Assembly (NCBI GenBank): GCA_945876755.1
Contig: CAMCPM010000002.1
Location: 176,254-240,253, forward strand
Source: an uncultured Clostridia bacterium
GTDB taxonomy: Bacteria; Bacillota; Clostridia; Oscillospirales; Ruminococcaceae
Reading direction: 5' to 3'
Length of the DNA: 64,000 bases
The translations under genes were made by a program, and so were the position numbers. The stretch's first letter is position 1. The number at the start of each line of letters is the position of its first letter. The notes below the pieces were generated by a model. That model made no database searches. It saw only the letters and a list, made by a program, of their open reading frames with translations, and had not been told where the DNA came from. Shown here piece after piece: positions 1 to 64,000 of this stretch.

Positions 1-45
1 AATACGCATTACATAAAAATCTTAAAACCTTTTTTGAATAAGAAA

Positions 46-258
46 TCAATTTTCAATATCCTGCACCTCCGAAAAGTCAAAAACCTCTTCAATTGGAAGT
101 CCGAAATATTTTGATATTTTGTACGCCAGCACCAGCGACGCGGTGTACTTTTCACATTCCAGCGAGGTAATAGTCTGTCTTGTAACTCCTACTGCAAGAG
201 CAAGCTCTTCCTGAGAAATACGTTTTGCTTTCCGCAGCTCCTGAATTCTGGTTTTCAA
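46..258 (-). CDS. XRE-family helix-turn-helix regulator (YgzD-like)
   Basis: A 70-residue protein that is almost entirely one Cro/C1-type helix-turn-helix domain (about residues 3-57). The recognition region contains VTRQTITSLE, and the GLPIEEVFDF ending is typical of the small YgzD/YozG-like regulators of Firmicutes. It should bind DNA as a dimer in the cytoplasm; no ligand domain is present. A ribosome binding site (AAAGGAGG on the minus strand) precedes the start closely. Its promoter (302-330) is flanked by several copies of a CTTTGCA motif, which suggests autoregulation and possibly control of the divergent ABC ATPase gene. The family is clear; the target genes are inferred. Confidence 0.88.
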   Translation of the reverse strand: MKTRIQELRKAKRISQEELALAVGVTRQTITSLECEKYTASLVLAYKISKYFGLPIEEVFDFSEVQDIEN

Positions 259-301
259 AATTTTCCTCCTTTCAATAACTTTGCAAAGCTTACTTTACAT
301 A

Positions 302-330
302 AGTATAGCACGCTTTGCATAATTTGTCAA
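302..330 (-). promoter_or_regulatory. SigA-type promoter of the XRE gene with CTTTGCA repeats
   Basis: On the minus strand a perfect TTGACA (325-330) is followed by a 17-bp spacer and TATACT (302-307). GCTTTGCA occurs at 335-342 and again at 312-319 inside the spacer, 23 bp apart, and a 10-bp perfect palindrome CTTTGCAAAG lies at 279-288 between the promoter and the XRE start. This arrangement looks like operators for the XRE protein itself; binding is inferred. Confidence 0.7.
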
Positions 331-416
331 GCGTGCTTTGCAAAAAATATTATTTTTTTAATATAAATCCTGCTGTTTCGGGCAAAATAAAGAAAAAGCA
401 GAAAGGATTGATTTTA

Positions 417-1106
417 ATGCCGCTGATAGAACTCAGAAATATCACAAAGCTTTACGGTTCCGGGGAGAGCCAGGTTGCCGCGCTTGAGGACGTTTCACTT
501 ACCATAAACCGCGGAGAATTTGTTGCAATTGCAGGAGCGTCCGGGTCGGGAAAATCCACGTTAATGAACTTGCTTGGCTGTCTGGACATACAAACTTCGG
601 GAGAATACAAGCTTGACGGAATGACTGTAAATGAGCTTTCGGATAAAAAGCTTTCGCAGATACGCAACAGGGAAATAGGATTTATCTTTCAAAGCTTTAA
701 TCTTATTTCAGGTCTGACCGCAAAAGAAAATGTAGAGCTTCCGCTGATTTACCGCGGACTTTCTTCAAATACAAGAAACGAGCTTGCAGTTCATGCGCTG
801 CAAAAGGTTTCTCTTGGCAACCGGCTTAATCATTTTCCAAGGCAGATGTCGGGCGGTCAGCAGCAGAGGGTCGCAATAGCCCGTGCAATTGCCTCCGAGC
901 CTCCGGTCATACTTGCGGACGAGCCTACCGGCAATCTTGACAGCAAATGCGGCAGAGAGGTAATGCGTATCCTTTACGACCTGAATGCGCAGGGGAAAAC
1001 CGTTATCATTATTACACACGATGACAATGTAGCTGAACAGGCGGCAAGAACAATCCGCATTTCGGACGGACATGTTATTTCTGATATAAAACGTTCCTGT
1101 GGATAA
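417..1106 (+). CDS. ABC transporter ATP-binding protein (MacB/LolD-type)
   Basis: A 229-residue ABC ATPase of the family that drives MacB-like lipoprotein, peptide or drug export permeases. Walker A (GASGSGKST), the Q-loop, the signature (MSGGQQQRVAIARA), Walker B (VILADEPTGNLDS) and the switch histidine (IITHD) are all present, so it should be active. The ORF track starts at 315, but the ATG at 417 follows a GAAAGG ribosome binding site and gives the usual family N-terminus (MPLIELRNITKLYG). No permease or membrane-fusion protein follows: the next gene converges from the other strand. It is therefore an orphan ATPase, or its partners lie elsewhere. It is divergent from the XRE regulator, which may control it. 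Confidence 0.88.
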   Translation: MPLIELRNITKLYGSGESQVAALEDVSLTINRGEFVAIAGASGSGKSTLMNLLGCLDIQTSGEYKLDGMTVNELSDKKLSQIRNREIGFIFQSFNLISGLTAKENVELPLIYRGLSSNTRNELAVHALQKVSLGNRLNHFPRQMSGGQQQRVAIARAIASEPPVILADEPTGNLDSKCGREVMRILYDLNAQGKTVIIITHDDNVAEQAARTIRISDGHVISDIKRSCG

Positions 1107-1142
1107 AAAACAGCAGCCTATGTCAAAAGACATAAGCTGTTG
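1103..1142. terminator. Bidirectional intrinsic terminator
   Basis: A 14-bp stem (arms 1111-1124 and 1129-1142, two G-T type mismatches) with an AAAA loop lies between the convergent ABC and FecR/B-repeat genes. On the minus strand it is followed by a T6 run (complement of 1105-1110), so it mainly ends the minus-strand transcript. Confidence 0.75.
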
Positions 1143-1153
1143 TATATAATCTT

Positions 1154-2905
1154 TTATCCGTAATAAGCTGTAATTGTAATATCACTTGTTATGTTTTCAA
1201 GGCTCTTGTCCCAGCCAAGGAACTTATTTCCGTTGCTGTCGGTAATAGGCCAGTATGGAGGTGCGGCAGTTTCGCCGTCCTTTACCTTGACTGAGTAGAA
1301 CTGACCGTCAATTATAAATGTTACCGTGTGGTAGTTACTGTCGGCAAAAACAGCGGTAATGGTCGTATCCATAATAATATTGTCAAGCTGTCTGTCCCAG
1401 CCTACAAATCTGTTTCCGTCATTGTCGACAGATGGTATATACGGTGGAATAACAGAGCCGCCGTGATCGGCTTCAACAGTAAATGTATCACTGCCGATAA
1501 CAAATGTAACTGTATGTACGGCGCGTTCAAGAATAGCCGTAATTGTAATATCGGAAGTAATATTTGTATATTCTTTGTCCCAGCCTTTGAAAATATAACC
1601 CTCGATATTGAGCGTTGTGGGCAGATCGGCAGATTTGCCGTGTTCAACAAGTATAGTGTTAGACTTGTTTCCGATAACAACTGTAACCGTATGCATCAGT
1701 GTTTCGTTTGTTGTTGTCTCGTCGGAAATAATTTCGCTGAACATTGCTTTGATAATTCTGTCCTCGGTAACATTTTCAAACGAACCGTCCCAGCCGATAA
1801 ATGTCAGACCTTCAATATCGGGGTCTGCCGGCTTTTCGGCATTCTGCCCGTGAAGAACCTCCTGAATAGTTTCTTCACTGTCAATAATAATGGTAACGGT
1901 ATGATAGGTATTGTTTGAAGCAGTAACAGTTGTAGTAGATTCGGTTGTGGTTGCGGGAGGAGCTGTGGTAACCACCGGAGCTGCGGTAGTCGTGTGACCG
2001 GGAAGTGTTGTTTCGGTCGGAGGAGGTGCGGTAGTTACAACAGGTTCGGCTGTCTGTATCATATCGGAATTATCAATTCCGTCGGAAGCTGTTGTTTCTG
2101 TCGGTTCTGTGACCTGCTCATCAACGGAAATACCGTCGCTGTCATCTGATTTGGTATCATAAACGGCTTTCAGTTCAGCTGCGGTGTAAGGGAAATCCTC
2201 GCCGATAATTGCGGCAATTGTGAGCAGAGTTTTCAAGTCAAATGCAGTAAGCTCGTTCAGGTCGATATCAAGGTTTAGTGCTTCAAATGAAGGACCGTCC
2301 TCAGAAACTACGCGTCCCCATTTTTTCTGTATCTGCAATTCGGCATTGTTTACCGGATTTCCGAGCGCATCGTAAAGCTGTATCTCACTGCTGCCCATAA
2401 ACGTGTATAAATCTGTATATGACATAAATTCATTGGTTGAATATGAGATCTTTGAAACGCTTTCAGCGGTAGTTATCAGCGAATCTGCTGTTCGGAGCTT
2501 AATTGAAGAGTGATCCTTATCCGCAAAATTTGCAATAACCGAACCGTTCCTTAGGAAAATCTCACCGTCGCTTTTGCCGTTGAATTCGCTCGATATCACA
2601 AGCTGAGTGTTTGCGTCGGCAACAAGATAATTCTTTTCGGAATTTTTCTTTCCCTTATAAGCAAGCGTACATGAGGATTTTTCTCCGATTGTGATGACAT
2701 CGCCGTTTTTAAGAATGTCTCCGCTTACGGGGGCGGTCACGTTATCCGAATTTGTAACGCTTACGCTTCCGTAAACCGAAGTTATGTACAGTCCGTAATC
2801 GGAAGAAAAACCTCCCGTAACGACAATTAATGTAGCAATAATTGCAATAACGGCGCAGCCTCCCAGAATAATGGGTACTTTAAAATTTCTTAAAAAATCT
2901 TTCAT
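1154..2905 (-). CDS. Membrane-anchored FecR-like protein with four InlB-type B-repeats
   Basis: About 583 residues. A short cytoplasmic start and one membrane helix (about residues 10-32) are followed by a FecR-like beta domain exposed outside the cell (about 37-145; features such as LKNGDVITIGE and GSVIANF). A Thr/Pro/Glu-rich linker (about 265-335) leads to four tandem Listeria-Bacteroides/InlB B-repeats, each opening with HTVT and carrying a GWD core, up to the C-terminus. B-repeats usually act as rigid stalks or adhesive modules; no LPXTG signal is present, so the N-terminal helix is the anchor. The ORF-track start at 3016 would overlap the upstream gene by 74 bp. The ATG at 2905 gives a normal N-terminus, but its AGGAG lies about 26 nt upstream with a 7-bp hairpin between; an in-frame TTG at 2914 is an alternative. 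It is paralogous to and co-oriented with the next gene. Its binding partner is unknown. Confidence 0.75.
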   Translation of the reverse strand: MKDFLRNFKVPIILGGCAVIAIIATLIVVTGGFSSDYGLYITSVYGSVSVTNSDNVTAPVSGDILKNGDVITIGEKSSCTLAYKGKKNSEKNYLVADANTQLVISSEFNGKSDGEIFLRNGSVIANFADKDHSSIKLRTADSLITTAESVSKISYSTNEFMSYTDLYTFMGSSEIQLYDALGNPVNNAELQIQKKWGRVVSEDGPSFEALNLDIDLNELTAFDLKTLLTIAAIIGEDFPYTAAELKAVYDTKSDDSDGISVDEQVTEPTETTASDGIDNSDMIQTAEPVVTTAPPPTETTLPGHTTTAAPVVTTAPPATTTESTTTVTASNNTYHTVTIIIDSEETIQEVLHGQNAEKPADPDIEGLTFIGWDGSFENVTEDRIIKAMFSEIISDETTTNETLMHTVTVVIGNKSNTILVEHGKSADLPTTLNIEGYIFKGWDKEYTNITSDITITAILERAVHTVTFVIGSDTFTVEADHGGSVIPPYIPSVDNDGNRFVGWDRQLDNIIMDTTITAVFADSNYHTVTFIIDGQFYSVKVKDGETAAPPYWPITDSNGNKFLGWDKSLENITSDITITAYYG

Positions 2906-2913
2906 GGCAATCA

Positions 2914-2931
2914 AAGCCGGAAACGGCTTTT
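2914..2931 (-). promoter_or_regulatory. Hairpin between the ribosome binding site and the start of the B-repeat gene
   Basis: On the minus strand an AAAGCCG-TTTC-CGGCTTT stem-loop (7 bp) sits directly between AAGGAG and the start codon. Folding would shorten the effective distance between ribosome binding site and start, so it may tune translation of the second gene relative to the first. Confidence 0.4.
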
Positions 2932-2942
2932 CTCCTTTCAGT

Positions 2943-4025
2943 TTAATCTTGTATTGCGGAAGAGCTTCCTGTAACGGAGCTTTCCGGCTCTTCGGTAAAC
3001 CAGTCGTCATAGTCATCGGTGCCGGTGTTTGAGTTTCCGGTCAATTCCCACCATTTAACTCCCGAATATGTCGTGTATTCATGAGTCTGCTGAGTCGTTC
3101 TCAGGGTATCGAATGATGATGTTTCCGGTTCGGGTTCAGTTACGGGAACTGTTGTTGAAGTTGTTTCCGAAACGGTTGTTGTGACAGCTGGAGAGCTTTC
3201 TGTTGTTTCTGTGGAAGCCTCTGTCATTGTTTCAAGCCTGCGCTGTTCGTCTTTCACGGCTTTATATGCCAGATTTATTTCTTCTGCCGAGTATGCAAGC
3301 TTGGTTTCCGTACCTGCTTTTATCAGTTCGCCGAGAGTTGTGCTGCTTAACGAAAGCAGGTCAAAGCTGTAATTAAGATAGCCGTACTTGCAAAGCTTTT
3401 CCGAGGTCAGCATCTGTGCTCCTGTGCGTTCCATAAGTATCATAGGCAGGTCAAACGGCTGCTTGTCTATATCGTAAAGCTGCAGCGTTACTGTTCCGTC
3501 AAAGTTCTGAACTTCGGTAACCATTACATTTTCGTACCCCATGTATTCGCTTTTCAAATCAAATGAAGCACGGAAAACAGTTCCGCGCACCGAAACGGTG
3601 CTGTTTGGGGTCTTGAGAACAAAGGACGCATTTTTTTTCAGCTCGTTGTTGAGCTGGCAAATTGCAGAGCCTTTAGTAAGATTTACCGAAATATCGCCTT
3701 TGGAAGCAGTATCGGTAAAATATATGTACAGCGAAGAATCAGGCTCGACAGTGACATATTTGTCATCGTCAATACTGATCCTGAGAGTGCAGTTTTTGTC
3801 AGTGGTGATAACGTCGCCGCTTTTAAGTCTGGAGTTAAGGTCTGCATTATATTTTTTTCCGTCCCTGCTGATATAAGCGCTGCCTTTAATGCTTGTGACA
3901 ATAAGCTGCCTTGTTACATCTCCGCCGAAGTATAAGCTGATGACAACAGCGCCTGCAAGTATCATAAGTATAGTTATCAAGCCTATTAAAATAAGCTTTA
4001 GATTTTCAGAAAGGATTTTTATCAA
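2943..4025 (-). CDS. Membrane-anchored FecR-like domain protein
   Basis: About 360 residues. One membrane helix at about 9-31 (LILIGLITILMILAGAVVI) is followed by a FecR-like beta-roll (about 40-150, with SGDVITT and VRGTVF) and then a Ser/Thr/Glu-rich low-complexity tail containing TTTVSETTSTTVPVT. The protein probably faces the cell surface. FecR domains are best known from TonB/sigma-factor signalling, but in Firmicutes they occur in anchored surface proteins without a sigma partner, and none is seen here. The best start is a TTG at 4025, seven bases after AGGTGG; the ORF-track start at 4100 has no ribosome binding site and lies upstream of the predicted transcription start. It is the first gene of a two-gene unit with the B-repeat paralogue. 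Function is not known. Confidence 0.75.
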   Translation of the reverse strand: MIKILSENLKLILIGLITILMILAGAVVISLYFGGDVTRQLIVTSIKGSAYISRDGKKYNADLNSRLKSGDVITTDKNCTLRISIDDDKYVTVEPDSSLYIYFTDTASKGDISVNLTKGSAICQLNNELKKNASFVLKTPNSTVSVRGTVFRASFDLKSEYMGYENVMVTEVQNFDGTVTLQLYDIDKQPFDLPMILMERTGAQMLTSEKLCKYGYLNYSFDLLSLSSTTLGELIKAGTETKLAYSAEEINLAYKAVKDEQRRLETMTEASTETTESSPAVTTTVSETTSTTVPVTEPEPETSSFDTLRTTQQTHEYTTYSGVKWWELTGNSNTGTDDYDDWFTEEPESSVTGSSSAIQD

Positions 4026-4071
4026 GGCACAGCCACCTTTCCATACCGATGTGTATACATAACTATTATAC

Positions 4072-4100
4072 ATTATATCACATAACCTGCTTTTTGTCAA
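4072..4100 (-). promoter_or_regulatory. Consensus promoter of the FecR-like gene pair
   Basis: On the minus strand TTGACA (4095-4100), a 17-bp spacer and TATAAT (4072-4077), a full SigA consensus. It is divergent from the promoter of the HD-domain gene. Confidence 0.8.
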
Positions 4101-4133
4101 AGCATTTTGTCGATTTTCAGCAAATCATCACAA

Positions 4134-4162
4134 TTGACGTTTTGGGAAATATATGCTATAAT
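4134..4162 (+). promoter_or_regulatory. Promoter of the HD-domain gene
   Basis: TTGACG (4134-4139), 17-bp spacer, TATAAT (4157-4162), 38 nt before the start codon. Confidence 0.78.
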
Positions 4163-4199
4163 TTTCTAACTGAAGTAATACTGAAAGGGAAATATTTGT

Positions 4200-4868
4200 A
4201 TGAGCAGTGTAGTAACTTATAAATATATAAAACAAAATCCTGATATACACACATATATAAAGAATGCCGATGCAGCTGTTGAGGTGCAGGGATATACCGA
4301 GCATTCCTTTGCTCATGTAGAGAAAACGGCAGTCTCTGTCGAAATGATTTTGTCAACGCTGAATTACGGAGAAAGAACTGTCGAACTTGGAAAAATCGCA
4401 GCGTATCTTCACGATATCGGAAACGTCATAAACCGTGTTGACCATGCTCAAAGCGGAGCTGTAATGGCTTTCCGCCTGCTTGATAATCTTAATATGCCGG
4501 CAGACGAAATATGCGCTATAATTTCAGCAATCGGAAATCACGATGAGTCCACGGCACAGCCTATCAACGCAATTTCTGCGGCGCTTATCATAGCTGATAA
4601 AACCGACGTCCGCAGAAGCCGTGTAAGAAACGCCGATATGATGAGCTTTGACATACACGACAGAGTGAACTATGCCGTAGAAAAATCCGAGCTGTTTTTC
4701 AGTGAGGATAAAACTGCGATAATTCTCGAACTTGAAATTGACAATAATATTTCGTCAGTTATGGAATATTTTGAAATTTTCCTTCAGCGTATGCTTCTTT
4801 GCAAGCGTTCTGCGGAATTCCTCGGAGTGAAATTCAAGCTTCGTATAAACGGCAGCTATATTATTTAA
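4200..4868 (+). CDS. HD-domain metal-dependent phosphohydrolase
   Basis: A 222-residue cytoplasmic HD-domain protein. The metal-binding pattern is visible as HSFAHVEKT, then AAYLHDIGN (the HD pair), a later GNHDES and finally IIADKTDVRRSR. Proteins of this type hydrolyse nucleotides or phosphorylated small molecules; the substrate cannot be read from the sequence. The start follows GAAAGGG. Its stop codon interlocks with that of the convergent gene: both stops share the sequence TTAA at 4865-4868. It appears monocistronic. Confidence 0.82.
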   Translation: MSSVVTYKYIKQNPDIHTYIKNADAAVEVQGYTEHSFAHVEKTAVSVEMILSTLNYGERTVELGKIAAYLHDIGNVINRVDHAQSGAVMAFRLLDNLNMPADEICAIISAIGNHDESTAQPINAISAALIIADKTDVRRSRVRNADMMSFDIHDRVNYAVEKSELFFSEDKTAIILELEIDNNISSVMEYFEIFLQRMLLCKRSAEFLGVKFKLRINGSYII

Positions 4869-5665
4869 CCCATGCCGTAGGTCTGAACAACTTCAAACAG
4901 CTCGCTTCGGAGAATATCATCGGGAGTAACTATCAGACCTTGATTTGAGTCTATGTCATAGCCGTGGGCAGCGTAGGCAAGCCATACAAGATGAGCGCAC
5001 TGAGTTCCTGCCGCAAGTTCAAGCTCACTGTATTTTGCAGGAAATATCCCGATAGTGGCTTTATAGGGGATGTTGCATAAATGATCCATTGCGGAGCGTG
5101 CTATTTCGGCACGCTCTTTTTTTGAAACGCCTTTCAGCCTGAGCACCGCAAAGTTCGGATAATGCGTCCACTTGCTAATGTCCTGAGTTTTGGAATTTTT
5201 TCCGATAACGACTGCTTCAAGAGTAATTCCGTTTTCGGCGTCAACGACTATGGCGGCATGACCGTTCCGCCAGCTTAAAACGTGGGAGGAATTTGTAATA
5301 AGTATATCGCCGTCCTCAAGAGGAGCAAGGATTATCGGACTGTTCTCGACTCGTTCTTCAAATGAAACAGGGGAGTTCATACGGCAGGTGAAATCAACGC
5401 CGGCATAGCGGCTGTTCTGATATTCCAGAAGCTTATTCGGGTTTTCAATAGCGTTTACAGCCGACCTGCCGAGTCCGGTCTGGTTGTAAATAAAGCGGTA
5501 ATCTTCATCGGAATAATTTTCACGGCTTTTCAGCAAGATATAAGATAGATCTGCCCTTTTATAAAGCGGAGGAGTATACGCCAGAGGCTCAATATAAAAA
5601 AGCGACGCCATGTATGTGGAAATTATTCCATATATAATACAAATCAGAAATACAATTTTTTTCAT
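4865..5665 (-). CDS. Anchored permuted papain-like cysteine hydrolase (YiiX/C92-like)
   Basis: About 266 residues. An N-terminal hydrophobic segment (about 3-25) would anchor or export the protein. The order of motifs, His first (NGHAAIVVDAENG) and Cys later (GTQCAHLVWLAYAAHG), is that of permuted NlpC/P60-type hydrolases such as YiiX/YebB, which cleave amide or ester bonds in peptidoglycan peptides or lipids. GDILITNSSHVLSW precedes the catalytic His as in that family. The ORF track begins at 5671, but GGAG lies only 2 nt from that ATG and 8 nt from the in-frame ATG at 5665, which is preferred. The gene converges on the HD protein with overlapping stop codons. The substrate is unknown. Confidence 0.68.
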   Translation of the reverse strand: MKKIVFLICIIYGIISTYMASLFYIEPLAYTPPLYKRADLSYILLKSRENYSDEDYRFIYNQTGLGRSAVNAIENPNKLLEYQNSRYAGVDFTCRMNSPVSFEERVENSPIILAPLEDGDILITNSSHVLSWRNGHAAIVVDAENGITLEAVVIGKNSKTQDISKWTHYPNFAVLRLKGVSKKERAEIARSAMDHLCNIPYKATIGIFPAKYSELELAAGTQCAHLVWLAYAAHGYDIDSNQGLIVTPDDILRSELFEVVQTYGMG

Positions 5666-5721
5666 TGACATTTCTCCAAGTTCCTGCGTAAAAATATATT
5701 TATATTATCTGTATTTGAAGC

Positions 5722-5754
5722 AAAAAAATCCCCGGAAAGAATATTCTTCCCGGG
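5722..5754 (-). terminator. Intrinsic terminator after spoIVA
   Basis: A near-perfect GC-rich palindrome, CCCGG-AAAGAATATTCTT-CCCGGG (5731-5754), followed on the minus strand by T7 (complement of 5722-5728). It ends the sipL-spoIVA transcript. Confidence 0.85.
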
Positions 5755-5761
5755 TCTTGCA

Positions 5762-7240
5762 TTAAAGTATAAAGCAGATAAGTCCGCCGCAGCCCTCGTT
5801 GATAATGCGCTCCAGCGTTTCCTGCAATTTTAGGCGGGCGTCAACAGGCATACGGTAAAGCTTGTTGTGCAGTCCTTCGTTTACAAGCTCGTGCAGGGAT
5901 TTTCCGAAAATGTTTGATTCCCAGATTTTCTGGGGACTTTCCTCAAACTCTTTCAGCAGGTACATGACAAGCTCCTCGGATTGCTTTTCCGAACCGACAA
6001 TAGGACTTACCTCGGTCACGATATCTGCCTTCATCATATGGATAGACGGAGCAGACGCTTTCAGGCGGACTCCGTATTTTCCGCCCTGCTTCACGATCTC
6101 AGGCTCTTCGAGAGAAAGCTCGTCGATAGTAGGCATTACAATGCCGTAGCCTGTCGCTTCGACTTCGGAAAGAGCATTTTCGATTTTTTCATACTTTTTC
6201 TTAACAGCAGTCAAATCTTTAAGCAGCGGCATAAGGTCGCTTTCGCCGTTTATCTCTATTCCTGTTTCCTCGCCAAGTATTTTAAAGAAAAGATTGCTTT
6301 GCAGGTCAACGCATATTTCGGCGCTGCCTTTTCCAAGATCTATGCCGGAAATCAATGCACGGCTTATGTTTTCGCAGTCTGAAATACTGTCCGCAACACC
6401 GTCTATGTCACGGACGTACCTGACGTTTTCCGCAGCTGCACGGATACTGTCAAAAACGTTGCTTTTAAGCCAGTGTCCCTTTGCAAGACCTGTTATCCAC
6501 TTTGGCATACAGATATTGATCTCCTTAACGGGAAATGCGTAAAGTACCTGCTTTAATATACTGTTAATGCTTTCCTCGTCAAGATCAACGCAGTTTACGG
6601 GAATTACGGGCGTTTTATATTTTTCCGAAAGTTCAGAAGCAAGCCTTTTTGCCTCCGCCGAGTCGGGATAAACACAGTTAAGAAGCACCACAAACGGCTT
6701 GTTTATGGAATTGAGTTCGTTTATCACACGCTGTTCGGCTTCTTCGTATTCTTCTCTCGGGATATCGGAAATGCTGCCGTCGGTAGTTATCACCAGTCCT
6801 ATCGTGGAATGGTCCTGAATGACCTTTCGTGTTCCGACTTCTGCTGCCATAGCAAACGGTATCTCCTCCTCAAACCAAGGAGTAATTACCATTCTCGGAG
6901 CCTCGTTTTCGATATATCCTATTGCGCTTGGTACGATATATCCCACGCAGTCTATCATTCTTACATTGAAGCGAGCCTTGTCGCCGATGGTTACTTCAAC
7001 CGCTTCTTCGGGAATAAATTTCGGCTCGGTAGTCATAATGGTTTTTCCCGCTGCCGACTGTGGAAGCTCGTCAACGGCACGCTCACGCCTGTAATCGCTT
7101 GAAATATTCGGGATAACAAGCTGTTCCATAAATTTTTTGATAAAGGTTGACTTTCCCGTGCGGACGGGTCCCACAACACCGATATAAATATCGCCGTCGG
7201 TACGTTTCGCTATATCGCAGTAAATATCATTGTTTGTCAT
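5762..7240 (-). CDS. spoIVA: Stage IV sporulation protein A, spore coat morphogenetic ATPase
   Basis: A 492-residue SpoIVA of the usual length. The N-terminal TRAFAC-type ATPase domain shows Walker A (GVVGPVRTGKSTF), the conserved DELPQSAAGKTIMTTEPKF segment and DCVGY. The C-terminal segment that contacts the forespore membrane is conserved (ETLERIINEGCGGLI). In Bacillus and Clostridioides, SpoIVA is made in the mother cell, polymerises with ATP hydrolysis on the outer forespore membrane and forms the platform for coat assembly. Directly upstream (25-bp gap) is a SipL-like gene whose product is its known partner in clostridia. Expression is expected to depend on sigma E, but no clear sigma E box was identified. 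Confidence 0.97.
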   Translation of the reverse strand: MTNNDIYCDIAKRTDGDIYIGVVGPVRTGKSTFIKKFMEQLVIPNISSDYRRERAVDELPQSAAGKTIMTTEPKFIPEEAVEVTIGDKARFNVRMIDCVGYIVPSAIGYIENEAPRMVITPWFEEEIPFAMAAEVGTRKVIQDHSTIGLVITTDGSISDIPREEYEEAEQRVINELNSINKPFVVLLNCVYPDSAEAKRLASELSEKYKTPVIPVNCVDLDEESINSILKQVLYAFPVKEINICMPKWITGLAKGHWLKSNVFDSIRAAAENVRYVRDIDGVADSISDCENISRALISGIDLGKGSAEICVDLQSNLFFKILGEETGIEINGESDLMPLLKDLTAVKKKYEKIENALSEVEATGYGIVMPTIDELSLEEPEIVKQGGKYGVRLKASAPSIHMMKADIVTEVSPIVGSEKQSEELVMYLLKEFEESPQKIWESNIFGKSLHELVNEGLHNKLYRMPVDARLKLQETLERIINEGCGGLICFIL

Positions 7241-7265
7241 TACGGTATACCTCCATTAAACTTTT

Positions 7266-8816
7266 TTAAACAATCGGAATAAGTATCATTCCGCTGCCTG
7301 AAACCATATCGTCCTCAATTTCATTTTCCTCCATAATTGCCGAAACGGAGGTGCCGTATTTTTTTGCGATTTCCCATAAATCTTCGCTTTCATCGGTAAA
7401 ATAAAGCTTTAATGCATAGCTGCTGTTACGGTTCAGCGGCTCGGATTCGTCAATGTTAATTTCGGTAATCCCGTTAAGATTTACACTGTCGGAAACAGTA
7501 CCGTTTATTTTGATTTCCGCCTTGGCTTCAACGCTGCTGTCCGAAGCAAGATTATATGAGCAGGAAACGGGGGTAAGCTTGAATTCCGCAGTTGAGCTGT
7601 CTGTTATGCCTTCTGCCGGAACCGAAACTGTAAAGGGTTCTTCCTTTTCAATAACCACAGGAGTGCCCTCGCTGTTTTTGGCCATGACTGTATAGGAAGC
7701 GCTGCCGTTGATGAGCATCTGACCGTTTTCCGGGTCGGGTCTTGAGTTAACCCCGTTTATTACGCACCATACGTCGTAAATGCAGTCAAGACCTCCGTCG
7801 GGGTAGTCAAGAGAGCCTTTTACCACAAACGATGAATTGACCTGCTGCGGCGGAAGCTCAATTTTTACATCGGATTTCAAGCTGTCGGTTTTGTACACAG
7901 TTGAATACTCGTCAACAGCCAGATCGGCGGAAGATGTACGGTGTGCCGAACAGGTGATAAGAATTGCAAGAGTACATTCCGCAAGCTTGGAGTTTCCGTC
8001 ACCGTCGGAACGAGGTTCTATATCACAGGAAACAACCTCGGCGTTCACCGAGCAGGAGTGCCTTTCGTCTATGCCCTCCATGTCGATTATCTGCGAAAAT
8101 GGCAGAGTAAACTGCATTGCTTCCATACCGTCAGCGCCGTCCTTTTCACAGCTGTAAAGCATATTAATGTATACCTCGCCCTTTGCGATAAGCTTGTTGG
8201 CGATAACTTTTTTGTCGTTTGAAGCAACCACGGCGCTGCTGCGCAGAATGTTTATTATCGGCGGCTTTGAAAGTCCCAAATCAAATTCCTCATTGACGGT
8301 GATGCGTTTAGTAGCGTAAAGTCTGTTTGAAGGGTATGTCACGGGTATTTTTTTAAGCTGTATTCCTCCGCCGAATGCGTCGCAGACTATTTCCTTTTTG
8401 CTGAGGTCGGAAACCTTGATTTTTATTGTTACCGCACCGCGGATATCGAGCCTGCGCTGATTTACCGCACGGCAGTTTATATAGTCGGTCTGAGGAGCGA
8501 TGCATACTCTCGGGTCGCTGCACGTCCTGCCAAGATCAACAGTTTTGGTATATGTAAGCTTCTGGTCAACGGACTGAACGGCACTGCTGTTTTCACTGCA
8601 ATAAAGTATTCTTACGCACACCTGCATTTCATATGTAAGCCTGTCTCCGTTTGTGCTGTACGACAGAATTGACGGTACTGTAATGCACTTCAGTATCTTG
8701 AATATCTCCGGATAATAATCGGGCAGTACATAATCAAGCTCGATTGACTGCTCCTGAGTGCCGTCAAAAATCAGCTCGGATGATGTTATTTCTTCTCTGT
8801 TGACTTTGAGATCCAT
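7266..8816 (-). CDS. sipL: SipL-like SPOCS/LysM protein, SpoIVA-interacting coat factor
   Basis: A 516-residue protein with the SPOCS (DUF3794) architecture. The N-terminal ELDYVLPDYYPEIFKILKC and related beta-rich repeats run to about residue 450, followed by a C-terminal LysM motif (about 468-516; DESEDLWEIAKKYGTSVSAI and a final ILIPIV). In Clostridioides difficile the LysM domain of SipL binds SpoIVA and is needed to enclose the forespore. Adjacency to spoIVA in one operon strongly supports that assignment over other SPOCS proteins. The start (MDLKVNRE) follows AAGGAGG. Family and context are solid; equivalence in this organism is inferred. Confidence 0.85.
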   Translation of the reverse strand: MDLKVNREEITSSELIFDGTQEQSIELDYVLPDYYPEIFKILKCITVPSILSYSTNGDRLTYEMQVCVRILYCSENSSAVQSVDQKLTYTKTVDLGRTCSDPRVCIAPQTDYINCRAVNQRRLDIRGAVTIKIKVSDLSKKEIVCDAFGGGIQLKKIPVTYPSNRLYATKRITVNEEFDLGLSKPPIINILRSSAVVASNDKKVIANKLIAKGEVYINMLYSCEKDGADGMEAMQFTLPFSQIIDMEGIDERHSCSVNAEVVSCDIEPRSDGDGNSKLAECTLAILITCSAHRTSSADLAVDEYSTVYKTDSLKSDVKIELPPQQVNSSFVVKGSLDYPDGGLDCIYDVWCVINGVNSRPDPENGQMLINGSASYTVMAKNSEGTPVVIEKEEPFTVSVPAEGITDSSTAEFKLTPVSCSYNLASDSSVEAKAEIKINGTVSDSVNLNGITEINIDESEPLNRNSSYALKLYFTDESEDLWEIAKKYGTSVSAIMEENEIEDDMVSGSGMILIPIV

Positions 8817-8989
8817 ATATATTCCTCCTTGTATTGCGTGTTTGTCACAGCTGCTGAAAAACGCTGACCATTAAAAGGCTGCTTCGCATTAATCAGCTTT
8901 TTTCTTAACACATTATATTTACTTGGCAGAGCTTGTATGCCTGTAAATTTACTTTAATTATGAATAAAAAGTTAAAATTTGCAAACCCC

Positions 8990-9032
8990 TTGCAATTTTT
9001 ATGTATATGTTGTACAATGTAATCAATTACAT
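8990..9032 (+). promoter_or_regulatory. Promoter with overlapping inverted-repeat operator before the alpha-xylosidase
   Basis: TTGCAA (8990-8995), 17-bp spacer and TACAAT (9013-9018) form the promoter. An inverted repeat ATGTAAT-CA-ATTACAT (9017-9032) starts in the -10 box and covers the expected transcription start, the position of a repressor site. The rest of the 8817-9050 gap shows nothing else convincing. Confidence 0.72.
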
Positions 9033-9050
9033 AGCAAAGGAGTTTTGTTC

Positions 9051-11387
9051 ATGAAGTTTGCAGACGGCTTTTGGCTTAATAAAAGAGGCTTTGAAGTAAA
9101 TTACGCTTCACAGGCTTATGAGATCAAGGCAGGTAAAAACTTTATCAACGTTCTTGCCACATCTACATATATCCAGAACAGAGGTATGACTCTCGGCGGT
9201 CCTGTTCTTGATATTACTTTCTCTTCAACTCAGAAGGACGTTATCAAGGTTACTATCGACCACTACAAGGGCACTCTCGATAATATGCCCAAATTTGAGC
9301 TTAATGAAGATCAGGGCTATACTCCGGAGATCAAAGAGTATGACGAATACTGGGAGCTTGTTTCCGGCGGCACAAAGGTAAGGATCGGCAAATTCAGCTG
9401 GAATATCCAGTATTTCTACAAGGATAAGAAGCTGACAGGCGGCGCTTGGAGAGCTACCACTGTTGTAAATGAAAACAAGTTCAGCGTTTCTACCCGTCTT
9501 GCACATACTCAGGACGAGACCTTCTGGAGCTATCCTCAGGACGAGCGCAGCACTTATATGCGTGAGCAGCTTACTCTCTCTGTTGGTGAAAATATTTACG
9601 GCTTCGGCGAGAAGTTCACCACATTCGTTAAGAATGGTCAGAGCGTTGAAACATGGAACTCCGACGGCGGAACCTGCTCCGACCAGTCCTATAAGTGTAT
9701 TCCTTTCTATGTTTCCTCGAGAGGCTACGGCGTATTTGTAAACAGCTCAGACAAGGTTTCCTACGAGGTCGCTTCTGATACCGTTTCAAAGGTTTCTTTT
9801 ACAGTTCCCGGCGAACACCTTGAATACTTTATGATCGGCGGCGAAAATCTTACAGAGGTCCTTTCAAACTATACAACACTTACAGGAAAGCCTGCGCTTC
9901 CTCCTGCATATACTTTCGGTCTGTGGCTTACTACATCGTTCACTACAAAGTACGATGAAGAGACCGTTACTTCCTTTATCGACGGCATGGCTGAACGTGA
10001 TATTCCGCTTCAGGTGTTCCACTTCGACTGCTTCTGGATGAAGGAGTTTGAATGGTGCAACTTTGAGTGGGACAAGAGACAGTTCCCTGACCCAGCCGCT
10101 ATGCTGAGCAGACTCAAAGCAAAGGGTCTTGAGATATGCGTTTGGATCAACCCTTACATTGCACAGCGTTCAAAGCTTTTCGACGAGGGCAAGGCTAACG
10201 GATACTTTATTAAGAATCTTGACGGCAGCGTGTTCCAGTGCGATATGTGGCAGCCGGGCATGGCTATCGTTGACTTTACAAATCCCGCTGCCTGCGAGTG
10301 GTACGCTTCCAAGCTCCGCAAGCTCTGTGAGATGGGCGTTGACTGCTTCAAGACCGACTTCGGTGAGAGAATTCCTACCAAGGTCAAGTATTTCGACGGC
10401 TCAGACCCTATCGCAATGCACAACTATTATACATACCTTTACAATAAAACCGTATTCAACGTTCTCAAGGAATATTACGGCGAAAACAAGGCTTGCCTGT
10501 TTGCACGTTCCGCAACAGCAGGCGGACAGCAGTTCCCCGTTCACTGGGGCGGCGACTGCTCGGCAGAGTACACATCTATGGCAGAAACTCTCCGCGGCGG
10601 ACTTTCTCTCTGCCTTTCCGGTTTCGGCTATTTCAGCCACGATATGAGCGGCTTTGAGGCTACCGCTACTCCCGATATTTACAAGAGATGGGCTGCTTTC
10701 GGTCTGTTCTCATCACATTCACGTCTCCACGGCAACAGTTCTTACAGAGTGCCTTGGCTCTTTGACGAGGAATCCGTTGACGTTCTCCGCTTCTTCACAA
10801 AGCTCAAGGGTAAGCTGATGCCTTATATCTGGGCACAGGCTATCAAGACTTCTACTGTCGGCGTGCCTATGATGAGAGCTATGGTTATCGACTATGCGGA
10901 CGACCCTGTTTGCCTCAACCTTGACCGCCAGTATATGTTCGGTGACAACATTCTTGTTGCTCCAATCTTCAATGAAGAGGGTACTGCCGAGTTCTATGTT
11001 CCTGCCGGAAAGTGGACTGACATCATTTCAGGCAAGCAGTACGAGGGCGGAAAATATTACAACGAAAAGTTCGATTATTTCTCTCTTCCTTGCCTTGCAA
11101 AGCCTAACAGCATTGTTGCTTACGGTAACTTTGATAAGAACTTCGAGTATGATTATCTTACCAATACCGAGTTCGTTATTTACGAGCTTGAGGAAGGCAA
11201 GACTGCTGAATGCAATATTTACAATACCGAGGCTGAAAATGTATTTACCCTTACAGCAACAAACCACGGCGGCAAGATCGAAGTTGCATACACAAATACA
11301 ACTTCTCCGTTCAGCGTAAAGGTATTCGGCAAGGAATCTGTTGCAGTAAATCCTACTTCCGAGGGCAAAGTCATCATTAACCTTTAA
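9051..11387 (+). CDS. GH31 alpha-xylosidase (YicI-like)
   Basis: A 778-residue cytoplasmic glycoside hydrolase family 31 enzyme, close to E. coli YicI in length and motifs. The nucleophile Asp lies in CFKTDFGERIP, and the substrate-site segment FHFDCFWMKEFEW is characteristic of the alpha-xylosidase branch. No signal peptide is present. It should release xylose from the non-reducing end of imported xyloglucan oligosaccharides or isoprimeverose. The ORF-track start at 8979 lies upstream of the predicted transcription start; the ATG at 9051 follows AAAGGAG. Codons are biased to C-ending synonyms, suggesting high expression. It is monocistronic, between its own promoter/operator and a terminator. 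Another GH31 alpha-glycosidase specificity is possible. Confidence 0.88.
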   Translation: MKFADGFWLNKRGFEVNYASQAYEIKAGKNFINVLATSTYIQNRGMTLGGPVLDITFSSTQKDVIKVTIDHYKGTLDNMPKFELNEDQGYTPEIKEYDEYWELVSGGTKVRIGKFSWNIQYFYKDKKLTGGAWRATTVVNENKFSVSTRLAHTQDETFWSYPQDERSTYMREQLTLSVGENIYGFGEKFTTFVKNGQSVETWNSDGGTCSDQSYKCIPFYVSSRGYGVFVNSSDKVSYEVASDTVSKVSFTVPGEHLEYFMIGGENLTEVLSNYTTLTGKPALPPAYTFGLWLTTSFTTKYDEETVTSFIDGMAERDIPLQVFHFDCFWMKEFEWCNFEWDKRQFPDPAAMLSRLKAKGLEICVWINPYIAQRSKLFDEGKANGYFIKNLDGSVFQCDMWQPGMAIVDFTNPAACEWYASKLRKLCEMGVDCFKTDFGERIPTKVKYFDGSDPIAMHNYYTYLYNKTVFNVLKEYYGENKACLFARSATAGGQQFPVHWGGDCSAEYTSMAETLRGGLSLCLSGFGYFSHDMSGFEATATPDIYKRWAAFGLFSSHSRLHGNSSYRVPWLFDEESVDVLRFFTKLKGKLMPYIWAQAIKTSTVGVPMMRAMVIDYADDPVCLNLDRQYMFGDNILVAPIFNEEGTAEFYVPAGKWTDIISGKQYEGGKYYNEKFDYFSLPCLAKPNSIVAYGNFDKNFEYDYLTNTEFVIYELEEGKTAECNIYNTEAENVFTLTATNHGGKIEVAYTNTTSPFSVKVFGKESVAVNPTSEGKVIINL

Positions 11388-11422
11388 ATAGAAGCCGAAA
11401 GCTGTTGCCAGTTTTCGTATAA

Positions 11423-11463
11423 AAAAGCTGCTTTTGATAGTAAAGTCAAAAGCAGCTTTTGGT
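11423..11463 (+). terminator. Intrinsic terminator after the GH31 gene
   Basis: A perfect 15-bp stem with arms 11423-11437 and 11446-11460, 8-nt loop; the 3' arm ends in TTTT. The A run on the left makes it usable in both directions. Confidence 0.8.
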
Positions 11464-11539
11464 CTATTTCGGATTTTTCTTATTAAATTTATACGATTCC
11501 AAACTTTTTCGATTGAGCAGCTTTTTTATTTAAAATCTA

Positions 11540-11568
11540 TTGAAATTATGTATAAAATGTTATATAAT
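11540..11568 (+). promoter_or_regulatory. Promoter of the SPFH/zinc-ribbon/TPM operon
   Basis: TTGAAA (11540-11545), 17-bp spacer, TATAAT (11563-11568), about 49 nt upstream of the SPFH start codon. Confidence 0.75.
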
Positions 11569-11616
11569 ATTTATATACCTTGCGAAACCCGCAAAATTTA
11601 AAAGGAGTTGTTACAT

Positions 11617-12921
11617 ATGGGTCTTATTAAAGCTGCGATTGGTGCTGTAGGCGGCGTTCTTGCCGACCAGTGGAAAGAATTTTTCTATTGCGAGGCTATG
11701 GACAGCGATGTGCTTGTTCAGAAAGGTCAGAAGAAAATCAACGGACGTTCCTCGAATACAAAGGGAAGCGACAACGTTATCACACAGGGTTCGGGTATTG
11801 CTGTTGCAGACGGTCAGTGTATGATAATCGTTGAGCAGGGCAAGATCATTGATGTCTGCGCCGAGCCGGGCGAGTATACCTTTAATATTTCGGGAGAACC
11901 CTCCATATTTGCCGGCGATCTGGGTACAAGCATCAAGGAGACTTTTGAAAGCATCGGAAACCGTTTTGCTCACGGCGGCCAGGCTTCAACCGATACCCGT
12001 GTTTACTATTTCAATACAAAGGAAATACTTGGAAATAAATACGGTACCCCTACTCCCGTTCCGTTCCGCGTTGTGGACAGAAATATCGGACTTGATATTG
12101 ACGTTTCTATCCGCTGCAACGGTGAGTATTCCTATAAAATCGTTGACCCTTTGCTTTTCTATACAAACGTGTGCGGAAACGTAAACGGCGTTTATCGCAG
12201 AAGCGAAATAGACAGTATGCTTAAAACCGAGCTTATGACTGCGCTTCAGCCTGCATTTGCAAAAATTTCCGATATGGGAATAAGATACAGCGCACTTCCG
12301 GGTCATACTATTGAAATTGCCGACGCTCTCAATGAAGTTCTTTCAAAGAAGTGGACTGAGCTTCGCGGCATAAAAATTGCTTCATTCGGAATAAATTCCG
12401 TAAGCTGCTCGCCTGAGGACGAGAAAATGATCAAGGAGCTTCAGCGTACCGCTGTAATGCGTGACCCGTCAATGGCTGCTGCAACAATGGTAGGCGCTCA
12501 GGGCGATGCAATGAAAGCTGCTGCAAAAAACAGCGCAGGTGCAATGACAGGTTTTATGGGTATGGGTATGGCTCAGCAGGCAGGAGGACTTAACGCTCAG
12601 GCTCTTTTCGGAATGGCAGCTCAGCAATCACAGCAGCAGGCTGCTCCTGCGGCAAACGGCTGGAAATGCTCCTGCGGTGCTGTTAATACGGCAAAATTCT
12701 GCTCCGAGTGCGGAAGTCCAAAACCATCAGCCGATGGCTGGACCTGCTCCTGCGGTGCGGTAAACAAGGGTAAATTCTGCGCTGAATGCGGAAAACCCAA
12801 GCCGGCGGGAGAACCTCTTTACCGCTGCGACAAGTGCGGCTGGGAACCTGAAGATCCGAAAAATCCTCCAAAGTTCTGTCCCGAATGCGGAGACCGCTTT
12901 GACGAAAATGATATAAAGTAA
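11617..12921 (+). CDS. SPFH-domain protein with three C-terminal zinc ribbons (YdjI-like)
   Basis: About 434 residues. The N-terminus (MGLIKAAIGAVGGVLADQWKE) and the following SPFH-like domain (to about 290) match the 'virion core protein/YdjI' branch of the SPFH family. The C-terminus carries zinc ribbons built on CSCGAVN..CSECG, CSCGAVN..CAECG and CDKCGW..CPECG. In B. subtilis, YdjI belongs to the pspA-ydjG-ydjH-ydjI envelope-stress locus and is recruited to the membrane by its partners. The next two genes here look like ydjG and ydjH counterparts, so the three probably form one membrane-associated complex. The start follows AAAGGAG; the ORF-track TTG at 11608 is not needed. Confidence 0.82.
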   Translation: MGLIKAAIGAVGGVLADQWKEFFYCEAMDSDVLVQKGQKKINGRSSNTKGSDNVITQGSGIAVADGQCMIIVEQGKIIDVCAEPGEYTFNISGEPSIFAGDLGTSIKETFESIGNRFAHGGQASTDTRVYYFNTKEILGNKYGTPTPVPFRVVDRNIGLDIDVSIRCNGEYSYKIVDPLLFYTNVCGNVNGVYRRSEIDSMLKTELMTALQPAFAKISDMGIRYSALPGHTIEIADALNEVLSKKWTELRGIKIASFGINSVSCSPEDEKMIKELQRTAVMRDPSMAAATMVGAQGDAMKAAAKNSAGAMTGFMGMGMAQQAGGLNAQALFGMAAQQSQQQAAPAANGWKCSCGAVNTAKFCSECGSPKPSADGWTCSCGAVNKGKFCAECGKPKPAGEPLYRCDKCGWEPEDPKNPPKFCPECGDRFDENDIK

Positions 12922-12982
12922 AATTATGCGGCAGAGGCTAAATCTATAGCCGCTGCCGCATTTTGTGCGAAAGGAGCTTTTT

Positions 12983-14053
12983 ATGGCGGCTCTTACTGAA
13001 TATAAATGTCCGTGCTGCGGCGGTGCTATCGAGTTTAACAGCAATACGCAGAATATGAAGTGTCCGTACTGCGACACCGAATTTGAAATTGAAGCTATAA
13101 AAGAATATTGCGAAGCTTCAAATGATGTGGGAGACGACCTTTCATGGAATACTCCCGATTCGGAGTGGAGTGCAGGAGAGCAGGACGGAATGAAAATTTA
13201 CACCTGCAAAAGCTGCGGCGGTCAGATAGTAGCAGACGAGAATACAGCTGCTTCAGCGTGCCCGTACTGCGATAACCCGATCGTTATGACCGGACAGTTT
13301 GACGGCGGTCTAAAACCTGATTTGATAATTCCGTTTAAAATTGACAAAAACGGAGCAAAGAGCGCTCTTGAAAAGTACCTGAAAGGTAAGTTCCTGCTGC
13401 CGAAAAGCTTTTCAAACGAAAACAGAATTGAAGAGATCAAGGGTGTGTATGTTCCGTTCTGGCTCTATGACTGCGATGCCGACGCTTACATCAGATATAG
13501 GGCAACCAAGGTCAGAACATGGAAGGCGGGCGATTATCTTTATACCGAAACATCGCACTTCCTTATTGTTCGGAACGGCGGCATAAGCTTTGAAAAGGTT
13601 CCGGTTGACGGCTCAACCAAAATGCCCGATGAACTTTCCGAAGCTATCGAGCCTTATAATTACGGTGACTGTACAAAGTTTGAAACGGCTTATCTTGCAG
13701 GCTATATGGCTGATAAATACGACGTTGACGCAGAGGCAAGCGAGAAACGTGCAAACGAGCGTATCAGAAAAAGCACTCAGGAGGAGTTCAGAAATACGGT
13801 TATCGGATATGATACCGTTATTCCCGAGGCGGCAAATATTCGGCTGAAAAGCGGAAAAATACGCTATGCTCTCATGCCTGTGTGGATGCTAAACACCAAA
13901 TACAAAGGCGAAATGTATAGCTTTTCAATGAACGGTCAGACAGGAAAATTTGTGGGAAATCTACCTACCGATAAGGGAAAATTCTGGGGACTTTTCGCAG
14001 GTGTTTTTGCCGGTGTGACTGCATTGGCGTTTGCAGTTCAGGCACTGCTGTAA
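12983..14053 (+). CDS. TFIIB-type zinc-ribbon membrane protein (YdjG-like)
   Basis: About 356 residues. The N-terminus has two zinc ribbons (CPCCGGAIEF..CPYCDTEFE and CKSCGGQIV..CPYCDNPI), followed by a beta-rich domain with YVPFWLYDCDADA and YALMPVWMLNTKY. A single C-terminal membrane helix (LFAGVFAGVTALAFAVQALL) places the zinc ribbons in the cytoplasm as a tail-anchored protein. This combination matches the YdjG-like zinc-ribbon component of the B. subtilis PspA locus. It sits between the SPFH and TPM genes with short gaps. The ATG at 12983 follows AAAGGAG; the ORF-track start at 12965 is too early. Confidence 0.78.
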   Translation: MAALTEYKCPCCGGAIEFNSNTQNMKCPYCDTEFEIEAIKEYCEASNDVGDDLSWNTPDSEWSAGEQDGMKIYTCKSCGGQIVADENTAASACPYCDNPIVMTGQFDGGLKPDLIIPFKIDKNGAKSALEKYLKGKFLLPKSFSNENRIEEIKGVYVPFWLYDCDADAYIRYRATKVRTWKAGDYLYTETSHFLIVRNGGISFEKVPVDGSTKMPDELSEAIEPYNYGDCTKFETAYLAGYMADKYDVDAEASEKRANERIRKSTQEEFRNTVIGYDTVIPEAANIRLKSGKIRYALMPVWMLNTKYKGEMYSFSMNGQTGKFVGNLPTDKGKFWGLFAGVFAGVTALAFAVQALL

Positions 14054-14099
14054 TCATATGGAACGGAGGTACGCTTCTGCTTGGAAGCATGGTTATATA

Positions 14100-14900
14100 A
14101 TGAAAATCAAGAAATTATTTTCCGTATTTCTTTCGGTAATAATATGCGCAGCGTTAACTTCTGTAACGGCTTTTGCGGAGAATGCAGATAAGGTCGCCGA
14201 TAATGCAGACCTGCTTTCCGACAGCGAGGAAAAACGCCTTGAAAGCGATATTATGGATATTATCGAAAAATATAATTACGGTTATGATATTGTAGTCGTT
14301 ACAGTAAATTCTACTCAAGGCAAGTCTCCGGAAGCTTTTGCCGACGACTATTACGACTATAACGGTTACGGCTATGACAGCGAGGGAAGCGGTCTGCTTC
14401 TGCTTGTTGACATGGGCAACAGAAAATGGCATATTTCAACAAAGGGAAAAGGTATAAGAGCTTTTACCGATTATGGTATAGATTGTATAGGTGAAACGGT
14501 TGCTGACGGACTTGGCAGCGGCGATTACTGCGGCGCATTCAGTGATTTTATTTCACTTTCCGATAAGTATATAAATAAATACGAAACGGACGGCAAGCCC
14601 TACGACATAGGAGATAAACCGAAAAACTATGCAGTAATTTTTCTGATTTCAGCAGGAATAGGTCTGATAGCAGCGTTTATTGTCTGTTTTGCTATGAAAT
14701 CACAGCTTAAAACCGCAGTACGTCAGGTCAACGCACGCAGCTATATAAGCAAGGGCAGCATGAATATCAAGTACGCAAGAGATATTTTCTTATACAGAAA
14801 CGTTACTGCCGCAAAAATTGAAAGCAGCGACGGAGGCGGCAGCAGTACCCATACAAGCTCCAGTGGAAGCACTCACGGCGGAGGCGGCGGAAGCTTCTGA
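14100..14900 (+). CDS. TPM-domain membrane protein (YdjH/YgcG-like)
   Basis: About 266 residues. A signal peptide (about 1-25, ending AFA) is followed by an extracytoplasmic TPM domain (about 30-155, starting at VADNADLLSDSEEKRLE), a membrane helix at about 181-200, and a Ser/Thr/Gly-rich tail ending THGGGGGSF, a common ending in this family. With the SPFH and zinc-ribbon genes it reproduces the ydjG-ydjH-ydjI set of B. subtilis. The start is uncertain: GGAGG lies about 30 nt before the ATG at 14100 with a small hairpin between. An in-frame ATG at 14058 would add 14 residues before the signal peptide and lies upstream of the GGAGG. Confidence 0.75.
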   Translation: MKIKKLFSVFLSVIICAALTSVTAFAENADKVADNADLLSDSEEKRLESDIMDIIEKYNYGYDIVVVTVNSTQGKSPEAFADDYYDYNGYGYDSEGSGLLLLVDMGNRKWHISTKGKGIRAFTDYGIDCIGETVADGLGSGDYCGAFSDFISLSDKYINKYETDGKPYDIGDKPKNYAVIFLISAGIGLIAAFIVCFAMKSQLKTAVRQVNARSYISKGSMNIKYARDIFLYRNVTAAKIESSDGGGSSTHTSSSGSTHGGGGGSF

Positions 14901-14951
14901 TTTCATTCTGCATAATGTCAGATATTTTTTCATATTTTTATGGAAAATGGT

Positions 14952-14980
14952 TTGACTAAACGTATACGGTGTGGTAAAAT
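14952..14980 (+). promoter_or_regulatory. Promoter of the sensor diguanylate cyclase gene
   Basis: TTGACT (14952-14957), 17-bp spacer, TAAAAT (14975-14980). The spacer contains the 8-bp palindrome CGTATACG (14961-14968), a possible operator. A leader of about 70 nt follows. Confidence 0.7.
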
Positions 14981-15055
14981 ATATAGTAATAACCGTTAGT
15001 CAGTTTTGATTATTAGTATTTAAAGCGCTGATCCTGTCAATTTGGAGGTATCATA

Positions 15056-16951
15056 ATGTTTAAAGGCAGAAAAGTTATTGCAGTCTGCATACCTAAAGCG
15101 TTCAATTCGGATTCGTTCAGGTATATAAAAAAGCTGAATGAGTATGCCTGTGAAAAGGATTATAAGCTTTTTGTGTATCAGACATGTACTGATCTGTATA
15201 TGAACGACAGTAATGACAGCGGTGAAAAATACGTTTTTGATTTAATTGATTATGATGCTGTCGATGGTGTAATTATTTTTACCGAGATGCTTAAAGACAA
15301 GGCTTTGTCGCGCAGGATAGCAGATAAAGCAATTGCAAAAGGCAAACCCGTTGTTTCTGTTGATGCTCCTATGGACGGCTGTATAAATATCTGCTATGAC
15401 TATGGCGATTGCTTTGAGAAAATTGTGCGGCATATTATTGTTGACCATAAGCTTACTAAGGTCAATTTTATTGCAGGCTTTGAGGGCAACGATTTTTCCG
15501 AGGAAAGGCTTAACGCATACAAACGTGTACTGGAAGAGCAGGGAATACCTTACGACCCGGAAAGGGTAGGCTACGGAAATTTCTGGGAGATGCCTGCAAG
15601 GCAGGTTATGGAAAAATTTCTTGCGGACGGAAAAGAACTTCCGGAAGCAATTATTTGCAGCAACGACGTAATGGCTATGACAGCCTGTAAATGTCTTCAG
15701 GAAAAAGGTTATTCCGTTCCCGATGACGTTATCGTTTCAGGCTTTGACGGAATTGAAGATGAGCGCTATCATTCTCCCAGACTGACTACCTGCCGAAGCA
15801 GCGAAGCAGAGATGTCAAAAAGTACGATAGAACTTATCGACAAAGCAATAAACGGAGAAAAAGTACCCGAAAATACCGTTATAAGCTTTGAAATGGTTAT
15901 TTCACAGTCCTGCGGTTGTGTGCAAAAAAATGCAGAAGACGCTTCAGATATGATAAATGACCTGCACAGCAGACTTGTAGGCTATATGCAGAGAAGCTAT
16001 GCTATGACCGGACTTATGACAACAATAAGCAGTATAAAAGTCCCGGAGCTTATGGTTGAGCATTTTACCAATAAAGATGAACTGAGCGATACATACTGCT
16101 GCCTTAATTCTGATGCGCTTAACCCTAAGAGCGGAGTTATGGACAGCATCTCAGATAAGCCTTTTACCGATGAAATGATAATGGTTTATCACGGTGTATA
16201 TGGTAAGAAAACTACTGAGATAATCCGTTTTAACAGAACAGATATTGCTCCGGGAATTGAAAGGAATTATTTTGAATGGAATGTTCCGGTTGTGTTTTCC
16301 GTTCTGCATTATCTTGATATTCCTCTGGGATATCTCTGTATGATAATTCCGCTAGAACCTATTTATTATGAGCGTATTCAGCAGATTGCCGAAGCATACG
16401 GCAATGGCTTTGGTAATGTAAGAATGTATAAAGCAATGGAAAGGCTTTATACTCACGACCCGCTTACGGAGCTTTACAACAGACGCGGTTTTTACCAGCT
16501 TATTTCATCAAAATTTGAAAAGGCGGAAAAAACAGAAAATGCTGAAATTGTTATTGTTTCCGCCGATTTGGACGGACTAAAGCCTATCAACGATACCTAC
16601 GGACATTCCGAGGGTGACAATGCAATAAAAGTAGTTGCTCAGGCTCTTGAAAGCGCTTCGGTCAGCGGTGAAATATGCGCACGTTTCGGCGGAGACGAGT
16701 TTGTTGTTGCAGGCATAACAGTTGACGGCAAGGATTATGCCGAAAGCTTTAAAAAGCGTTTTTATGAGTTTATTGATAATTACAATAAAACAAGCGGCAA
16801 GCCATATAAGGTTGCCGCAAGTATAGGTATAACCTGCAAAAAGCCGGACAATTTACAGATAGACGATATGATAAAAATGTCAGATGATTTGATGTATGCT
16901 GATAAGGCAACAAGAAGAATCGTTCGCAGCAGACCGCGCGAAAATGATTAA
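15056..16951 (+). CDS. Diguanylate cyclase with a LacI-type ligand-binding sensor (no HTH)
   Basis: A 631-residue protein. Residues about 5-290 resemble the effector-binding half of LacI/GalR regulators (IICSNDVMAMTACKCLQEKGYSVPDDVIVSGFDG and TTCRSSEAEMS are typical), but the DNA-binding helix-turn-helix is missing and there is no signal peptide. A middle region (about 310-455) may be GAF-like. The C-terminal GGDEF domain (about 460-631) has an intact active site (ARFGGDEF), so c-di-GMP synthesis is expected. The usual RxxD inhibitory site just upstream reads VSGE, so product inhibition through that site is unlikely. The design suggests that a cytoplasmic sugar-like ligand controls c-di-GMP. 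Start follows GGAGG; the stop interlocks with hemW (shared TTAA at 16948-16951). Confidence 0.85.
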   Translation: MFKGRKVIAVCIPKAFNSDSFRYIKKLNEYACEKDYKLFVYQTCTDLYMNDSNDSGEKYVFDLIDYDAVDGVIIFTEMLKDKALSRRIADKAIAKGKPVVSVDAPMDGCINICYDYGDCFEKIVRHIIVDHKLTKVNFIAGFEGNDFSEERLNAYKRVLEEQGIPYDPERVGYGNFWEMPARQVMEKFLADGKELPEAIICSNDVMAMTACKCLQEKGYSVPDDVIVSGFDGIEDERYHSPRLTTCRSSEAEMSKSTIELIDKAINGEKVPENTVISFEMVISQSCGCVQKNAEDASDMINDLHSRLVGYMQRSYAMTGLMTTISSIKVPELMVEHFTNKDELSDTYCCLNSDALNPKSGVMDSISDKPFTDEMIMVYHGVYGKKTTEIIRFNRTDIAPGIERNYFEWNVPVVFSVLHYLDIPLGYLCMIIPLEPIYYERIQQIAEAYGNGFGNVRMYKAMERLYTHDPLTELYNRRGFYQLISSKFEKAEKTENAEIVIVSADLDGLKPINDTYGHSEGDNAIKVVAQALESASVSGEICARFGGDEFVVAGITVDGKDYAESFKKRFYEFIDNYNKTSGKPYKVAASIGITCKKPDNLQIDDMIKMSDDLMYADKATRRIVRSRPREND

Positions 16952-18006
16952 ACCAGCCGGCATATAATTTCATTTGAAACGAGGCAGCCCTCAGGCGTAA
17001 GCTTGAGAGCGCCTTTTTCTTTTTTTAGGAGTCCGTTTTTTATGAGGATTTCCGCAGGCTTTTCAGCTTGCGGGTAATCGTCAAGAGAAAGTCCCTCTTT
17101 TGTAAGCCGCAATGAAAGCATTGCTTTTTCTTCGGCAGAACCGCCGTTATCAAGAGTAACTGTTTTCTGTACGTCCGAAGAGATAAATTCCGAAAGATTT
17201 TTCGGACAGGCAAAACGTTTTCCGTCAATAAAGCTGTGTGCCGCAGGACCGATCCCAAGGTATTCCTCACAGCGCCAGTATTTCAGATTGTGACGGCATT
17301 CAAAACCATCTTTGGCAAAGTTTGAGATCTCATACTGTTCAAAACCGCTTCCTTCCAGCGTTTGGACTGTTTCAAGATACATTTCCGCAGTATCATCCTC
17401 ATCAGGGATTTTTGAGAGTAACTCTTTGTCGGCGGCAAGGGGAGTACCCTCCTCAACTTTAAGCATATACGCTGAAATATGGGTAAGCGGAAGCTTTGAG
17501 ATAATGTCAAGATTGCAGCGCAGACTTTTGAAGGTCTGTCCCGAAACAGCAAGCATAAGGTCTGCGCTGATATTGTCAAATCCGAGTTTTGATGCGGCAA
17601 TAATCGCATTTACTGCCTGTTCCGAGCTGTGAAGCCGTCCAAGCATTTTAAGCTCATCTTTGTCAAATGACTGAACTCCGAATGAAAGGCGGTTTACTCC
17701 GGCAGAATGAATCTCTTTAAGGTAATCCGCAGTAACGCTGTTAGGATTGCACTCCATTGAAATTTCAGCGTTTGCAGTAATTTTAGCCGCAGAAAGAACT
17801 TCATAGATCTGCTTTGCGGAAAGCAGTGATGGAGTTCCGCCGCCGAAATAAACGGTATCGAAACAGCAGTCCGCAGCATTTATGTTGCGGACAACAGCAG
17901 CAGTATAAACGTCAGTCAGAGACAAGTCCGTTATGGAATAAAAATCGCAGTAGCTGCATTTTCTTACACAAAACGGAACGTGAATGTATAAGCCTATAGG
18001 TTGCAT
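16948..18006 (-). CDS. hemW: HemW-like radical SAM protein
   Basis: A 352-residue radical SAM protein with the CxxxCxxC cluster motif at the start (IHVPFCVRKCSYCDFYS) and the downstream VYFGGGTPSLL and LSFGVQSFD motifs of the HemN/HemW family. The N-terminus begins directly with the cluster motif and the length is that of HemW rather than HemN. HemW acts in heme handling and is often misnamed coproporphyrinogen oxidase. The start follows GGAGG closely. It is the last gene of a minus-strand unit with DUF4317 (17-bp gap). Confidence 0.88.
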   Translation of the reverse strand: MQPIGLYIHVPFCVRKCSYCDFYSITDLSLTDVYTAAVVRNINAADCCFDTVYFGGGTPSLLSAKQIYEVLSAAKITANAEISMECNPNSVTADYLKEIHSAGVNRLSFGVQSFDKDELKMLGRLHSSEQAVNAIIAASKLGFDNISADLMLAVSGQTFKSLRCNLDIISKLPLTHISAYMLKVEEGTPLAADKELLSKIPDEDDTAEMYLETVQTLEGSGFEQYEISNFAKDGFECRHNLKYWRCEEYLGIGPAAHSFIDGKRFACPKNLSEFISSDVQKTVTLDNGGSAEEKAMLSLRLTKEGLSLDDYPQAEKPAEILIKNGLLKKEKGALKLTPEGCLVSNEIICRLV

Positions 18007-18023
18007 ATGACCTCCGAAATTAT

Positions 18024-19157
18024 TTATGTAAGGCTTGTAGTCAGTCCGTTGATTGAAATGCTTGGATCGTCAAGGTCGATAACAAGACATCTTCTGCCGT
18101 CAATAACGCTTGTTCGTACCTTGTCAGTCGCGTCACGGCTTATGTTTATGGTAATTTCGGGAGTTGAAAGAACGGTTTTATTTTCAATAAGATTTTCTGC
18201 GGTAAGACCGTCAGCTTCGCCGACTTTTTCTTTGAAAACGGCAGGAAGAGCGTCCAGCTTGTCGCTGCTTACTCCTGCATCGAAAAGAATATTATGCAGC
18301 TTGTTATCGTCGATAAGCGGCATCTCGGTCTCATTTTTTGACTTAGTCACAATTTCCCTCAAAGACTCGTTTACCTGCGTGATGACCGTATAGCTAAGCT
18401 CGTCTCCCACAACGTCTGTCAGAACCTGCTGGAATGTTTCCTTTTCATTTTGACAAGTCATAATAAAATTACAGCCAAGAACATCCTCGATAACGGAAAT
18501 GTTGGGCTTTTTCGGCGTTTTGGTAAAGTACATGACTCTGTTGACATCGGGGCTTCTGTCGCTGAAAACGGGATAGAAAAATCCGTCAGTAGGTGTGCGG
18601 CTGATGATCAGGTCAGTGTTGGCTTTCTTGACGATAGTGTTGCTTTCGCTGTCAAACATTAAGCCGTCATCGCCGGTGCAAACAGGGCAAACCGCAGTTA
18701 CAATAAAGTTGTATTCTTCGGCGGCTTCGTCATAGGTCTCGTCGTTTTTGTCCTTGACCATAATGCTGTACGAGCAGTAACCAATTATCAGCGTATATGC
18801 CATTTCATATTCCATATTGTTGACAATTCGCTCGATCAGCTTAGCGTTGGAAGCTTCATCTTCAAGCTTGCCCTTAACTGCGGCGTAAAAAATGTTCTGC
18901 GCACCGTCCTCCTGATATTCCTCGTTAGGGAAGCTGTATTCCACAAGATTTTTTCCAACGCTTCCGCCGAGGACTTTTTTCAAGGACTCCAGCATAACAG
19001 CGCCCTCGTCCTCGGGAATAAGGGAGTAGAGCTTGTTTTCGCTGCATCGAATGTTTTTCTGCGGGTCAACATATACGGAAACAATATGATTCAGCGTAAA
19101 AAATCCGCTGCTGTCGGTAAAATTCTTTTTGATTTCCGCAACTTCTTTTTTATTCAT
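18024..19157 (-). CDS. DUF4317 family protein
   Basis: A 377-residue soluble protein recognised as DUF4317, a family of clostridia with no established function. It opens with MNKKEVAEIKKNFTD, lacks a signal peptide and membrane helices, and contains the pair CPVCTGDDGL near the middle. The start follows AAAGGA. It lies between a large membrane-protein gene upstream (56-bp gap) and hemW downstream, on the same strand, so co-transcription is likely. No catalytic motif was recognised. Confidence 0.8.
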   Translation of the reverse strand: MNKKEVAEIKKNFTDSSGFFTLNHIVSVYVDPQKNIRCSENKLYSLIPEDEGAVMLESLKKVLGGSVGKNLVEYSFPNEEYQEDGAQNIFYAAVKGKLEDEASNAKLIERIVNNMEYEMAYTLIIGYCSYSIMVKDKNDETYDEAAEEYNFIVTAVCPVCTGDDGLMFDSESNTIVKKANTDLIISRTPTDGFFYPVFSDRSPDVNRVMYFTKTPKKPNISVIEDVLGCNFIMTCQNEKETFQQVLTDVVGDELSYTVITQVNESLREIVTKSKNETEMPLIDDNKLHNILFDAGVSSDKLDALPAVFKEKVGEADGLTAENLIENKTVLSTPEITINISRDATDKVRTSVIDGRRCLVIDLDDPSISINGLTTSLT

Positions 19158-19213
19158 TTGTGTGATGTTCCTTTCTTTTTATATAAAAGTGAAATTGTTT
19201 TTTATATTTAAAA

Positions 19214-22200
19214 TTACCACGTCCAGTCGGACATAAACCGTGTTAGTTTTGTATCCTCGCCGCTGCGCTTTTGCTGCTTTTTAAGCTCGTTCACAACTCC
19301 GAGAGTTATAAGTGCCGCACCCGTAAGCGCAAGGTAAACAAGCCATGCGATACTGTCACGCTGACCGAAGCTGAGAAGTACCGCCGAAGCCACCATTGAA
19401 GCTACCGCAAGTACAAACCAGCGCTTTTTCTTGATGATGAACGATACCGCAAGCATAATGAAAAGCACTACTCCTATAAAAACTGCGGCAAATGCTTCGC
19501 CCGAAGTGAGCGAGTCGATAAACAGAACCACGAGTGAAAATATAGCTGCAACAAATGAGAAATTATCGACCTTTTCGGGAACGTCCTTCCATATCAGCCT
19601 GAGCAGTACACAGAAAATCACCACGGGAAGCAGGTTGAACTGTACGTCTATCATATCGGGAAGTTCAAAGAACGGCTGTACCCACACAATCGGGAAAATG
19701 AAAGCCGAAGAAGCTGTAAGGCAGACTTTATTTGCGGCGGAGGAATATTCACTCCTGAGCAGGTTTAACGTAACAAGTGCAAGAATTATTAACGCAAGCC
19801 AGCGCTTTAGGTCGGTTTCGGCATTGATAAGGTATATGACTGACGGCACAAATGCTCCAACTGAAAATACGTCAGAGTAAAGATTTTCAAACATTTTTTT
19901 GCGGAAAAGTATGTGTCCGCAGATTGCCAGAACAGCTGTAAGAGCAAGCATCGCCTCCAATTTATCGTAGGAACAGGAAACACATATTGCCGAGAAAAGC
20001 GGGAAGATCATGTTCATAGTGTTTCGCCGGCAAATGCTTGTAAACAGTCCGCCAACCATAAGTACAATGCCGATAATACATACCGCAAGATTTGCTTCAT
20101 CATTGCCGACAAAGAGCATGATTCCGCCCAGAATCGAAGCGGTGTACCACACAAAATGTTCTATGTGTTTTTGTGTTTTTTCAAATACATCAAAGGCTAT
20201 GCCGATAAGATACGCAGCAAAAATCAGTATTACGACAGCGGCAGGGAAGCAAAGCAGGTAAACGCTGTCGGTAACTCCTGCGCCAATGAAAAGCGATGTC
20301 AGAACGATTACTGCATTAAGCAGGTTAATGTATGAATATTTTCCTTGGGGGAATGCAGATTTGGCAAGATACAAAGCGGTATAAGCCGTTACCGAAAGCA
20401 TCGGCAGGAAATAATATGTCTCCCACAAAATTGATGAAATGCCAAATATGGGAATGACCGCAATTACCGCTATTCCGTATGAAATCGCATAGCTGCGTGC
20501 CTTTGGGATAAAAAGCATTACCGAAGCAATTATGCAGATAAGAATTACCGTAAGCGACATTGCCATAGCGCCGTTTTCGGAGAATAGATTGTAATCCTCG
20601 AAAATCAGCGAGAGCGGCAGCGTAAGCTGAAAGGTCAGCACGGGGCAAACCGCCGCAGAAATTTTTCCTCTGTTTGAGAAAGCTGCGCAGATTATTCCTG
20701 CCAGAAGAATGGCAATTGCGAAAAATCTGCCATCGTATTCGGTACAGCAAAGACGGGAGCATATAAACGCATATATCGCAATTATAATGTCGTTTACCGG
20801 AGTGTAAAGCGATTTTTTCAGTCCCGTAAATCTTGTTGCGGCAAAGTATGCAAGCATTACTGCATAAGCTATAACAAAACCGATACAGCCAAGGTCTGTT
20901 TTATGTGAAATGAGCAGTACAATGTCAGCTGAAAGCCAAAGCATTGCTCCGAATGACAGCGCCTTGTACGCAGTTGTTTTGTGCCGCAGAGTAAGCATTA
21001 GCAGCTGAGTGTAAACCGCAGCAGCGGCAATTACCAGCTGCCACGACGGAGCTGAATTTTCGGAAATAAGAATAATATTTTCAGAAATTCCCAGAATTCC
21101 CGAAACGCAGGCAGCGGTAATAGCAAGTATCTTCATTATTTTACGCAGTATTTCGGGGAAGATACCCATTGCGGAAAGTACTGCATAAATCAGCGAGGTT
21201 GCGGCAATTACACAGGCATAACCGGATACCTCGTCCGGTTCAAAGCCCGAAAACAGCGAAACTGTAATGAAAAACGCAAAGGAAAGCGCTCCGAAAGTGC
21301 CGCTTTTTTCGGTAACATTTTTTGTGAGAAAGCACACGGAAAATACTGCAAACGCCGCAAGAGTGAGAATACCGTTTCTGTCGCCTGCAAAGACCGTCAT
21401 AGAGATGATTCCGAGAATCGCTGCATTTACGGCGGCAAAGCGGCTGTATACTGCCGAGAAAACGTTGTTTTCTCCGAAAAGCCTGTCAAAAACCTTTTTT
21501 ACAGCAGGTTCGGCGGCGGAAAGTATCAGCGCAAAGATCGAGCATATAAGTATCGAAACGTCTCCCGACGGAGAAAAATGCCATATCAGAGATATTACAA
21601 ACGCCGAAAAGCTGCAAAGGAAAATATCTGCAAACGGCTTGCTTTTGTAGTCATGCGCACCCTTTAGGAAAGGTATGCACACACTGAGGAATATTGCGGA
21701 AAGGACAAGCCGCCACCCATCTCCCGAGAAAGAAAGGTACTCTCCGAAAACCTTGAGTATACCTGCGGCGGCAACTGCGGCAGGCAGGAAAATGCTTCCC
21801 AATACATAGAAGACCCGACCTGTCTGAGCAAGCTTCAGCTTGCGTTCGGTAAAGGAATGGATACCGAAGAATACCGCCGAGAATGACAGCAGAACGACTG
21901 CTTTGAAAAACGTGTTCAATGCGCCCCATGCGGCAACAGCGAAGATAACTCCCGAAAGGGATATGAGCAATGCGCCGAGAATGAGTATGATGTTAATGGT
22001 ACTTACGCTGTTTTTCTGTTTAGGTACTTCCGTGACCTTCACAGGTTCAGGCATATTTGCGGGAGCTTCCTTTGAAATTTCTTTCGGCTTTTCGGCATAA
22101 GCATTTACGGTCTGCGGTATGGCATAAGGCATATCATACCCAAAAGTGTTCTGCGGCGGAGAAGCAGGCTCACAGACCTGCTCTGCCACGGAAGAGCTTT

Positions 22201-22426
22201 CCGTTGCTTTAGTTTCTGGAACAGGTCCTTCCGTATGTAAATCGGGCTGAACAGGTTGAGCAGCCTGAACAGTATTGACTTCGTTTCCTTTTTCGGAGAT
22301 CAGTTTGTTTATTTTCTCGTTAAGTTCTTTGTTCACGCGTTTCAGATCCGAAGTCTTTGAAAGCTGAACAAGAAAAAGAATGAGCAGTACTATCGGCGAA
22401 ATAAGCCATAAAAAGATAAAAATCAT
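19214..22426 (-). CDS. Very large polytopic membrane protein, function unknown
   Basis: A 1070-residue protein. A first membrane helix (about 2-21) is followed by a short coiled coil (SDLKRVNKELNEKINKLISE), a Pro/Glu/Val-rich cytoplasmic linker (about 50-145) and then a series of perhaps 30 membrane helices covering the rest, ending in a short basic tail (KKQQKRSGEDTK). The layout recalls large DUF2157/DUF2339-like or SCO7613-like membrane proteins, but I could not assign it to one. There are no transporter, transferase or protease motifs I recognise. The start follows AAGGAG and a consensus promoter lies upstream. Confidence 0.75.
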   Translation of the reverse strand: MIFIFLWLISPIVLLILFLVQLSKTSDLKRVNKELNEKINKLISEKGNEVNTVQAAQPVQPDLHTEGPVPETKATESSSVAEQVCEPASPPQNTFGYDMPYAIPQTVNAYAEKPKEISKEAPANMPEPVKVTEVPKQKNSVSTINIILILGALLISLSGVIFAVAAWGALNTFFKAVVLLSFSAVFFGIHSFTERKLKLAQTGRVFYVLGSIFLPAAVAAAGILKVFGEYLSFSGDGWRLVLSAIFLSVCIPFLKGAHDYKSKPFADIFLCSFSAFVISLIWHFSPSGDVSILICSIFALILSAAEPAVKKVFDRLFGENNVFSAVYSRFAAVNAAILGIISMTVFAGDRNGILTLAAFAVFSVCFLTKNVTEKSGTFGALSFAFFITVSLFSGFEPDEVSGYACVIAATSLIYAVLSAMGIFPEILRKIMKILAITAACVSGILGISENIILISENSAPSWQLVIAAAAVYTQLLMLTLRHKTTAYKALSFGAMLWLSADIVLLISHKTDLGCIGFVIAYAVMLAYFAATRFTGLKKSLYTPVNDIIIAIYAFICSRLCCTEYDGRFFAIAILLAGIICAAFSNRGKISAAVCPVLTFQLTLPLSLIFEDYNLFSENGAMAMSLTVILICIIASVMLFIPKARSYAISYGIAVIAVIPIFGISSILWETYYFLPMLSVTAYTALYLAKSAFPQGKYSYINLLNAVIVLTSLFIGAGVTDSVYLLCFPAAVVILIFAAYLIGIAFDVFEKTQKHIEHFVWYTASILGGIMLFVGNDEANLAVCIIGIVLMVGGLFTSICRRNTMNMIFPLFSAICVSCSYDKLEAMLALTAVLAICGHILFRKKMFENLYSDVFSVGAFVPSVIYLINAETDLKRWLALIILALVTLNLLRSEYSSAANKVCLTASSAFIFPIVWVQPFFELPDMIDVQFNLLPVVIFCVLLRLIWKDVPEKVDNFSFVAAIFSLVVLFIDSLTSGEAFAAVFIGVVLFIMLAVSFIIKKKRWFVLAVASMVASAVLLSFGQRDSIAWLVYLALTGAALITLGVVNELKKQQKRSGEDTKLTRFMSDWTW

Positions 22427-22469
22427 AAGCGTCGCTCCTTACGTCGGTAATTAGAAAAATATTGATATA

Positions 22470-22498
22470 ATTATAACCCTAATTGTCGGAAATGTCAA
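22470..22498 (-). promoter_or_regulatory. Consensus promoter of the membrane protein-DUF4317-hemW unit
   Basis: On the minus strand TTGACA (22493-22498), 17-bp spacer, TATAAT (22470-22475). It is divergent from the promoter at 22581. Confidence 0.8.
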
Positions 22499-22580
22499 CA
22501 AGCAGCGAAAGTGCAGAGCTATATATTTTGGTCATAGTGTAAAAATAAAAAGATAAAATGCAGCAAGTTAAAAATATATA

Positions 22581-22608
22581 TTGACAAGTATATTATATGT
22601 GGTATAAT
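22581..22608 (+). promoter_or_regulatory. Consensus promoter of the CmpB-type gene
   Basis: TTGACA (22581-22586), 16-bp spacer, TATAAT (22603-22608), about 55 nt before the GTG start. Confidence 0.8.
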
Positions 22609-22663
22609 ATACAATGTGGATATTGAAAACAGTTTAACAAAAACTTGAAAGGACGGTTATTAA

Positions 22664-23677
22664 GTGGAAACGATCCCTTTTATTGAATTCAGTCTTTACG
22701 AAATGTTTCATATATTTATTTTCTGGGCGTTTATCGGCTGGTGCATAGAGGTCTGCTGGATGACCCTTGAAACAGGAGAATACCAGAACCGCGGCTTTCT
22801 CAATATGCCGATATGTCCTATATACGGCTTCGGCGTTATAATGGTCACCGTATTGTTCCGACCGCTTTCCCACACGGTATTTCCTCTTTTTATCGTAACG
22901 AGCGTGCTGTGTACTGCCTTTGAACTGCTGGTGGGACTTGGAATGGAAAAGCTTTTCCATGCACGCTGGTGGGATTATTCCCATGAAAGGTTTAATTATA
23001 AGGGTTACATATGTCTTAAAATTTCAATATTGTGGGGACTTGGCTGCGTTATCGTTGTGCGCCTTGTCGAACCAATGGTTGAAAAGGTTGTCCGTCTTAT
23101 GCCGGTTGAGTTGGGGCTTGCACTTATTGTAATATGGTCGGTGCTTATTGTGATTGACCTTATTTCGTCAATATGCGCCGTAAACAAGCTGAACAACCGC
23201 CTGAAGCAAATCGATGAGATCTCAAAGGTCATGCTCCTCAGCGCTGTTAAAATCGGCGAGAACCTTTCTCAGGAAACCCTTGAAATAAAAGAAAAGTATG
23301 ATAAGCTTGCAGAAAAAGCGGACGAAAAGACCCAGTCTTTTAAAGAAAAATACAATCATTATATTTCTTCAAAGGAGGGACAGTCCAAATTTGCTGAAAT
23401 TAAGGAGAAATACGGCAAGATAGTTGAATCCGCCGATTTTAAACTCAGCGAGTGGAAAGAAAGATACGAAAAGCTTATAAACCTCCGTGACCGTTCGGTT
23501 GAACGTCTTTTGAAAGCGTTCCCTTATATCCGTTCAACATCTTATTCCGAGTCAATGGAGGAACTGAAGATACGCATACGCGAGATAAATATCCTGCAAA
23601 AAAGAAAAAAATCCGAACCCGAAAAATTGCTGCCCGATGACGAAGAAAAAGAGTTTTCTGCGGAGAAAAAAATGTGA
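22664..23677 (+). CDS. CmpB-type (putative ABC transporter type IV) membrane protein with a coiled-coil tail
   Basis: A 337-residue protein. The N-terminal half (about 1-170) has roughly five membrane helices with the ABC_trans_CmpB family hallmarks FIGWCIEVCW, NRGFLNMPICPIYGFG and ARWWDYS. The C-terminal half is cytoplasmic and strongly helical: Lys/Glu-rich heptads such as EIKEKYDKLAEKADEKTQSF repeat to about residue 300. 'Transporter' is a family label only; no ATPase gene is adjacent. The start is GTG at 22664 after GAAAGGA. It has its own promoter. Confidence 0.78.
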   Translation: METIPFIEFSLYEMFHIFIFWAFIGWCIEVCWMTLETGEYQNRGFLNMPICPIYGFGVIMVTVLFRPLSHTVFPLFIVTSVLCTAFELLVGLGMEKLFHARWWDYSHERFNYKGYICLKISILWGLGCVIVVRLVEPMVEKVVRLMPVELGLALIVIWSVLIVIDLISSICAVNKLNNRLKQIDEISKVMLLSAVKIGENLSQETLEIKEKYDKLAEKADEKTQSFKEKYNHYISSKEGQSKFAEIKEKYGKIVESADFKLSEWKERYEKLINLRDRSVERLLKAFPYIRSTSYSESMEELKIRIREINILQKRKKSEPEKLLPDDEEKEFSAEKKM

Positions 23678-23705
23678 TTTTTTTGTAAAACTACCGAAAA
23701 ATCTG

Positions 23706-23734
23706 TTGACAGCTTGTGCAGAATGTGGTATACT
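23706..23734 (+). promoter_or_regulatory. Promoter of the pyr operon
   Basis: TTGACA (23706-23711), 17-bp spacer, TATACT (23729-23734), immediately followed by the PyrR-type leader. Confidence 0.82.
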
Positions 23735-23751
23735 GTTAAAAGCTTGGACAA

Positions 23752-23920
23752 CCTTTAAGTTGATCCCGTGAGATTGACAAGGCAGTCGCTTATAATAATT
23801 CTTCGGCAGGTGTTAGCGTATCTTTCGTATGATTTCGGGGAATGCTGTATCTGCATGATATGTAAAATATAAGTTGATTAATACCTGTCTGTGTCAGTTC
23901 ACGGACGGGTATTTTATTTT
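23752..23920 (+). promoter_or_regulatory. PyrR-responsive transcription attenuator leader
   Basis: Three elements are visible. (1) A PyrR-binding hairpin at 23759-23778, GTTGATC-CCGTGA-GATTGAC, closed below by CCTT/AAGG; it matches the ATCCNGNGAGRTT core of PyrR sites. (2) An antiterminator strand GGCAGGTGTTA (23805-23815) that can pair with TAATACCTGTC (23879-23889). (3) A terminator with arms 23883-23893 and 23900-23910 followed by ATTTTATTTT. By analogy with Bacillus, UMP-bound PyrR stabilises the first hairpin, prevents antitermination and lowers expression of the operon. The pyrR gene itself is the first gene, giving autoregulation. Confidence 0.85.
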
Positions 23921-23933
23921 CAGGAGGTGCGTA

Positions 23934-24473
23934 ATGAGCAGCTTGCAGCTTAACCAGAAAGCCGTTATTATGGATGAAAATGCCATGTCAAGAGCAGTGG
24001 CAAGAATATCCTATGAAATTCTTGAGCGCAATAAGGGAGCGGACAGTCTTTGCTTTGTGGGTATACTTTCAAGGGGCGTTTACCTTGCTGAAAGGATCGC
24101 GGAAAAGCTCCGTGAACTTGAGGGCGTTGCTCCCGAAACCGGCATACTTGATATAACAGCTTACCGTGACGATGAAAAGCACTCCGACAGTGGCGACAGA
24201 ACGGACATCCCTTTTGATATAAAGGACAAGCGTGTGATAATTGTTGACGATGTTATTTTTACGGGACGAAGCGCAAGAGCGGCAATGGACGCCGTTACAA
24301 AACGGGGAAGACCGAAAAATATCCAGCTTGCGGTGCTTGTAGACAGAGGTCACAGGGAACTGCCTATCCGTCCCGATTATGTAGGAAAAAACGTGCCTAC
24401 CTCCCGTGACGAGGCGGTCAAGGTCATGATGAAAGAAATAGACGGCAGCGACAAGGTCGTAATTTTTGAATAA
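23934..24473 (+). CDS. pyrR: PyrR bifunctional RNA-binding regulator/uracil phosphoribosyltransferase
   Basis: A 179-residue PyrR of normal length. The PRPP-binding motif is intact ([20 protein letters not shown]), and [18 protein letters not shown] and DITAYRDD match the family. PyrR binds leader RNA of pyr operons in the presence of UMP and has weak uracil phosphoribosyltransferase activity. The ORF-track start at 23874 lies inside the attenuator; the ATG at 23934 follows AGGAGG directly after the terminator. It is first in an operon continuing into pyrC. Confidence 0.95.
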
Positions 24474-24488
24474 TTAACGGAGGTACAG

Positions 24489-25745
24489 ATGAGCATACTT
24501 TTAAAAAATGTCAGAGCAGCTGATGATATATCCGACAAGATATGCGATATTTTCATTGACGGGGGAATTATAGCCGATATCGGTGAAAATCTTTCGGCAG
24601 ACGCCGACAGGGTAATAGACGGCGGCGGAAAGCTTGCAGTCATTCCAGCACTTTTCGATATGCACGTTCACTTTCGTGACCCGGGTCAGACCCATAAGGA
24701 AACGGTTGAAACGGGCTGTGCGGCGGCTTTGGCAGGCGGCGTAAGCGGAGTTGCCTGTATGCCAAATACTTCTCCTGCTATCGACAGCAGGGAAACTGTT
24801 GAGTACATTCTCAAAAAGGCGGAAAACACAGGCGTTGACGTTTACCCCGTGGGCTGTATAACAAAGGGCATGAAAGGCGAAGAACTTTACGATTGGGCGG
24901 AGCTTGGCGTCAAGCTTATTTCAGATGACGGCAGACCCGTTGCAAATGCGGAGCTTATGAGACAGGCTCTCGAAAAGACTAACGAAAACGGCTTGCTTGT
25001 GGTTTCTCACTGCGAGGACCTGAACATAATAAACGGCGGCATAATCAACAAGGGCGCTGTTTCCGATAAGCTTGGCGTAAAGGGTATGGACAGAGCCTCG
25101 GAAGACAGTATTACCGCCCGTGAGATAGCTCTTGCGGACTCTTGCGGCGCAAGGATACACATCTGCCATGTTTCAACAAAGGGCAGTATGGAAATTATCC
25201 GTGACGCTAAAAAGCGAGGAATAAAAGTCACCTGCGAGACATGCCCCCACTATTTCACATATACCGAGGAGAAGCTTCTCTCTCGTGACGCGGATTACCG
25301 TATGAATCCTCCGCTTCGTACCGAGGAGGACAGAGCTGCGGTTCTGGAGGCTGTTCTGGACGGAACGGTAGATTGTATCGTTACCGACCATGCTCCACAC
25401 GCCGCTGAGGAGAAGGCGGATTTCCTTAAAGCTCCCAACGGAGTCGTTGGACTTGAAACATCGCTGGCAGTAACTCTTACGCAGCTTTACCATACGGGAA
25501 AGCTGACCCTGAGCCGTATTGCTGAGCTTATGGCGGTCAATCCGAGAAAGCTGCTTGGAATTGATTTTACACGGATAGAAAAGGGAGCAAAGGCTGACCT
25601 TGCCGTTATCGACCTTGAAAAAGAATGGACGGTCAATCCGGACGAACTTCACTCAAAGTCACACAACACCGTATTCAAGGGCGAACGGCTCAAGGGAAGA
25701 AATATTATGACGATTACTGACGGTGAAATTCGTTTTTCAATTTGA
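24489..25745 (+). CDS. pyrC: Dihydroorotase
   Basis: A 418-residue type I dihydroorotase, third step of UMP synthesis. The metal-binding HxH motif lies in DMHVHFRDPGQTHKE; other zinc-site or active-site segments are SHCED, HICHVSTKG and IVTDHAPHA. The start follows GGAGG, 15 bp after pyrR. The length suits a catalytically active enzyme rather than the inactive paralogues found with some PyrB proteins. Part of the PyrR-controlled operon. Confidence 0.96.
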   Translation: MSILLKNVRAADDISDKICDIFIDGGIIADIGENLSADADRVIDGGGKLAVIPALFDMHVHFRDPGQTHKETVETGCAAALAGGVSGVACMPNTSPAIDSRETVEYILKKAENTGVDVYPVGCITKGMKGEELYDWAELGVKLISDDGRPVANAELMRQALEKTNENGLLVVSHCEDLNIINGGIINKGAVSDKLGVKGMDRASEDSITAREIALADSCGARIHICHVSTKGSMEIIRDAKKRGIKVTCETCPHYFTYTEEKLLSRDADYRMNPPLRTEEDRAAVLEAVLDGTVDCIVTDHAPHAAEEKADFLKAPNGVVGLETSLAVTLTQLYHTGKLTLSRIAELMAVNPRKLLGIDFTRIEKGAKADLAVIDLEKEWTVNPDELHSKSHNTVFKGERLKGRNIMTITDGEIRFSI

Positions 25746-25761
25746 TTTAGGTGGTATAAAA

Positions 25762-26406
25762 ATGAAGGTGATTTATAGCCGTGAACAGTATACCGGTATG
25801 GTAATTGGGGGCTTTTTTGGAGGCGCTATTCTTGTGCTTCTGATAGTAAGTCTGATTTTATATGGTATCACAAAGGAAAGCGCCCCGGGCTGCTGCGGTG
25901 CTTTGCTTACGTCAGCTATGTTTTTAGGCGCAGGAATATATTCGACCAAAAAAGCACACAGATACAGAACCGCGAGAAAAAAGCTTGTCAGTGAAGGCAA
26001 TTGCTGTGATGGTGAGGTCATTGACTTTATATACAAAAGGCATGGCGACAACAAAAAAACTTATATGCAGGTCAGATATTTCAGTACCTTGCTGAACAAG
26101 GAAGTAGTATTTGAAACGCCTGCAATTTCAATGTCGATCCGGGAAGAACAGGGCATTAAATGTACTGTGTATGAAGCATACGGCGATGAACCGGAACCTA
26201 TGAATAAATCGATGGTGCTATTGAACGTAAGAGATTCAGAAGACAACGTCATTAATTATAACAAACGTGAGTCAGATGGTATAATACATATTGTGGACAC
26301 GTTGGATGAAACAACAGTTAAGAGTACAAAATTAAGCAATATGTTGTTCCTGATAGGTGTGATAATATTTTTTATAGTTGTCGGTTATTTCTGCCTGAAG
26401 CAATAA
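25762..26406 (+). CDS. Small membrane protein inside the pyr operon (DUF3592-like)
   Basis: About 214 residues with two N-terminal membrane helices (about 9-31 and 37-54), a soluble beta-rich middle (DGEVIDFIYKRHGDNKKTYM and VVFETPAISMS) and a C-terminal helix (about 193-211). The layout resembles DUF3592 proteins, but similarity is weak by eye. It has no recognisable link to pyrimidine synthesis, yet lies between pyrC and pyrF with a 16-bp gap after pyrC, and should be transcribed with them. Its codon use is more AT-rich than pyrF-carAB, which fits a later insertion into the operon. The ATG at 25762 follows AGGTGG. Confidence 0.68.
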   Translation: MKVIYSREQYTGMVIGGFFGGAILVLLIVSLILYGITKESAPGCCGALLTSAMFLGAGIYSTKKAHRYRTARKKLVSEGNCCDGEVIDFIYKRHGDNKKTYMQVRYFSTLLNKEVVFETPAISMSIREEQGIKCTVYEAYGDEPEPMNKSMVLLNVRDSEDNVINYNKRESDGIIHIVDTLDETTVKSTKLSNMLFLIGVIIFFIVVGYFCLKQ

Positions 26407-26454
26407 GGCAGCTAAATAAAGTTAAAAATCAAATTTATATAAGGAGTGGTACAA

Positions 26455-27387
26455 ATGTCATTTGACAGACTTATCGCAAAAATTATCGAAACGGGAAATC
26501 CTACTGTTGTGGGACTTGACCCCAAGCTGGACTATGTTCCCGACTTTATCAAGGAAAAAGCATTTGAAGAAAAGGGAAGAGATCTGAAGGGTGCTGCAAA
26601 TGCGATCTGGCATTTCAACAAGGCGCTCATAGACGCAGTATGCGATATTGTTCCTGCGGTAAAGCCACAGGCGGCTTACTATGAAATGTACGGCTGGCAT
26701 GGTGTGAAAACTCTTTACAAAACTATTGAATACGCTAAGGAAAAGGGTATGTTCGTTATCGTTGACGGCAAGAGAAACGATATCGGCGCAACTATGGAGG
26801 CATACACAAACGCATATCTCGGCAGCACCGCTGTTGACGGCAAAAGCTTCGAGGGCTTCGGCGCGGACGCTCTTACTGTAAACGGCTATCTCGGCACGGA
26901 CGGTATCGCTCCTCTTACGGCAGTTTGCAAGGAAAACGACAAGGGCATTTTTGTGCTTGTAAAAACATCTAACAAGTCCAGCGGCGAGCTTCAGGACAGA
27001 AAGCTTGACGACGGCAAGACAATTTACGAGACAATGGGCGATATGTGCGAAAATTGGGGCGCAGACACGATCGGCAAGTATGGCTACTCCGCAGTAGGCG
27101 CAGTAGTTGGCGCAACCTATCCCGAACAGCTTGCGGAAATGCGCGCAAAGCTTCCCCACACATTCTTCCTCGTACCAGGCTACGGCGCACAGGGCGGCGG
27201 CGCAGAGGGCGTTGCCAAGGCGTTTGATGAAAAGGGTCTGGGCGCTATCGTGAATTCCTCCCGTGCGGTAATGTGTGCATATCAGAAGGAAGGCTGTGAC
27301 CCTAAGGATTTTGCCGGCGCAGCAAGACGTGAATGTATCAGAATGAGAGAGGACATCACAAGCTTTGTAACTGCTCTTAAAAAATAA
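26455..27387 (+). CDS. pyrF: Orotidine 5'-phosphate decarboxylase (type 2)
   Basis: About 310 residues, the longer (type 2) PyrF form. GLDPKLDYVP starts the barrel, and the catalytic Lys/Asp set is in FVIVDGKRNDIGAT. LVPGYGAQGGGAEG binds the phosphate. It converts OMP to UMP. The start at 26455 follows AAGGAG; the ORF-track start at 26446 overlaps that site. A 310-codon open frame on the opposite strand across this gene is a codon-bias shadow. Confidence 0.95.
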   Translation: MSFDRLIAKIIETGNPTVVGLDPKLDYVPDFIKEKAFEEKGRDLKGAANAIWHFNKALIDAVCDIVPAVKPQAAYYEMYGWHGVKTLYKTIEYAKEKGMFVIVDGKRNDIGATMEAYTNAYLGSTAVDGKSFEGFGADALTVNGYLGTDGIAPLTAVCKENDKGIFVLVKTSNKSSGELQDRKLDDGKTIYETMGDMCENWGADTIGKYGYSAVGAVVGATYPEQLAEMRAKLPHTFFLVPGYGAQGGGAEGVAKAFDEKGLGAIVNSSRAVMCAYQKEGCDPKDFAGAARRECIRMREDITSFVTALKK

Positions 27388-27434
27388 CAATGTGCAGCCG
27401 CCAAACGGCGTGCTTAAAATAAGGAGGAAACAAT

Positions 27435-28547
27435 ATGTCTTTATTCAACATGGGCGATAAGGCGTACCTGATGCTTGCCGACGGAACGGTATTTGAGGGC
27501 TATTCCTTCGGCGCAAAGGGTACCTCTTTCGGCGAGATCGTTTTTGCAACGGGTATGACGGGCTATGAGGAAACACTCTCCGACCCAAGCTATTACGGTC
27601 AGATAGTTACGCAGACCTTTCCGCTTATCGGAAATTACGGCGTGAACGACGAAGATTACGAGTCCAAGACCTCGGTTGTAAGCGGCTATGTGGTAAGGGA
27701 ATGGTGCAATGCCCCCTCAAACTTCCGCTGTGAGGGCAACGTGGACGAATTCCTCAAAAAGCATAATATTATCGGTATTCACTCTATCGACACGCGCTGT
27801 CTGACGAGAATTATCCGTGAGCACGGCGTTATGAACGGTGTTATAACGACTGAAAATGTGTACGAGAAAAAGGACGAATTCCTGAAAAAAATCAGCGAGT
27901 TCAAGATAGTAAACGCGGTGAAATCAGTTACCGTCAAGGAGCAGGAATTTTTCAAGGCGGATAACCCGAAATATAACGTTGCGCTCTTTGATTTCGGTTA
28001 TAAATTCAATATCAGACGGGAGCTTGTAAAGCGTGGCTGCAACGTTACCGTTGTTCCTGCGGATACAACTGCCGAGCAGATAAAGGCGCTTGCCCCCGAC
28101 GGAATAATGCTTTCAAACGGCCCCGGCGACCCTGCGGAAAATGTTGAGGTCATCGCAAATCTCCGTGAAATAAACAAGCTGGGTATCCCAACCTTCGGTA
28201 TCTGCCTCGGACACCAGCTTACCGCACTTGCAAACGGCGCAAAGACTGAAAAGCTGAAATACGGTCACCGCGGCGCAAATCAGCCCGTTATCGACATTGC
28301 ACTTGACAAGACATTTGTTACCTCCCAGAACCACGGCTATGCCGTTGTAAGCGACAGCATTGACCCCTCCGTGGGTGAGGTCTCCCACAAAAACGCCAAC
28401 GACGGCACCTGCGAGGGCGTAAGATATAAGAGCTTCCCTTGCTTCACGGTGCAGTTCCACCCCGAAGCCTGCGGCGGTCCTCAGGATACTGCCTATCTTT
28501 TTGACGAATTTATTGATATGATTAAAAAGAACAAGGAGGACAACTAA
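27435..28547 (+). CDS. carA: Carbamoyl phosphate synthase, small (glutaminase) subunit
   Basis: A 370-residue CarA. The class I glutamine amidotransferase domain has the nucleophile Cys in FGICLGHQLTA and the His/Glu pair in VQFHPEACGG; the N-terminal domain begins AYLMLADGTVFEG. It supplies ammonia from glutamine to CarB. AAGGAGG precedes the ATG. It is followed by carB after a single base. Confidence 0.97.
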   Translation: MSLFNMGDKAYLMLADGTVFEGYSFGAKGTSFGEIVFATGMTGYEETLSDPSYYGQIVTQTFPLIGNYGVNDEDYESKTSVVSGYVVREWCNAPSNFRCEGNVDEFLKKHNIIGIHSIDTRCLTRIIREHGVMNGVITTENVYEKKDEFLKKISEFKIVNAVKSVTVKEQEFFKADNPKYNVALFDFGYKFNIRRELVKRGCNVTVVPADTTAEQIKALAPDGIMLSNGPGDPAENVEVIANLREINKLGIPTFGICLGHQLTALANGAKTEKLKYGHRGANQPVIDIALDKTFVTSQNHGYAVVSDSIDPSVGEVSHKNANDGTCEGVRYKSFPCFTVQFHPEACGGPQDTAYLFDEFIDMIKKNKEDN

Positions 28548-28548
28548 A

Positions 28549-31500
28549 ATGCCGCTTAGAAAAGATATAAAGAAAGTCCTCGTTATCGGCTCGGGACCAA
28601 TAATCATCGGACAGGCTGCCGAATTTGACTATGCAGGCACACAGGCGTGCCGTGCGCTGAAGCAGGAGGGCCTTGAGGTCGTACTCATCAACTCCAACCC
28701 TGCAACAATCATGACCGACAAGGCTATGGCAGACAAGGTCTACATCGAGCCACTTACCCTTGACGTGGTGAAGAAAATAATCGAGATAGAAAAGCCTGAC
28801 AGCGTTCTCTCCACCCTGGGCGGACAGACGGGTCTCACACTTTCCATGCAGCTTGCGGAGTGCGGCTTCCTTGAGGAGCATAACGTCAAGCTTCTTGGTG
28901 CAAACCCCGAGACTATCCACAAGGCGGAGGACAGACAGGCTTTCAAGGATACTATGGAAAAAATCGGAGAGCCGTGCATTCCCTCAAAGGTCGTTGAGAC
29001 TGTTGAGGACGCGGTGGATTTTGCCGAGGTCATCAGCTACCCCGTAATCGTCCGCCCTGCATTTACTCTCGGCGGAACAGGCGGCGGTATCGCATACAAC
29101 GAGGACGAGCTTCGTGACATCGCAACAAACGGTCTCCGCCTTTCGCCCATTACACAGGTTCTTATCGAGAAGTGCATAAGCGGCTGGAAGGAAATAGAGT
29201 TTGAGGTTATCCGCGACAGCAAGGGCAACGTTATCACCGTCTGCTCCATGGAAAACTTTGACCCCGTCGGCGTACACACGGGCGACTCTATTGTTATCGC
29301 ACCTGCGGTAACTCTTACCGACAAGGAGTATCAGATGCTCCGTACCGCGGCGCTGAACATTATCTCCGAGCTTAAAGTTGAGGGCGGCTGCAACTGTCAG
29401 TTTGCGCTTCACCCCACAAGCTTTGAATACGCCGTTATCGAGGTAAACCCAAGAGTTTCACGTTCCTCCGCCCTTGCTTCAAAGGCAACGGGTTACCCCA
29501 TTGCAAAGGTTGCAACGAAAATCGCTATCGGTTACAGCCTTGACGAGATCGTAAATCAAGTAACGGGCAAGACCTACGCTTGCTTCGAGCCTGCGCTGGA
29601 CTATGTTGTTGTAAAATTCCCCAAGTGGGCGTTTGATAAATTCGTGTATGCAAAGCGTACTCTCGGCACTCAGATGATGGCAACAGGCGAGGTCATGGCT
29701 ATCGGTACTTCCTTTGAGCAGGCAATGATGAAAGCCGTCCGTTCGATAGAGCTTGGCATGGATACCATGAACCTGAAAAAGCTGGAGCGCCTTGACGATA
29801 CCGAGATAAAGAACCGTCTATATAACGTGGACGATGAGCGCTCATTCGTGGTATTTGAAGCGCTGAAACGAGGTGTGCCTATCGAGACTATCCACGAAAT
29901 TACCAAGATAGACTGCTGGTTCCTTGCAAAGCTGAATAACCTTGTCGAACTTGAAAAGCTTCTTAGTGACGGCGAGCTTACAGAGGAAAAGTACGACCTT
30001 GCAAAGAAGTACGGCTACCTTGACAGCACCATCGAGCGCATCAGCGGACAGAAATGTCCCAAGCGGACAAGAGCCGTGTTCAAAATGGTTGATACCTGCG
30101 CAGGCGAGTTCAAGGCGGAAACGCCATATTTCTACTCCACATTTGACAAGGAAAACGAGGCAAAGCAGTTCATTGAACGCACCGACAAGGGCAAGAAAAA
30201 AATCATTGTTTTCGGCTCGGGTCCTATCCGTATCGGTCAGGGTATCGAGTTCGACTACTGCTCTGTACATTGCGTATGGGCGCTTAAAGAAATGGGTTAC
30301 GAAGCGGTCATCTGCAACAATAACCCCGAGACCGTTTCTACCGACTTTGACACCGGCGACAGACTTTACTTCGACCCTCTAACCAAGGAGGACGTTGAAG
30401 CTATCATCGAAACGGAGCAGCCATACGGCGTTGTAGTACAGTTCGGAGGTCAGACGGCTATCAAGCTGACAAAGCATCTGTCTGACATGGGCGTGAATAT
30501 TCTCGGTACTTCCGCCGACAGCATCGACGCGGCAGAGGACAGAGAGCGCTTCGACGAGCTGCTTAACAAGTGCGGAATACCCCGTCCCGCAGGTCATACC
30601 GTAATGAACACCGAGGAAGCGCTGAAAGCCGCAGAAGAACTTGGCTATCCCGTGCTTATGCGTCCGTCATATGTTCTGGGCGGTCAGAACATGATAATTG
30701 CCCACTCTAATCAGGACATCATCGAGTACATGGAGATAATCATGCGCGGCGGACTTGAAAATCCCGTGCTTATCGACAAATATATGATGGGCAAGGAGGT
30801 CGAGGTCGACGCAATTTGCGACGGCACAGACTTCGTTATCCCCGGAATTATGGAGCATATCGAACGTGCAGGTATCCATTCGGGCGACTCTATTTCCGTG
30901 TACCCTGCACTTACTCTCACAAAGAAAATTCGTGAGACGATTATTGAGTACACACGCCGTCTTGCAATGGAGCTTCACGTTATCGGTCTGGTAAATATTC
31001 AGTATGTTGTCTATAACGATGAAGTATACGTTATTGAGGTAAACCCTCGTTCGTCAAGAACCGTGCCATACATTTCTAAGGTGACCGGCGTACCGATGGT
31101 AGATATCGCAACCAAAATTATGCTGGGCGAGACTCTTAAAGAGCAGGGCTACACCAGCGGACTTTACAAGGAAGCCGACTTTATCGCAGTAAAAGTTCCT
31201 GTATTTAGCTTTGAAAAGCTCCACGACGTTGATACTGCTCTCGGACCTGAGATGAAGTCCACAGGCGAGTGTCTTGGCATTGCAAGAAGCTTTGAGGATG
31301 CCCTTTACAAAGGACTTGTTGCGGCAGGCTATAGCCTTGAAAAGAAACAGAACGGCGGCGTTTTGATAACCGTCCGCGACACTGATAAGCAGGAGATAAT
31401 CTACGTTGCGGAGAAGTTTGAGCATCTTGGCTTTGATATTTACGCAACAAGCGGTACTGCTTCAATGCTGAACAGGAACATGGTTGCGGCAAACGTGGTA

Positions 31501-31746
31501 AGACGTGTTTCTGAGGAGAAGCCAAACGTTATGACTCTCCTTGACAGTGGCAAGATCGACTATGTTATCTCCACTTCCGCAAAGGGACGTATACCTGCAT
31601 TCGACAGCGTAAAGATACGCCGCAAGACTGTCGAGCGCTCGATTTGCTGCCTTACCGCTATCGACACAGCAAACGCCGTTGCGGATATTCTTATGATGGG
31701 CAAGAATATCGACGAAATGGAAATGGTCGATATTACAAAGATTTAA
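28549..31746 (+). CDS. carB: Carbamoyl phosphate synthase, large subunit
   Basis: A 1065-residue CarB with two homologous ATP-grasp halves (first opening KKVLVIGSGPIIIGQAAEFD, second at about 550, IIVFGSGPIRIGQGIEFD) and a C-terminal MGS-like allosteric domain (about 935-1065). Both halves keep the RPSxxLGG/RPAxxLGG and EVNPRxSR motifs, so both ATP sites look intact. It makes carbamoyl phosphate for both PyrB and arginine synthesis. It starts 2 nt after the carA stop. C-ending codons are frequent, indicating high expression. Confidence 0.97.
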   Translation: MPLRKDIKKVLVIGSGPIIIGQAAEFDYAGTQACRALKQEGLEVVLINSNPATIMTDKAMADKVYIEPLTLDVVKKIIEIEKPDSVLSTLGGQTGLTLSMQLAECGFLEEHNVKLLGANPETIHKAEDRQAFKDTMEKIGEPCIPSKVVETVEDAVDFAEVISYPVIVRPAFTLGGTGGGIAYNEDELRDIATNGLRLSPITQVLIEKCISGWKEIEFEVIRDSKGNVITVCSMENFDPVGVHTGDSIVIAPAVTLTDKEYQMLRTAALNIISELKVEGGCNCQFALHPTSFEYAVIEVNPRVSRSSALASKATGYPIAKVATKIAIGYSLDEIVNQVTGKTYACFEPALDYVVVKFPKWAFDKFVYAKRTLGTQMMATGEVMAIGTSFEQAMMKAVRSIELGMDTMNLKKLERLDDTEIKNRLYNVDDERSFVVFEALKRGVPIETIHEITKIDCWFLAKLNNLVELEKLLSDGELTEEKYDLAKKYGYLDSTIERISGQKCPKRTRAVFKMVDTCAGEFKAETPYFYSTFDKENEAKQFIERTDKGKKKIIVFGSGPIRIGQGIEFDYCSVHCVWALKEMGYEAVICNNNPETVSTDFDTGDRLYFDPLTKEDVEAIIETEQPYGVVVQFGGQTAIKLTKHLSDMGVNILGTSADSIDAAEDRERFDELLNKCGIPRPAGHTVMNTEEALKAAEELGYPVLMRPSYVLGGQNMIIAHSNQDIIEYMEIIMRGGLENPVLIDKYMMGKEVEVDAICDGTDFVIPGIMEHIERAGIHSGDSISVYPALTLTKKIRETIIEYTRRLAMELHVIGLVNIQYVVYNDEVYVIEVNPRSSRTVPYISKVTGVPMVDIATKIMLGETLKEQGYTSGLYKEADFIAVKVPVFSFEKLHDVDTALGPEMKSTGECLGIARSFEDALYKGLVAAGYSLEKKQNGGVLITVRDTDKQEIIYVAEKFEHLGFDIYATSGTASMLNRNMVAANVVRRVSEEKPNVMTLLDSGKIDYVISTSAKGRIPAFDSVKIRRKTVERSICCLTAIDTANAVADILMMGKNIDEMEMVDITKI

Positions 31747-31756
31747 ATTAATTGCA

Positions 31757-31800
31757 GAGTGCGGAATTTATATTTACAATATTCCGCACTCCTGATTTTA
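31757..31800 (+). terminator. Hairpin between carB and pyrK (possible weak terminator)
   Basis: A perfect 11-bp stem GAGTGCGGAAT/ATTCCGCACTC (31757-31791) is followed by CTGATTTTA, a poor U-tract. It may lower read-through or protect the upstream mRNA rather than stop transcription fully. pyrK-pyrD follow 58 nt later. Confidence 0.5.
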
Positions 31801-31857
31801 AATCTTATGAAAAATTCTGTGCAAACGGTTTATACTACAACAAAAGGAGGTCAATAA

Positions 31858-32634
31858 ATGAAATACACACAGGGTAAATATCTTATTCTTTCAAAGAAAA
31901 CTCTTGCAAAGGAGATATACGACCTGACTATACTCTGTCCCGACGTTGCCGCAGCTGCAAAGCCCGGACAGTTCGTGAATGTCAAGGCTGACGGCTTTAT
32001 GCTCCGCAGACCGATTTCCATTTGCTCCATTGATAAAAACAAGGGTACTCTCCGTATCATTTTTGAGGTTAGGGGAGAGGGTACAAAGGCTATGTCGCAG
32101 CTTGCGGAAGGCTCAATGATAGACATTGTCGCACCTCTCGGCGGCAGAGGCTTCAAGCTTGAGCAATACGAAACTGCTGTAATTATCGGCGGCGGTATCG
32201 GTAATCCTCCAATGCTTGCCGTTGCGGAAAAATTCGGCGCAAATGGTACTGTGATAAGTGGTTTCAGAAACGCTGCCGCAGTAATTCTTCAGGACGACTT
32301 CAAAGCCACAGGTGCAGAAACTATTCTCTGTACCGATGATGGCTCGGCAGGAAGAAAGGGCTTTGTTACCGATGCATTAAAGGAAGTCCTTGAAACGAAA
32401 AAGCCTGATATCATCTACGCTTGCGGACCCGATGTGATGCTCCGCAGAATTATAGAAATTGCCAAAGCCAACGGCATAAAGTGTCAGGTCTCTCTTGAAG
32501 AAAGAATGGGCTGCGGCGTGGGTGCGTGTCTTGTATGCGCCTGCAGAACTATCCGCAATGGTGATGAGTATTACGCTCACGTCTGCAAAGACGGTCCCGT
32601 TTTCAATGCCGAGGAGGTGCTTTTCGATGAGTAA
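31858..32634 (+). CDS. pyrK: Dihydroorotate dehydrogenase electron-transfer subunit
   Basis: A 258-residue PyrK. The FAD-binding RRPISICSID segment, the NAD-binding IIGGGIGNPPMLAVAE segment and the C-terminal [2Fe-2S] cysteines (ERMGCGVGACLVCACRT and HVCKDGPVF) are all present. It passes electrons from PyrD to NAD+, so the dehydrogenase is the NAD-linked type 1B enzyme suited to an anaerobe. Its stop overlaps the pyrD start by 8 nt, indicating translational coupling. Confidence 0.95.
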   Translation: MKYTQGKYLILSKKTLAKEIYDLTILCPDVAAAAKPGQFVNVKADGFMLRRPISICSIDKNKGTLRIIFEVRGEGTKAMSQLAEGSMIDIVAPLGGRGFKLEQYETAVIIGGGIGNPPMLAVAEKFGANGTVISGFRNAAAVILQDDFKATGAETILCTDDGSAGRKGFVTDALKEVLETKKPDIIYACGPDVMLRRIIEIAKANGIKCQVSLEERMGCGVGACLVCACRTIRNGDEYYAHVCKDGPVFNAEEVLFDE

Positions 32635-33547
32635 TACTAACAAGCTTGCCGTGAATTTCTGCGGCGTTGATTTTAAAAATCCGCTTATCCCGGCTTCGGG
32701 CGCATTCGGCTACGGACGTGAATTCGAGCATTTTTATCCGCTGTCTACATTGGGAGGAATTTCCGTCAAGGGTACTACCGGAACAAAGCGTAACGGAAAT
32801 CTTCCTCCGAGAATTGCGGAAACTCCAAGCGGAATGCTCAACAGCGTTGGGCTCCAGAATCCGGGCGTTGACCATTTCATCAAAATTGAACTTCCTAACC
32901 TTAAAACAAAGGATACTGTGATTATCGCCAACATTGCAGGTTCTACTGCGGACGAGTACCGCGAAATTGCGGAAAAGCTTGATAAAACCGATGTTGACAT
33001 GATTGAGGTTAATATTTCCTGCCCTAACGTAAAGGCAGGTGGCGCAGCTTTTGGCGTGACCTGCGAGGGTGCAGCTTCTATCACAAAAATCGTCAGAGCC
33101 GCAACAAGCAAGCCCGTTATGATGAAGCTTTCTCCGAATGTTACCAACATTGCGGAAATAGCAAAGGCTGTTGAAGCTGAGGGCGCAGACGCAGTATCGC
33201 TTATCAATACACTTCTTGGTATGCGTATCGACATAAAAACACGCCGTCCTATTCTTCATAACAATGTTGGCGGACTTTCCGGTCCTGCGGTTTTCCCCGT
33301 TGCGGTAAGAATGGTGTGGCAGGTAGCAAATGCGGTAAATATCCCTGTTTGCGGCATGGGCGGCATTTCACGCTGGGAAGATGTTGTTGAAATGATGATG
33401 GCAGGCGCCAAAACTATACAAATAGGCGCCGCACTGTTTGCCAATCCGATGGCTCCCGTAGAAATTATTGAGGGTCTGGAGAAGTATGTTTCCGATAATA
33501 ACCTGAACAGCTTGCAGGATATTGTAGGCACAGTCAAACCGTGGTAA
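32627..33547 (+). CDS. pyrD: Dihydroorotate dehydrogenase, catalytic subunit (type 1B)
   Basis: About 306 residues. FKNPLIPASGAFGYG opens the FMN barrel, the active-site segment is NISCPNVKAGG, and GMGGISRWEDV binds the FMN phosphate. The ORF-track start at 32495 lies within pyrK; the ATG at 32627 is preceded by GAGGAGG and overlaps the pyrK stop. It forms a heterotetramer with PyrK. Last gene of the operon, followed by a strong terminator. Confidence 0.95.
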   Translation: MSNTNKLAVNFCGVDFKNPLIPASGAFGYGREFEHFYPLSTLGGISVKGTTGTKRNGNLPPRIAETPSGMLNSVGLQNPGVDHFIKIELPNLKTKDTVIIANIAGSTADEYREIAEKLDKTDVDMIEVNISCPNVKAGGAAFGVTCEGAASITKIVRAATSKPVMMKLSPNVTNIAEIAKAVEAEGADAVSLINTLLGMRIDIKTRRPILHNNVGGLSGPAVFPVAVRMVWQVANAVNIPVCGMGGISRWEDVVEMMMAGAKTIQIGAALFANPMAPVEIIEGLEKYVSDNNLNSLQDIVGTVKPW

Positions 33548-33569
33548 ATTTGTATCATTAAACAATAAT

Positions 33570-33605
33570 AAAAAACCTGAGAGGAAAATCTTCTCAGGTT
33601 TTTTG
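33570..33605. terminator. Bidirectional intrinsic terminator (pyr operon/endoglucanase)
   Basis: AAAACCTGAGA and TCTCAGGTTTT arms (33573-33603 overall) around a short A-rich loop, A-run on the left and T-run on the right. It serves both pyrD and the convergent endoglucanase gene. Confidence 0.85.
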
Positions 33606-33627
33606 TCGTTATGCTGTTTGATAAATT

Positions 33628-35685
33628 TTACTTTGCTTCCGAAAGAGTGATCCCGTTGTCACCGAGAGGAATTTCGTGGTCAAGTCCGACAAATTTGCCG
33701 TTCTGCTGCCAAAGAACTTCCTTGACAAATGCGTACTTTTCCTCGTCCCACGTGGTGAAGTCGTCAAGGACAAGTCCTCCCGTGTCGCCCGAATTTGAAT
33801 TGAAGCACCAGAAAGTATGATTGATCTTATTGTCCTTGATAAGCTTTCTGAGGTATGTCATCCATTTTAGATTGGGGTCTCTCATAAAGCCGCCCCATTC
33901 GCCTATCAGCAGGGGAGCAATGTCCTGCTTCTGAATATAGAACCAGTTATCGTGCCAGCAGTCTTTGTAAAGGCTGTCAAATGAATAGCTGCCCTTGAAC
34001 CACGGCTGCTCATATACGGTAGGTCCGTAGTCATGAGGAGAGTACACAAGCTTGTTCTGATATTTGCCAAGGTCAACGGGATTATCCTTTACACCCCGGA
34101 GATTTCCTCCCCACCATGTGCAGTAATAATCTCCCATGTTTGTTGAAGTGAAATTACCGTTTGACTTTGTATCGGTAGGATAAATTTCAATACCTTCAAC
34201 CATTATTAGAACATTCGGATTTTTGTTCAGTACCGCTTTTGCCGCCTTTTCGGCTATGTATTTCCAGTTGTCGGAATCTTTTGAATTATCCCATTTTGCA
34301 CGTGGAGACTCGTTTGCCTTGCCGTGAGGCTCGTTTTCAAGGTCAAACGCTATAATTGTGTCATCGTTTTTATATCTTGCCGCCATCCATACAAGTGAGT
34401 CGAGGAAGTCCTGCTCGCTGATGTCACCCTCATACCACATATTTTTCATGTGACCCATAGCGTCGGTTTTGGCGGAATGAATGTCTATCATAATTTTTAT
34501 ACCGTTTGCACGGCACTGACCTACAACGTAGTCGAAAATTTCAAGGCTGTTCATTCCCACAAGATATGAATTGGTAGCCTGATTGAAATTGGCATTGGGG
34601 TAATTTCCGTTGGACCAGTTTTTGATAAGTTCGGTTGAAATGGGAATACGCAGAAGATTGAAGCCTCTGTCGGCAATTGCGGAAATTGATGTGTTCAGGT
34701 CGCAAGCCCACAAGCCGTCAAAGGTGTTCGTACCCGTATTATATCCGAACCAGTTTATGCCTGTCAGCCAGACTTCTTTACCGTCCTTGTCAAGAATTCT
34801 GCTTCCGTCGGTGTGGAGCCAGTCGTCTGTTGTAGGCTCAGGAACATCCTTTGCCTGCTTGATTTTGGGATTGTTGTTTCCGACAGAGCTTCCGCCTCCG
34901 TTATTGTTATTATTATTGTTGTTGCTTCCGCCCGAAGAGCCGGAAACAGTAGTCGTACCGAATTTAACGGTTGCCTTTGAACTGTCGATAGAACCTGCGT
35001 TGCAGAGTATCATACCGAATGTTCCCTCGCTTCCTGCGTCGACATTGCTGTTGTAATCCACAGGAGTAACTGTCAGAGTGCCGCCATTGACAGTTATTGA
35101 GCAGTTCCAATTCTGGTCGACTCTTACTCCGTTTGCAGCTTTGATCGTAACCGTCCAGCCGCCTATTGCACTGCTGGAATTGTTTTTGACTGCACCATCA
35201 AGCTGTGTAAACTTGTCGCTGCCGTTTTCCCAGCTGTTTGAAGTATTAAGCTCAAGAGAAACATCGGATGATGTTTTATCGGCTTTATCCGTACTTTGGG
35301 CAGCTGTTGTTTGTACAGCTTCAGTTTGATTTTTAGCTGTTGTTACGGCAGGAGTTTCCTGATTTGCAGCTTCCGTTTCAGATTTTGCTTCTGAAGCTGA
35401 GCTGTAATTATCCGAAACAGAACCTCCGTTTGTTTCGGGAGTATGTTCTGCCGCAACTGCGCCGTTGCCGCCATATGGGTCGTAATCCTCTGCAAACGGG
35501 TCGTAGTCATCACCAAAAAAGTCAACTGTTTCGGCGTTATTTTCTGTTTCCGTTTCGGAAGCAGTTGTATTTGCCGTTGAAGAATTTGCTTCTCCCGAAG
35601 TATTTTCTTTTGTTTCGCCACCGCATGAAGAAAGCATTGTAAGTATCATTGCCGCCGAAATCAAAAGTGAAATTTTCTTTTTCAT
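33628..35685 (-). CDS. Lipid-anchored GH5 endoglucanase with a CBM2-like module
   Basis: A 685-residue lipoprotein. The signal peptide ends in the lipobox LSSC (Cys about 21). An acidic Ser/Thr-rich spacer (about 22-140) leads to a CBM2-like domain (about 140-250; [24 protein letters not shown]), then an Asn8/Gly linker. The GH5 barrel (about 285-670) has INWFGYN, the acid/base Glu in DLENEPHG and the nucleophile in LLIGEWGG, resembling subfamily GH5_1 cellulases. It should cut cellulose at the cell surface. There is no dockerin, so it is membrane-tethered rather than cellulosomal. It starts 17 nt after the ung stop with GGAGGG between and no visible promoter, so it seems co-transcribed with dacA and ung. 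Confidence 0.9.
34900..34924. repeat. Trinucleotide (ATT/GTT) run encoding poly-Asn
   Basis: Eight consecutive Asn codons (AAT/AAC read on the minus strand) in the linker between the carbohydrate-binding module and the GH5 barrel. Slippage here would change linker length by whole residues without a frameshift. Confidence 0.85.
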
Positions 35686-35702
35686 GTTATCCCTCCATAA
35701 TA

Positions 35703-36371
35703 TCAGTCAACACGCCAGTCGATAGGCTCCATTCCGTGTTCGGAAAGAAATTGGTTTGTCTTTGAAAAATGTCTGCACCCGAAAAATCCGTTGAACGCCG
35801 AAAGGGGACTAGGGTGAGCCGCTTGTAAGATCAAATGGTTCGGATTGGTTATCAGCCGCATTTTTTGCTTGGCATTGTTTCCCCACAGCAGAAAAACTAT
35901 AGGCTTTTCACGCTGATTAAGAAGCTCTATAACCTTGTCGGTAAAAATTTCCCAACCCATACCTCTGTGGGAATTAGCCTGACCCTCACGAACGGTCAGT
36001 ACCGCATTCATAAGCAGAACGCCGTTATCAGCCCACTTTTTCAGATAGCCATGATTTGCGGGAGGTATGCCCAAGTCGGAATATATCTCCTTGTATATGT
36101 TTTGTAACGACGGCGGAATTGCAGTACCTTTTTGTACGGAAAAGCAAAGCCCGTGTGCCTGACCTGCTCCGTGATAAGGGTCTTGACCGATTATTACCGC
36201 CTTGACGTCGGAATAGGATGTATATTTCAGCGAGTTGAAAATATCGTACATATTGGGGTAAATATGATATGTAAAATATTCTTTTTTCAGAAATTCCCTC
36301 AATTTCAAATAATATTCTTTTTGAAACTCGTCTTTGAGAAGCTCGTCCCATTCATTGCCTATATTAACCAT
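35703..36371 (-). CDS. ung: Uracil-DNA glycosylase (family 1)
   Basis: A 222-residue Ung. The catalytic Asp is in [15 protein letters not shown], and the DNA-intercalation loop is [14 protein letters not shown]. It removes uracil from DNA. Its ATG directly follows the dacA TAA with no intervening base, and its GGAAGG ribosome binding site lies inside dacA, so translation is probably coupled. Confidence 0.96.
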
Positions 36372-37514
36372 TTATATTCCTTCCCTGTTTCTGATTTGTA
36401 CAAAGGCGGCGTCAAGAAGAGCGATAGTGTCGTTCCATCTGATATCGGACGCCTTTGCACCGAAAACAATGCAGATCACATCATGGTCGAAACGCCTTGC
36501 AGTTGCAACAACACAATATCCGGCTTGGTCAGTCATACCGGTTTTCATACCGTTTGCGTACATATAATAGCAGTCGCTGTATTCATGCAGCAGCTTGTTT
36601 GAATTTTCCCATGATATCTGTTCGCCCGAAACAAAGGTAGCATATGTATTCGCCTTGCCTGCCGATTCCATAAGCTGCGGCTTGTTCATGGCATAAAGCG
36701 TAATTTTCAGCATATCCAACACAGTGGTATAATGGTTGTCGTCGTGAAATCCATCGGGATTTGCAAAATGTGTGTTTTCCGCACCGATAAGCATAGCAGT
36801 CTTGTTCATTTCGTCAACAAAAGTTTCTACTGCCTTTTCAGGGAGGATAGTGTCACTGCCTGCAATCAAACGTCCTGCGTTTGCTGCCGCCATATAAGAC
36901 GCGTCATTTCCCGACGGAAGCATTATTGCGTCGATAGTTGTAGGCAGGTCAAGAATATTTCCCTTGCTGATATGTGCAAGGCTTGATTCGGGATTTACAA
37001 AATCAAGCTCGTCACCTGCGGTAAACTGAAAATCCTCAGGTACATTATCAAGCAGAACCGAAGAAGTGAGGATCTTCGTTGTGCTGGCAGGATAACACTT
37101 CTGGTCTGCATTTTTTGCAAAAAGCACCTCGTCTGCCTGAACGTCATAAACTATCGCATATTCGGAACGGATTATCATATCAATAGGATATTCGCTTCTC
37201 AGCTTAGGCTGCTTGATTTTATATTTTGACAAATCAACATCAAGCTCAGCGAAAGCGTTCTCAGAAAGCTCATCGGTATCTTCAAGCTTTTCTGAACCGT
37301 CCGTCATTTCGGTTTCCGAAGTGATCTGATAATAATTTTCAGCATTTACGGTCAGCGGAACTTCAATAGATTTATTAAGCTGTATCACTCCGAAAACCGT
37401 TCCGACAACAAGAACAAGCACCAGCAAAGCCCGTATTCTCGCAGCGGCAGCTTTTCTTTTTCTGCGTTTTGCTTCGGAAGAAAGCTGTTTATTTTTTTTA
37501 CGTTTTTTGCCCAT
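36372..37514 (-). CDS. D-alanyl-D-alanine carboxypeptidase (S11, PBP5/DacA-like)
   Basis: About 380 residues. A very basic N-terminus (GKKRKKNKQ) precedes one membrane helix (about 32-48); the serine peptidase S11 domain follows (about 120-380). The three active-site motifs are SxxK (PASTTKILTS), SxN (LPSGNDAS) and KTG (MKTGMTDQAGYC). It trims the terminal D-Ala from peptidoglycan pentapeptides outside the membrane. The C-terminal amphipathic anchor of classical PBP5 is missing; anchoring is N-terminal. Start choice is weak: the track start at 37553 has no good ribosome binding site, and the ATG at 37514 has GGGAG 13 nt upstream. First gene of the dacA-ung-endoglucanase unit. Confidence 0.85.
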   Translation of the reverse strand: MGKKRKKNKQLSSEAKRRKRKAAAARIRALLVLVLVVGTVFGVIQLNKSIEVPLTVNAENYYQITSETEMTDGSEKLEDTDELSENAFAELDVDLSKYKIKQPKLRSEYPIDMIIRSEYAIVYDVQADEVLFAKNADQKCYPASTTKILTSSVLLDNVPEDFQFTAGDELDFVNPESSLAHISKGNILDLPTTIDAIMLPSGNDASYMAAANAGRLIAGSDTILPEKAVETFVDEMNKTAMLIGAENTHFANPDGFHDDNHYTTVLDMLKITLYAMNKPQLMESAGKANTYATFVSGEQISWENSNKLLHEYSDCYYMYANGMKTGMTDQAGYCVVATARRFDHDVICIVFGAKASDIRWNDTIALLDAAFVQIRNREGI

Positions 37515-37598
37515 TATTTTTATTATGCTCCCGTAAGAAAGCATATCCTCCATTCATATTAGGGTACAAATACACAAATTATTTTTAAATATATTACA

Positions 37599-37627
37599 AT
37601 AGTAACATATATTTGCTTTTATTTCAA
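37599..37627 (-). promoter_or_regulatory. Promoter of the dacA unit
   Basis: On the minus strand TTGAAA (37622-37627), 17-bp spacer, TACTAT (37599-37604). It is back to back with the promoter of the Ca exchanger. Confidence 0.6.
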
Positions 37628-37669
37628 GAGAATTTTCTCAATAATAAAAATAATTTATATTTTTTTTAA

Positions 37670-37698
37670 TTGACATCGGAAATAATATGTGTTACTAT
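37670..37698 (+). promoter_or_regulatory. Promoter of the Ca exchanger unit
   Basis: TTGACA (37670-37675), 17-bp spacer, TACTAT (37693-37698), about 72 nt before the start codon. Confidence 0.65.
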
Positions 37699-37770
37699 AA
37701 AAAATAAGTGATTTGTTGTAAAAATAATGTTTTTTCATAAAAATCAACGGAAAGGCTGGTCATATTTATT

Positions 37771-38733
37771 ATGGTACTGTCATTTGTTCTCCTGATAGTA
37801 GGATTTGTGCTTCTTGTAAAGGGTGCAGATTTTTTTGTTGACGGAAGCTCGTCCATTGCAAAATTCCTGAAGATACCTTCCATTGTTATCGGACTTACAA
37901 TAGTTGCATTCGGGACAAGCGCTCCGGAAGCAGCGGTAAGTATTATTGCAGGTATAAACGGTTCAAACGGAATTGCAATAGGAAACGTTATCGGTTCTAA
38001 TATGTTCAATCTTCTGGTCGTTGTGGGAATAAGTGCTGCTATCAAGCCTATTTCAATAAAAGACCAGATAATATCAAAAGACTATCCGTTCATGCTGCTT
38101 GCTACGGCGGCTCTGCTTGTAATGTCTTACGATGTCGTTATCGGCAGCGGAACGGAGAACGTAATTACCCGCGGCGAAGCTATCATACTGCTCATGTTTA
38201 TGGGGATTTTCCTGTATTATACAATTGCCTCTGCACTTCGTTCAAGAAGGGAACACATTGACAGCGATGATGACGAAAAGCCTAAGTACGGTATTGCCAA
38301 AAGTATAATTTTCACTATCGGCGGACTTGCCGGAATTATCATAGGCGGTCAGTTCGTTGTTGACAGCGCCGAAAAAATCGCACTTGGATTCGGTATGAGC
38401 GAAACTCTTGTGGGTCTGACAATCGTTGCTGTGGGAACGTCTCTGCCTGAACTTGTTACAAGCATTGTTGCGGCTAAAAAAGGTGAAAGCGATATTGCCA
38501 TCGGAAACGTTGTCGGCTCGAATATTTTCAATCTGCTGTTCGTTCTCGCTGCTTCGGCTGCGATAACACCGATGAGCATCAGCAGCCAAAGTCTTACAGA
38601 CCTGCTCATTCTCACAGCAGTTACTCTCGGAACCTATGGCTTCTGCGTTACAAAAAAGCGTGTAAACAGGGCAGAGGGCATTATTCTTGCATCTGTTTAT
38701 GTTATCTATCTTGCATATGCAATTATCAGATAA
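37771..38733 (+). CDS. Calcium/sodium antiporter (CaCA family, YrbG-like)
   Basis: A 320-residue membrane protein with the two inverted alpha-repeats of the CaCA family. The first is TIVAFGTSAPEAAVS with GNVIGSNMFN, the second TIVAVGTSLPELVTS with GNVVGSNIFN; the acidic residues of both are intact. About ten membrane helices are separated by a short charged loop (DSDDDEKPKYG). It exchanges Ca2+ for Na+ or H+. The start has GGAAAGG about 16 nt upstream, a long spacing. It leads a unit continuing into pdxY, trmL and degV. Confidence 0.9.
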   Translation: MVLSFVLLIVGFVLLVKGADFFVDGSSSIAKFLKIPSIVIGLTIVAFGTSAPEAAVSIIAGINGSNGIAIGNVIGSNMFNLLVVVGISAAIKPISIKDQIISKDYPFMLLATAALLVMSYDVVIGSGTENVITRGEAIILLMFMGIFLYYTIASALRSRREHIDSDDDEKPKYGIAKSIIFTIGGLAGIIIGGQFVVDSAEKIALGFGMSETLVGLTIVAVGTSLPELVTSIVAAKKGESDIAIGNVVGSNIFNLLFVLAASAAITPMSISSQSLTDLLILTAVTLGTYGFCVTKKRVNRAEGIILASVYVIYLAYAIIR

Positions 38734-38772
38734 CCTTACCTGCATTTAATATTATGAAAGGTTGCTGAAAAT

Positions 38773-39633
38773 ATGTACAATCAGCCTGCAAGAGTTGCCG
38801 CTATACACGATTTATCGGGTATTGGCAGATGTTCTCTTTCGGTTATCCTGCCTACGCTTTCGGCTCAGGGGATACAGGTCTGTCCCGTTCCGACGGCTAT
38901 TCTGTCCGCCCATACAGGCGGCTTCGGAGATGTCGTTCTGAGGGATCTTACCGATTACATCTCTCCTGCTTTGGAGCATTACAAAAAGCTTGATTACAAA
39001 TTTGACTGCGTTTACAGCGGCTTTCTTGCTTCTACAGAACAGATCGACCATTGCCTTGAGTTTTTCGATTGCTACAAAAGTGCTTTAAAAGTGGTTGACC
39101 CGGTTATGGCGGATCACGGCAAGCCGTATAAGACTTGCACCTCGGAGCTTCGCTCAAGAATGGGCGAACTTGCCGCCATTGCAGACATTATTACTCCTAA
39201 CATAACGGAAGCGGCAATGCTGCTTGGTGAAAATCCTTTTCAGCCGGACGTGACAATGCAGCAGATAAAAAGCTTTCTTGTAAGACTTTCAGAGCTTGGC
39301 CCCCGTATCGTTGTGATTACAAGTGTTTTTTCCGACGGAAAGGCTTACAATGTGGGTTACGACCGTGAACACAGCAAGTTCTGGCGCATACCGTTTAATC
39401 TTATCAATGCAAATTACCCCGGAACAGGAGACGTTTTTGCTTCGGTACTGACAGGCTCGATACTGCGAGGAGACAGCCTGCCGATAGCAATGAACAGGGC
39501 TACGGCTTTTCTTGAACGGGCTATCAAAACAACTTACAGCTATTCAACCGATACGCGCGAGGGTATCATGCTTGAAAACTGCCTTGATTTTCTTATTACA
39601 AATCCTACTCTGTGCGATTATGAACAAATGTAA
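38773..39633 (+). CDS. Pyridoxal/pyridoxamine kinase (PdxY-like)
   Basis: A 286-residue ribokinase-fold kinase. AIHDLSGIGRCSLSVILP at the N-terminus and the anion-hole motif YPGTGDVFASVLTG identify the PdxY/pyridoxamine kinase branch. It phosphorylates B6 vitamers in salvage. The gene ends ATG-TAA, and trmL continues in the same reading frame straight after the stop. It follows the exchanger by 39 bp. Confidence 0.88.
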   Translation: MYNQPARVAAIHDLSGIGRCSLSVILPTLSAQGIQVCPVPTAILSAHTGGFGDVVLRDLTDYISPALEHYKKLDYKFDCVYSGFLASTEQIDHCLEFFDCYKSALKVVDPVMADHGKPYKTCTSELRSRMGELAAIADIITPNITEAAMLLGENPFQPDVTMQQIKSFLVRLSELGPRIVVITSVFSDGKAYNVGYDREHSKFWRIPFNLINANYPGTGDVFASVLTGSILRGDSLPIAMNRATAFLERAIKTTYSYSTDTREGIMLENCLDFLITNPTLCDYEQM

Positions 39634-39645
39634 GGGGCGATCAAT

Positions 39646-40143
39646 ATCAATAATCTTAATATTGTTCTTGTAGAGCCGCAGATACCGCAGAATACCGGAA
39701 ATATTTCCCGCACCTGCGCAGTTACCGGTGCAAGGCTTCACCTTGTCAGACCCCTTGGCTTTGAGGTCACGGATAAAAATCTGAAGCGTGCCGGACTTGA
39801 CTACTGGAACGAACTTGACATTACATACTATGACGATCTGGACGACTTCTTCTCAAAAAACAGCGGTAATTTTTTCTTTTTTACAACAAAAGGGAAAAAT
39901 ACATACAGCAAGGTCTCATATCCCGACAACAGCTATCTTTTTTTCGGACGTGAGGATGCCGGACTTCCCGAGTCTCTTCTTGTGAAAAATCCCGATACCT
40001 GTCTCAGAATACCTATGAGACCTCGGCTGAGAAGCCTTAATCTTTCAAATTCCGTGGCTATTGCAGTCTATGAGGTGCTTCGGCAATGGGATTTTCCCGA
40101 CCTTGCTGCCGAGGGTAAGCTTACGCAGTATACATGGGATTAA
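39646..40143 (+). CDS. trmL: tRNA (cytidine/uridine-2'-O-)-methyltransferase TrmL with a non-canonical start
   Basis: A SpoU-type methyltransferase of about 165 residues, missing from the ORF track because no ATG, GTG or TTG lies between the upstream in-frame stop (39631-39633) and the conserved N-terminus. Translation of this frame gives NIVLVEPQIPQNTGN, LKRAGLDYW, LFFGREDAGLP, RIPM and SLNLSNSVAIAVYE, the complete TrmL signature, ending in TAA at 40141. It methylates the wobble nucleotide of tRNA-Leu isoacceptors. AAGGGG (39632-39637) is correctly spaced for ATC at 39646 (8 nt); ATC at 39640 and later ATT codons are alternatives. Initiation may therefore use AUC/AUU, or depend on coupling with pdxY. 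The body is intact, so a pseudogene is less likely. Confidence 0.85.
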   Translation: MNNLNIVLVEPQIPQNTGNISRTCAVTGARLHLVRPLGFEVTDKNLKRAGLDYWNELDITYYDDLDDFFSKNSGNFFFFTTKGKNTYSKVSYPDNSYLFFGREDAGLPESLLVKNPDTCLRIPMRPRLRSLNLSNSVAIAVYEVLRQWDFPDLAAEGKLTQYTWD

Positions 40144-40179
40144 GGTTTGACAAGTAATATTACAGAAAGGATTGATTTT

Positions 40180-41046
40180 ATGAGTAAAATTAAGCTTATG
40201 ACCGACTCTGCTTCGGATATCCCAAAGGAGCTGGAGGCAAAATACGACATAAGAATACTTTGCTTTCCTATTACACTTGGTGAAAAGTCTTTTTATGACC
40301 GTGATTACGATTATGTAGAATATTATGATATGCTTATAAATTCCAAGGATTTTCCGACTCATGCGCAGATAACGGCATTTGAATTTGAGGAGATATACAA
40401 GGAATACTATGAGCAGGGCTATACCGACCTGATTTACGTTGCTATTGCTTCGCTTGGTTCAAACACTTACAATAATGCTGTTATGGCAGTTGATACGTTC
40501 TTTGAAAACACCCCCGAAGCAAAGGACAAGTATAATATTCACGTTATTGATTCGGGAAACTACACCGGTGTTTACGGATATCCGCTTATCCAATCGGCAA
40601 TCAAGATATCAAAGGGCGCTTCCGCGGAAGAGGTCATTGCATATATGAAGGACTGGCTTTCCTGCGCAGAAGTACATTTCGGCTGCTATACACTTGAATT
40701 TGTTAAGCGCTCGGGACGTGTCAGCACCGCTGCGGCTTTTGTGGGCGAAATGCTGGGACTCCGTCCTGTTATCAAAATCAAGGGCGGCGTTTCCACTACC
40801 GACGCAAAGGTGAGGGGAGACAAGGCGATCATTCCCAAAATCGTTGAAATTACCGCTGACAGGATCATTCCGCAGACACCTTATTGCCTTGTTTACGCTT
40901 ACGATGAGTCTCAGGAGAAGGAGCTTGCAAAGGAGCTTACCAAAAAGCTTGGCTATCCGCCCGAAATGTCTTTCAGAATAGGCGGAGTTATCGCTGCAAA
41001 TGCAGGTCCTAAGCTTGTAGGCGCTTTTTTCAAAGCTAAAGATTGA
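40180..41046 (+). CDS. DegV family fatty-acid-binding protein
   Basis: A 288-residue DegV protein. The N-terminus IKLMTDSASDIPKELE and the central GYPLIQSA and LEFVKRSGRVS segments are typical. DegV proteins bind a fatty acid in the cytoplasm and, as FakB, deliver it to the FakA kinase; no fakA is nearby. The ORF-track start at 40147 is too early; the ATG at 40180 follows AGAAAGG. Last gene of the exchanger-pdxY-trmL-degV unit, followed by a strong terminator. Confidence 0.9.
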   Translation: MSKIKLMTDSASDIPKELEAKYDIRILCFPITLGEKSFYDRDYDYVEYYDMLINSKDFPTHAQITAFEFEEIYKEYYEQGYTDLIYVAIASLGSNTYNNAVMAVDTFFENTPEAKDKYNIHVIDSGNYTGVYGYPLIQSAIKISKGASAEEVIAYMKDWLSCAEVHFGCYTLEFVKRSGRVSTAAAFVGEMLGLRPVIKIKGGVSTTDAKVRGDKAIIPKIVEITADRIIPQTPYCLVYAYDESQEKELAKELTKKLGYPPEMSFRIGGVIAANAGPKLVGAFFKAKD

Positions 41047-41057
41047 TATAAAAACAG

Positions 41058-41099
41058 TCCGGCAGGAATTTCATAAAAATTCTTGTCGGATTTTTTTTA
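41058..41099 (+). terminator. Intrinsic terminator after degV
   Basis: TCCGGCAGGAATTT (41058-41071) pairs with AAATTCTTGTCGGA (41077-41090) with one wobble, followed by T8. Confidence 0.88.
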
Positions 41100-41106
41100 T
41101 TATGTC

Positions 41107-41135
41107 TTGAATGTTGGCGAAAAATCTGCTACAAT
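41107..41135 (+). promoter_or_regulatory. Promoter of pyrB
   Basis: TTGAAT (41107-41112), 17-bp spacer, TACAAT (41130-41135), only about 26 nt of leader before the start. No PyrR-type hairpin fits in this short leader. Confidence 0.7.
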
Positions 41136-41167
41136 AAATTGATATATTATTGAAAGGTAGTTTGATT

Positions 41168-42250
41168 ATGATCTCAAAATTCACTAACCTTATTGATTTG
41201 AACGATATGCCTGTCAAATGGTGGAACGAAGTTATATCTCTCGGAGCAAAAATCGCCGACGATCCCTCTGTCTATGCGCATGAATGTGACGGAAAAATAA
41301 TGGCTACGCTTTTTTATGAACCCTCCACACGCACACAGATGTCATTCCAGACTGCAATGCTGAAGCTTGGCGGAACTATTATAGGCTTTGACAATCCTGC
41401 AACGTCGTCTGTTGCAAAGGGCGAAAACCTCAAGGACACAACAAAGATCGTATCAAGCTACGCCGATATTATGGTAATGCGCCATCCCCTTGAGGGCTCT
41501 GCAAAGGCAGCGGCGCTTACTGCCGACTGTCCGGTAATAAACGCAGGAGACGGCGGACACCTGCACCCTACGCAGACGCTCACCGACCTGCTTACGCTCT
41601 CAAAGGAAAAGGGGAGACTTGATAACCTTACTATTGGATTGTGCGGAGACCTGAAAAACGGCAGGACCGTTCATTCGCTCTGTAAGGCGCTTTCCTGCTA
41701 TAAAAACAATAAGTTCATTCTCATCTCCACACCCGAACTGCGCCTGCCGTTCTACATAAAGGACATTCTCAATGCTTCAAACAGCACTTTTGAAGAAGTT
41801 GACTCTATTGAGGAGGCTATCGGAAAGCTTGATGTACTTTATATGACAAGGATTCAGAGAGAACGTTTTTCTTCTCCCGAAGAGTATGAAAAACAGAAGG
41901 ACGTTTACAGACTGGACAGGGCAAAAATGCTCAAAGCAAGAAACGATTTGTGCGTGCTTCACCCTCTTCCGCGCGTTGATGAAATTGCCGTCGAGATTGA
42001 CAGCGACCCCAGAGCGCTTTACTTCAAGCAGGCTAAATACGGAATGTATGTGAGAATGGCTCTTATCCTTACAGTGCTTAAAAATGAATATCCAACAACG
42101 CTGCTTACGGGAAAAGCCTCAGCAGGAAACGCCTGCACCAATCCCAACTGCATTACACAAAAGGAAGCCTATCTTCCCAAAAGCTTCCGCGGAAAGGGAG
42201 ATACGCTTGAATGTGAATACTGCGACGAGCGTTTCCTTCAGAAGCATTGA
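41168..42250 (+). CDS. pyrB: Aspartate carbamoyltransferase fused to a PyrI-type zinc domain
   Basis: About 360 residues. Residues 1-310 are the PyrB catalytic chain: the carbamoyl-phosphate loop [32 protein letters not shown] and the aspartate-site HPLPRVDEI are intact. The last 45 residues are not PyrB: CTNPNC (C-x4-C), [18 protein letters not shown] (C-x2-C) reproduce the zinc-binding C-terminal domain of the E. coli regulatory chain PyrI, but the N-terminal nucleotide-binding domain of PyrI is absent. In E. coli this zinc domain contacts the catalytic chains. Here it is probably a structural part of the holoenzyme without CTP/ATP control. The gene is outside the pyr operon with its own promoter. 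The ATG at 41168 follows GAAAGG. Confidence 0.93.
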
Positions 42251-42266
42251 TAACACCGGACAAAAA

Positions 42267-42308
42267 GATAACTCCGTTTCCCGAAGAAAACGGAGTTATC
42301 AGATTTGT
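42267..42308 (+). terminator. Intrinsic terminator after pyrB
   Basis: GATAACTCCGTTT (42267-42279) and AAACGGAGTTATC (42288-42300), perfect 13-bp stem; the T-tract (AGATTTGTTATT) is poor. Confidence 0.75.
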
Positions 42309-42322
42309 TATTGTATAATTAA

Positions 42323-42553
42323 TTAGTCAACGATGAATTCCTTGATCTGAGCGAAAAATTCGGAAGCATCGTCTGTGTGAGCTTCAAGCTTAATCGGCTT
42401 AGAGAGATCGAGGCTGAAAATACCCATGATAGACTTTGCGTCAACTGCATATCTTCCGGAAATAAGGTCAACATCGTAGTCACACTGTGAAACAACTGTC
42501 ACAAATTTCTTGACATCGTTAATTGTACCTAACATTACTGTAGTCTTGTTCAT
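42323..42553 (-). CDS. HPr-like protein lacking the phosphorylatable histidine
   Basis: A 76-residue HPr-fold protein. The second half is convincing (RYAVDAKSIMGIFSLDLSKPI), and Ser41 in AKSIMG aligns with the regulatory Ser46 of HPr. The N-terminal half reads LGTINDVKKFVTVVSQC where HPr has GLHARP, so the His15 used for sugar phosphotransfer is absent. It cannot act as an ordinary PTS phosphocarrier; a regulatory role like Crh (partner of CcpA in Bacillus) is possible. The ATG at 42553 follows GGAGGG. It is monocistronic. Confidence 0.85.
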   Translation of the reverse strand: MNKTTVMLGTINDVKKFVTVVSQCDYDVDLISGRYAVDAKSIMGIFSLDLSKPIKLEAHTDDASEFFAQIKEFIVD

Positions 42554-42601
42554 AATTTGTCCCTCCAAATAATGATAATTTTACCTTCTCGGTATGTATA
42601 T

Positions 42602-42630
42602 AGAATAACAGCTTTTTTCCATTAAGTCAA
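42602..42630 (-). promoter_or_regulatory. Promoter of the HPr-like gene
   Basis: On the minus strand TTGACT (42625-42630), 17-bp spacer, TATTCT (42602-42607). Confidence 0.68.
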
Positions 42631-42636
42631 GAGAAT

Positions 42637-42665
42637 TTGCAAAAGTTTTTTATTTATTGTATAAT
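42637..42665 (+). promoter_or_regulatory. Promoter of mtaB-purL
   Basis: TTGCAA (42637-42642), 17-bp spacer, TATAAT (42660-42665), divergent from the HPr-like promoter and only 6 bp away from it. Confidence 0.75.
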
Positions 42666-42735
42666 AGTATTGATTTTCAAACTGATTAACCTGTTTGAAC
42701 TATGTCAGTTTGCACAAAATAACAATGAGGTTTTT

Positions 42736-44043
42736 ATGAAAATTTACTTTTTAACCTTTGGCTGCAAGGTAAATTTATATGAGACAGAAAATATGAAACA
42801 GCTTTTTTCTGAAAGCGGTCACAGTGTTTGCAGCTCCGAAGAAGAAGCCGACGCATTTGTAATAAATTCGTGTACCGTTACGGGTACGGGCGATAAAAAG
42901 CTAAAAAAAGAAATAAGGCGGCTCAGAAGAAATTACCCTCAGTCGGTGATCATACTTACAGGCTGCTTTCCACAGGCTTTTAAATCGGAAGCAGATATGA
43001 TAACCGAAGCGGACATTATAACAGGCACCAAAAACCGTGTGGAGCTTCCAAAGCTTCTGGAGGATCACATTTCCCAAAAGCACCGTATCACAAGCGTGTG
43101 TGAATACGGCAGAAACGAACAGTTTGAGCATATGTCCAACAAAAGCTTTGAAAATAATACCCGTGCTTTTGTGAAAATTCAGGACGGCTGCGGAATGTTC
43201 TGCACCTATTGTATTATACCCTACTCACGGGGAAATTTCCGTTCAAAGCCGCTTGATGATATTGTTTCCGAGATTTCGGAGCTTGCAGCGTCAGGCTATC
43301 GGGAAGTGGTTCTGGTTGGGATCAATTTGTCGTTCTACGGTATTGATTTCGGGAAACGCCTTGCCGACGCGGTTGAAGCAGTGTGCGGGATAGAGGGTAT
43401 TGAACGGGTACGTCTCGGTTCTATCGAGCCTGAAATGATAACTCCTGACGATATTGAAAGACTTGCAAAGCTGGACAAGCTTTGTCCTCAGTTTCATTTA
43501 TCGCTGCAAAGCGGATGCGATAAAACTCTGAAAGCTATGAACAGACGTTATCTTTCTGCGGATTATGAAAAAATTGTAAATCTTTTGAGAGATAACTTTG
43601 AGGACTGTTCCATAACCACTGATATTATGGTGGGATTCCCGGGTGAAACAGACGAGGATTTCAGGCAGTCTCTTGAATTTGCAGAAAAAATCGGATTTGC
43701 CAAGGCACATATTTTCCCTTATTCTCCCAGAAAGGGCACTCCGGCGGCAGAAATGGCAAATCAAGTACCCGAAGACGTCAAGCACAGACGCGCCGCACAA
43801 ATGGCTGATGCTATGGAAAAATGTCGTGTGAAATTCCTTGAAAGTCAGGTGGGAAAAGAATTTCCCGTACTTTTTGAGCGTGAAAAGGACAACGGAATCC
43901 ATCACGGATATACGCCGAATTACACACAAGTAAAAATTTTAACAAAAAGTTCAGAGAAAAGTTTGCGTAATCGTCTTTTTTATGTTAAAATAATAGGGTT
44001 AGGAAATGATTGCTGTATCGGCGAAATTTTATATTGTAAATAA
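42736..44043 (+). CDS. mtaB: tRNA t6A37 methylthiotransferase MtaB
   Basis: About 435 residues. The N-terminal [4Fe-4S] domain has the three cysteines in TFGCKVNLYE, VINSCTVTG and LTGCFPQ; the radical SAM CxxxCxxC is CGMFCTYCIIPYSRG, and a C-terminal TRAM-like region follows. The KVN motif favours MtaB (ms2t6A) over MiaB. It adds a methylthio group to t6A37 of tRNAs reading ANN codons. The ORF-track start at 42637 coincides with the -35 box; the ATG at 42736 follows GAGG. purL follows after 36 bp. Confidence 0.93.
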   Translation: MKIYFLTFGCKVNLYETENMKQLFSESGHSVCSSEEEADAFVINSCTVTGTGDKKLKKEIRRLRRNYPQSVIILTGCFPQAFKSEADMITEADIITGTKNRVELPKLLEDHISQKHRITSVCEYGRNEQFEHMSNKSFENNTRAFVKIQDGCGMFCTYCIIPYSRGNFRSKPLDDIVSEISELAASGYREVVLVGINLSFYGIDFGKRLADAVEAVCGIEGIERVRLGSIEPEMITPDDIERLAKLDKLCPQFHLSLQSGCDKTLKAMNRRYLSADYEKIVNLLRDNFEDCSITTDIMVGFPGETDEDFRQSLEFAEKIGFAKAHIFPYSPRKGTPAAEMANQVPEDVKHRRAAQMADAMEKCRVKFLESQVGKEFPVLFEREKDNGIHHGYTPNYTQVKILTKSSEKSLRNRLFYVKIIGLGNDCCIGEILYCK

Positions 44044-44079
44044 TATCTGATTCAGATAAAAAATAAGGAGCGTAAAATT

Positions 44080-47000
44080 ATGTCAGTATTTCGTATCTAT
44101 GTTGAAAAAAAGCCCGAATATGCTGTTGAAGCAAAAAATCTGCTTTCAGACGTCAAGACTGCTCTTCGTCTTGATAATCTCAGAAACATCCGTATTCTGA
44201 ACCGCTATGACGCAGAAGGTCTCAGCGATGCTGATTTTGCTCTTGCCATTGGAAATGTTTTTTCCGAGCCTGCTGTTGACACCTGCACACGGACTATGCC
44301 TAAGCTTAACGAAAATGAAACAGTTTTTGCTGTGGAATATCTTCCCGGTCAGTTTGACCAGCGTGCTGACTCCTGCGAACAGTGTATTCAGATACTTACA
44401 CAGGGCGAACGCTGCAAGGTAAGAAATGCCCGTGTTTACATTGTAGAGGGCAAGCTTTCCGCAAGCGAGCTTTCACAGCTGAAATCATATATAATTAACC
44501 CTGTCGAAAGCCGTGAAGCTTCCCTTGAAGAGGTTGAAACCCTTGCTTCCGATTATGATATTCCTACTGAGGTCGAAACTCTTACAAACTTTATTTATCT
44601 TGAAGAAGTCGATTTGGTAAACTTTATAAATAAGTACGGTCTTGCTATGGATCTTGACGATATCAAGTTCTGCCAGAAGTATTTCAAGGAAACCGAACAG
44701 CGTGACCCGACAATTACCGAAATAAGAATGATCGATACATACTGGTCCGATCATTGCCGTCATACAACGTTCTCAACCATTATCGATGACGCTGTTATCA
44801 ATGCCGATTATATCAAGAAGACCTATGACGAATACATCAACGTAAGAAACGAGCTTGGCAGAGGCAATAAGCCGATAACTCTTATGGATATTGCTACGAT
44901 TGCTGCTAAGAAGCTTAAAAAAGACGGTGTTCTCAAAGACCTTGACGAGTCGGAGGAGATCAACGCCTGCTCCGTTGAGATAAAAGTAGACGTTGACGGC
45001 GAAATGCAGGATTGGCTCCTTATGTTCAAAAACGAGACCCATAACCACCCAACTGAAATCGAGCCTTTCGGCGGTGCGGCTACCTGTCTCGGCGGTGCTA
45101 TCCGCGACCCGCTTTCGGGACGTTCCTATGTTTATCAGGCTATGCGTGTAACAGGTGCGGCTAATCCTCTTGTTCCCGTTGAGGATACCGTTCACGGAAA
45201 GCTTCCCCAGAGAAAGATCACAGTCGGCGCTGCAAACGGATACAGCTCCTACGGTAACCAGATAGGTCTTGCAACAGGTCACGTATCCGAGATTTATCAT
45301 CCCGGATACGTTGCAAAACGTCTTGAGATAGGCGCTGTTGTAGGTGCTGCTCCAAAGTCCAACGTAATCCGTGAGGTTCCCGACCCGGACGATGTTATCA
45401 TCCTTCTTGGCGGACGTACAGGCCGTGACGGCTGCGGCGGTGCAACAGGTTCTTCCAAGTCACACACAGAGGCTTCCCTTGAACACTGCGGCGCAGAGGT
45501 ACAGAAGGGTAATCCTCCCGAGGAGCGCAAGCTTCAGAGATTGTTCAGAAATCCCGATGTTACAAAGATGATAAAGCGCTGCAACGACTTTGGCGCAGGC
45601 GGCGTTTCCGTTGCTATCGGCGAGCTTACCGACGGACTTGTTATTGACCTTAACAAAGTACCCAAGAAGTACGACGGCCTTGACGGTACAGAGCTTGCAA
45701 TTTCCGAAAGCCAGGAGCGTATGGCTGTTGTTGTACGCAAGACCGACGCTGACAAATTCATTGCCGAGGCTGCAAAGGAAAACCTTGAAGCGACACTTGT
45801 TGCAGTTGTTACCGCAGAGCCTCGTCTTAAAATGACATGGAACGGAAAGGTCATCGTTAATCTTTCAAGAGAATTCCTTAACTCAAACGGCGCTGAAAAG
45901 CATACGACCGTTGCTGTTCCCGTGCCTGTTACAAAGCAGATAAAGACATACAGCGATACTCCCGAAAGCTGGGAGCAGCTTATGACTAACCTCAACGTCT
46001 GCTCGCAGAAGGGCCTTGTTGAGCGTTTTGACTCAACAATCGGCGCAGGTACTGTTCTTATGCCTTACGGCGGCGCTTATCAGCTTACTCCGACTCAGGC
46101 AATGGCTGCTAAGATACCTGTACTCAAGGGCGAGACTGACACCTGCTCTATTATGGGCTGGGGCTTCAACCCTTACGTTACCGACAGAAGCCCTTACCAC
46201 GGCGCAATGTTTGCAGTAATTGAATCTATCGCAAAGGTCGTTGCAGCAGGCGGAAGCTACAAGCACTGCTGGCTGACCTTCCAGGAATACTTTGAGAGAA
46301 CACAAAATAATCCTACACGCTGGGGCAAGCCTTTCTCCGCACTTCTCGGTGCTTTCAAGGCTCAGCTTGAACTCGGATGCGGAGCTATCGGCGGCAAGGA
46401 TTCCATGTCGGGTACATTTGAAAACATCGACGTTCCCGCAACTCTTGTTTCCTTTGCTGTTTCCACCGCTTCGGCAAAGAAGATTATTTCCCCCGAATTC
46501 AAAAAGGCAGGCGACAAGGTCGTTCTTATCGTTCCCGATCTTGACGAAAACGGTCTGCCCGTATTCGACAGCGTGAAATCCTGCTATGAACGTGTTGAAA
46601 AGCTTATTGCAGACGGTACTGCCGTTGCTGCATGGGCTATCGGCTTCGGCGGCGTAGCAGAAGCAGTTGCTAAAATGTCTCTCGGTAACAGAATAGGCTT
46701 CAAGTTTGACAAGAAGCTTTCCGACGACCTGCTGTTCTATTCCAGATACGGAGCTTTCGTTGTAGAGCTTGACGGCGACCCGTTCACCGTTGAAAATGTT
46801 ATCGGCGAAACAATTGCAGAGTACAAGATAGACTGCAAGAATTACACCGTTGACATGGCTGATATTCAGAAGAAGTGGGAGGATAGACTTGAACCGGTAT
46901 TCCCATGCAATATCAAGACCGAAGATAAGCCTGCAAAGATATTCACATATACCGCAAAGGAAACTGTTCAGCATGCTTCCGCATTTGCTAAGCCACGTGT

Positions 47001-47787
47001 GCTTATACCTGTATTCCCCGGTACAAACTGCGAGTACGATACCGCAAGAGTATTCGAGCGTGCAGGTGCAGTTCCGGAAGTAGTTGTTATCAAGAATCTT
47101 TCAGCTGCTGCTCTTGAGGACAGCGTTTCATATTTTGAAAAGGCTGTAAAGCAGTCCCAGATCATCATGATTCCCGGCGGATTCTCAGGCGGTGACGAGC
47201 CTGACGGTTCCGGTAAGTTCATCACTGCATTCTTCCGCAATCCGCGCATCAAGGACGCTGTTCACGACCTTATGGACAACCGTGACGGACTTATGCTCGG
47301 TATCTGTAACGGCTTCCAGGCGCTTATCAAGCTTGGTCTTGTTCCCTACGGAAAAATCGTGGATATGACCGACGATTCGCCTACGCTTACATTCAATACC
47401 ATAGGCAGACACCAGTCAATGATGGTAAACACAAGGATCGCTTCAAACAAGTCTCCATGGCTTGCAGGCTGCGAGGTAGGTGATATTCACAGAATAGCAA
47501 TTTCTCACGGTGAAGGACGCTTTGTAGCTTCTCCCGAGCTTATCAAGCAGCTTGCCGACAACGGTCAGATAGCTACTCAGTATGTTGACCTTAACGGCGC
47601 TCCGACTCTTGATATCCGCTTTAACCCCAACACCTCATTTGAGGCTATCGAGGGAATTACTTCCCCCGACGGACGAATCCTCGGCAAGATGGGTCACAGC
47701 GAGAGAATCGGTTCTGAGATATGCAAGAACGTTCCCGGCAACAAGGATCAGAAGATCTTTGAAAGCGGCGTTGCTTACTTCAAATAA
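44080..47787 (+). CDS. purL: Phosphoribosylformylglycinamidine synthase, single chain
   Basis: A 1235-residue FGAM synthase with all parts in one chain: an N-terminal PurS-like region, the two AIRS-type synthetase halves (MIDTYWSDHCRHTTFST, ETHNHPTEIEPFGGAATC, then GGKDSMSGTF) and a C-terminal glutaminase domain (about 975-1235) with Cys in LGICNGFQAL and His/Glu in ISHGEGRF. It performs the fourth step of purine synthesis. The length and clostridial-type N-terminus fit the one-chain form of Clostridia rather than Bacillus PurLQS. AAGGAG precedes the ATG. No other pur gene and no purine riboswitch lies nearby. Confidence 0.96.
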   Translation: MSVFRIYVEKKPEYAVEAKNLLSDVKTALRLDNLRNIRILNRYDAEGLSDADFALAIGNVFSEPAVDTCTRTMPKLNENETVFAVEYLPGQFDQRADSCEQCIQILTQGERCKVRNARVYIVEGKLSASELSQLKSYIINPVESREASLEEVETLASDYDIPTEVETLTNFIYLEEVDLVNFINKYGLAMDLDDIKFCQKYFKETEQRDPTITEIRMIDTYWSDHCRHTTFSTIIDDAVINADYIKKTYDEYINVRNELGRGNKPITLMDIATIAAKKLKKDGVLKDLDESEEINACSVEIKVDVDGEMQDWLLMFKNETHNHPTEIEPFGGAATCLGGAIRDPLSGRSYVYQAMRVTGAANPLVPVEDTVHGKLPQRKITVGAANGYSSYGNQIGLATGHVSEIYHPGYVAKRLEIGAVVGAAPKSNVIREVPDPDDVIILLGGRTGRDGCGGATGSSKSHTEASLEHCGAEVQKGNPPEERKLQRLFRNPDVTKMIKRCNDFGAGGVSVAIGELTDGLVIDLNKVPKKYDGLDGTELAISESQERMAVVVRKTDADKFIAEAAKENLEATLVAVVTAEPRLKMTWNGKVIVNLSREFLNSNGAEKHTTVAVPVPVTKQIKTYSDTPESWEQLMTNLNVCSQKGLVERFDSTIGAGTVLMPYGGAYQLTPTQAMAAKIPVLKGETDTCSIMGWGFNPYVTDRSPYHGAMFAVIESIAKVVAAGGSYKHCWLTFQEYFERTQNNPTRWGKPFSALLGAFKAQLELGCGAIGGKDSMSGTFENIDVPATLVSFAVSTASAKKIISPEFKKAGDKVVLIVPDLDENGLPVFDSVKSCYERVEKLIADGTAVAAWAIGFGGVAEAVAKMSLGNRIGFKFDKKLSDDLLFYSRYGAFVVELDGDPFTVENVIGETIAEYKIDCKNYTVDMADIQKKWEDRLEPVFPCNIKTEDKPAKIFTYTAKETVQHASAFAKPRVLIPVFPGTNCEYDTARVFERAGAVPEVVVIKNLSAAALEDSVSYFEKAVKQSQIIMIPGGFSGGDEPDGSGKFITAFFRNPRIKDAVHDLMDNRDGLMLGICNGFQALIKLGLVPYGKIVDMTDDSPTLTFNTIGRHQSMMVNTRIASNKSPWLAGCEVGDIHRIAISHGEGRFVASPELIKQLADNGQIATQYVDLNGAPTLDIRFNPNTSFEAIEGITSPDGRILGKMGHSERIGSEICKNVPGNKDQKIFESGVAYFK

Positions 47788-47799
47788 TCCATATGCTTT

Positions 47800-47834
47800 G
47801 AGGGCGTCCTATAAATCAGGATGCCCTCTTTTTA
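47800..47834 (+). terminator. Intrinsic terminator after purL
   Basis: GAGGGCGTCCT (47800-47810) and AGGATGCCCTC (47818-47828), 11 bp with one wobble, then TTTTTATA. Confidence 0.88.
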
Positions 47835-47856
47835 TAATAAATGATAATTTTACTGC

Positions 47857-47885
47857 TTGCATAAAATGCGGAAATGTGATATAAT
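47857..47885 (+). promoter_or_regulatory. Promoter of the GH25 gene
   Basis: TTGCAT (47857-47862), 17-bp spacer, TATAAT (47880-47885), with a short leader to the ATG at 47918. Confidence 0.75.
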
Positions 47886-47917
47886 TTGAAAAAATATATC
47901 ATTATTCGGAGATTGAG

Positions 47918-48952
47918 ATGAACGATATAACGGACGTTAAAACAAGTGCGGAGAAAACTGCTCCGCACGGAAGATTTTTTAAGCTCCCCGTGAATGCAGC
48001 AATAGCGCTTACGGCGGTTTCTCTTACGGTAATTACAAGCCTTTCCGTGGCAGTTGCCTTTCTTGCGGCAGGTATCGGTAAAGCTGAAGAAACTCCACAT
48101 GAGACCGAGCCTGCTGCTGAGGAGTTTGTACCCGTTGTGAACAACCGTGTGTACGACTTCTATTCCGAGGACGATGTTATCCTGCTGGACGACTCATACT
48201 ACGGCGATATATGGATACCGGCATTTACAAGCGTTCCGAGGCATACATATGATTACGGCGGACTTGCTCTTGAAAACGGCAGGTATACATATTCCGAAAA
48301 CGGCGAGATAGTCTCAAAAACAGGCATCGACGTTTCATACCATCAGGGTGATATAGACTGGAAGCGTGTTGCTGCTGACGGAATTGATTTTGCAATAATG
48401 CGAGTCGGTTACCGGGGCTATGAAAGCGGAGCGCTTAACCTTGACGAAAAATTCCATGAGTACATGAACGGCGCTCTTGACGCAGGTCTTGATGTGGGCG
48501 TATACTTCTTTTCACAGGCGGTAACAGCCGATGAAGCTATTGAAGAAGCCAACTTCGTAATGGAGCAGATACAGGGCTATGACGTAAAATATCCCGTGAT
48601 TTTTGACTGGGAGATAATGGAGTCGGAATTTGCCCGTACAAACGAAATTGCTCCCCATATCGTTACCGAGTGTGCCGCTGCATTCTGCGATACCGTTTCG
48701 GACGGCGGATACCGTCCCATGGTTTACGGAAGCAGAAGGTTTGCCCTGTTGAAACTGGATATGAGCAAGCTGTCGGATTACGGCTTCTGGTATGCCGAAT
48801 ACAAGGACGGACACAACGAGCCTGTGTATCCTTATGATTATCAGATATGGCAGTACGCCAGCGACGGCAAAGTTGACGGCATTGACGGTGACGTTGATTT
48901 AAATATTTGTTTTACCGATTATTACGGTGTTACAAATGTGGCTTTAACATAA
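47918..48952 (+). CDS. Membrane-anchored GH25 lysozyme-like muramidase
   Basis: A 344-residue protein. A cytoplasmic start and one membrane helix (about 28-52) are followed by an acidic spacer and a GH25 domain (about 135-340). The catalytic region has GIDVSYHQGDIDW and the acidic pair in FDWEIME; DYQIWQYAS near the end is also typical. It cleaves the MurNAc-GlcNAc bond of peptidoglycan and, being anchored on the host membrane with no phage genes nearby, probably acts in wall remodelling. The start follows GGAG. The aldose-epimerase gene follows after 25 bp. Confidence 0.92.
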   Translation: MNDITDVKTSAEKTAPHGRFFKLPVNAAIALTAVSLTVITSLSVAVAFLAAGIGKAEETPHETEPAAEEFVPVVNNRVYDFYSEDDVILLDDSYYGDIWIPAFTSVPRHTYDYGGLALENGRYTYSENGEIVSKTGIDVSYHQGDIDWKRVAADGIDFAIMRVGYRGYESGALNLDEKFHEYMNGALDAGLDVGVYFFSQAVTADEAIEEANFVMEQIQGYDVKYPVIFDWEIMESEFARTNEIAPHIVTECAAAFCDTVSDGGYRPMVYGSRRFALLKLDMSKLSDYGFWYAEYKDGHNEPVYPYDYQIWQYASDGKVDGIDGDVDLNICFTDYYGVTNVALT

Positions 48953-48977
48953 AATTAATTTGAAAGGAATGTTTTTT

Positions 48978-49850
48978 ATGCAGGTCTTTATTTCATCCGA
49001 AAGCGTAAAAGCTGTTGTGGACAGCTTCGGCGCAGAGCTTCATTCCATCAGGGATTACAATGATACCGAATATCTTTGGCAGGCGGCTCCGAATGTATGG
49101 AAACGTCACGCTCCCGTGCTTTTCCCGTTTATATGCAATACTGTTTCTAAAAAATATACTTATGAGGGCAGGGAGTACAAGCTTTCAAATCACGGCTTTG
49201 CCCGCGACAGTGAGTTTGAGGTACTTTATTCAAAAGCGTCCGAAACCGAGCTTGCGCTGAAATCAAGTGAAGCTTCCAAGGAGATATACCCCTTTGATTT
49301 TGAACTGTACATAAAATATTCTGTTTCGGGAAATAAACTTACCGTGACCTATACAGTCAAGAACAGCGACAGCAAAGATATTTATTTCTTTATCGGCGGA
49401 CACCCTGCATTCAGAGTTCCTCTTGACGGCAGGGACAGCTTTGAAGATTACTATGTTGAATATGAAACCAACGAGAATATCATTCAGGAGTTTAACGGGA
49501 AAAGTACAGTCATTCTGGACGGCGCCCAAAAAGTTCCGCTTAGTCATGAGCTTTTTGCAAACGACGTCTTTATGAAGGATGCGCCTAATTCGTCGTGGGT
49601 CGCACTTGTCAGCAAAAAAACGGGAAAGAAGATCAAGCTTAACTATAACAATAAAGGCTGCATAGCAGTATGGTCTTCGTATTTTGAAGATAAGACGCTT
49701 ACGGAGCAGGCACAGTTTGTATGCCTTGAACCTTGGAGCAGCGTTCCGGTGTACTGCGACAATGAGGAGGATATTACAAAAATGCCTCACGCAATAAAGC
49801 TTGCACCCGAGAAATCCTACGTCTTTGCATACAGCATTGAAATTGAATAA
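48978..49850 (+). CDS. Aldose 1-epimerase family protein (LacX-like)
   Basis: A 290-residue galactose-mutarotase-fold protein. The catalytic His pair is suggested by FSNHGFARDSEF-type and FIGGHPAFRVPL segments, and the C-terminal CLEPWSSVPV is conserved in the LacX-like subgroup. It should interconvert alpha and beta anomers of a sugar or sugar phosphate in the cytoplasm; the substrate is not evident. The ORF-track start at 48960 overlaps the ribosome binding site (GAAAGGA); the ATG at 48978 is correct. A bidirectional terminator follows. Confidence 0.86.
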   Translation: MQVFISSESVKAVVDSFGAELHSIRDYNDTEYLWQAAPNVWKRHAPVLFPFICNTVSKKYTYEGREYKLSNHGFARDSEFEVLYSKASETELALKSSEASKEIYPFDFELYIKYSVSGNKLTVTYTVKNSDSKDIYFFIGGHPAFRVPLDGRDSFEDYYVEYETNENIIQEFNGKSTVILDGAQKVPLSHELFANDVFMKDAPNSSWVALVSKKTGKKIKLNYNNKGCIAVWSSYFEDKTLTEQAQFVCLEPWSSVPVYCDNEEDITKMPHAIKLAPEKSYVFAYSIEIE

Positions 49851-49856
49851 CAGCAT

Positions 49857-49907
49857 AAAAAATCCCCCGTGCGTTCAATTAACAGATGAACAGCACGGGG
49901 GATTTTT
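49857..49907. terminator. Bidirectional intrinsic terminator
   Basis: Perfect 15-bp stem AAAAATCCCCCGTGC/GCACGGGGGATTTTT (49857-49871 and 49893-49907). Its right arm touches the stop codon of the convergent transporter gene. Confidence 0.9.
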
Positions 49908-51243
49908 ATATTCCGAAAAGCGAAACTGCAAAAATTACGGCAATCAAAGCAGGAGCTATATAGCGTACCGTTACGCCGAAAAGCTTTCTCATGCGGAATT
50001 TCAATCTGCCGCCGTTTGAAATTTCGTGTGACGCCTGTGGGATACCCCACACATATCCCGTAAGAATACATATGAAGAAGCCGCCGAGGGGCATAATGAC
50101 TTTATCGGAGAAGAAACTGAAAAATTCAAAAAGACTCATGTTACCTATGGCAATATCCGGTATCGCTCCTATCGACAGTGAAGCAAAGCAGCCTGCAATA
50201 AAAATCAGAAGCGTGACGATTATAGCCGCCCATGTACGGGTAAGCTTTGTCTTTGTGCAGACCCATGCAACTATCACTTCCAGCAGAGAGATTGATGACG
50301 TAAGCGCCGCCAGAAGCACAAGTACAAAGAAAATTGAAGAAATGAATGTTCCTCCGCTCATTCGGGAAAAAACTGCCGGAAGGGTCTTGAAAATAAGTCC
50401 GAAACCCTCAGTCGGTTCAAATCCGAAGGAAAATACCGCAGGCAGGATAGCAAAGCCTGCAATCAGAGCGATAGCTGTATCAAGAGCAACAATTGTTATT
50501 GTACTTGAAGTAAGATCGTTGTCCTTGGGAAGATAACTGCCGTAGGTTATCAGAGTGCCCATTCCGAGGGAAAGCGAAAAGAAAACCTGTCCCATAGCGT
50601 TGAATACTATGCGAATAAAGTCGGAAAATCCGTTAATAGCAGAAAAATCGGGTACGATAAAAAATTTTACGCCCTCGATCGCATTTGGGAGAGTCAGACT
50701 GTAAATCATTATTCCCACAAGAAAAACTATCAGTATGGGAAGCAGCACTGAGCTTACGCGCTCAATGCCGCCCGAAACGCCGCCTGTTACAATGGCACAG
50801 GTCAGCAGAAGGAAAACCGCCGTCCATATAAGCGGCTCAAAGCTTTTTGAGGAATATTCCGCAAAATAGTCTGCACTCATTCTGCTGTCGGTAACACTGT
50901 TTATGATGTAGCGTATTACCCATCCGCCGACTACGCAGTAGCTTGCCATTACACCGAAAGCGCCGATTATTCCGAAAGCTCCGGCAAAGCCCCATTTACT
51001 GTTTATCTTTCTGCATGAGTCTATCGCGTTCATACCTGCAAAACGTCCTATGGCAAGCTCGGAGAGAAGAATGGGTATCCCAAGTAAAATGAGAAAAATT
51101 ATATAAACTATTAAAAAAACAGCGCCTCCGCTTGTACCGGTAATATACGGGAACTTCCACAGGTTTCCCAGACCGATAGCCGAGCCTGCCGCCGCCATGA
51201 TAAATCCGAAACGTGATGACCATTGTTCTTTGCTTGGCTTCAT
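49906..51243 (-). CDS. Sodium-dependent neurotransmitter symporter (NSS) family transporter
   Basis: A 445-residue membrane protein with about eleven to twelve helices. The NSS signature is at the N-terminus: SSRFGFIMAAAGSAIGLGNLWKFPY; further family segments are GGAVFLIVYI and the helix-6 region LGMGTLITYGSYL. NSS proteins co-transport amino acids or related compounds with Na+; the substrate is unknown. The ATG at 51243 follows GGAAAGGA; the ORF-track start at 51273 would begin in the leader. It is monocistronic. Confidence 0.92.
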   Translation of the reverse strand: MKPSKEQWSSRFGFIMAAAGSAIGLGNLWKFPYITGTSGGAVFLIVYIIFLILLGIPILLSELAIGRFAGMNAIDSCRKINSKWGFAGAFGIIGAFGVMASYCVVGGWVIRYIINSVTDSRMSADYFAEYSSKSFEPLIWTAVFLLLTCAIVTGGVSGGIERVSSVLLPILIVFLVGIMIYSLTLPNAIEGVKFFIVPDFSAINGFSDFIRIVFNAMGQVFFSLSLGMGTLITYGSYLPKDNDLTSSTITIVALDTAIALIAGFAILPAVFSFGFEPTEGFGLIFKTLPAVFSRMSGGTFISSIFFVLVLLAALTSSISLLEVIVAWVCTKTKLTRTWAAIIVTLLIFIAGCFASLSIGAIPDIAIGNMSLFEFFSFFSDKVIMPLGGFFICILTGYVWGIPQASHEISNGGRLKFRMRKLFGVTVRYIAPALIAVIFAVSLFGI

Positions 51244-51527
51244 TTTATTTTTTCCTTTCCGGCAAAATCTCATCTGTTGAATTATTCCCGTAAACCATCT
51301 TTTTATACCGTCTTGATATGCGCATTTAAAATTATTATAAAAGTGTTAAAAATGAAAAATGGTACTTTCATTCAGACGGCGTATGTGCTATAATAATTTT
51401 GAAGTTTAAATGTTTTAATTTTGTTTACGTCCTTATATGATTTACTGCTTTTAATCGGAATACAGGACGGCATGATCTTACTTTATAGACCGCTTACGGT
51501 CTGCTTCAGTACATTTGGGAGGTTTTT

Positions 51528-53897
51528 ATGGCAAACAGACTTGATTTTACAGGGGCAAAACGAAAGGCGCTGGAGAAGTATTTCGACCGGCTTAATGATA
51601 TGCAGAAAAAAGCGGTGTTTACCGTTAACGGACCGGTTCTTATTCTTGCAGGTGCAGGAAGCGGAAAAACTTCCGTGCTTGTAAACAGAATTGCAAATAT
51701 GGTCACATTCGGCAACGCTTATGCTGACGAAAACGTTCCGGCAGGAATAAGCGATGACGATATCGCTTTTCTCGAAAAATATGACGGAAGCATGGAAGAT
51801 CCCGAAGTTTCACGCCTTGCCGATATTGTTGCGGTAAACAGAATAAATCCGTGGAATATCCTTGCTATTACCTTTACAAATAAGGCAGCAGGGGAGCTGA
51901 AGGAACGTCTCCGTTCAATGCTTGGCGAACAGGCAGACAGCGTGTGCGCAGCAACTTTCCATTCTGCTTGCGTGAGGATACTTCGCCGTGAAATCGACAA
52001 ACTCGGCTATACTTCAAGCTTTACGATTTATGACAGTGATGACAGCCAGAGACTGCTGAAATCCTGTTATGACCCTCTTGACCTGTCAGATAAAGCATTC
52101 CCTCCCAAAGCGGTTCTGGGTGTGATATCTTCGGCAAAGGATAAGCTTATTACTCCCGATGAATTTGAGTCGGCGGCAAAGGGCGACTATCGCAAGATGG
52201 GAATTGCAAAGCTGTATAAGCTTTATCAGAGCCGTCTTCATGACGCAAATGCGTTGGATTTTGACGATATTATCAGACTTACAGTGGAGCTTTTTGAGAA
52301 AGAACCCGATGTGCTTAACCATTATCGGAATCTCTATAAATACGTTATGGTTGACGAATATCAGGACACCAACCAGGCACAGTTCAGACTTGTTTCGCTG
52401 CTTTCGGGCGAGCATAGAAATTTATGCGTTGTGGGCGATGATGACCAGTCTATTTACAAGTTCCGCGGAGCGACAATTGAAAATATCCTCAGCTTTGAGG
52501 AGCAGTTTGAAAATTCTGCGGTTATCCGCCTTGAACAGAATTACCGTTCAACACAGAATATCCTCAACGCCGCAAATTCGGTTATTTCAAACAATCTTTC
52601 CCGTAAGGAAAAGAAACTCTGGACAGGTGCAGGCGACGGTGATAAAGTCACAATTTTCAAGGCTTGCGACGAATCGGCGGAATCAAGATTTGTTGCGGGA
52701 AAAATTCTCGACGGTGTTAAGGACGGCGCAGAATACCGTGATTTTGCCGTGCTTTACAGAATGAATGCCCAGTCCAACAGCCTTGAACGTACATTTACAC
52801 AAAGCGGTATCCCGTATAAGGTAATCGGCGGTATGCGTTTCTATGACCGCAAGGAAATCAAGGATATTACCGCTTACCTTGCCGTGCTGAATAATAATCG
52901 TGATATGCTCCGCTTCAAGAGGATCATCAACGAGCCTAAGCGAGGCATAGGCGATACTACTATATCAATGATAGAGCAGATAGCAGGGGACTTGAATATG
53001 TCTCCCATTGAGGTCATGAAAAACAGCGAAAGCTATCCGCTGCTGTCTAAAAAAACAGCTGCACTTATCAAAACTGCCGATATGTTTATATATCTCAGCG
53101 AATTTGCCGAGACTCATTCTCTTGGAGAACTGCTTGACGAGCTGCTTGACAAAACGGGCTATGCAAATGTAATGAAGGCTCTTGGAGACGAAGGCGCAGG
53201 CAGAATGGAGAACATAAACGAATTGAAAACGACTATGGCACAGTATTCGGAAGCAAACGGAGATGAAGCAAGTCTTTCGGGATTTTTGGAGGAAATAAGC
53301 CTTTATACCGATGTTGACAAGCTTGATGACGGCGATAATGTTGTCTCAATGATGACCATGCACAGCGCTAAAGGTCTTGAATTTCCTACTGTGTTTATTG
53401 TGGGCATGGAGGAGGGAATATTCCCTGGGGTCCGCAGCATGAACAGCCTTGAGGATATGGAGGAAGAACGCCGCCTTGCATATGTTGCAATAACCCGTGC
53501 CAAGAAAAAGCTTTACATTACCCATGCAAAGCAGAGAATGTTGTTCGGTTCAACCAATAGAAATCTTATTTCGCGGTTTGCAAAGGAGATTTCCGCCGAA
53601 TACGTTGAAAAAATTGACAGTACGGTAAAAATGCGTGAGGAAAACGATGATGTAATTGTACAGAGTGTTCCGAAATACACACTGCAAAGCGAGCTTGCAA
53701 ACCGTAAGGTCGAACAGGCAAAGAAAAACGCCTCAGCGGATTTTTCCGTTGGTGAGCGTGTAAAGCATAATGTTTTCGGCGAAGGTACGGTCCTTTCGGT
53801 CAAGAAGATAAGCAACGACGCTATGCTTGAGGTTGCGTTTGATACGGTCGGGACAAAAAAGCTTATGGCGAATTTTGCAAAAATCATGAAAATATAA
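51528..53897 (+). CDS. PcrA/UvrD-type superfamily 1 DNA helicase
   Basis: A 789-residue 3'-5' helicase. Walker A is LILAGAGSGKTSVL, motif II is VMVDEYQDTNQAQ, motif III DDQSIYKFRGA, motif IV LEQNYRST and motif VI VAITRAKKKLYITHA. An uncommon acidic insert (about 60-95) separates motifs I and Ia. The C-terminal Tudor-like piece (VGERVKHNVFGEGTVLSV) is that of PcrA, which binds RNA polymerase in Bacillus. Expected roles are nucleotide excision repair and removal of recombination intermediates. The start follows GGGAGG; a TATAAT at 51389-51394 may be its promoter. Confidence 0.93.
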   Translation: MANRLDFTGAKRKALEKYFDRLNDMQKKAVFTVNGPVLILAGAGSGKTSVLVNRIANMVTFGNAYADENVPAGISDDDIAFLEKYDGSMEDPEVSRLADIVAVNRINPWNILAITFTNKAAGELKERLRSMLGEQADSVCAATFHSACVRILRREIDKLGYTSSFTIYDSDDSQRLLKSCYDPLDLSDKAFPPKAVLGVISSAKDKLITPDEFESAAKGDYRKMGIAKLYKLYQSRLHDANALDFDDIIRLTVELFEKEPDVLNHYRNLYKYVMVDEYQDTNQAQFRLVSLLSGEHRNLCVVGDDDQSIYKFRGATIENILSFEEQFENSAVIRLEQNYRSTQNILNAANSVISNNLSRKEKKLWTGAGDGDKVTIFKACDESAESRFVAGKILDGVKDGAEYRDFAVLYRMNAQSNSLERTFTQSGIPYKVIGGMRFYDRKEIKDITAYLAVLNNNRDMLRFKRIINEPKRGIGDTTISMIEQIAGDLNMSPIEVMKNSESYPLLSKKTAALIKTADMFIYLSEFAETHSLGELLDELLDKTGYANVMKALGDEGAGRMENINELKTTMAQYSEANGDEASLSGFLEEISLYTDVDKLDDGDNVVSMMTMHSAKGLEFPTVFIVGMEEGIFPGVRSMNSLEDMEEERRLAYVAITRAKKKLYITHAKQRMLFGSTNRNLISRFAKEISAEYVEKIDSTVKMREENDDVIVQSVPKYTLQSELANRKVEQAKKNASADFSVGERVKHNVFGEGTVLSVKKISNDAMLEVAFDTVGTKKLMANFAKIMKI

Positions 53898-53903
53898 AAA
53901 TTA

Positions 53904-53932
53904 GGCTGCCGCAGAAAAAAATTGCGGCAGCC
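53904..53932. terminator. Bidirectional intrinsic terminator after the helicase
   Basis: Perfect 10-bp stem GGCTGCCGCA/TGCGGCAGCC (53904-53913 and 53923-53932). The T-tract is better in the minus direction, towards the end of the tail-like gene. Confidence 0.75.
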
Positions 53933-53965
53933 ATTTATGATTTGTCATATAGTCGTTGAAGGACG

Positions 53966-55525
53966 TCAAATTTCTGTAAAAATGTCATTTGAGCCCCATA
54001 TTGTGCAGCTTGTGACATTTGCGCCGATTGTAATATTTCCGTTTGCAAGGAACGTAATGTAATAATAGCATTGCTTGGCAGTTTCGTCATAAACAAAAGG
54101 AAACGTCTTGGACTGTCCAACAGTAAAAGCTGTGCGCTCAAAAATCATCATTCCGGTAGTTGTATTTTTATTATTGTTGTCGATTTTTATTATCAGATAT
54201 TTGTAGTTAGTGTACGGACTGTTAGGCGTATATGCTATAGATTCAGTCTGAGTTTTTGTTATCGAGAGCAGCTTTGTGATTTTCGGACTTCCTCCGGAAG
54301 CGACAGCAGAAATTACGCCGCTTTCATCCGCTGTAATAGTCGTACCATCCGGTTTAACACCGCCTAATGTTTCAGCTGAAGCAGCAGGAAGAGTATAGAC
54401 AGTATCGGTGAAAACAGCGTCCTCGGGAACGCTTTTTCCAAGAGTTTTTCCTCCGACCGAATTTACCGTAACTGTGCCGTCAGTGCTTACAGAAATATCG
54501 TCGCCCGATTTTACACCTCCGAGAGCGTCCTCAGAAGCAGCAGGAAGAGTATAGACAGTATCGGTGAAAACAGCGTCCTCGGGAACGCTTTTCCCAAGAG
54601 TGTTTCCTCCGACCGAATTTACCGTAACTGTGCCGTCCGTGCTTACGGAAATATCGCCGCCCGATTTTATACCACCGAGTGTTTCTTCGGAAGCGGCAGG
54701 AAGAACATATTCATTTGCGGCGTTCAATGCGGAAATTACGCCGTCTGCGTTTGCTGTAATAGTTGTACCGTCAACTTTTACAGCGCCGAGAGTTTCTTTC
54801 GATGCTTTCGGGAGAACAATGTTTCCGTCTGCGCCGCTTCCGCCTACGACCGATATAACTCCGTTTTTGCTTGATGTGATAGTTGTACCGTCAACTCTTA
54901 CGCCGCCGAGAATATTTTCCGTTGCAGCGGGAAGAACATATTCCTCATAGTTGCAAATTGATGATATCCTGCCGTCCTTGTCAGCGACTATGGTAGTTCC
55001 GTCAACCATAACTCCGCCTATGGAATCTTCTGTTGCCGGATTGATTTTAAAGCCTGCATCAGCGGCTTTTTCAGCACGTTCGGCAGCATTGACAGCTTTT
55101 TGTACTTCAAGCTGGACTTGATTGTACGCCTGCTCAATAAGGGTAGGCGAGTCAATAAATTCAAGACGGCTGTCATCATTGACTGAAACAGGCTGTGAAG
55201 TAAATTTGATTTGTACCGTGTTGTCCTGATTTACACCTGCAAGAATGAGCGTGACCTCGCCGCTTGCGGCAGTAAAATCCGAAGTAACGGTCCAAAGCAG
55301 ATGTATCGTATCGTCCGTCGTACCGTCTGTGATAAGAACCTGTTCTGCAATTGCATTGCCGCTTTTGGCGACCGAGGTGATCCTGAAGCTGAAAAGCGAC
55401 AGGTCGTGCTTGCCGTAATAGCGCGGAACCGTTATCCCCACAATATCGGCACCGTATTCGCCTTCGGTGACAGTTCCGTCAAGTTCGGGAATGATAAGAC
55501 GTTTGCAGATAACCTTTAATTCCAT
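53966..55525 (-). CDS. Phage baseplate/tail-fibre-like protein (BppU-like), orphan
   Basis: A 519-residue protein. The N-terminal part (about 1-125) resembles the phage baseplate upper protein (BppU-type) beta domain; a short coiled coil follows (about 130-160; VQKAVNAAERAEKAADAG). Next come repeats of about 50 residues, each with LPAAS..TLGGV and a D-GTIT or GDISV strand (about 165-440), and a distinct C-terminal domain ending GSNDIFTEI. This is the layout of receptor-binding fibres. No other phage gene is in the window, so it is an orphan remnant, a domesticated fibre or a single cargo gene. It has no signal peptide. The start follows GAAAGGA. Two adjacent 156-bp units are nearly identical in DNA. 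Confidence 0.7.
   Translation of the reverse strand: MELKVICKRLIIPELDGTVTEGEYGADIVGITVPRYYGKHDLSLFSFRITSVAKSGNAIAEQVLITDGTTDDTIHLLWTVTSDFTAASGEVTLILAGVNQDNTVQIKFTSQPVSVNDDSRLEFIDSPTLIEQAYNQVQLEVQKAVNAAERAEKAADAGFKINPATEDSIGGVMVDGTTIVADKDGRISSICNYEEYVLPAATENILGGVRVDGTTITSSKNGVISVVGGSGADGNIVLPKASKETLGAVKVDGTTITANADGVISALNAANEYVLPAASEETLGGIKSGGDISVSTDGTVTVNSVGGNTLGKSVPEDAVFTDTVYTLPAASEDALGGVKSGDDISVSTDGTVTVNSVGGKTLGKSVPEDAVFTDTVYTLPAASAETLGGVKPDGTTITADESGVISAVASGGSPKITKLLSITKTQTESIAYTPNSPYTNYKYLIIKIDNNNKNTTTGMMIFERTAFTVGQSKTFPFVYDETAKQCYYYITFLANGNITIGANVTSCTIWGSNDIFTEI
54381..54692. repeat. Two tandem 156-bp repeats in the tail-like gene
   Basis: Units 54381-54536 and 54537-54692 differ at only a limited number of positions, each coding for 52 residues; a third, diverged unit begins at 54693. 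The pattern indicates recent in-frame duplication, common in fibre genes. Confidence 0.85.
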
Positions 55526-55554
55526 AATAAAATCCTTTCGCAGTAAAATAATGT

Positions 55555-55627
55555 GCGTTCCGCCCCTTGCGCTTTAACGGTACGGAACGCGTTCCCATAT
55601 TTTCAGTATATCCGCGGCTTCGGATAT
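55555..55627. repeat. Cluster of inverted repeats upstream of the tail-like gene
   Basis: GCGTTCCG (55555-55562) is inverted as CGGAACGC (55583-55590), and the latter is half of a perfect 12-bp palindrome GGAACGCGTTCC (55584-55595). A further stem ATATCCG/CGGATAT lies at 55608-55627. They sit 30-100 nt upstream of the tail-like gene and may be operators or mRNA-leader stems. No other feature was recognised between 55628 and 55727. Confidence 0.6.
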
Positions 55628-55727
55628 TTTCAAGACTTCAAGGATATTTTTGGAATAAAAAATAATAGTTGCACTGCGCTTTCATTCGGATTTTGTTGAT
55701 ATATGAGGGCTTTTTTTACAAAAACTC

Positions 55728-55756
55728 TTGACAATAAAGCACGCGGGGTATATAAT
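55728..55756 (+). promoter_or_regulatory. Consensus promoter of the LRR-aro leader
   Basis: TTGACA (55728-55733), 17-bp spacer, TATAAT (55751-55756). Transcription should begin near 55763, about 35 nt before the leader-peptide ORF. Confidence 0.85.
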
Positions 55757-55796
55757 TATATCGGATAATTTTTATTTGTTCGGAGTATTTTAAAGT

Positions 55797-55913
55797 ATGA
55801 AGACTGTTAATTCTGCTCTTGGCTTTTTAAACTTTATATTTTTTGAAGACGCAGGCTTTTACTTTAGCTTTGGGTTTTATTTTCCGCGCCTGAAAAAAAT
55901 ATATTGCCGGTAA
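55797..55913 (+). CDS. Phe-rich leader peptide of a putative attenuator
   Basis: A 38-codon ORF not in the ORF track. GGAG lies 11 nt before the ATG. The peptide has nine Phe, all encoded by TTT, and three Tyr; the core is FEDAGFYFSFGFYFPR, very like the Phe-rich leaders of enterobacterial pheA and pheST (pheL, pheM). The stop TAA (55911-55913) falls inside the predicted antiterminator strand, exactly where a ribosome finishing translation would mask it. Ribosome stalling at codons 21-29 would leave that strand free. The gene group downstream contains aroF, aroB, aroA and aroC. It is a strong candidate by design; expression is not shown. Confidence 0.7.
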   Translation: MKTVNSALGFLNFIFFEDAGFYFSFGFYFPRLKKIYCR

Positions 55914-55992
55914 CAGAAGCAGAAAACTGTTTTTGCTCAACATATTGTTTGTAACTGTCTGCGGCAAAATTGTCACAGACTTTTTTGTTTTT
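55904..55992 (+). promoter_or_regulatory. Antiterminator and terminator of the Phe-type attenuator
   Basis: Terminator: GTCTGcGGCAA/TTGTCaCAGAC (55957-55980, one C-A mismatch) followed by TTTTTTGTTTTT, ending 26 nt before the LRR start codon. Alternative pairing: TTGCCG (55904-55909) plus ACAG (55913-55916) with CTGT (55955-55958) plus CGGCAA (55962-55967), which would use the 5' half of the terminator. The first strand spans the leader stop codon. A small AGCAGAAA..TTTTTGCT hairpin lies between. The alternative structures were read by eye, without energy calculation. Confidence 0.68.
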
Positions 55993-56017
55993 ACATCTTT
56001 TGGAAAGGGTTGACTTT

Positions 56018-57043
56018 ATGAAGCTGAAAATTCAAAATGCAGTGTCTTTAATGTGTGCTGCCGCAATGGCTATTTCCCTGACAGCCTGCAATAAGGGAGA
56101 CGACGCTTCTGCCGAGGCGGAAACTTCACTTGATGTATCGGGTTACGAATCGCGTATAAGCGAGCTTGAAAGTCAGGTCGAATCGCTTAAAGCTGAGACT
56201 GTGCCGAATATTTCATACAGGGATAAGTCCGATTATATTCTCGGAAAGGACAACCCTGCCGTAAGCGAAGCAGCCGCAGTAAAAGAAGAGGCAATGGCTG
56301 ACCTGCCTGAGTTTATTACTATCAAGGGCGTAGAGTACAGCACATCGCTTACTACGCTGACACTAAACAATATGGAGCTTGAAGATGAGGATATCAAGGA
56401 TTTGAAGTATATGGTAAACCTTACCGAGCTTCACATATACCAGAATAACATTAGCGATATTACTCCACTTAAAGGTCTGACCGGACTCAAAGTTCTTTCG
56501 CTTTTCAAAAATAATATAAGCGACCTTTCGCCGCTGGCAGGACTTGTTTCGCTTGAAGACCTGTACCTTAGATCAAACAATATAACCGACATTTCACCGC
56601 TGGACGGTTTGCTGAATCTTACGGCGCTTGACCTATCCGAAAACAGTATTTCTGATATTACACCACTTGCCGAGCTGAGAAATCTGACTTTGTTAAGACT
56701 CAATGACAACAGTATTTCTGATATTTCCGCACTCAGCGGAATGAAGTATATGGACAGGCTCCATCTTCAGAACAACTTAATTACCGACATTACACCCGTG
56801 ACAAATATGGCTGAGCTTACCGAAATTTACCTTGAAAACAATATGATATCCGATTTGGAACCGCTTATGCCGCTGACCTCTCTCGGCTGGATAAAGCTTG
56901 GAGGAAACCCTGTTTCAAACCTGACGCCGCTTACAAATATTGCAGGTCTGAAAAAGCTTTATATTGAGAATACGGATATTTCCGAGGAAGAGCTTCAATC
57001 TGTTCAGGATAAGCTTCCCGATGTTGTAATAGTTACAAAATAA
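56018..57043 (+). CDS. Leucine-rich-repeat lipoprotein (internalin-like)
   Basis: A 341-residue lipoprotein. The signal peptide ends in LTAC (Cys about 24), followed by a coiled coil (SRISELESQVESLKAE) and about nine 22-residue LRRs of the internalin type with the consensus L..NNISDISPL..L. It should be tethered to the outer face of the membrane and mediate protein or surface binding. The ORF-track start at 55970 lies within the terminator; the ATG at 56018 follows GGAAAGGG. It is the first gene after the Phe-type attenuator, with no terminator before aroF (68-bp gap), so it may be co-transcribed with the aro genes. A link to aromatic synthesis is not known. Confidence 0.88.
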   Translation: MKLKIQNAVSLMCAAAMAISLTACNKGDDASAEAETSLDVSGYESRISELESQVESLKAETVPNISYRDKSDYILGKDNPAVSEAAAVKEEAMADLPEFITIKGVEYSTSLTTLTLNNMELEDEDIKDLKYMVNLTELHIYQNNISDITPLKGLTGLKVLSLFKNNISDLSPLAGLVSLEDLYLRSNNITDISPLDGLLNLTALDLSENSISDITPLAELRNLTLLRLNDNSISDISALSGMKYMDRLHLQNNLITDITPVTNMAELTEIYLENNMISDLEPLMPLTSLGWIKLGGNPVSNLTPLTNIAGLKKLYIENTDISEEELQSVQDKLPDVVIVTK

Positions 57044-57111
57044 AAACGTTTCGTGCAGGGAATATGTACAAAGGTTTTTAAATATAATATTTATTTTTCG
57101 GAGGAAAAAAT

Positions 57112-58128
57112 ATGGTCATTATTCTTAAAAAAGACGCTCAGGCGGAATCCATCCGCAGACTTGAAGAATCCCTCAAAGTAAAGGGGATAAGCGCCAATCA
57201 CATTGAGGGTGCAAATCAGAACATTATCGGACTTGTCGGCGACACATCCGGCATTGACGTTGAGAATCTTCTCGCTCAGGACTGCGTTGAAAATGTCCGC
57301 CGCGTTCAGGAGCCTTTTAAAAAGTCTAACCGTAAGTTTCATCCCGATGATACGGTTATTCCGGTAAGAAATACCGTTATCGGAAACGGTTCGCTTCAGG
57401 TAATAGCAGGTCCTTGCTCGGTTGAAAGCGAAGAACAGATAATCACTACCGCTATCGCCTGCAAGGAAGCCGGTGCAACAATGCTCAGAGGCGGCGCTTT
57501 CAAGCCAAGAACTTCTCCGTATTCTTTCCAGGGGCTTGGCGGAGAGGGCATAAAGCTTCTTGTAAAGGCTCGTGAAGAAACAGGACTTCCTATCGTTACC
57601 GAAATTATGAACGGTGCAGATCTTGACCTTTTCGCCGATGTTGACGTAATTCAGGTCGGCGCAAGAAATATGCAGAACTTTGAGCTTCTCAAGGCTCTCG
57701 GAAAGTGTGATAAGCCTATCCTCCTCAAGAGAGGTCTTGCAAACACTATGGAAGAACTGCTTATGTCGGCTGAGTATATCATGGCAGGCGGCAATATGAA
57801 GGTTATCCTCTGTGAAAGAGGTATCCGCACATTCGAGACAATGACGAGAAATACCCTTGATATCTCGGCTGTTCCGCTTCTCAAGGAAAAATCACACCTG
57901 CCGATCTGTGTTGATCCTTCTCACGCAACAGGCATAGTTTCTCTTATCGAACCTCTTTCTCTCGCTTCTGTTGTTGCAGGTGCCGACGCTCTTGAAATTG
58001 AGGTACACAACGACCCGAAGAGCGCTCTTTCCGACGGCGGACAGCAGCTTACTCCTGCAAAATTTGCCGAAGTAATGGCAAAGATCAAGGATATTGCCGC
58101 ATACCTCGGCAGACATCTCGGCAAGTAA
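57112..58128 (+). CDS. aroF: DAHP synthase with N-terminal ferredoxin-like regulatory domain
   Basis: A 338-residue 3-deoxy-7-phosphoheptulonate synthase of the type I-beta (Thermotoga/AroF) form. A regulatory ferredoxin-like domain (about 1-70) precedes the barrel, which starts at LQVIAGPCSVES; LRGGAFKPRTSPYSFQG binds PEP, and CVDPSHATG and the metal ligands are present. It condenses PEP and erythrose 4-phosphate, the entry of the shikimate pathway. In the Thermotoga enzyme the N-terminal domain mediates feedback inhibition by aromatic amino acids. CGGAGG precedes the ATG. First of aroF-aroB-aroA-aroC. Confidence 0.96.
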   Translation: MVIILKKDAQAESIRRLEESLKVKGISANHIEGANQNIIGLVGDTSGIDVENLLAQDCVENVRRVQEPFKKSNRKFHPDDTVIPVRNTVIGNGSLQVIAGPCSVESEEQIITTAIACKEAGATMLRGGAFKPRTSPYSFQGLGGEGIKLLVKAREETGLPIVTEIMNGADLDLFADVDVIQVGARNMQNFELLKALGKCDKPILLKRGLANTMEELLMSAEYIMAGGNMKVILCERGIRTFETMTRNTLDISAVPLLKEKSHLPICVDPSHATGIVSLIEPLSLASVVAGADALEIEVHNDPKSALSDGGQQLTPAKFAEVMAKIKDIAAYLGRHLGK

Positions 58129-58206
58129 TATAAATACAGCTGCGCCGGGACGGTTTTTGCTGTTCCGACGTTTGTTTCCATAAAAAATATGATTGGACGG
58201 GATAAT

Positions 58207-59295
58207 ATGGCGCTGAAAAAAATTACCGTTACTGCTTCGGGAATATACGACGTTCTTATCGGCGGCGGACTGCTCCGTTTCTGCGGCGGTTACGTTAAAA
58301 ATGTTACAAACGCCGAAAAGCTTGCGGTCATTACGGATGACACTGTCGATAAGCTTTACGGGGACATTGTTGTATCTGCTCTTGAAAGCGAGGGCTTTTC
58401 TGTTTGCAAGTTTGTTTTTCCACACGGCGAGCAGTCGAAGTCTACCGATACCCTTGTTAAGATATGGAATTTCTTGTGTGAAAACAATATAAGCCGAAGT
58501 GACTGTCTTGTTGCTCTCGGCGGAGGCGTTGTAGGCGATATTACAGGTTTTGCTTCGGCGACATATCTCCGCGGAATTGATTTTATACAGCTTCCCACAA
58601 CCTTGCTTGCACAGGTGGATTCATCTGTTGGCGGAAAAACCGCAGTAGACCTTGAGGGCGGAAAAAATCTTGTGGGTGCATTTAAACAGCCTAAGCTTGT
58701 GCTTTGCGATACCGATACGCTGGATACCCTTTCAGACGAATTCTTTATCGACGGAATGGGCGAGGTCATTAAGTACGGCATGATAAAGTCAGAGGCTCTT
58801 TTCTCCGAATTGGAGCAGTACACAGTCGAGTCACTGAGAAAAAGCAAAAACGCCCTTGATGATATTATCGCCCAGTGCGTGACCATCAAGCGCGACGTTG
58901 TCGAAGCGGATGAGTTTGATACAGGCGAAAGAATGCTGCTTAATTTCGGTCATACTCTCGGTCATTCAATAGAACAGTATTACAACTATACGGGAATTAC
59001 CCACGGCAAGGCGGTAAGCGTAGGAATGAAGATGATAACTTCTGTTGCCGAAAAGAACGGTATTGCCGAGCCGGGTACATATGCCCGCCTGAAAAACTGT
59101 CTTGATTATTACGGGCTTGATATCGAGGTCGAACCAAGCATGGCGCAGCTTGCAGGTGCGTGCCTTAACGACAAGAAACGCTTCGGTGAAAGTATAAATA
59201 TAATCGTCTGCTGCGATATCGGTGCGTCCATGATAAAGAAAATGCCGGTTGAAGCTTTCTTTGCAATGCTTTCCGAGGCTTCGGATACACACTGA
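58207..59295 (+). CDS. aroB: 3-Dehydroquinate synthase
   Basis: A 362-residue AroB. NAD+-binding and active-site segments are ALGGGVVGDITGFASATYLRG, LPTTLLAQVDSSVGGKTAVD and the metal-site LLNFGHTLGHSIE. It converts DAHP to 3-dehydroquinate. The ATG at 58207 follows GGACGGG; the ORF-track start at 58189 is upstream of that site. It lies 78 bp after aroF and 15 bp before aroA. Confidence 0.96.
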   Translation: MALKKITVTASGIYDVLIGGGLLRFCGGYVKNVTNAEKLAVITDDTVDKLYGDIVVSALESEGFSVCKFVFPHGEQSKSTDTLVKIWNFLCENNISRSDCLVALGGGVVGDITGFASATYLRGIDFIQLPTTLLAQVDSSVGGKTAVDLEGGKNLVGAFKQPKLVLCDTDTLDTLSDEFFIDGMGEVIKYGMIKSEALFSELEQYTVESLRKSKNALDDIIAQCVTIKRDVVEADEFDTGERMLLNFGHTLGHSIEQYYNYTGITHGKAVSVGMKMITSVAEKNGIAEPGTYARLKNCLDYYGLDIEVEPSMAQLAGACLNDKKRFGESINIIVCCDIGASMIKKMPVEAFFAMLSEASDTH

Positions 59296-59310
59296 AAGGA
59301 ATGACCGTTA

Positions 59311-60573
59311 ATGGAAGTTAAAATTATGCCGTCAAAGCTTATCGGAAGGGTAAACGCCCCCTCGTCCAAAAGCTTTTCCCACCGTATGCTTATTGCTGCG
59401 GCTCTTGCAAACGGAGTTTCCGAGGTTTCCAACATAAGTGCTTCTGAGGACATTGACGCAACGGTTGACGCTCTTACTGCACTCGGCGCAAAAATTTTTC
59501 GTGAGGGGAATACCTATACGGTAATAGGTATAAAAGATCCGTCTGAAAAAGCTGTGATAAATTGCCGTGAAAGCGGCTCCACACTTCGTTTTATAATACC
59601 GATTGCAGCAGCTTTCGGCTGTGAATGCGAGTTCCACGGTTCGGGAAAGCTTCCCGAACGTCCCATAACCCCATATATTCGTGAAATGGGCAAAAACGGA
59701 GTAACAATAATCCGTGAAGAGGGCGTTATGCCTTTTTCAATGAGCGGCAGACTTACCGGCGGAGAATATTTGTTGGAGGGTGATATTTCCTCCCAGTTTA
59801 TTACAGGACTCCTTTTCGCACTTCCGCTTTGCAAAGAAGATTCCGTTATACGACTTACGTCAAAGCTGGAATCAAAACCGTATGCCGATATGACTTTGAG
59901 CGCTCTTGAAAGCTTTGGTATTTCGGTTGACGAAAGCGAGGACGAAAACGGCTTTCCTGTTTACAGCATAAAAGGCGGACAGAAATACTGTCCTGCCGAT
60001 TGCTCCGTTGAGGGTGACTACTCACAAGCAGCATTCTTTTTTGTGGCAAATGCTCTCGGTTCTGAGATAAGCGTTGACAATCTGAACGAAAAATCTGTTC
60101 AGGGAGATAAAAAAATCCTTGAAATTATACAGAAAATAGGTTATAATAATATAAACGGTTCGGGACAGAAGCTTGCTCCGTTTATAGTCGATGTTTCCGA
60201 TATACCGGACCTTGTGCCTGTGCTTACCGTGCTTGGCTGCTTTACAAGCGGTACAAGCCGTATTATCGGCGCAAAACGGCTCAAGATAAAGGAGAGCAAT
60301 CGTCTGCTTGCCATTGCAGAGGCGCTTAATTCCGTCGGAGGAAAGGTCACGGTTTATGACGATTCCCTTGAAATTCAGCCTGTGGAACGCTTCCATAAGG
60401 GGAAGATCAACGGCTGCAACGACCACAGAATAGTTATGGCTTCTGCAGTAGCTTCCACTATGTCGGACGGTGAATTCATAATTACCGACGCCGAAGCTGT
60501 AACAAAGAGCTATCCCGAGTTCTGGCAGGATTTTACTTCTCTTGGAGGAAAATCCGAGTTTATCAGAAATTAA
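59311..60573 (+). CDS. aroA: 5-Enolpyruvylshikimate-3-phosphate synthase
   Basis: A 420-residue EPSP synthase. Substrate-site motifs are NAPSSKSFSHRMLIAAAL, ESGSTLRFIIPIA and KESNRLLAIAEALN; NDHRIVMASAVAS near the end is conserved. LRFIIPIAAA stands where many enzymes have LRFLxPLAA; sensitivity to inhibitors was not inferred. It follows aroB by 15 bp after GAAAGGA and is followed by aroC after 30 bp. Confidence 0.96.
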   Translation: MEVKIMPSKLIGRVNAPSSKSFSHRMLIAAALANGVSEVSNISASEDIDATVDALTALGAKIFREGNTYTVIGIKDPSEKAVINCRESGSTLRFIIPIAAAFGCECEFHGSGKLPERPITPYIREMGKNGVTIIREEGVMPFSMSGRLTGGEYLLEGDISSQFITGLLFALPLCKEDSVIRLTSKLESKPYADMTLSALESFGISVDESEDENGFPVYSIKGGQKYCPADCSVEGDYSQAAFFFVANALGSEISVDNLNEKSVQGDKKILEIIQKIGYNNINGSGQKLAPFIVDVSDIPDLVPVLTVLGCFTSGTSRIIGAKRLKIKESNRLLAIAEALNSVGGKVTVYDDSLEIQPVERFHKGKINGCNDHRIVMASAVASTMSDGEFIITDAEAVTKSYPEFWQDFTSLGGKSEFIRN

Positions 60574-60603
60574 TTTCCTTATCTGAAAGGACTGATTTTG
60601 CAT

Positions 60604-61695
60604 ATGTCTTCATTCTGGAACCATAATCTTACAGTGTCGATTTTCGGCGAATCACACGGACCGGCGATCGGCGTTGTGCTTGATAAGCTTCCGTCGGGCG
60701 AATATATCGACGCCGAGGAGCTTCGCTGCTTTATGGCAAGACGCGCCCCTAAAAAGGACGCAACCTCAACACCGCGCCGCGAAAACGATATGCCGAATAT
60801 TCTTTCGGGAATTTACAATAATTATACAACAGGTACGCCGCTTGCTGCTTTTATTAATAACAGCGATACACATTCTCAGGATTACGGCAATATAGCCAAG
60901 CTTGCACGTCCGGGTCACGCCGATTATACAGGCGCTTTGAGATATAAGGGCTTTAACGATGTCCGCGGAGGAGGTCACTTCTCAGGCAGACTGACAGCTC
61001 CGCTGTGCTTTGCAGGCGCAATCTGCGGACAGATACTTGAGCGCAGAGGAATTTACACAGGCGCTCACATTGTTCAGATACACAATATAAAGGATAAGAA
61101 ATTCAATCCCTGCGAGGTTTCCAAGGAAGATATCGTTGCACTTCGCCATAAGAAATTCCCTGTGCTTAACGATAAAAAGGGCGAAGCTATGGTTGCGGAT
61201 ATTACCAAGGCAAGAGAATGCGGCGACAGTCTTGGCGGAATTATAGAATGTGTTGTGACCAACGTTCCTGCCGGAATAGGTTCGCCTATTTTCGAGGGAC
61301 TTGAAAACAGTATTGCACAGCTTGTTTTCGGTATTCCGGCAGTTAAAGGCATAGAGTTCGGCGCAGGCTTTCAGGTCGCAGAAATGCTCGGCAGCCAGAA
61401 TAACGATGAATTTTATGTAAACGAACACGGTCATGTATTGACCAAAACCAATAACCACGGAGGTATTCTCGGCGGTATTTCCTCGGGAATGCCCATAGTG
61501 TTCAGAGTGGCGTTCAAGCCTACTCCGTCTATTTCAAAGCCGCAGGAAACAGTCGATATCACATCGCTTAAAAATGAAACTCTCGAAATCAAGGGCAGAC
61601 ATGACCCCTGCGTTGTTCCGAGAGCAGTTCCGTGTGTTGAGGCAGCGGCAAATCTTGCAATCCTTTCGCATATGCTTAATTATCCGAATTTCTAA
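60604..61695 (+). CDS. aroC: Chorismate synthase
   Basis: A 363-residue AroC. The N-terminal SIFGESHGPAIGVVLD, RPGHADYTGALRYKG, the FMN-site GGRASGRL-like segment (DVRGGGHFSGRLTAPL) and NNHGGILGGISSGMPI are typical. It forms chorismate from EPSP using reduced FMN. The ATG at 60604 starts the usual N-terminus; a TTG at 60598 is better spaced from AAAGGA and is the alternative. Last of the aro genes; dehydroquinase (aroD/Q), shikimate dehydrogenase (aroE) and kinase (aroK) genes are not in the window. Confidence 0.96.
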   Translation: MSSFWNHNLTVSIFGESHGPAIGVVLDKLPSGEYIDAEELRCFMARRAPKKDATSTPRRENDMPNILSGIYNNYTTGTPLAAFINNSDTHSQDYGNIAKLARPGHADYTGALRYKGFNDVRGGGHFSGRLTAPLCFAGAICGQILERRGIYTGAHIVQIHNIKDKKFNPCEVSKEDIVALRHKKFPVLNDKKGEAMVADITKARECGDSLGGIIECVVTNVPAGIGSPIFEGLENSIAQLVFGIPAVKGIEFGAGFQVAEMLGSQNNDEFYVNEHGHVLTKTNNHGGILGGISSGMPIVFRVAFKPTPSISKPQETVDITSLKNETLEIKGRHDPCVVPRAVPCVEAAANLAILSHMLNYPNF

Positions 61696-61724
61696 CAGTA
61701 CCATTGCCGACAGGAGGGGATAGT

Positions 61725-62444
61725 ATGGCTTCATTAAAACGTGAAGAGGAATTTTATGCCAATCATGAACGTTATGTAAAGCTGAAAAATCACTTCAAGT
61801 TTGCATTCTGGGCGGCGATGATACCTTCGGGAGCAACATTTATTGTCATGTCGCTGTACTATTTTATCAGAGCGCTTGCTCTTCTTGCAGGAGCAAGTAT
61901 GGTAATCGGTCAGCACCTTGCAAATCAGATTACCGGAGAAACTACAACAACAGGTCTTGGTTATAAAGTTCCGTATCTGTATATGTTTTTCATTTTTTCG
62001 ATTGCTGCTCTGTCCTTTGTCGCATTTTTCTTCAAGCTGAGAAAGCCTCATTATGTCCTTATTGGACTTTATGCGGCAGGTGCGGTTTACGGGCTTGCAG
62101 GAATGATTTTTAACTGGTGCAGTATCCCTATGGGACTGTACCTGCTTGCTTACGGCGGCTACGGAATATGGCTTCAGGACTTTATCCTGAGGCTTCATAA
62201 GGAGCTTGATTATCTTTCTCTTCAGGAGGGATTTCCGGATTTTATCATTGCGATAAACGAGCCGCGTCCTATGGCTAATACAAGCGGTATGCATTATAAG
62301 CAAAGTGAGTTTATAAAACGTCAGCAGCGTCAGCGAATTGAAAACGGCGAAGTCCCCGAGCTTCCGCAGCCTGCCGAAATGGACGAACTTACAATAGATA
62401 CGCCGCTTCCGAAAAGCAGCCGTAAAATTGACAATATGATGTAA
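61725..62444 (+). CDS. Four-helix membrane protein of unknown function
   Basis: About 239 residues with four or five predicted membrane helices (about 22-55, 85-107, 115-135 and 139-152). The hydrophilic C-terminal tail (about 160-239) is rich in charged residues and Pro and ends SSRKIDNMM. I do not recognise a family. It starts 29 bp after aroC behind AGGAGGGG and is followed by the DUF4364 gene after 18 bp, so it may be in the same transcript as the aro genes. Confidence 0.65.
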   Translation: MASLKREEEFYANHERYVKLKNHFKFAFWAAMIPSGATFIVMSLYYFIRALALLAGASMVIGQHLANQITGETTTTGLGYKVPYLYMFFIFSIAALSFVAFFFKLRKPHYVLIGLYAAGAVYGLAGMIFNWCSIPMGLYLLAYGGYGIWLQDFILRLHKELDYLSLQEGFPDFIIAINEPRPMANTSGMHYKQSEFIKRQQRQRIENGEVPELPQPAEMDELTIDTPLPKSSRKIDNMM

Positions 62445-62462
62445 TTATTTTGGAGTAAACTT

Positions 62463-63029
62463 ATGAATGATTTTAACAACGTCGAGCTTAATTCGGTACA
62501 CGATGTAAAGGTGTTGATATGCTATCTGCTTGATAAGCTTAATCGTCCTGTTACCGAGGAACAGCTTTACGAGATCGCCTTGAACAGCGAGGTCATAAAT
62601 TATTTTTATTATACCGAAGCAATGGGCGACCTGCTGAAAAATCAGTCAGTGATAAAGGTACAGCGCGGGGAAGAAACATATATTGAGCCTACTGAAAAGG
62701 GAAGATTTGGTGCAGACTATTTTAACGAATCCGTTCCTTATTATTTTCGTAAGCAGATTCTGAAGGCGGCAATGTATTATTTTGCAAGACTTAAACGTGA
62801 AAGCGAAGCGGATATAGAAATAGCCGAAACACCGAACGGATGCGAAGTAAACTGTAAAATTAAAGATACCCGATTTGATTTGATGCGGATATCACTTTAT
62901 GCTCCCGATTATGACCAGGCAAAGCTGATAAAGGATAAGATACTGCTTAATCCTGCTGATTTTTATAGTAAAGTAGTTGGGTTCGCCCTTGAAAACGAAG
63001 AGGAAACTATTCAGATAAATGTGGATTGA
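62463..63029 (+). CDS. DUF4364 family winged-helix-like protein
   Basis: A 188-residue soluble protein recognised as DUF4364, widespread in Clostridia. The N-terminal part (DVKVLICYLLDKLNRPVTEEQL to EPTEKGRFGADYF) looks like a winged helix, which suggests DNA binding; the C-terminal half is mixed alpha/beta. No function is established. The start follows TGGAG. Confidence 0.82.
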   Translation: MNDFNNVELNSVHDVKVLICYLLDKLNRPVTEEQLYEIALNSEVINYFYYTEAMGDLLKNQSVIKVQRGEETYIEPTEKGRFGADYFNESVPYYFRKQILKAAMYYFARLKRESEADIEIAETPNGCEVNCKIKDTRFDLMRISLYAPDYDQAKLIKDKILLNPADFYSKVVGFALENEEETIQINVD

Positions 63030-63074
63030 CGCAGCAGATTTTGTATTGTCCACTAATAATTTTATATAAAAAAC

Positions 63075-63109
63075 AAACCGACAGCTGATATTGCATCAAC
63101 TGTCGGTTT
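63075..63109. terminator. Bidirectional intrinsic terminator (DUF4364/tRNA-Leu)
   Basis: AAACCGACAG (63075-63084) and CTGTCGGTTT (63100-63109) with an inner TGAT/ATCA stem; T-rich on the minus strand, so it ends the tRNA transcript. Confidence 0.82.
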
Positions 63110-63114
63110 TGCTA

Positions 63115-63201
63115 TGGTGCCGGTGGCGGGGGTCGAACCCGCACGGGGGTTAGCCCAACGGATTTTGAGTCCGTCACGTCTGCCAATTCCATCACACCGG
63201 C
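63115..63201 (-). tRNA. tRNA-Leu (anticodon CAA)
   Basis: An 87-nt class II tRNA on the minus strand. It begins GCCGGTGTGATGGAATTGG, the acceptor stem GCCGGTG pairs with CACCGGC, the anticodon loop CTCAAAA gives CAA (codon UUG), and a long variable arm (TGGGCTAACCCCCG) and the T-loop GGTTCGACCC follow. The 3' CCA is encoded. The region between it and cotJA (63202-63380) is AT-rich with only a weak sporulation-type promoter candidate. Confidence 0.95.
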
Positions 63202-63310
63202 AAAAATTTTTACTACGTTATTTTAGCATATTTTTTCTGAAATGTCAAGTAATTTGCTTGTTTTTTATTTTTGCGGTAGATTTTGCAAAAGGCATAATTT
63301 GTTCTGTGTA

Positions 63311-63337
63311 ACTATTGATATTGATTTTTCATAAAAT
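63311..63337 (+). promoter_or_regulatory. Possible sigma E-type promoter of the cotJ operon
   Basis: CATAAAAT (63330-63337) resembles the sigma E -10 box (CATACAAT), with ACTATT at 63311-63316 upstream. In Bacillus cotJABC is sigma E-controlled. The -35 match is poor. Confidence 0.3.
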
Positions 63338-63380
63338 AGGTCAGAGGTTACAGCTTTTGCATAACCGGAAAGGAGCAGTT

Positions 63381-63590
63381 ATGTATAACAATGCAAATTT
63401 ACTGAATAACAATAACGGAAATGAGTTAAGTGCATTTCCTGCCGAAACTCCGATTGGAATGTGCTATGTACCGTTTCAGCAGTGGGAGATACCATATGCG
63501 GAAAACATTGCTCTTGAACGCGGTACAATTTTTCCGAGTCTTGACCTGCCATTCTTAGGAAAGGAGATTTCAGACAATGAACGGAAATAA
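63381..63590 (+). CDS. cotJA: Spore coat-associated protein CotJA
   Basis: A 69-residue CotJA-like protein. After an Asn-rich start, the diagnostic GMCYVPFQQWEIPYAEN and ALERGTIFPSLDLPF segments are present. CotJA is a small inner-coat component made in the mother cell. The ATG at 63381 follows AAAGGAG; the track start at 63315 is too early. It overlaps cotJB by 14 bp. Confidence 0.9.
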   Translation: MYNNANLLNNNNGNELSAFPAETPIGMCYVPFQQWEIPYAENIALERGTIFPSLDLPFLGKEISDNERK

Positions 63591-63828
63591 TCTTATGCGT
63601 GCTATACAGATGTATGATTTTTATTTAGATGAACTTAATCTTTATCTGGATACGCACCCCAACGACCGTCAGGCATTGGCTATGTTTAAAAAGTACAACG
63701 AACTCAGGACAGCTGCATATGAAGCATATGTAAAAAAATACGGTCCTGTAACCGTTGACCAGTCATCAACTGATTCTCATTTTAATTGGGTGGACAGTCC
63801 GTGGCCTTGGGAAAGGAGCGCTAATTAA
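63577..63828 (+). CDS. cotJB: Spore coat protein CotJB
   Basis: An 83-residue CotJB. MRAIQMYDFYLDELNLYLDTHP, the central YNELRTAAYEAYVKKYGP and the terminal FNWVDSPWPWE are characteristic. AAGGAG precedes the ATG inside cotJA, and its TAA shares one base with the ATG of cotJC, so the three genes are translationally coupled. Confidence 0.92.
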   Translation: MNGNNLMRAIQMYDFYLDELNLYLDTHPNDRQALAMFKKYNELRTAAYEAYVKKYGPVTVDQSSTDSHFNWVDSPWPWERSAN

Positions 63829-63974
63829 TGTGGCAATATGAGAAAAAATTACAATACCCGATCAATATCAAAAACAGCAATCCTAAGCTTGCACAGGCTA
63901 TAATTAGCCAGCTTGGCGGTGCAGGTTCCTTAAAGATACGATATATAAAAACTCGCCCTGCAGGAGAGGTTTAA
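63828..63974 (+). pseudogene. cotJC: cotJC 5' end, truncated after about 32 codons
   Basis: The first 32 codons (MWQYEKKLQYPINIKN to ISQLGGAG) match the start of CotJC, a manganese-catalase-like coat protein usually of about 190 residues. After GGAG the expected DGELAASLRYL-type continuation is replaced by SLKIRYIKTRPAGEV and a stop at 63972, and no other frame restores CotJC before the window ends. AAAGGAG precedes the start. Either a frameshift or deletion has destroyed the gene or, more likely, an insertion begins near 63925 and the rest lies beyond it. Confidence 0.65.
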
Positions 63975-64000
63975 ACCAATCCCACAGGGCAAATTTTTGT
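63925..64000. other. Probable boundary of an inserted element within cotJC
   Basis: Sequence unrelated to cotJC. It contains an inverted repeat GCCCTG (63955-63960)/CAGGGC (63985-63990) with T-runs outside and a 10-bp palindrome GGTTTAAACC (63968-63977) inside, which would work as a terminator for a gene arriving on the minus strand. A minus-strand frame is open from the window edge to a TAA at 63930-63932. This fits the end of a mobile element; its type cannot be read from 75 bases. Confidence 0.4.

Follow-up and report, generated by a model that had tools for sequence, protein, structure and literature searches.

In the genome that contains the 64,000-nucleotide stretch of DNA analysed here (the window), the spore-coat catalase gene cotJC is cut in three by two foreign elements, element A at codon 31 and element B at codon 66. 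Among related bacteria cotJC is a recurrent target of such insertions, at several sites and in dozens of species. The reading that we favor, with a probability of roughly 0.77, is that these insertions are sporulation-timed intervening elements, for which cotJC would serve as the attB site and which would be excised in the mother cell with the aid of an excision factor (RDF). The observations behind it are the gene pieces and their att cores, the large serine recombinases (LSRs) beside them, the in-frame restoration of the gene in silico, its recurrent interruption, the selection acting on it, and an enrichment of sporulation-type promoters.

The three pieces of cotJC in the window genome

As a previous sequence-only reading of the window had stated, cotJA (63381..63590, forward strand) and cotJB (63577..63828, forward strand) are intact and overlapping, and cotJC starts normally at 63828, its start being overlapped by the end of cotJB (TAATG). 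The cotJC sequence agrees with intact orthologs up to 63919 (...ISQLGG) and diverges from 63920; the break recognized in that reading is therefore real, but lies about 5 bases before the change point of approximately 63925 that was given for it. The 5' piece, codons 1-31 (63828..63919, forward strand), is followed by the left end of element A (63920..64000, forward strand). The sequence ends 81 bases beyond the break because the end of the window is also the end of contig C2. The last ~59 bases of C2 (63942..64000, forward strand) are a repeat that recurs at the end of contig C1 and at the start of contig C35, where a phage lysis module is located. Such a contig-end repeat, common to C2, C1, and C35, is a typical short-read assembler leftover at an unresolved repeat, and it accounts for the lack of anything recognizable past the break in the sequence-only reading. 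The terminator-like inverted repeat noted there is indeed present (63955-63998). At the C1 end (L010 5057-5307), the repeat adjoins a tRNA-Lys gene, and this copy suggests a second related prophage in the window genome.

A search of the whole window genome (G000) with the Mn-catalase family located the remainder of the gene outside the window, as had been anticipated. The middle piece, P2 (codons ~31-66), is on contig C10 (84772-84900, reverse strand), and the 3' piece, P3 (codons ~67-198), is on C1 (92845-93288, forward strand). Simple deletion or loss of cotJC, which the earlier reading had named as grounds for dismissing an intervening element, is thus ruled out, and the same whole-genome search found no intact cotJC copy, the other such ground. 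P2 lies within a gap of ~150 bases between two different LSR genes, inside the 88-kb contig C10, and both recombinases have Resolvase, Recombinase, and Zn-ribbon domains. Element A is probably a prophage, with a 482-aa LSR (LSR-A) and an S24-type repressor on C10; element B has an LSR of up to 566 aa (LSR-B) beside a cytosine-methyltransferase-like gene and other mobile genes. The ends of element A are found on separate contigs (C2 and C10) that the assembly does not connect through its middle, and the S24 repressor adjoins LSR-A, while the lysis genes on C35 are without a physical link to C2 or C10 in the assembly. When read by eye, the stretch beside LSR-B (L009 1-3245, G000:C10:79000-82245) contains the cytosine-methyltransferase-like gene together with caspase-like and TIR-like proteins, and may represent a defence island.

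Recombinases of the kind sought beyond the window are accordingly present, and they are LSRs, like those of skin and SPβ. The expected repeated core was also found: CAGCTTGGCGG, in the DNA for the GGxxGE ligand motif (site 1; 63909..63919, forward strand), is repeated exactly at the other junction of element A on C10, whereas the GGTGCAGG suggested earlier overlaps this core at its edge only. The junctions of element A also carry inverted arms, TTAAAGATAC at 63930-63939 and GTATCTTTAA at the C10 junction, and those of element B have the common core TGCACA. The proposal of an intervening element in cotJC is therefore supported, but where a single element was expected, two occupy separate sites. 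None of the three pieces contains a stop, and when they are joined in silico at the att cores, the product is a CotJC of 198 aa without gaps, with 87-90% identity to six intact copies from the genus.

The closeness of the break to the contig end and the repeat in the last 59 bases might be taken to mean that the pieces are products of contig breaks or chimeras. We consider this explanation extremely improbable, as P2 is inside an 88-kb contig with a cotJC-type LSR on either side, and identical break sites occur on long contigs in other genomes. Furthermore, SpoIVA, an intact sporulation gene used as a control, whose ATPase domain (6530..7240, reverse strand) is on the same contig as the cotJC 5' piece, was found in 19 of the 21 genus genomes, including the window genome, and is split in none. 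The contig end was thus rejected as a full explanation of the break.

The window genome shows a rearrangement at the second junction. On C1 the genes upstream of P3 (DUF2935 and PGM) are chromosomal, which prevents P2 and P3 from being joined by simple excision, and on C10 the far side of element B leads into guaA. It is therefore quite conceivable, though less likely than not, that cotJC is dead in this particular genome, element B having been broken by a chromosomal rearrangement that left P2 and P3 unjoinable, and that the elements work elsewhere. The different gene order in the sister genome G005 and the same kind of separation in G019, in which the two cotJC halves belong to different contigs and the 3' piece has chromosomal genes as neighbors, would agree with this. 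However, the three pieces have remained without stops, they yield a normal protein when joined, each att half is conserved, and the contigs are draft. Since the att halves are conserved, a rearrangement by an LSR or at a later time is likely. Relatives were searched for the ancestral order of genes around P3 (DUF2935, guaA), but genes within the genus are too strongly shuffled for it to be recovered. Owing to the rearrangement, simple excision may fail to restore cotJC in the window genome.

Separated halves are found in other genomes as well. They are 675 kb apart on the single contig of G131 (L138/L139, G131:C1), and in G142 (L134, G142:C1) the 5' and 3' pieces are permuted, with a sigK-like gene closely after the 5' piece. 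In G105 (L137, G105:C83), the halves at 2313-2852 (forward strand) and 12673-12768 (reverse strand) are separated by 10 kb, and one of their junctions has an LSR; from this arrangement cotJC would be restored by inversion and not by excision. That some genomes rejoin the halves in the mother cell, whose chromosome is disposable, through an inversion or through recombination of att sites that are far apart, is a speculative idea to which we give little credence.

Recurrent interruption of cotJC in relatives

Within the genus, a cotJC match was obtained in 16 of 21 genomes, and the gene is interrupted in at least 10 of the 16. At the family level, 179 of 249 genomes gave a match and cotJC is split in about 50 of them, a lower bound, as genomes with an intact Mn-catalase paralog were outside the re-examined set. 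Of the 58 family genomes that were re-examined, about 50 contain at least two complementary cotJC pieces, as judged by us from the match table. An open joined frame resulted from 49 of 56 junction pairs. Two genomes, G220 and G129, have three cotJC interruptions each, and in one locus (L156 3259-3519, G204:C13) a second partial cotJC 3' end is located beside the first.

The breaks always occur at the same five places, namely codons ~8, ~31-33, ~65-68, ~137, and ~188. On the basis of an alignment to the L. plantarum Mn catalase 1jku, four of these five sites fall on DNA for manganese-ligand motifs: Glu35 (GGxxGE), Glu66/His69 (GTEExxH), Glu148 (AAE), and His181 (RExxxH). The roles of these residues as metal ligands in Mn catalase are well established. 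The elements thus interrupt the coding region of a gene specific to sporulation, with an LSR beside the att junction; in 118 cases an LSR is within 400 bp of the cotJC break. At 40% identity the break-adjacent LSRs form six clusters, each largely confined to one site, although some site 0 assignments are alignment overruns. Of the 68 relatives closest to LSR-A in a set of public genomes, 63 share their locus with a cotJC piece, almost always at site 1; the LSR-A relatives in cotJC come from Oscillospiraceae and Lachnospiraceae, including named isolates. Cuneatibacter caecimuris DSM 29486 and Lachnoclostridium sp. An196 are examples of isolates whose cotJC contains an intact element. Approximately 16 of 67 IMG/VR contigs with LSR-B relatives carry a cotJC piece, which starts at codon 61-64.

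The elements range in size from ~1.2 kb to ~38 kb. At the lower end, the ~1.2-kb site 1 elements of L229 and L230 have little beyond one recombinase ORF of 258-263 aa (the usual length is 480 aa) and may be decayed or minimal, and the ~2.0-kb element of G185 has little besides an LSR. Others contain cargo: the potassium-uptake genes trkA-trkH are inside the cotJC element in L199, L201, L204, L207, L208, L209, and L227, and in several of these loci a second LSR, located at site 3, adjoins a threonine aldolase gene.

These data bear on an alternative explanation, according to which cotJC is no more than a conserved but dispensable landing site, the DNA of the ligand motifs being conserved and the loss of the gene being tolerated without any programmed restoration. 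Many of the cotJC elements are ordinary prophages, and some full prophages may merely use a tolerated site. For other targets, diverse LSRs are known to converge on a single conserved gene (PMC10083194), and the loss of a spore-coat catalase can be mild (PMC11222575). Elements with little beyond an LSR do not fit this explanation well, nor do the strong purifying selection on cotJC pieces in lineages with a common old element and the strong enrichment of σE-type promoters at the candidate RDF genes, both described below. We therefore consider a mere landing site unlikely, and sporulation-timed excision the better account.

Selection on the split gene and candidate excision factors

As genus-wide dS values are saturated, the selection test was confined to a closer group of Lachnospiraceae, in which seven loci have one common site 1 element with the arrangement P1-trkA-trkH-LSR-P2. 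In the closer loci, dS is similar for cotJB, the host gene (0.14-0.72), and the LSR (0.19-0.55), which is what would be expected under vertical inheritance. The ω values of the cotJC pieces in the Lachnospiraceae loci are mostly 0-0.15 and reach 0.24 in a few short comparisons, the alignments being short and recombination possible. Judging from these values, cotJC is under purifying selection while it is interrupted; a gene constrained while split would therefore need a means of restoration.

A possible means is provided by a family of proteins of 60-85 residues that is present in at least 21 site 1 elements, usually adjoining the cotJC junction or the LSR. The family is without a Pfam match, and its sole match is phrog_26314, a phage family without assigned function; the position, size, and promoter of these small genes suggest that they encode RDFs. 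With start codons chosen by hand from the alignment, a CATAnnnT box, the -10 form of σE and σK promoters, is found 20-50 nt before the start codon in 15 of the 21 candidate RDF genes, compared to 8 of 122 other genes from the same loci (Fisher p 2.4e-10). The box is accompanied by an ATA-type -35 box in 10/21 candidates and 1/122 control genes, and precedes the LSR genes in only three of 20 cases. Several of the promoters have the form ATAGGACAA-N12-CATAnnnT, in which the part overlapping the -35 region resembles a SpoIIID box. The composite occurs in 10/27 versus 0/192, but its p-value is optimistic because the composite was defined after viewing the sequences. In the window genome, element B has an 84-residue gene, divergent from LSR-B, with ATATAGG-15-CATATATT 25 nt from its start; for element A, no RDF-family homolog stood out above noise. 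In skin of C. difficile, σA directs expression of the LSR, and σE and SpoIIID control the RDF gene, CD1234 (PMC5025042), a pattern that the promoters of the cotJC elements appear to match.

The selection on interrupted genes and the σE-type promoters of candidate excision-factor genes thus lend weight to the developmental control that the sequence-only reading had proposed, while the rearranged second junction speaks against it in the window genome itself. Under the sporulation-timed reading, cotJC would be the attB site of LSR-carrying integrative elements, which would keep the gene in pieces in vegetative cells. During sporulation σE, probably together with SpoIIID, would turn on the small RDF gene of the element in the mother cell. 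The RDF would then switch the resident LSR to excision and the element would leave as a circle, so that cotJC is restored for spore-coat assembly, whereas the forespore would retain the element. The identity of the RDFs, the timing, the excision, and the function of the system in the window genome are all parts of this model that we infer.

Relation to known sporulation elements

Elements in sporulation genes have been reported in sigK, spsM, spoVFB, gerE, and yabG (PMC10747680). The literature that we searched, which covered few subscription papers, does not describe cotJC as a target of integration, and a survey of LSR targets highlighted other genes, with catalase absent from its main text (PMC10083194). 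The C. difficile phage phi027 adjoins a CotJC-like Mn catalase gene, CDR20291_1465 (PMC11222575). By analogy, the cotJC elements would work like skin and SPβ, in a host gene for which this literature contains no such report. Similar to skin in sigK of C. difficile (LSR CD1231, RDF CD1234), they are LSR elements inside a mother-cell gene, with precise in-frame restoration (in cotJC predicted from sequence) and a small, in this case candidate, RDF gene with a σE and possibly SpoIIID promoter, the LSR gene not being sporulation-specific. In contrast to skin, the host gene encodes a structural coat catalase, and there are five sites, several LSR families, and up to three elements at once. SPβ (spsM) and vfbin (spoVFB) of Bacillus are prophages in late sporulation genes that are rebuilt by site-specific excision, to which the cotJC elements can be likened from their sequences. 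However, those prophages use a single site in one gene in few species, whereas cotJC harbors prophages, metabolic-cargo elements, and near LSR-only elements in two families. The latter (~1.2-2.6 kb) are comparable to gin, a non-prophage element in gerE of B. cereus, but differ from it in gene and taxa and belong to a size series from ~1.2 kb to ~38 kb. The yin element in yabG of C. botulinum also has an LSR, a putative RDF with a sporulation sigma-factor promoter, and a coat-related host gene, but it has been reported in one strain only, while the cotJC elements are widespread.

Because of this pattern, annotation pipelines can be expected to call cotJC truncated or missing quite often in genomes of this kind. 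The location of the sites on DNA for catalytic metal ligands offers a possible explanation of how recombinases from different families arrive at a durable target, and the candidate RDFs and the LSR families with clear site preference may be of practical use. Whereas the known programmed rearrangements of sporulation are single elements, cotJC commonly houses such elements, at several sites, in both uncultured and cultured gut Clostridia and, as named isolates carry cotJC elements, the phenomenon can be tested in existing strains.
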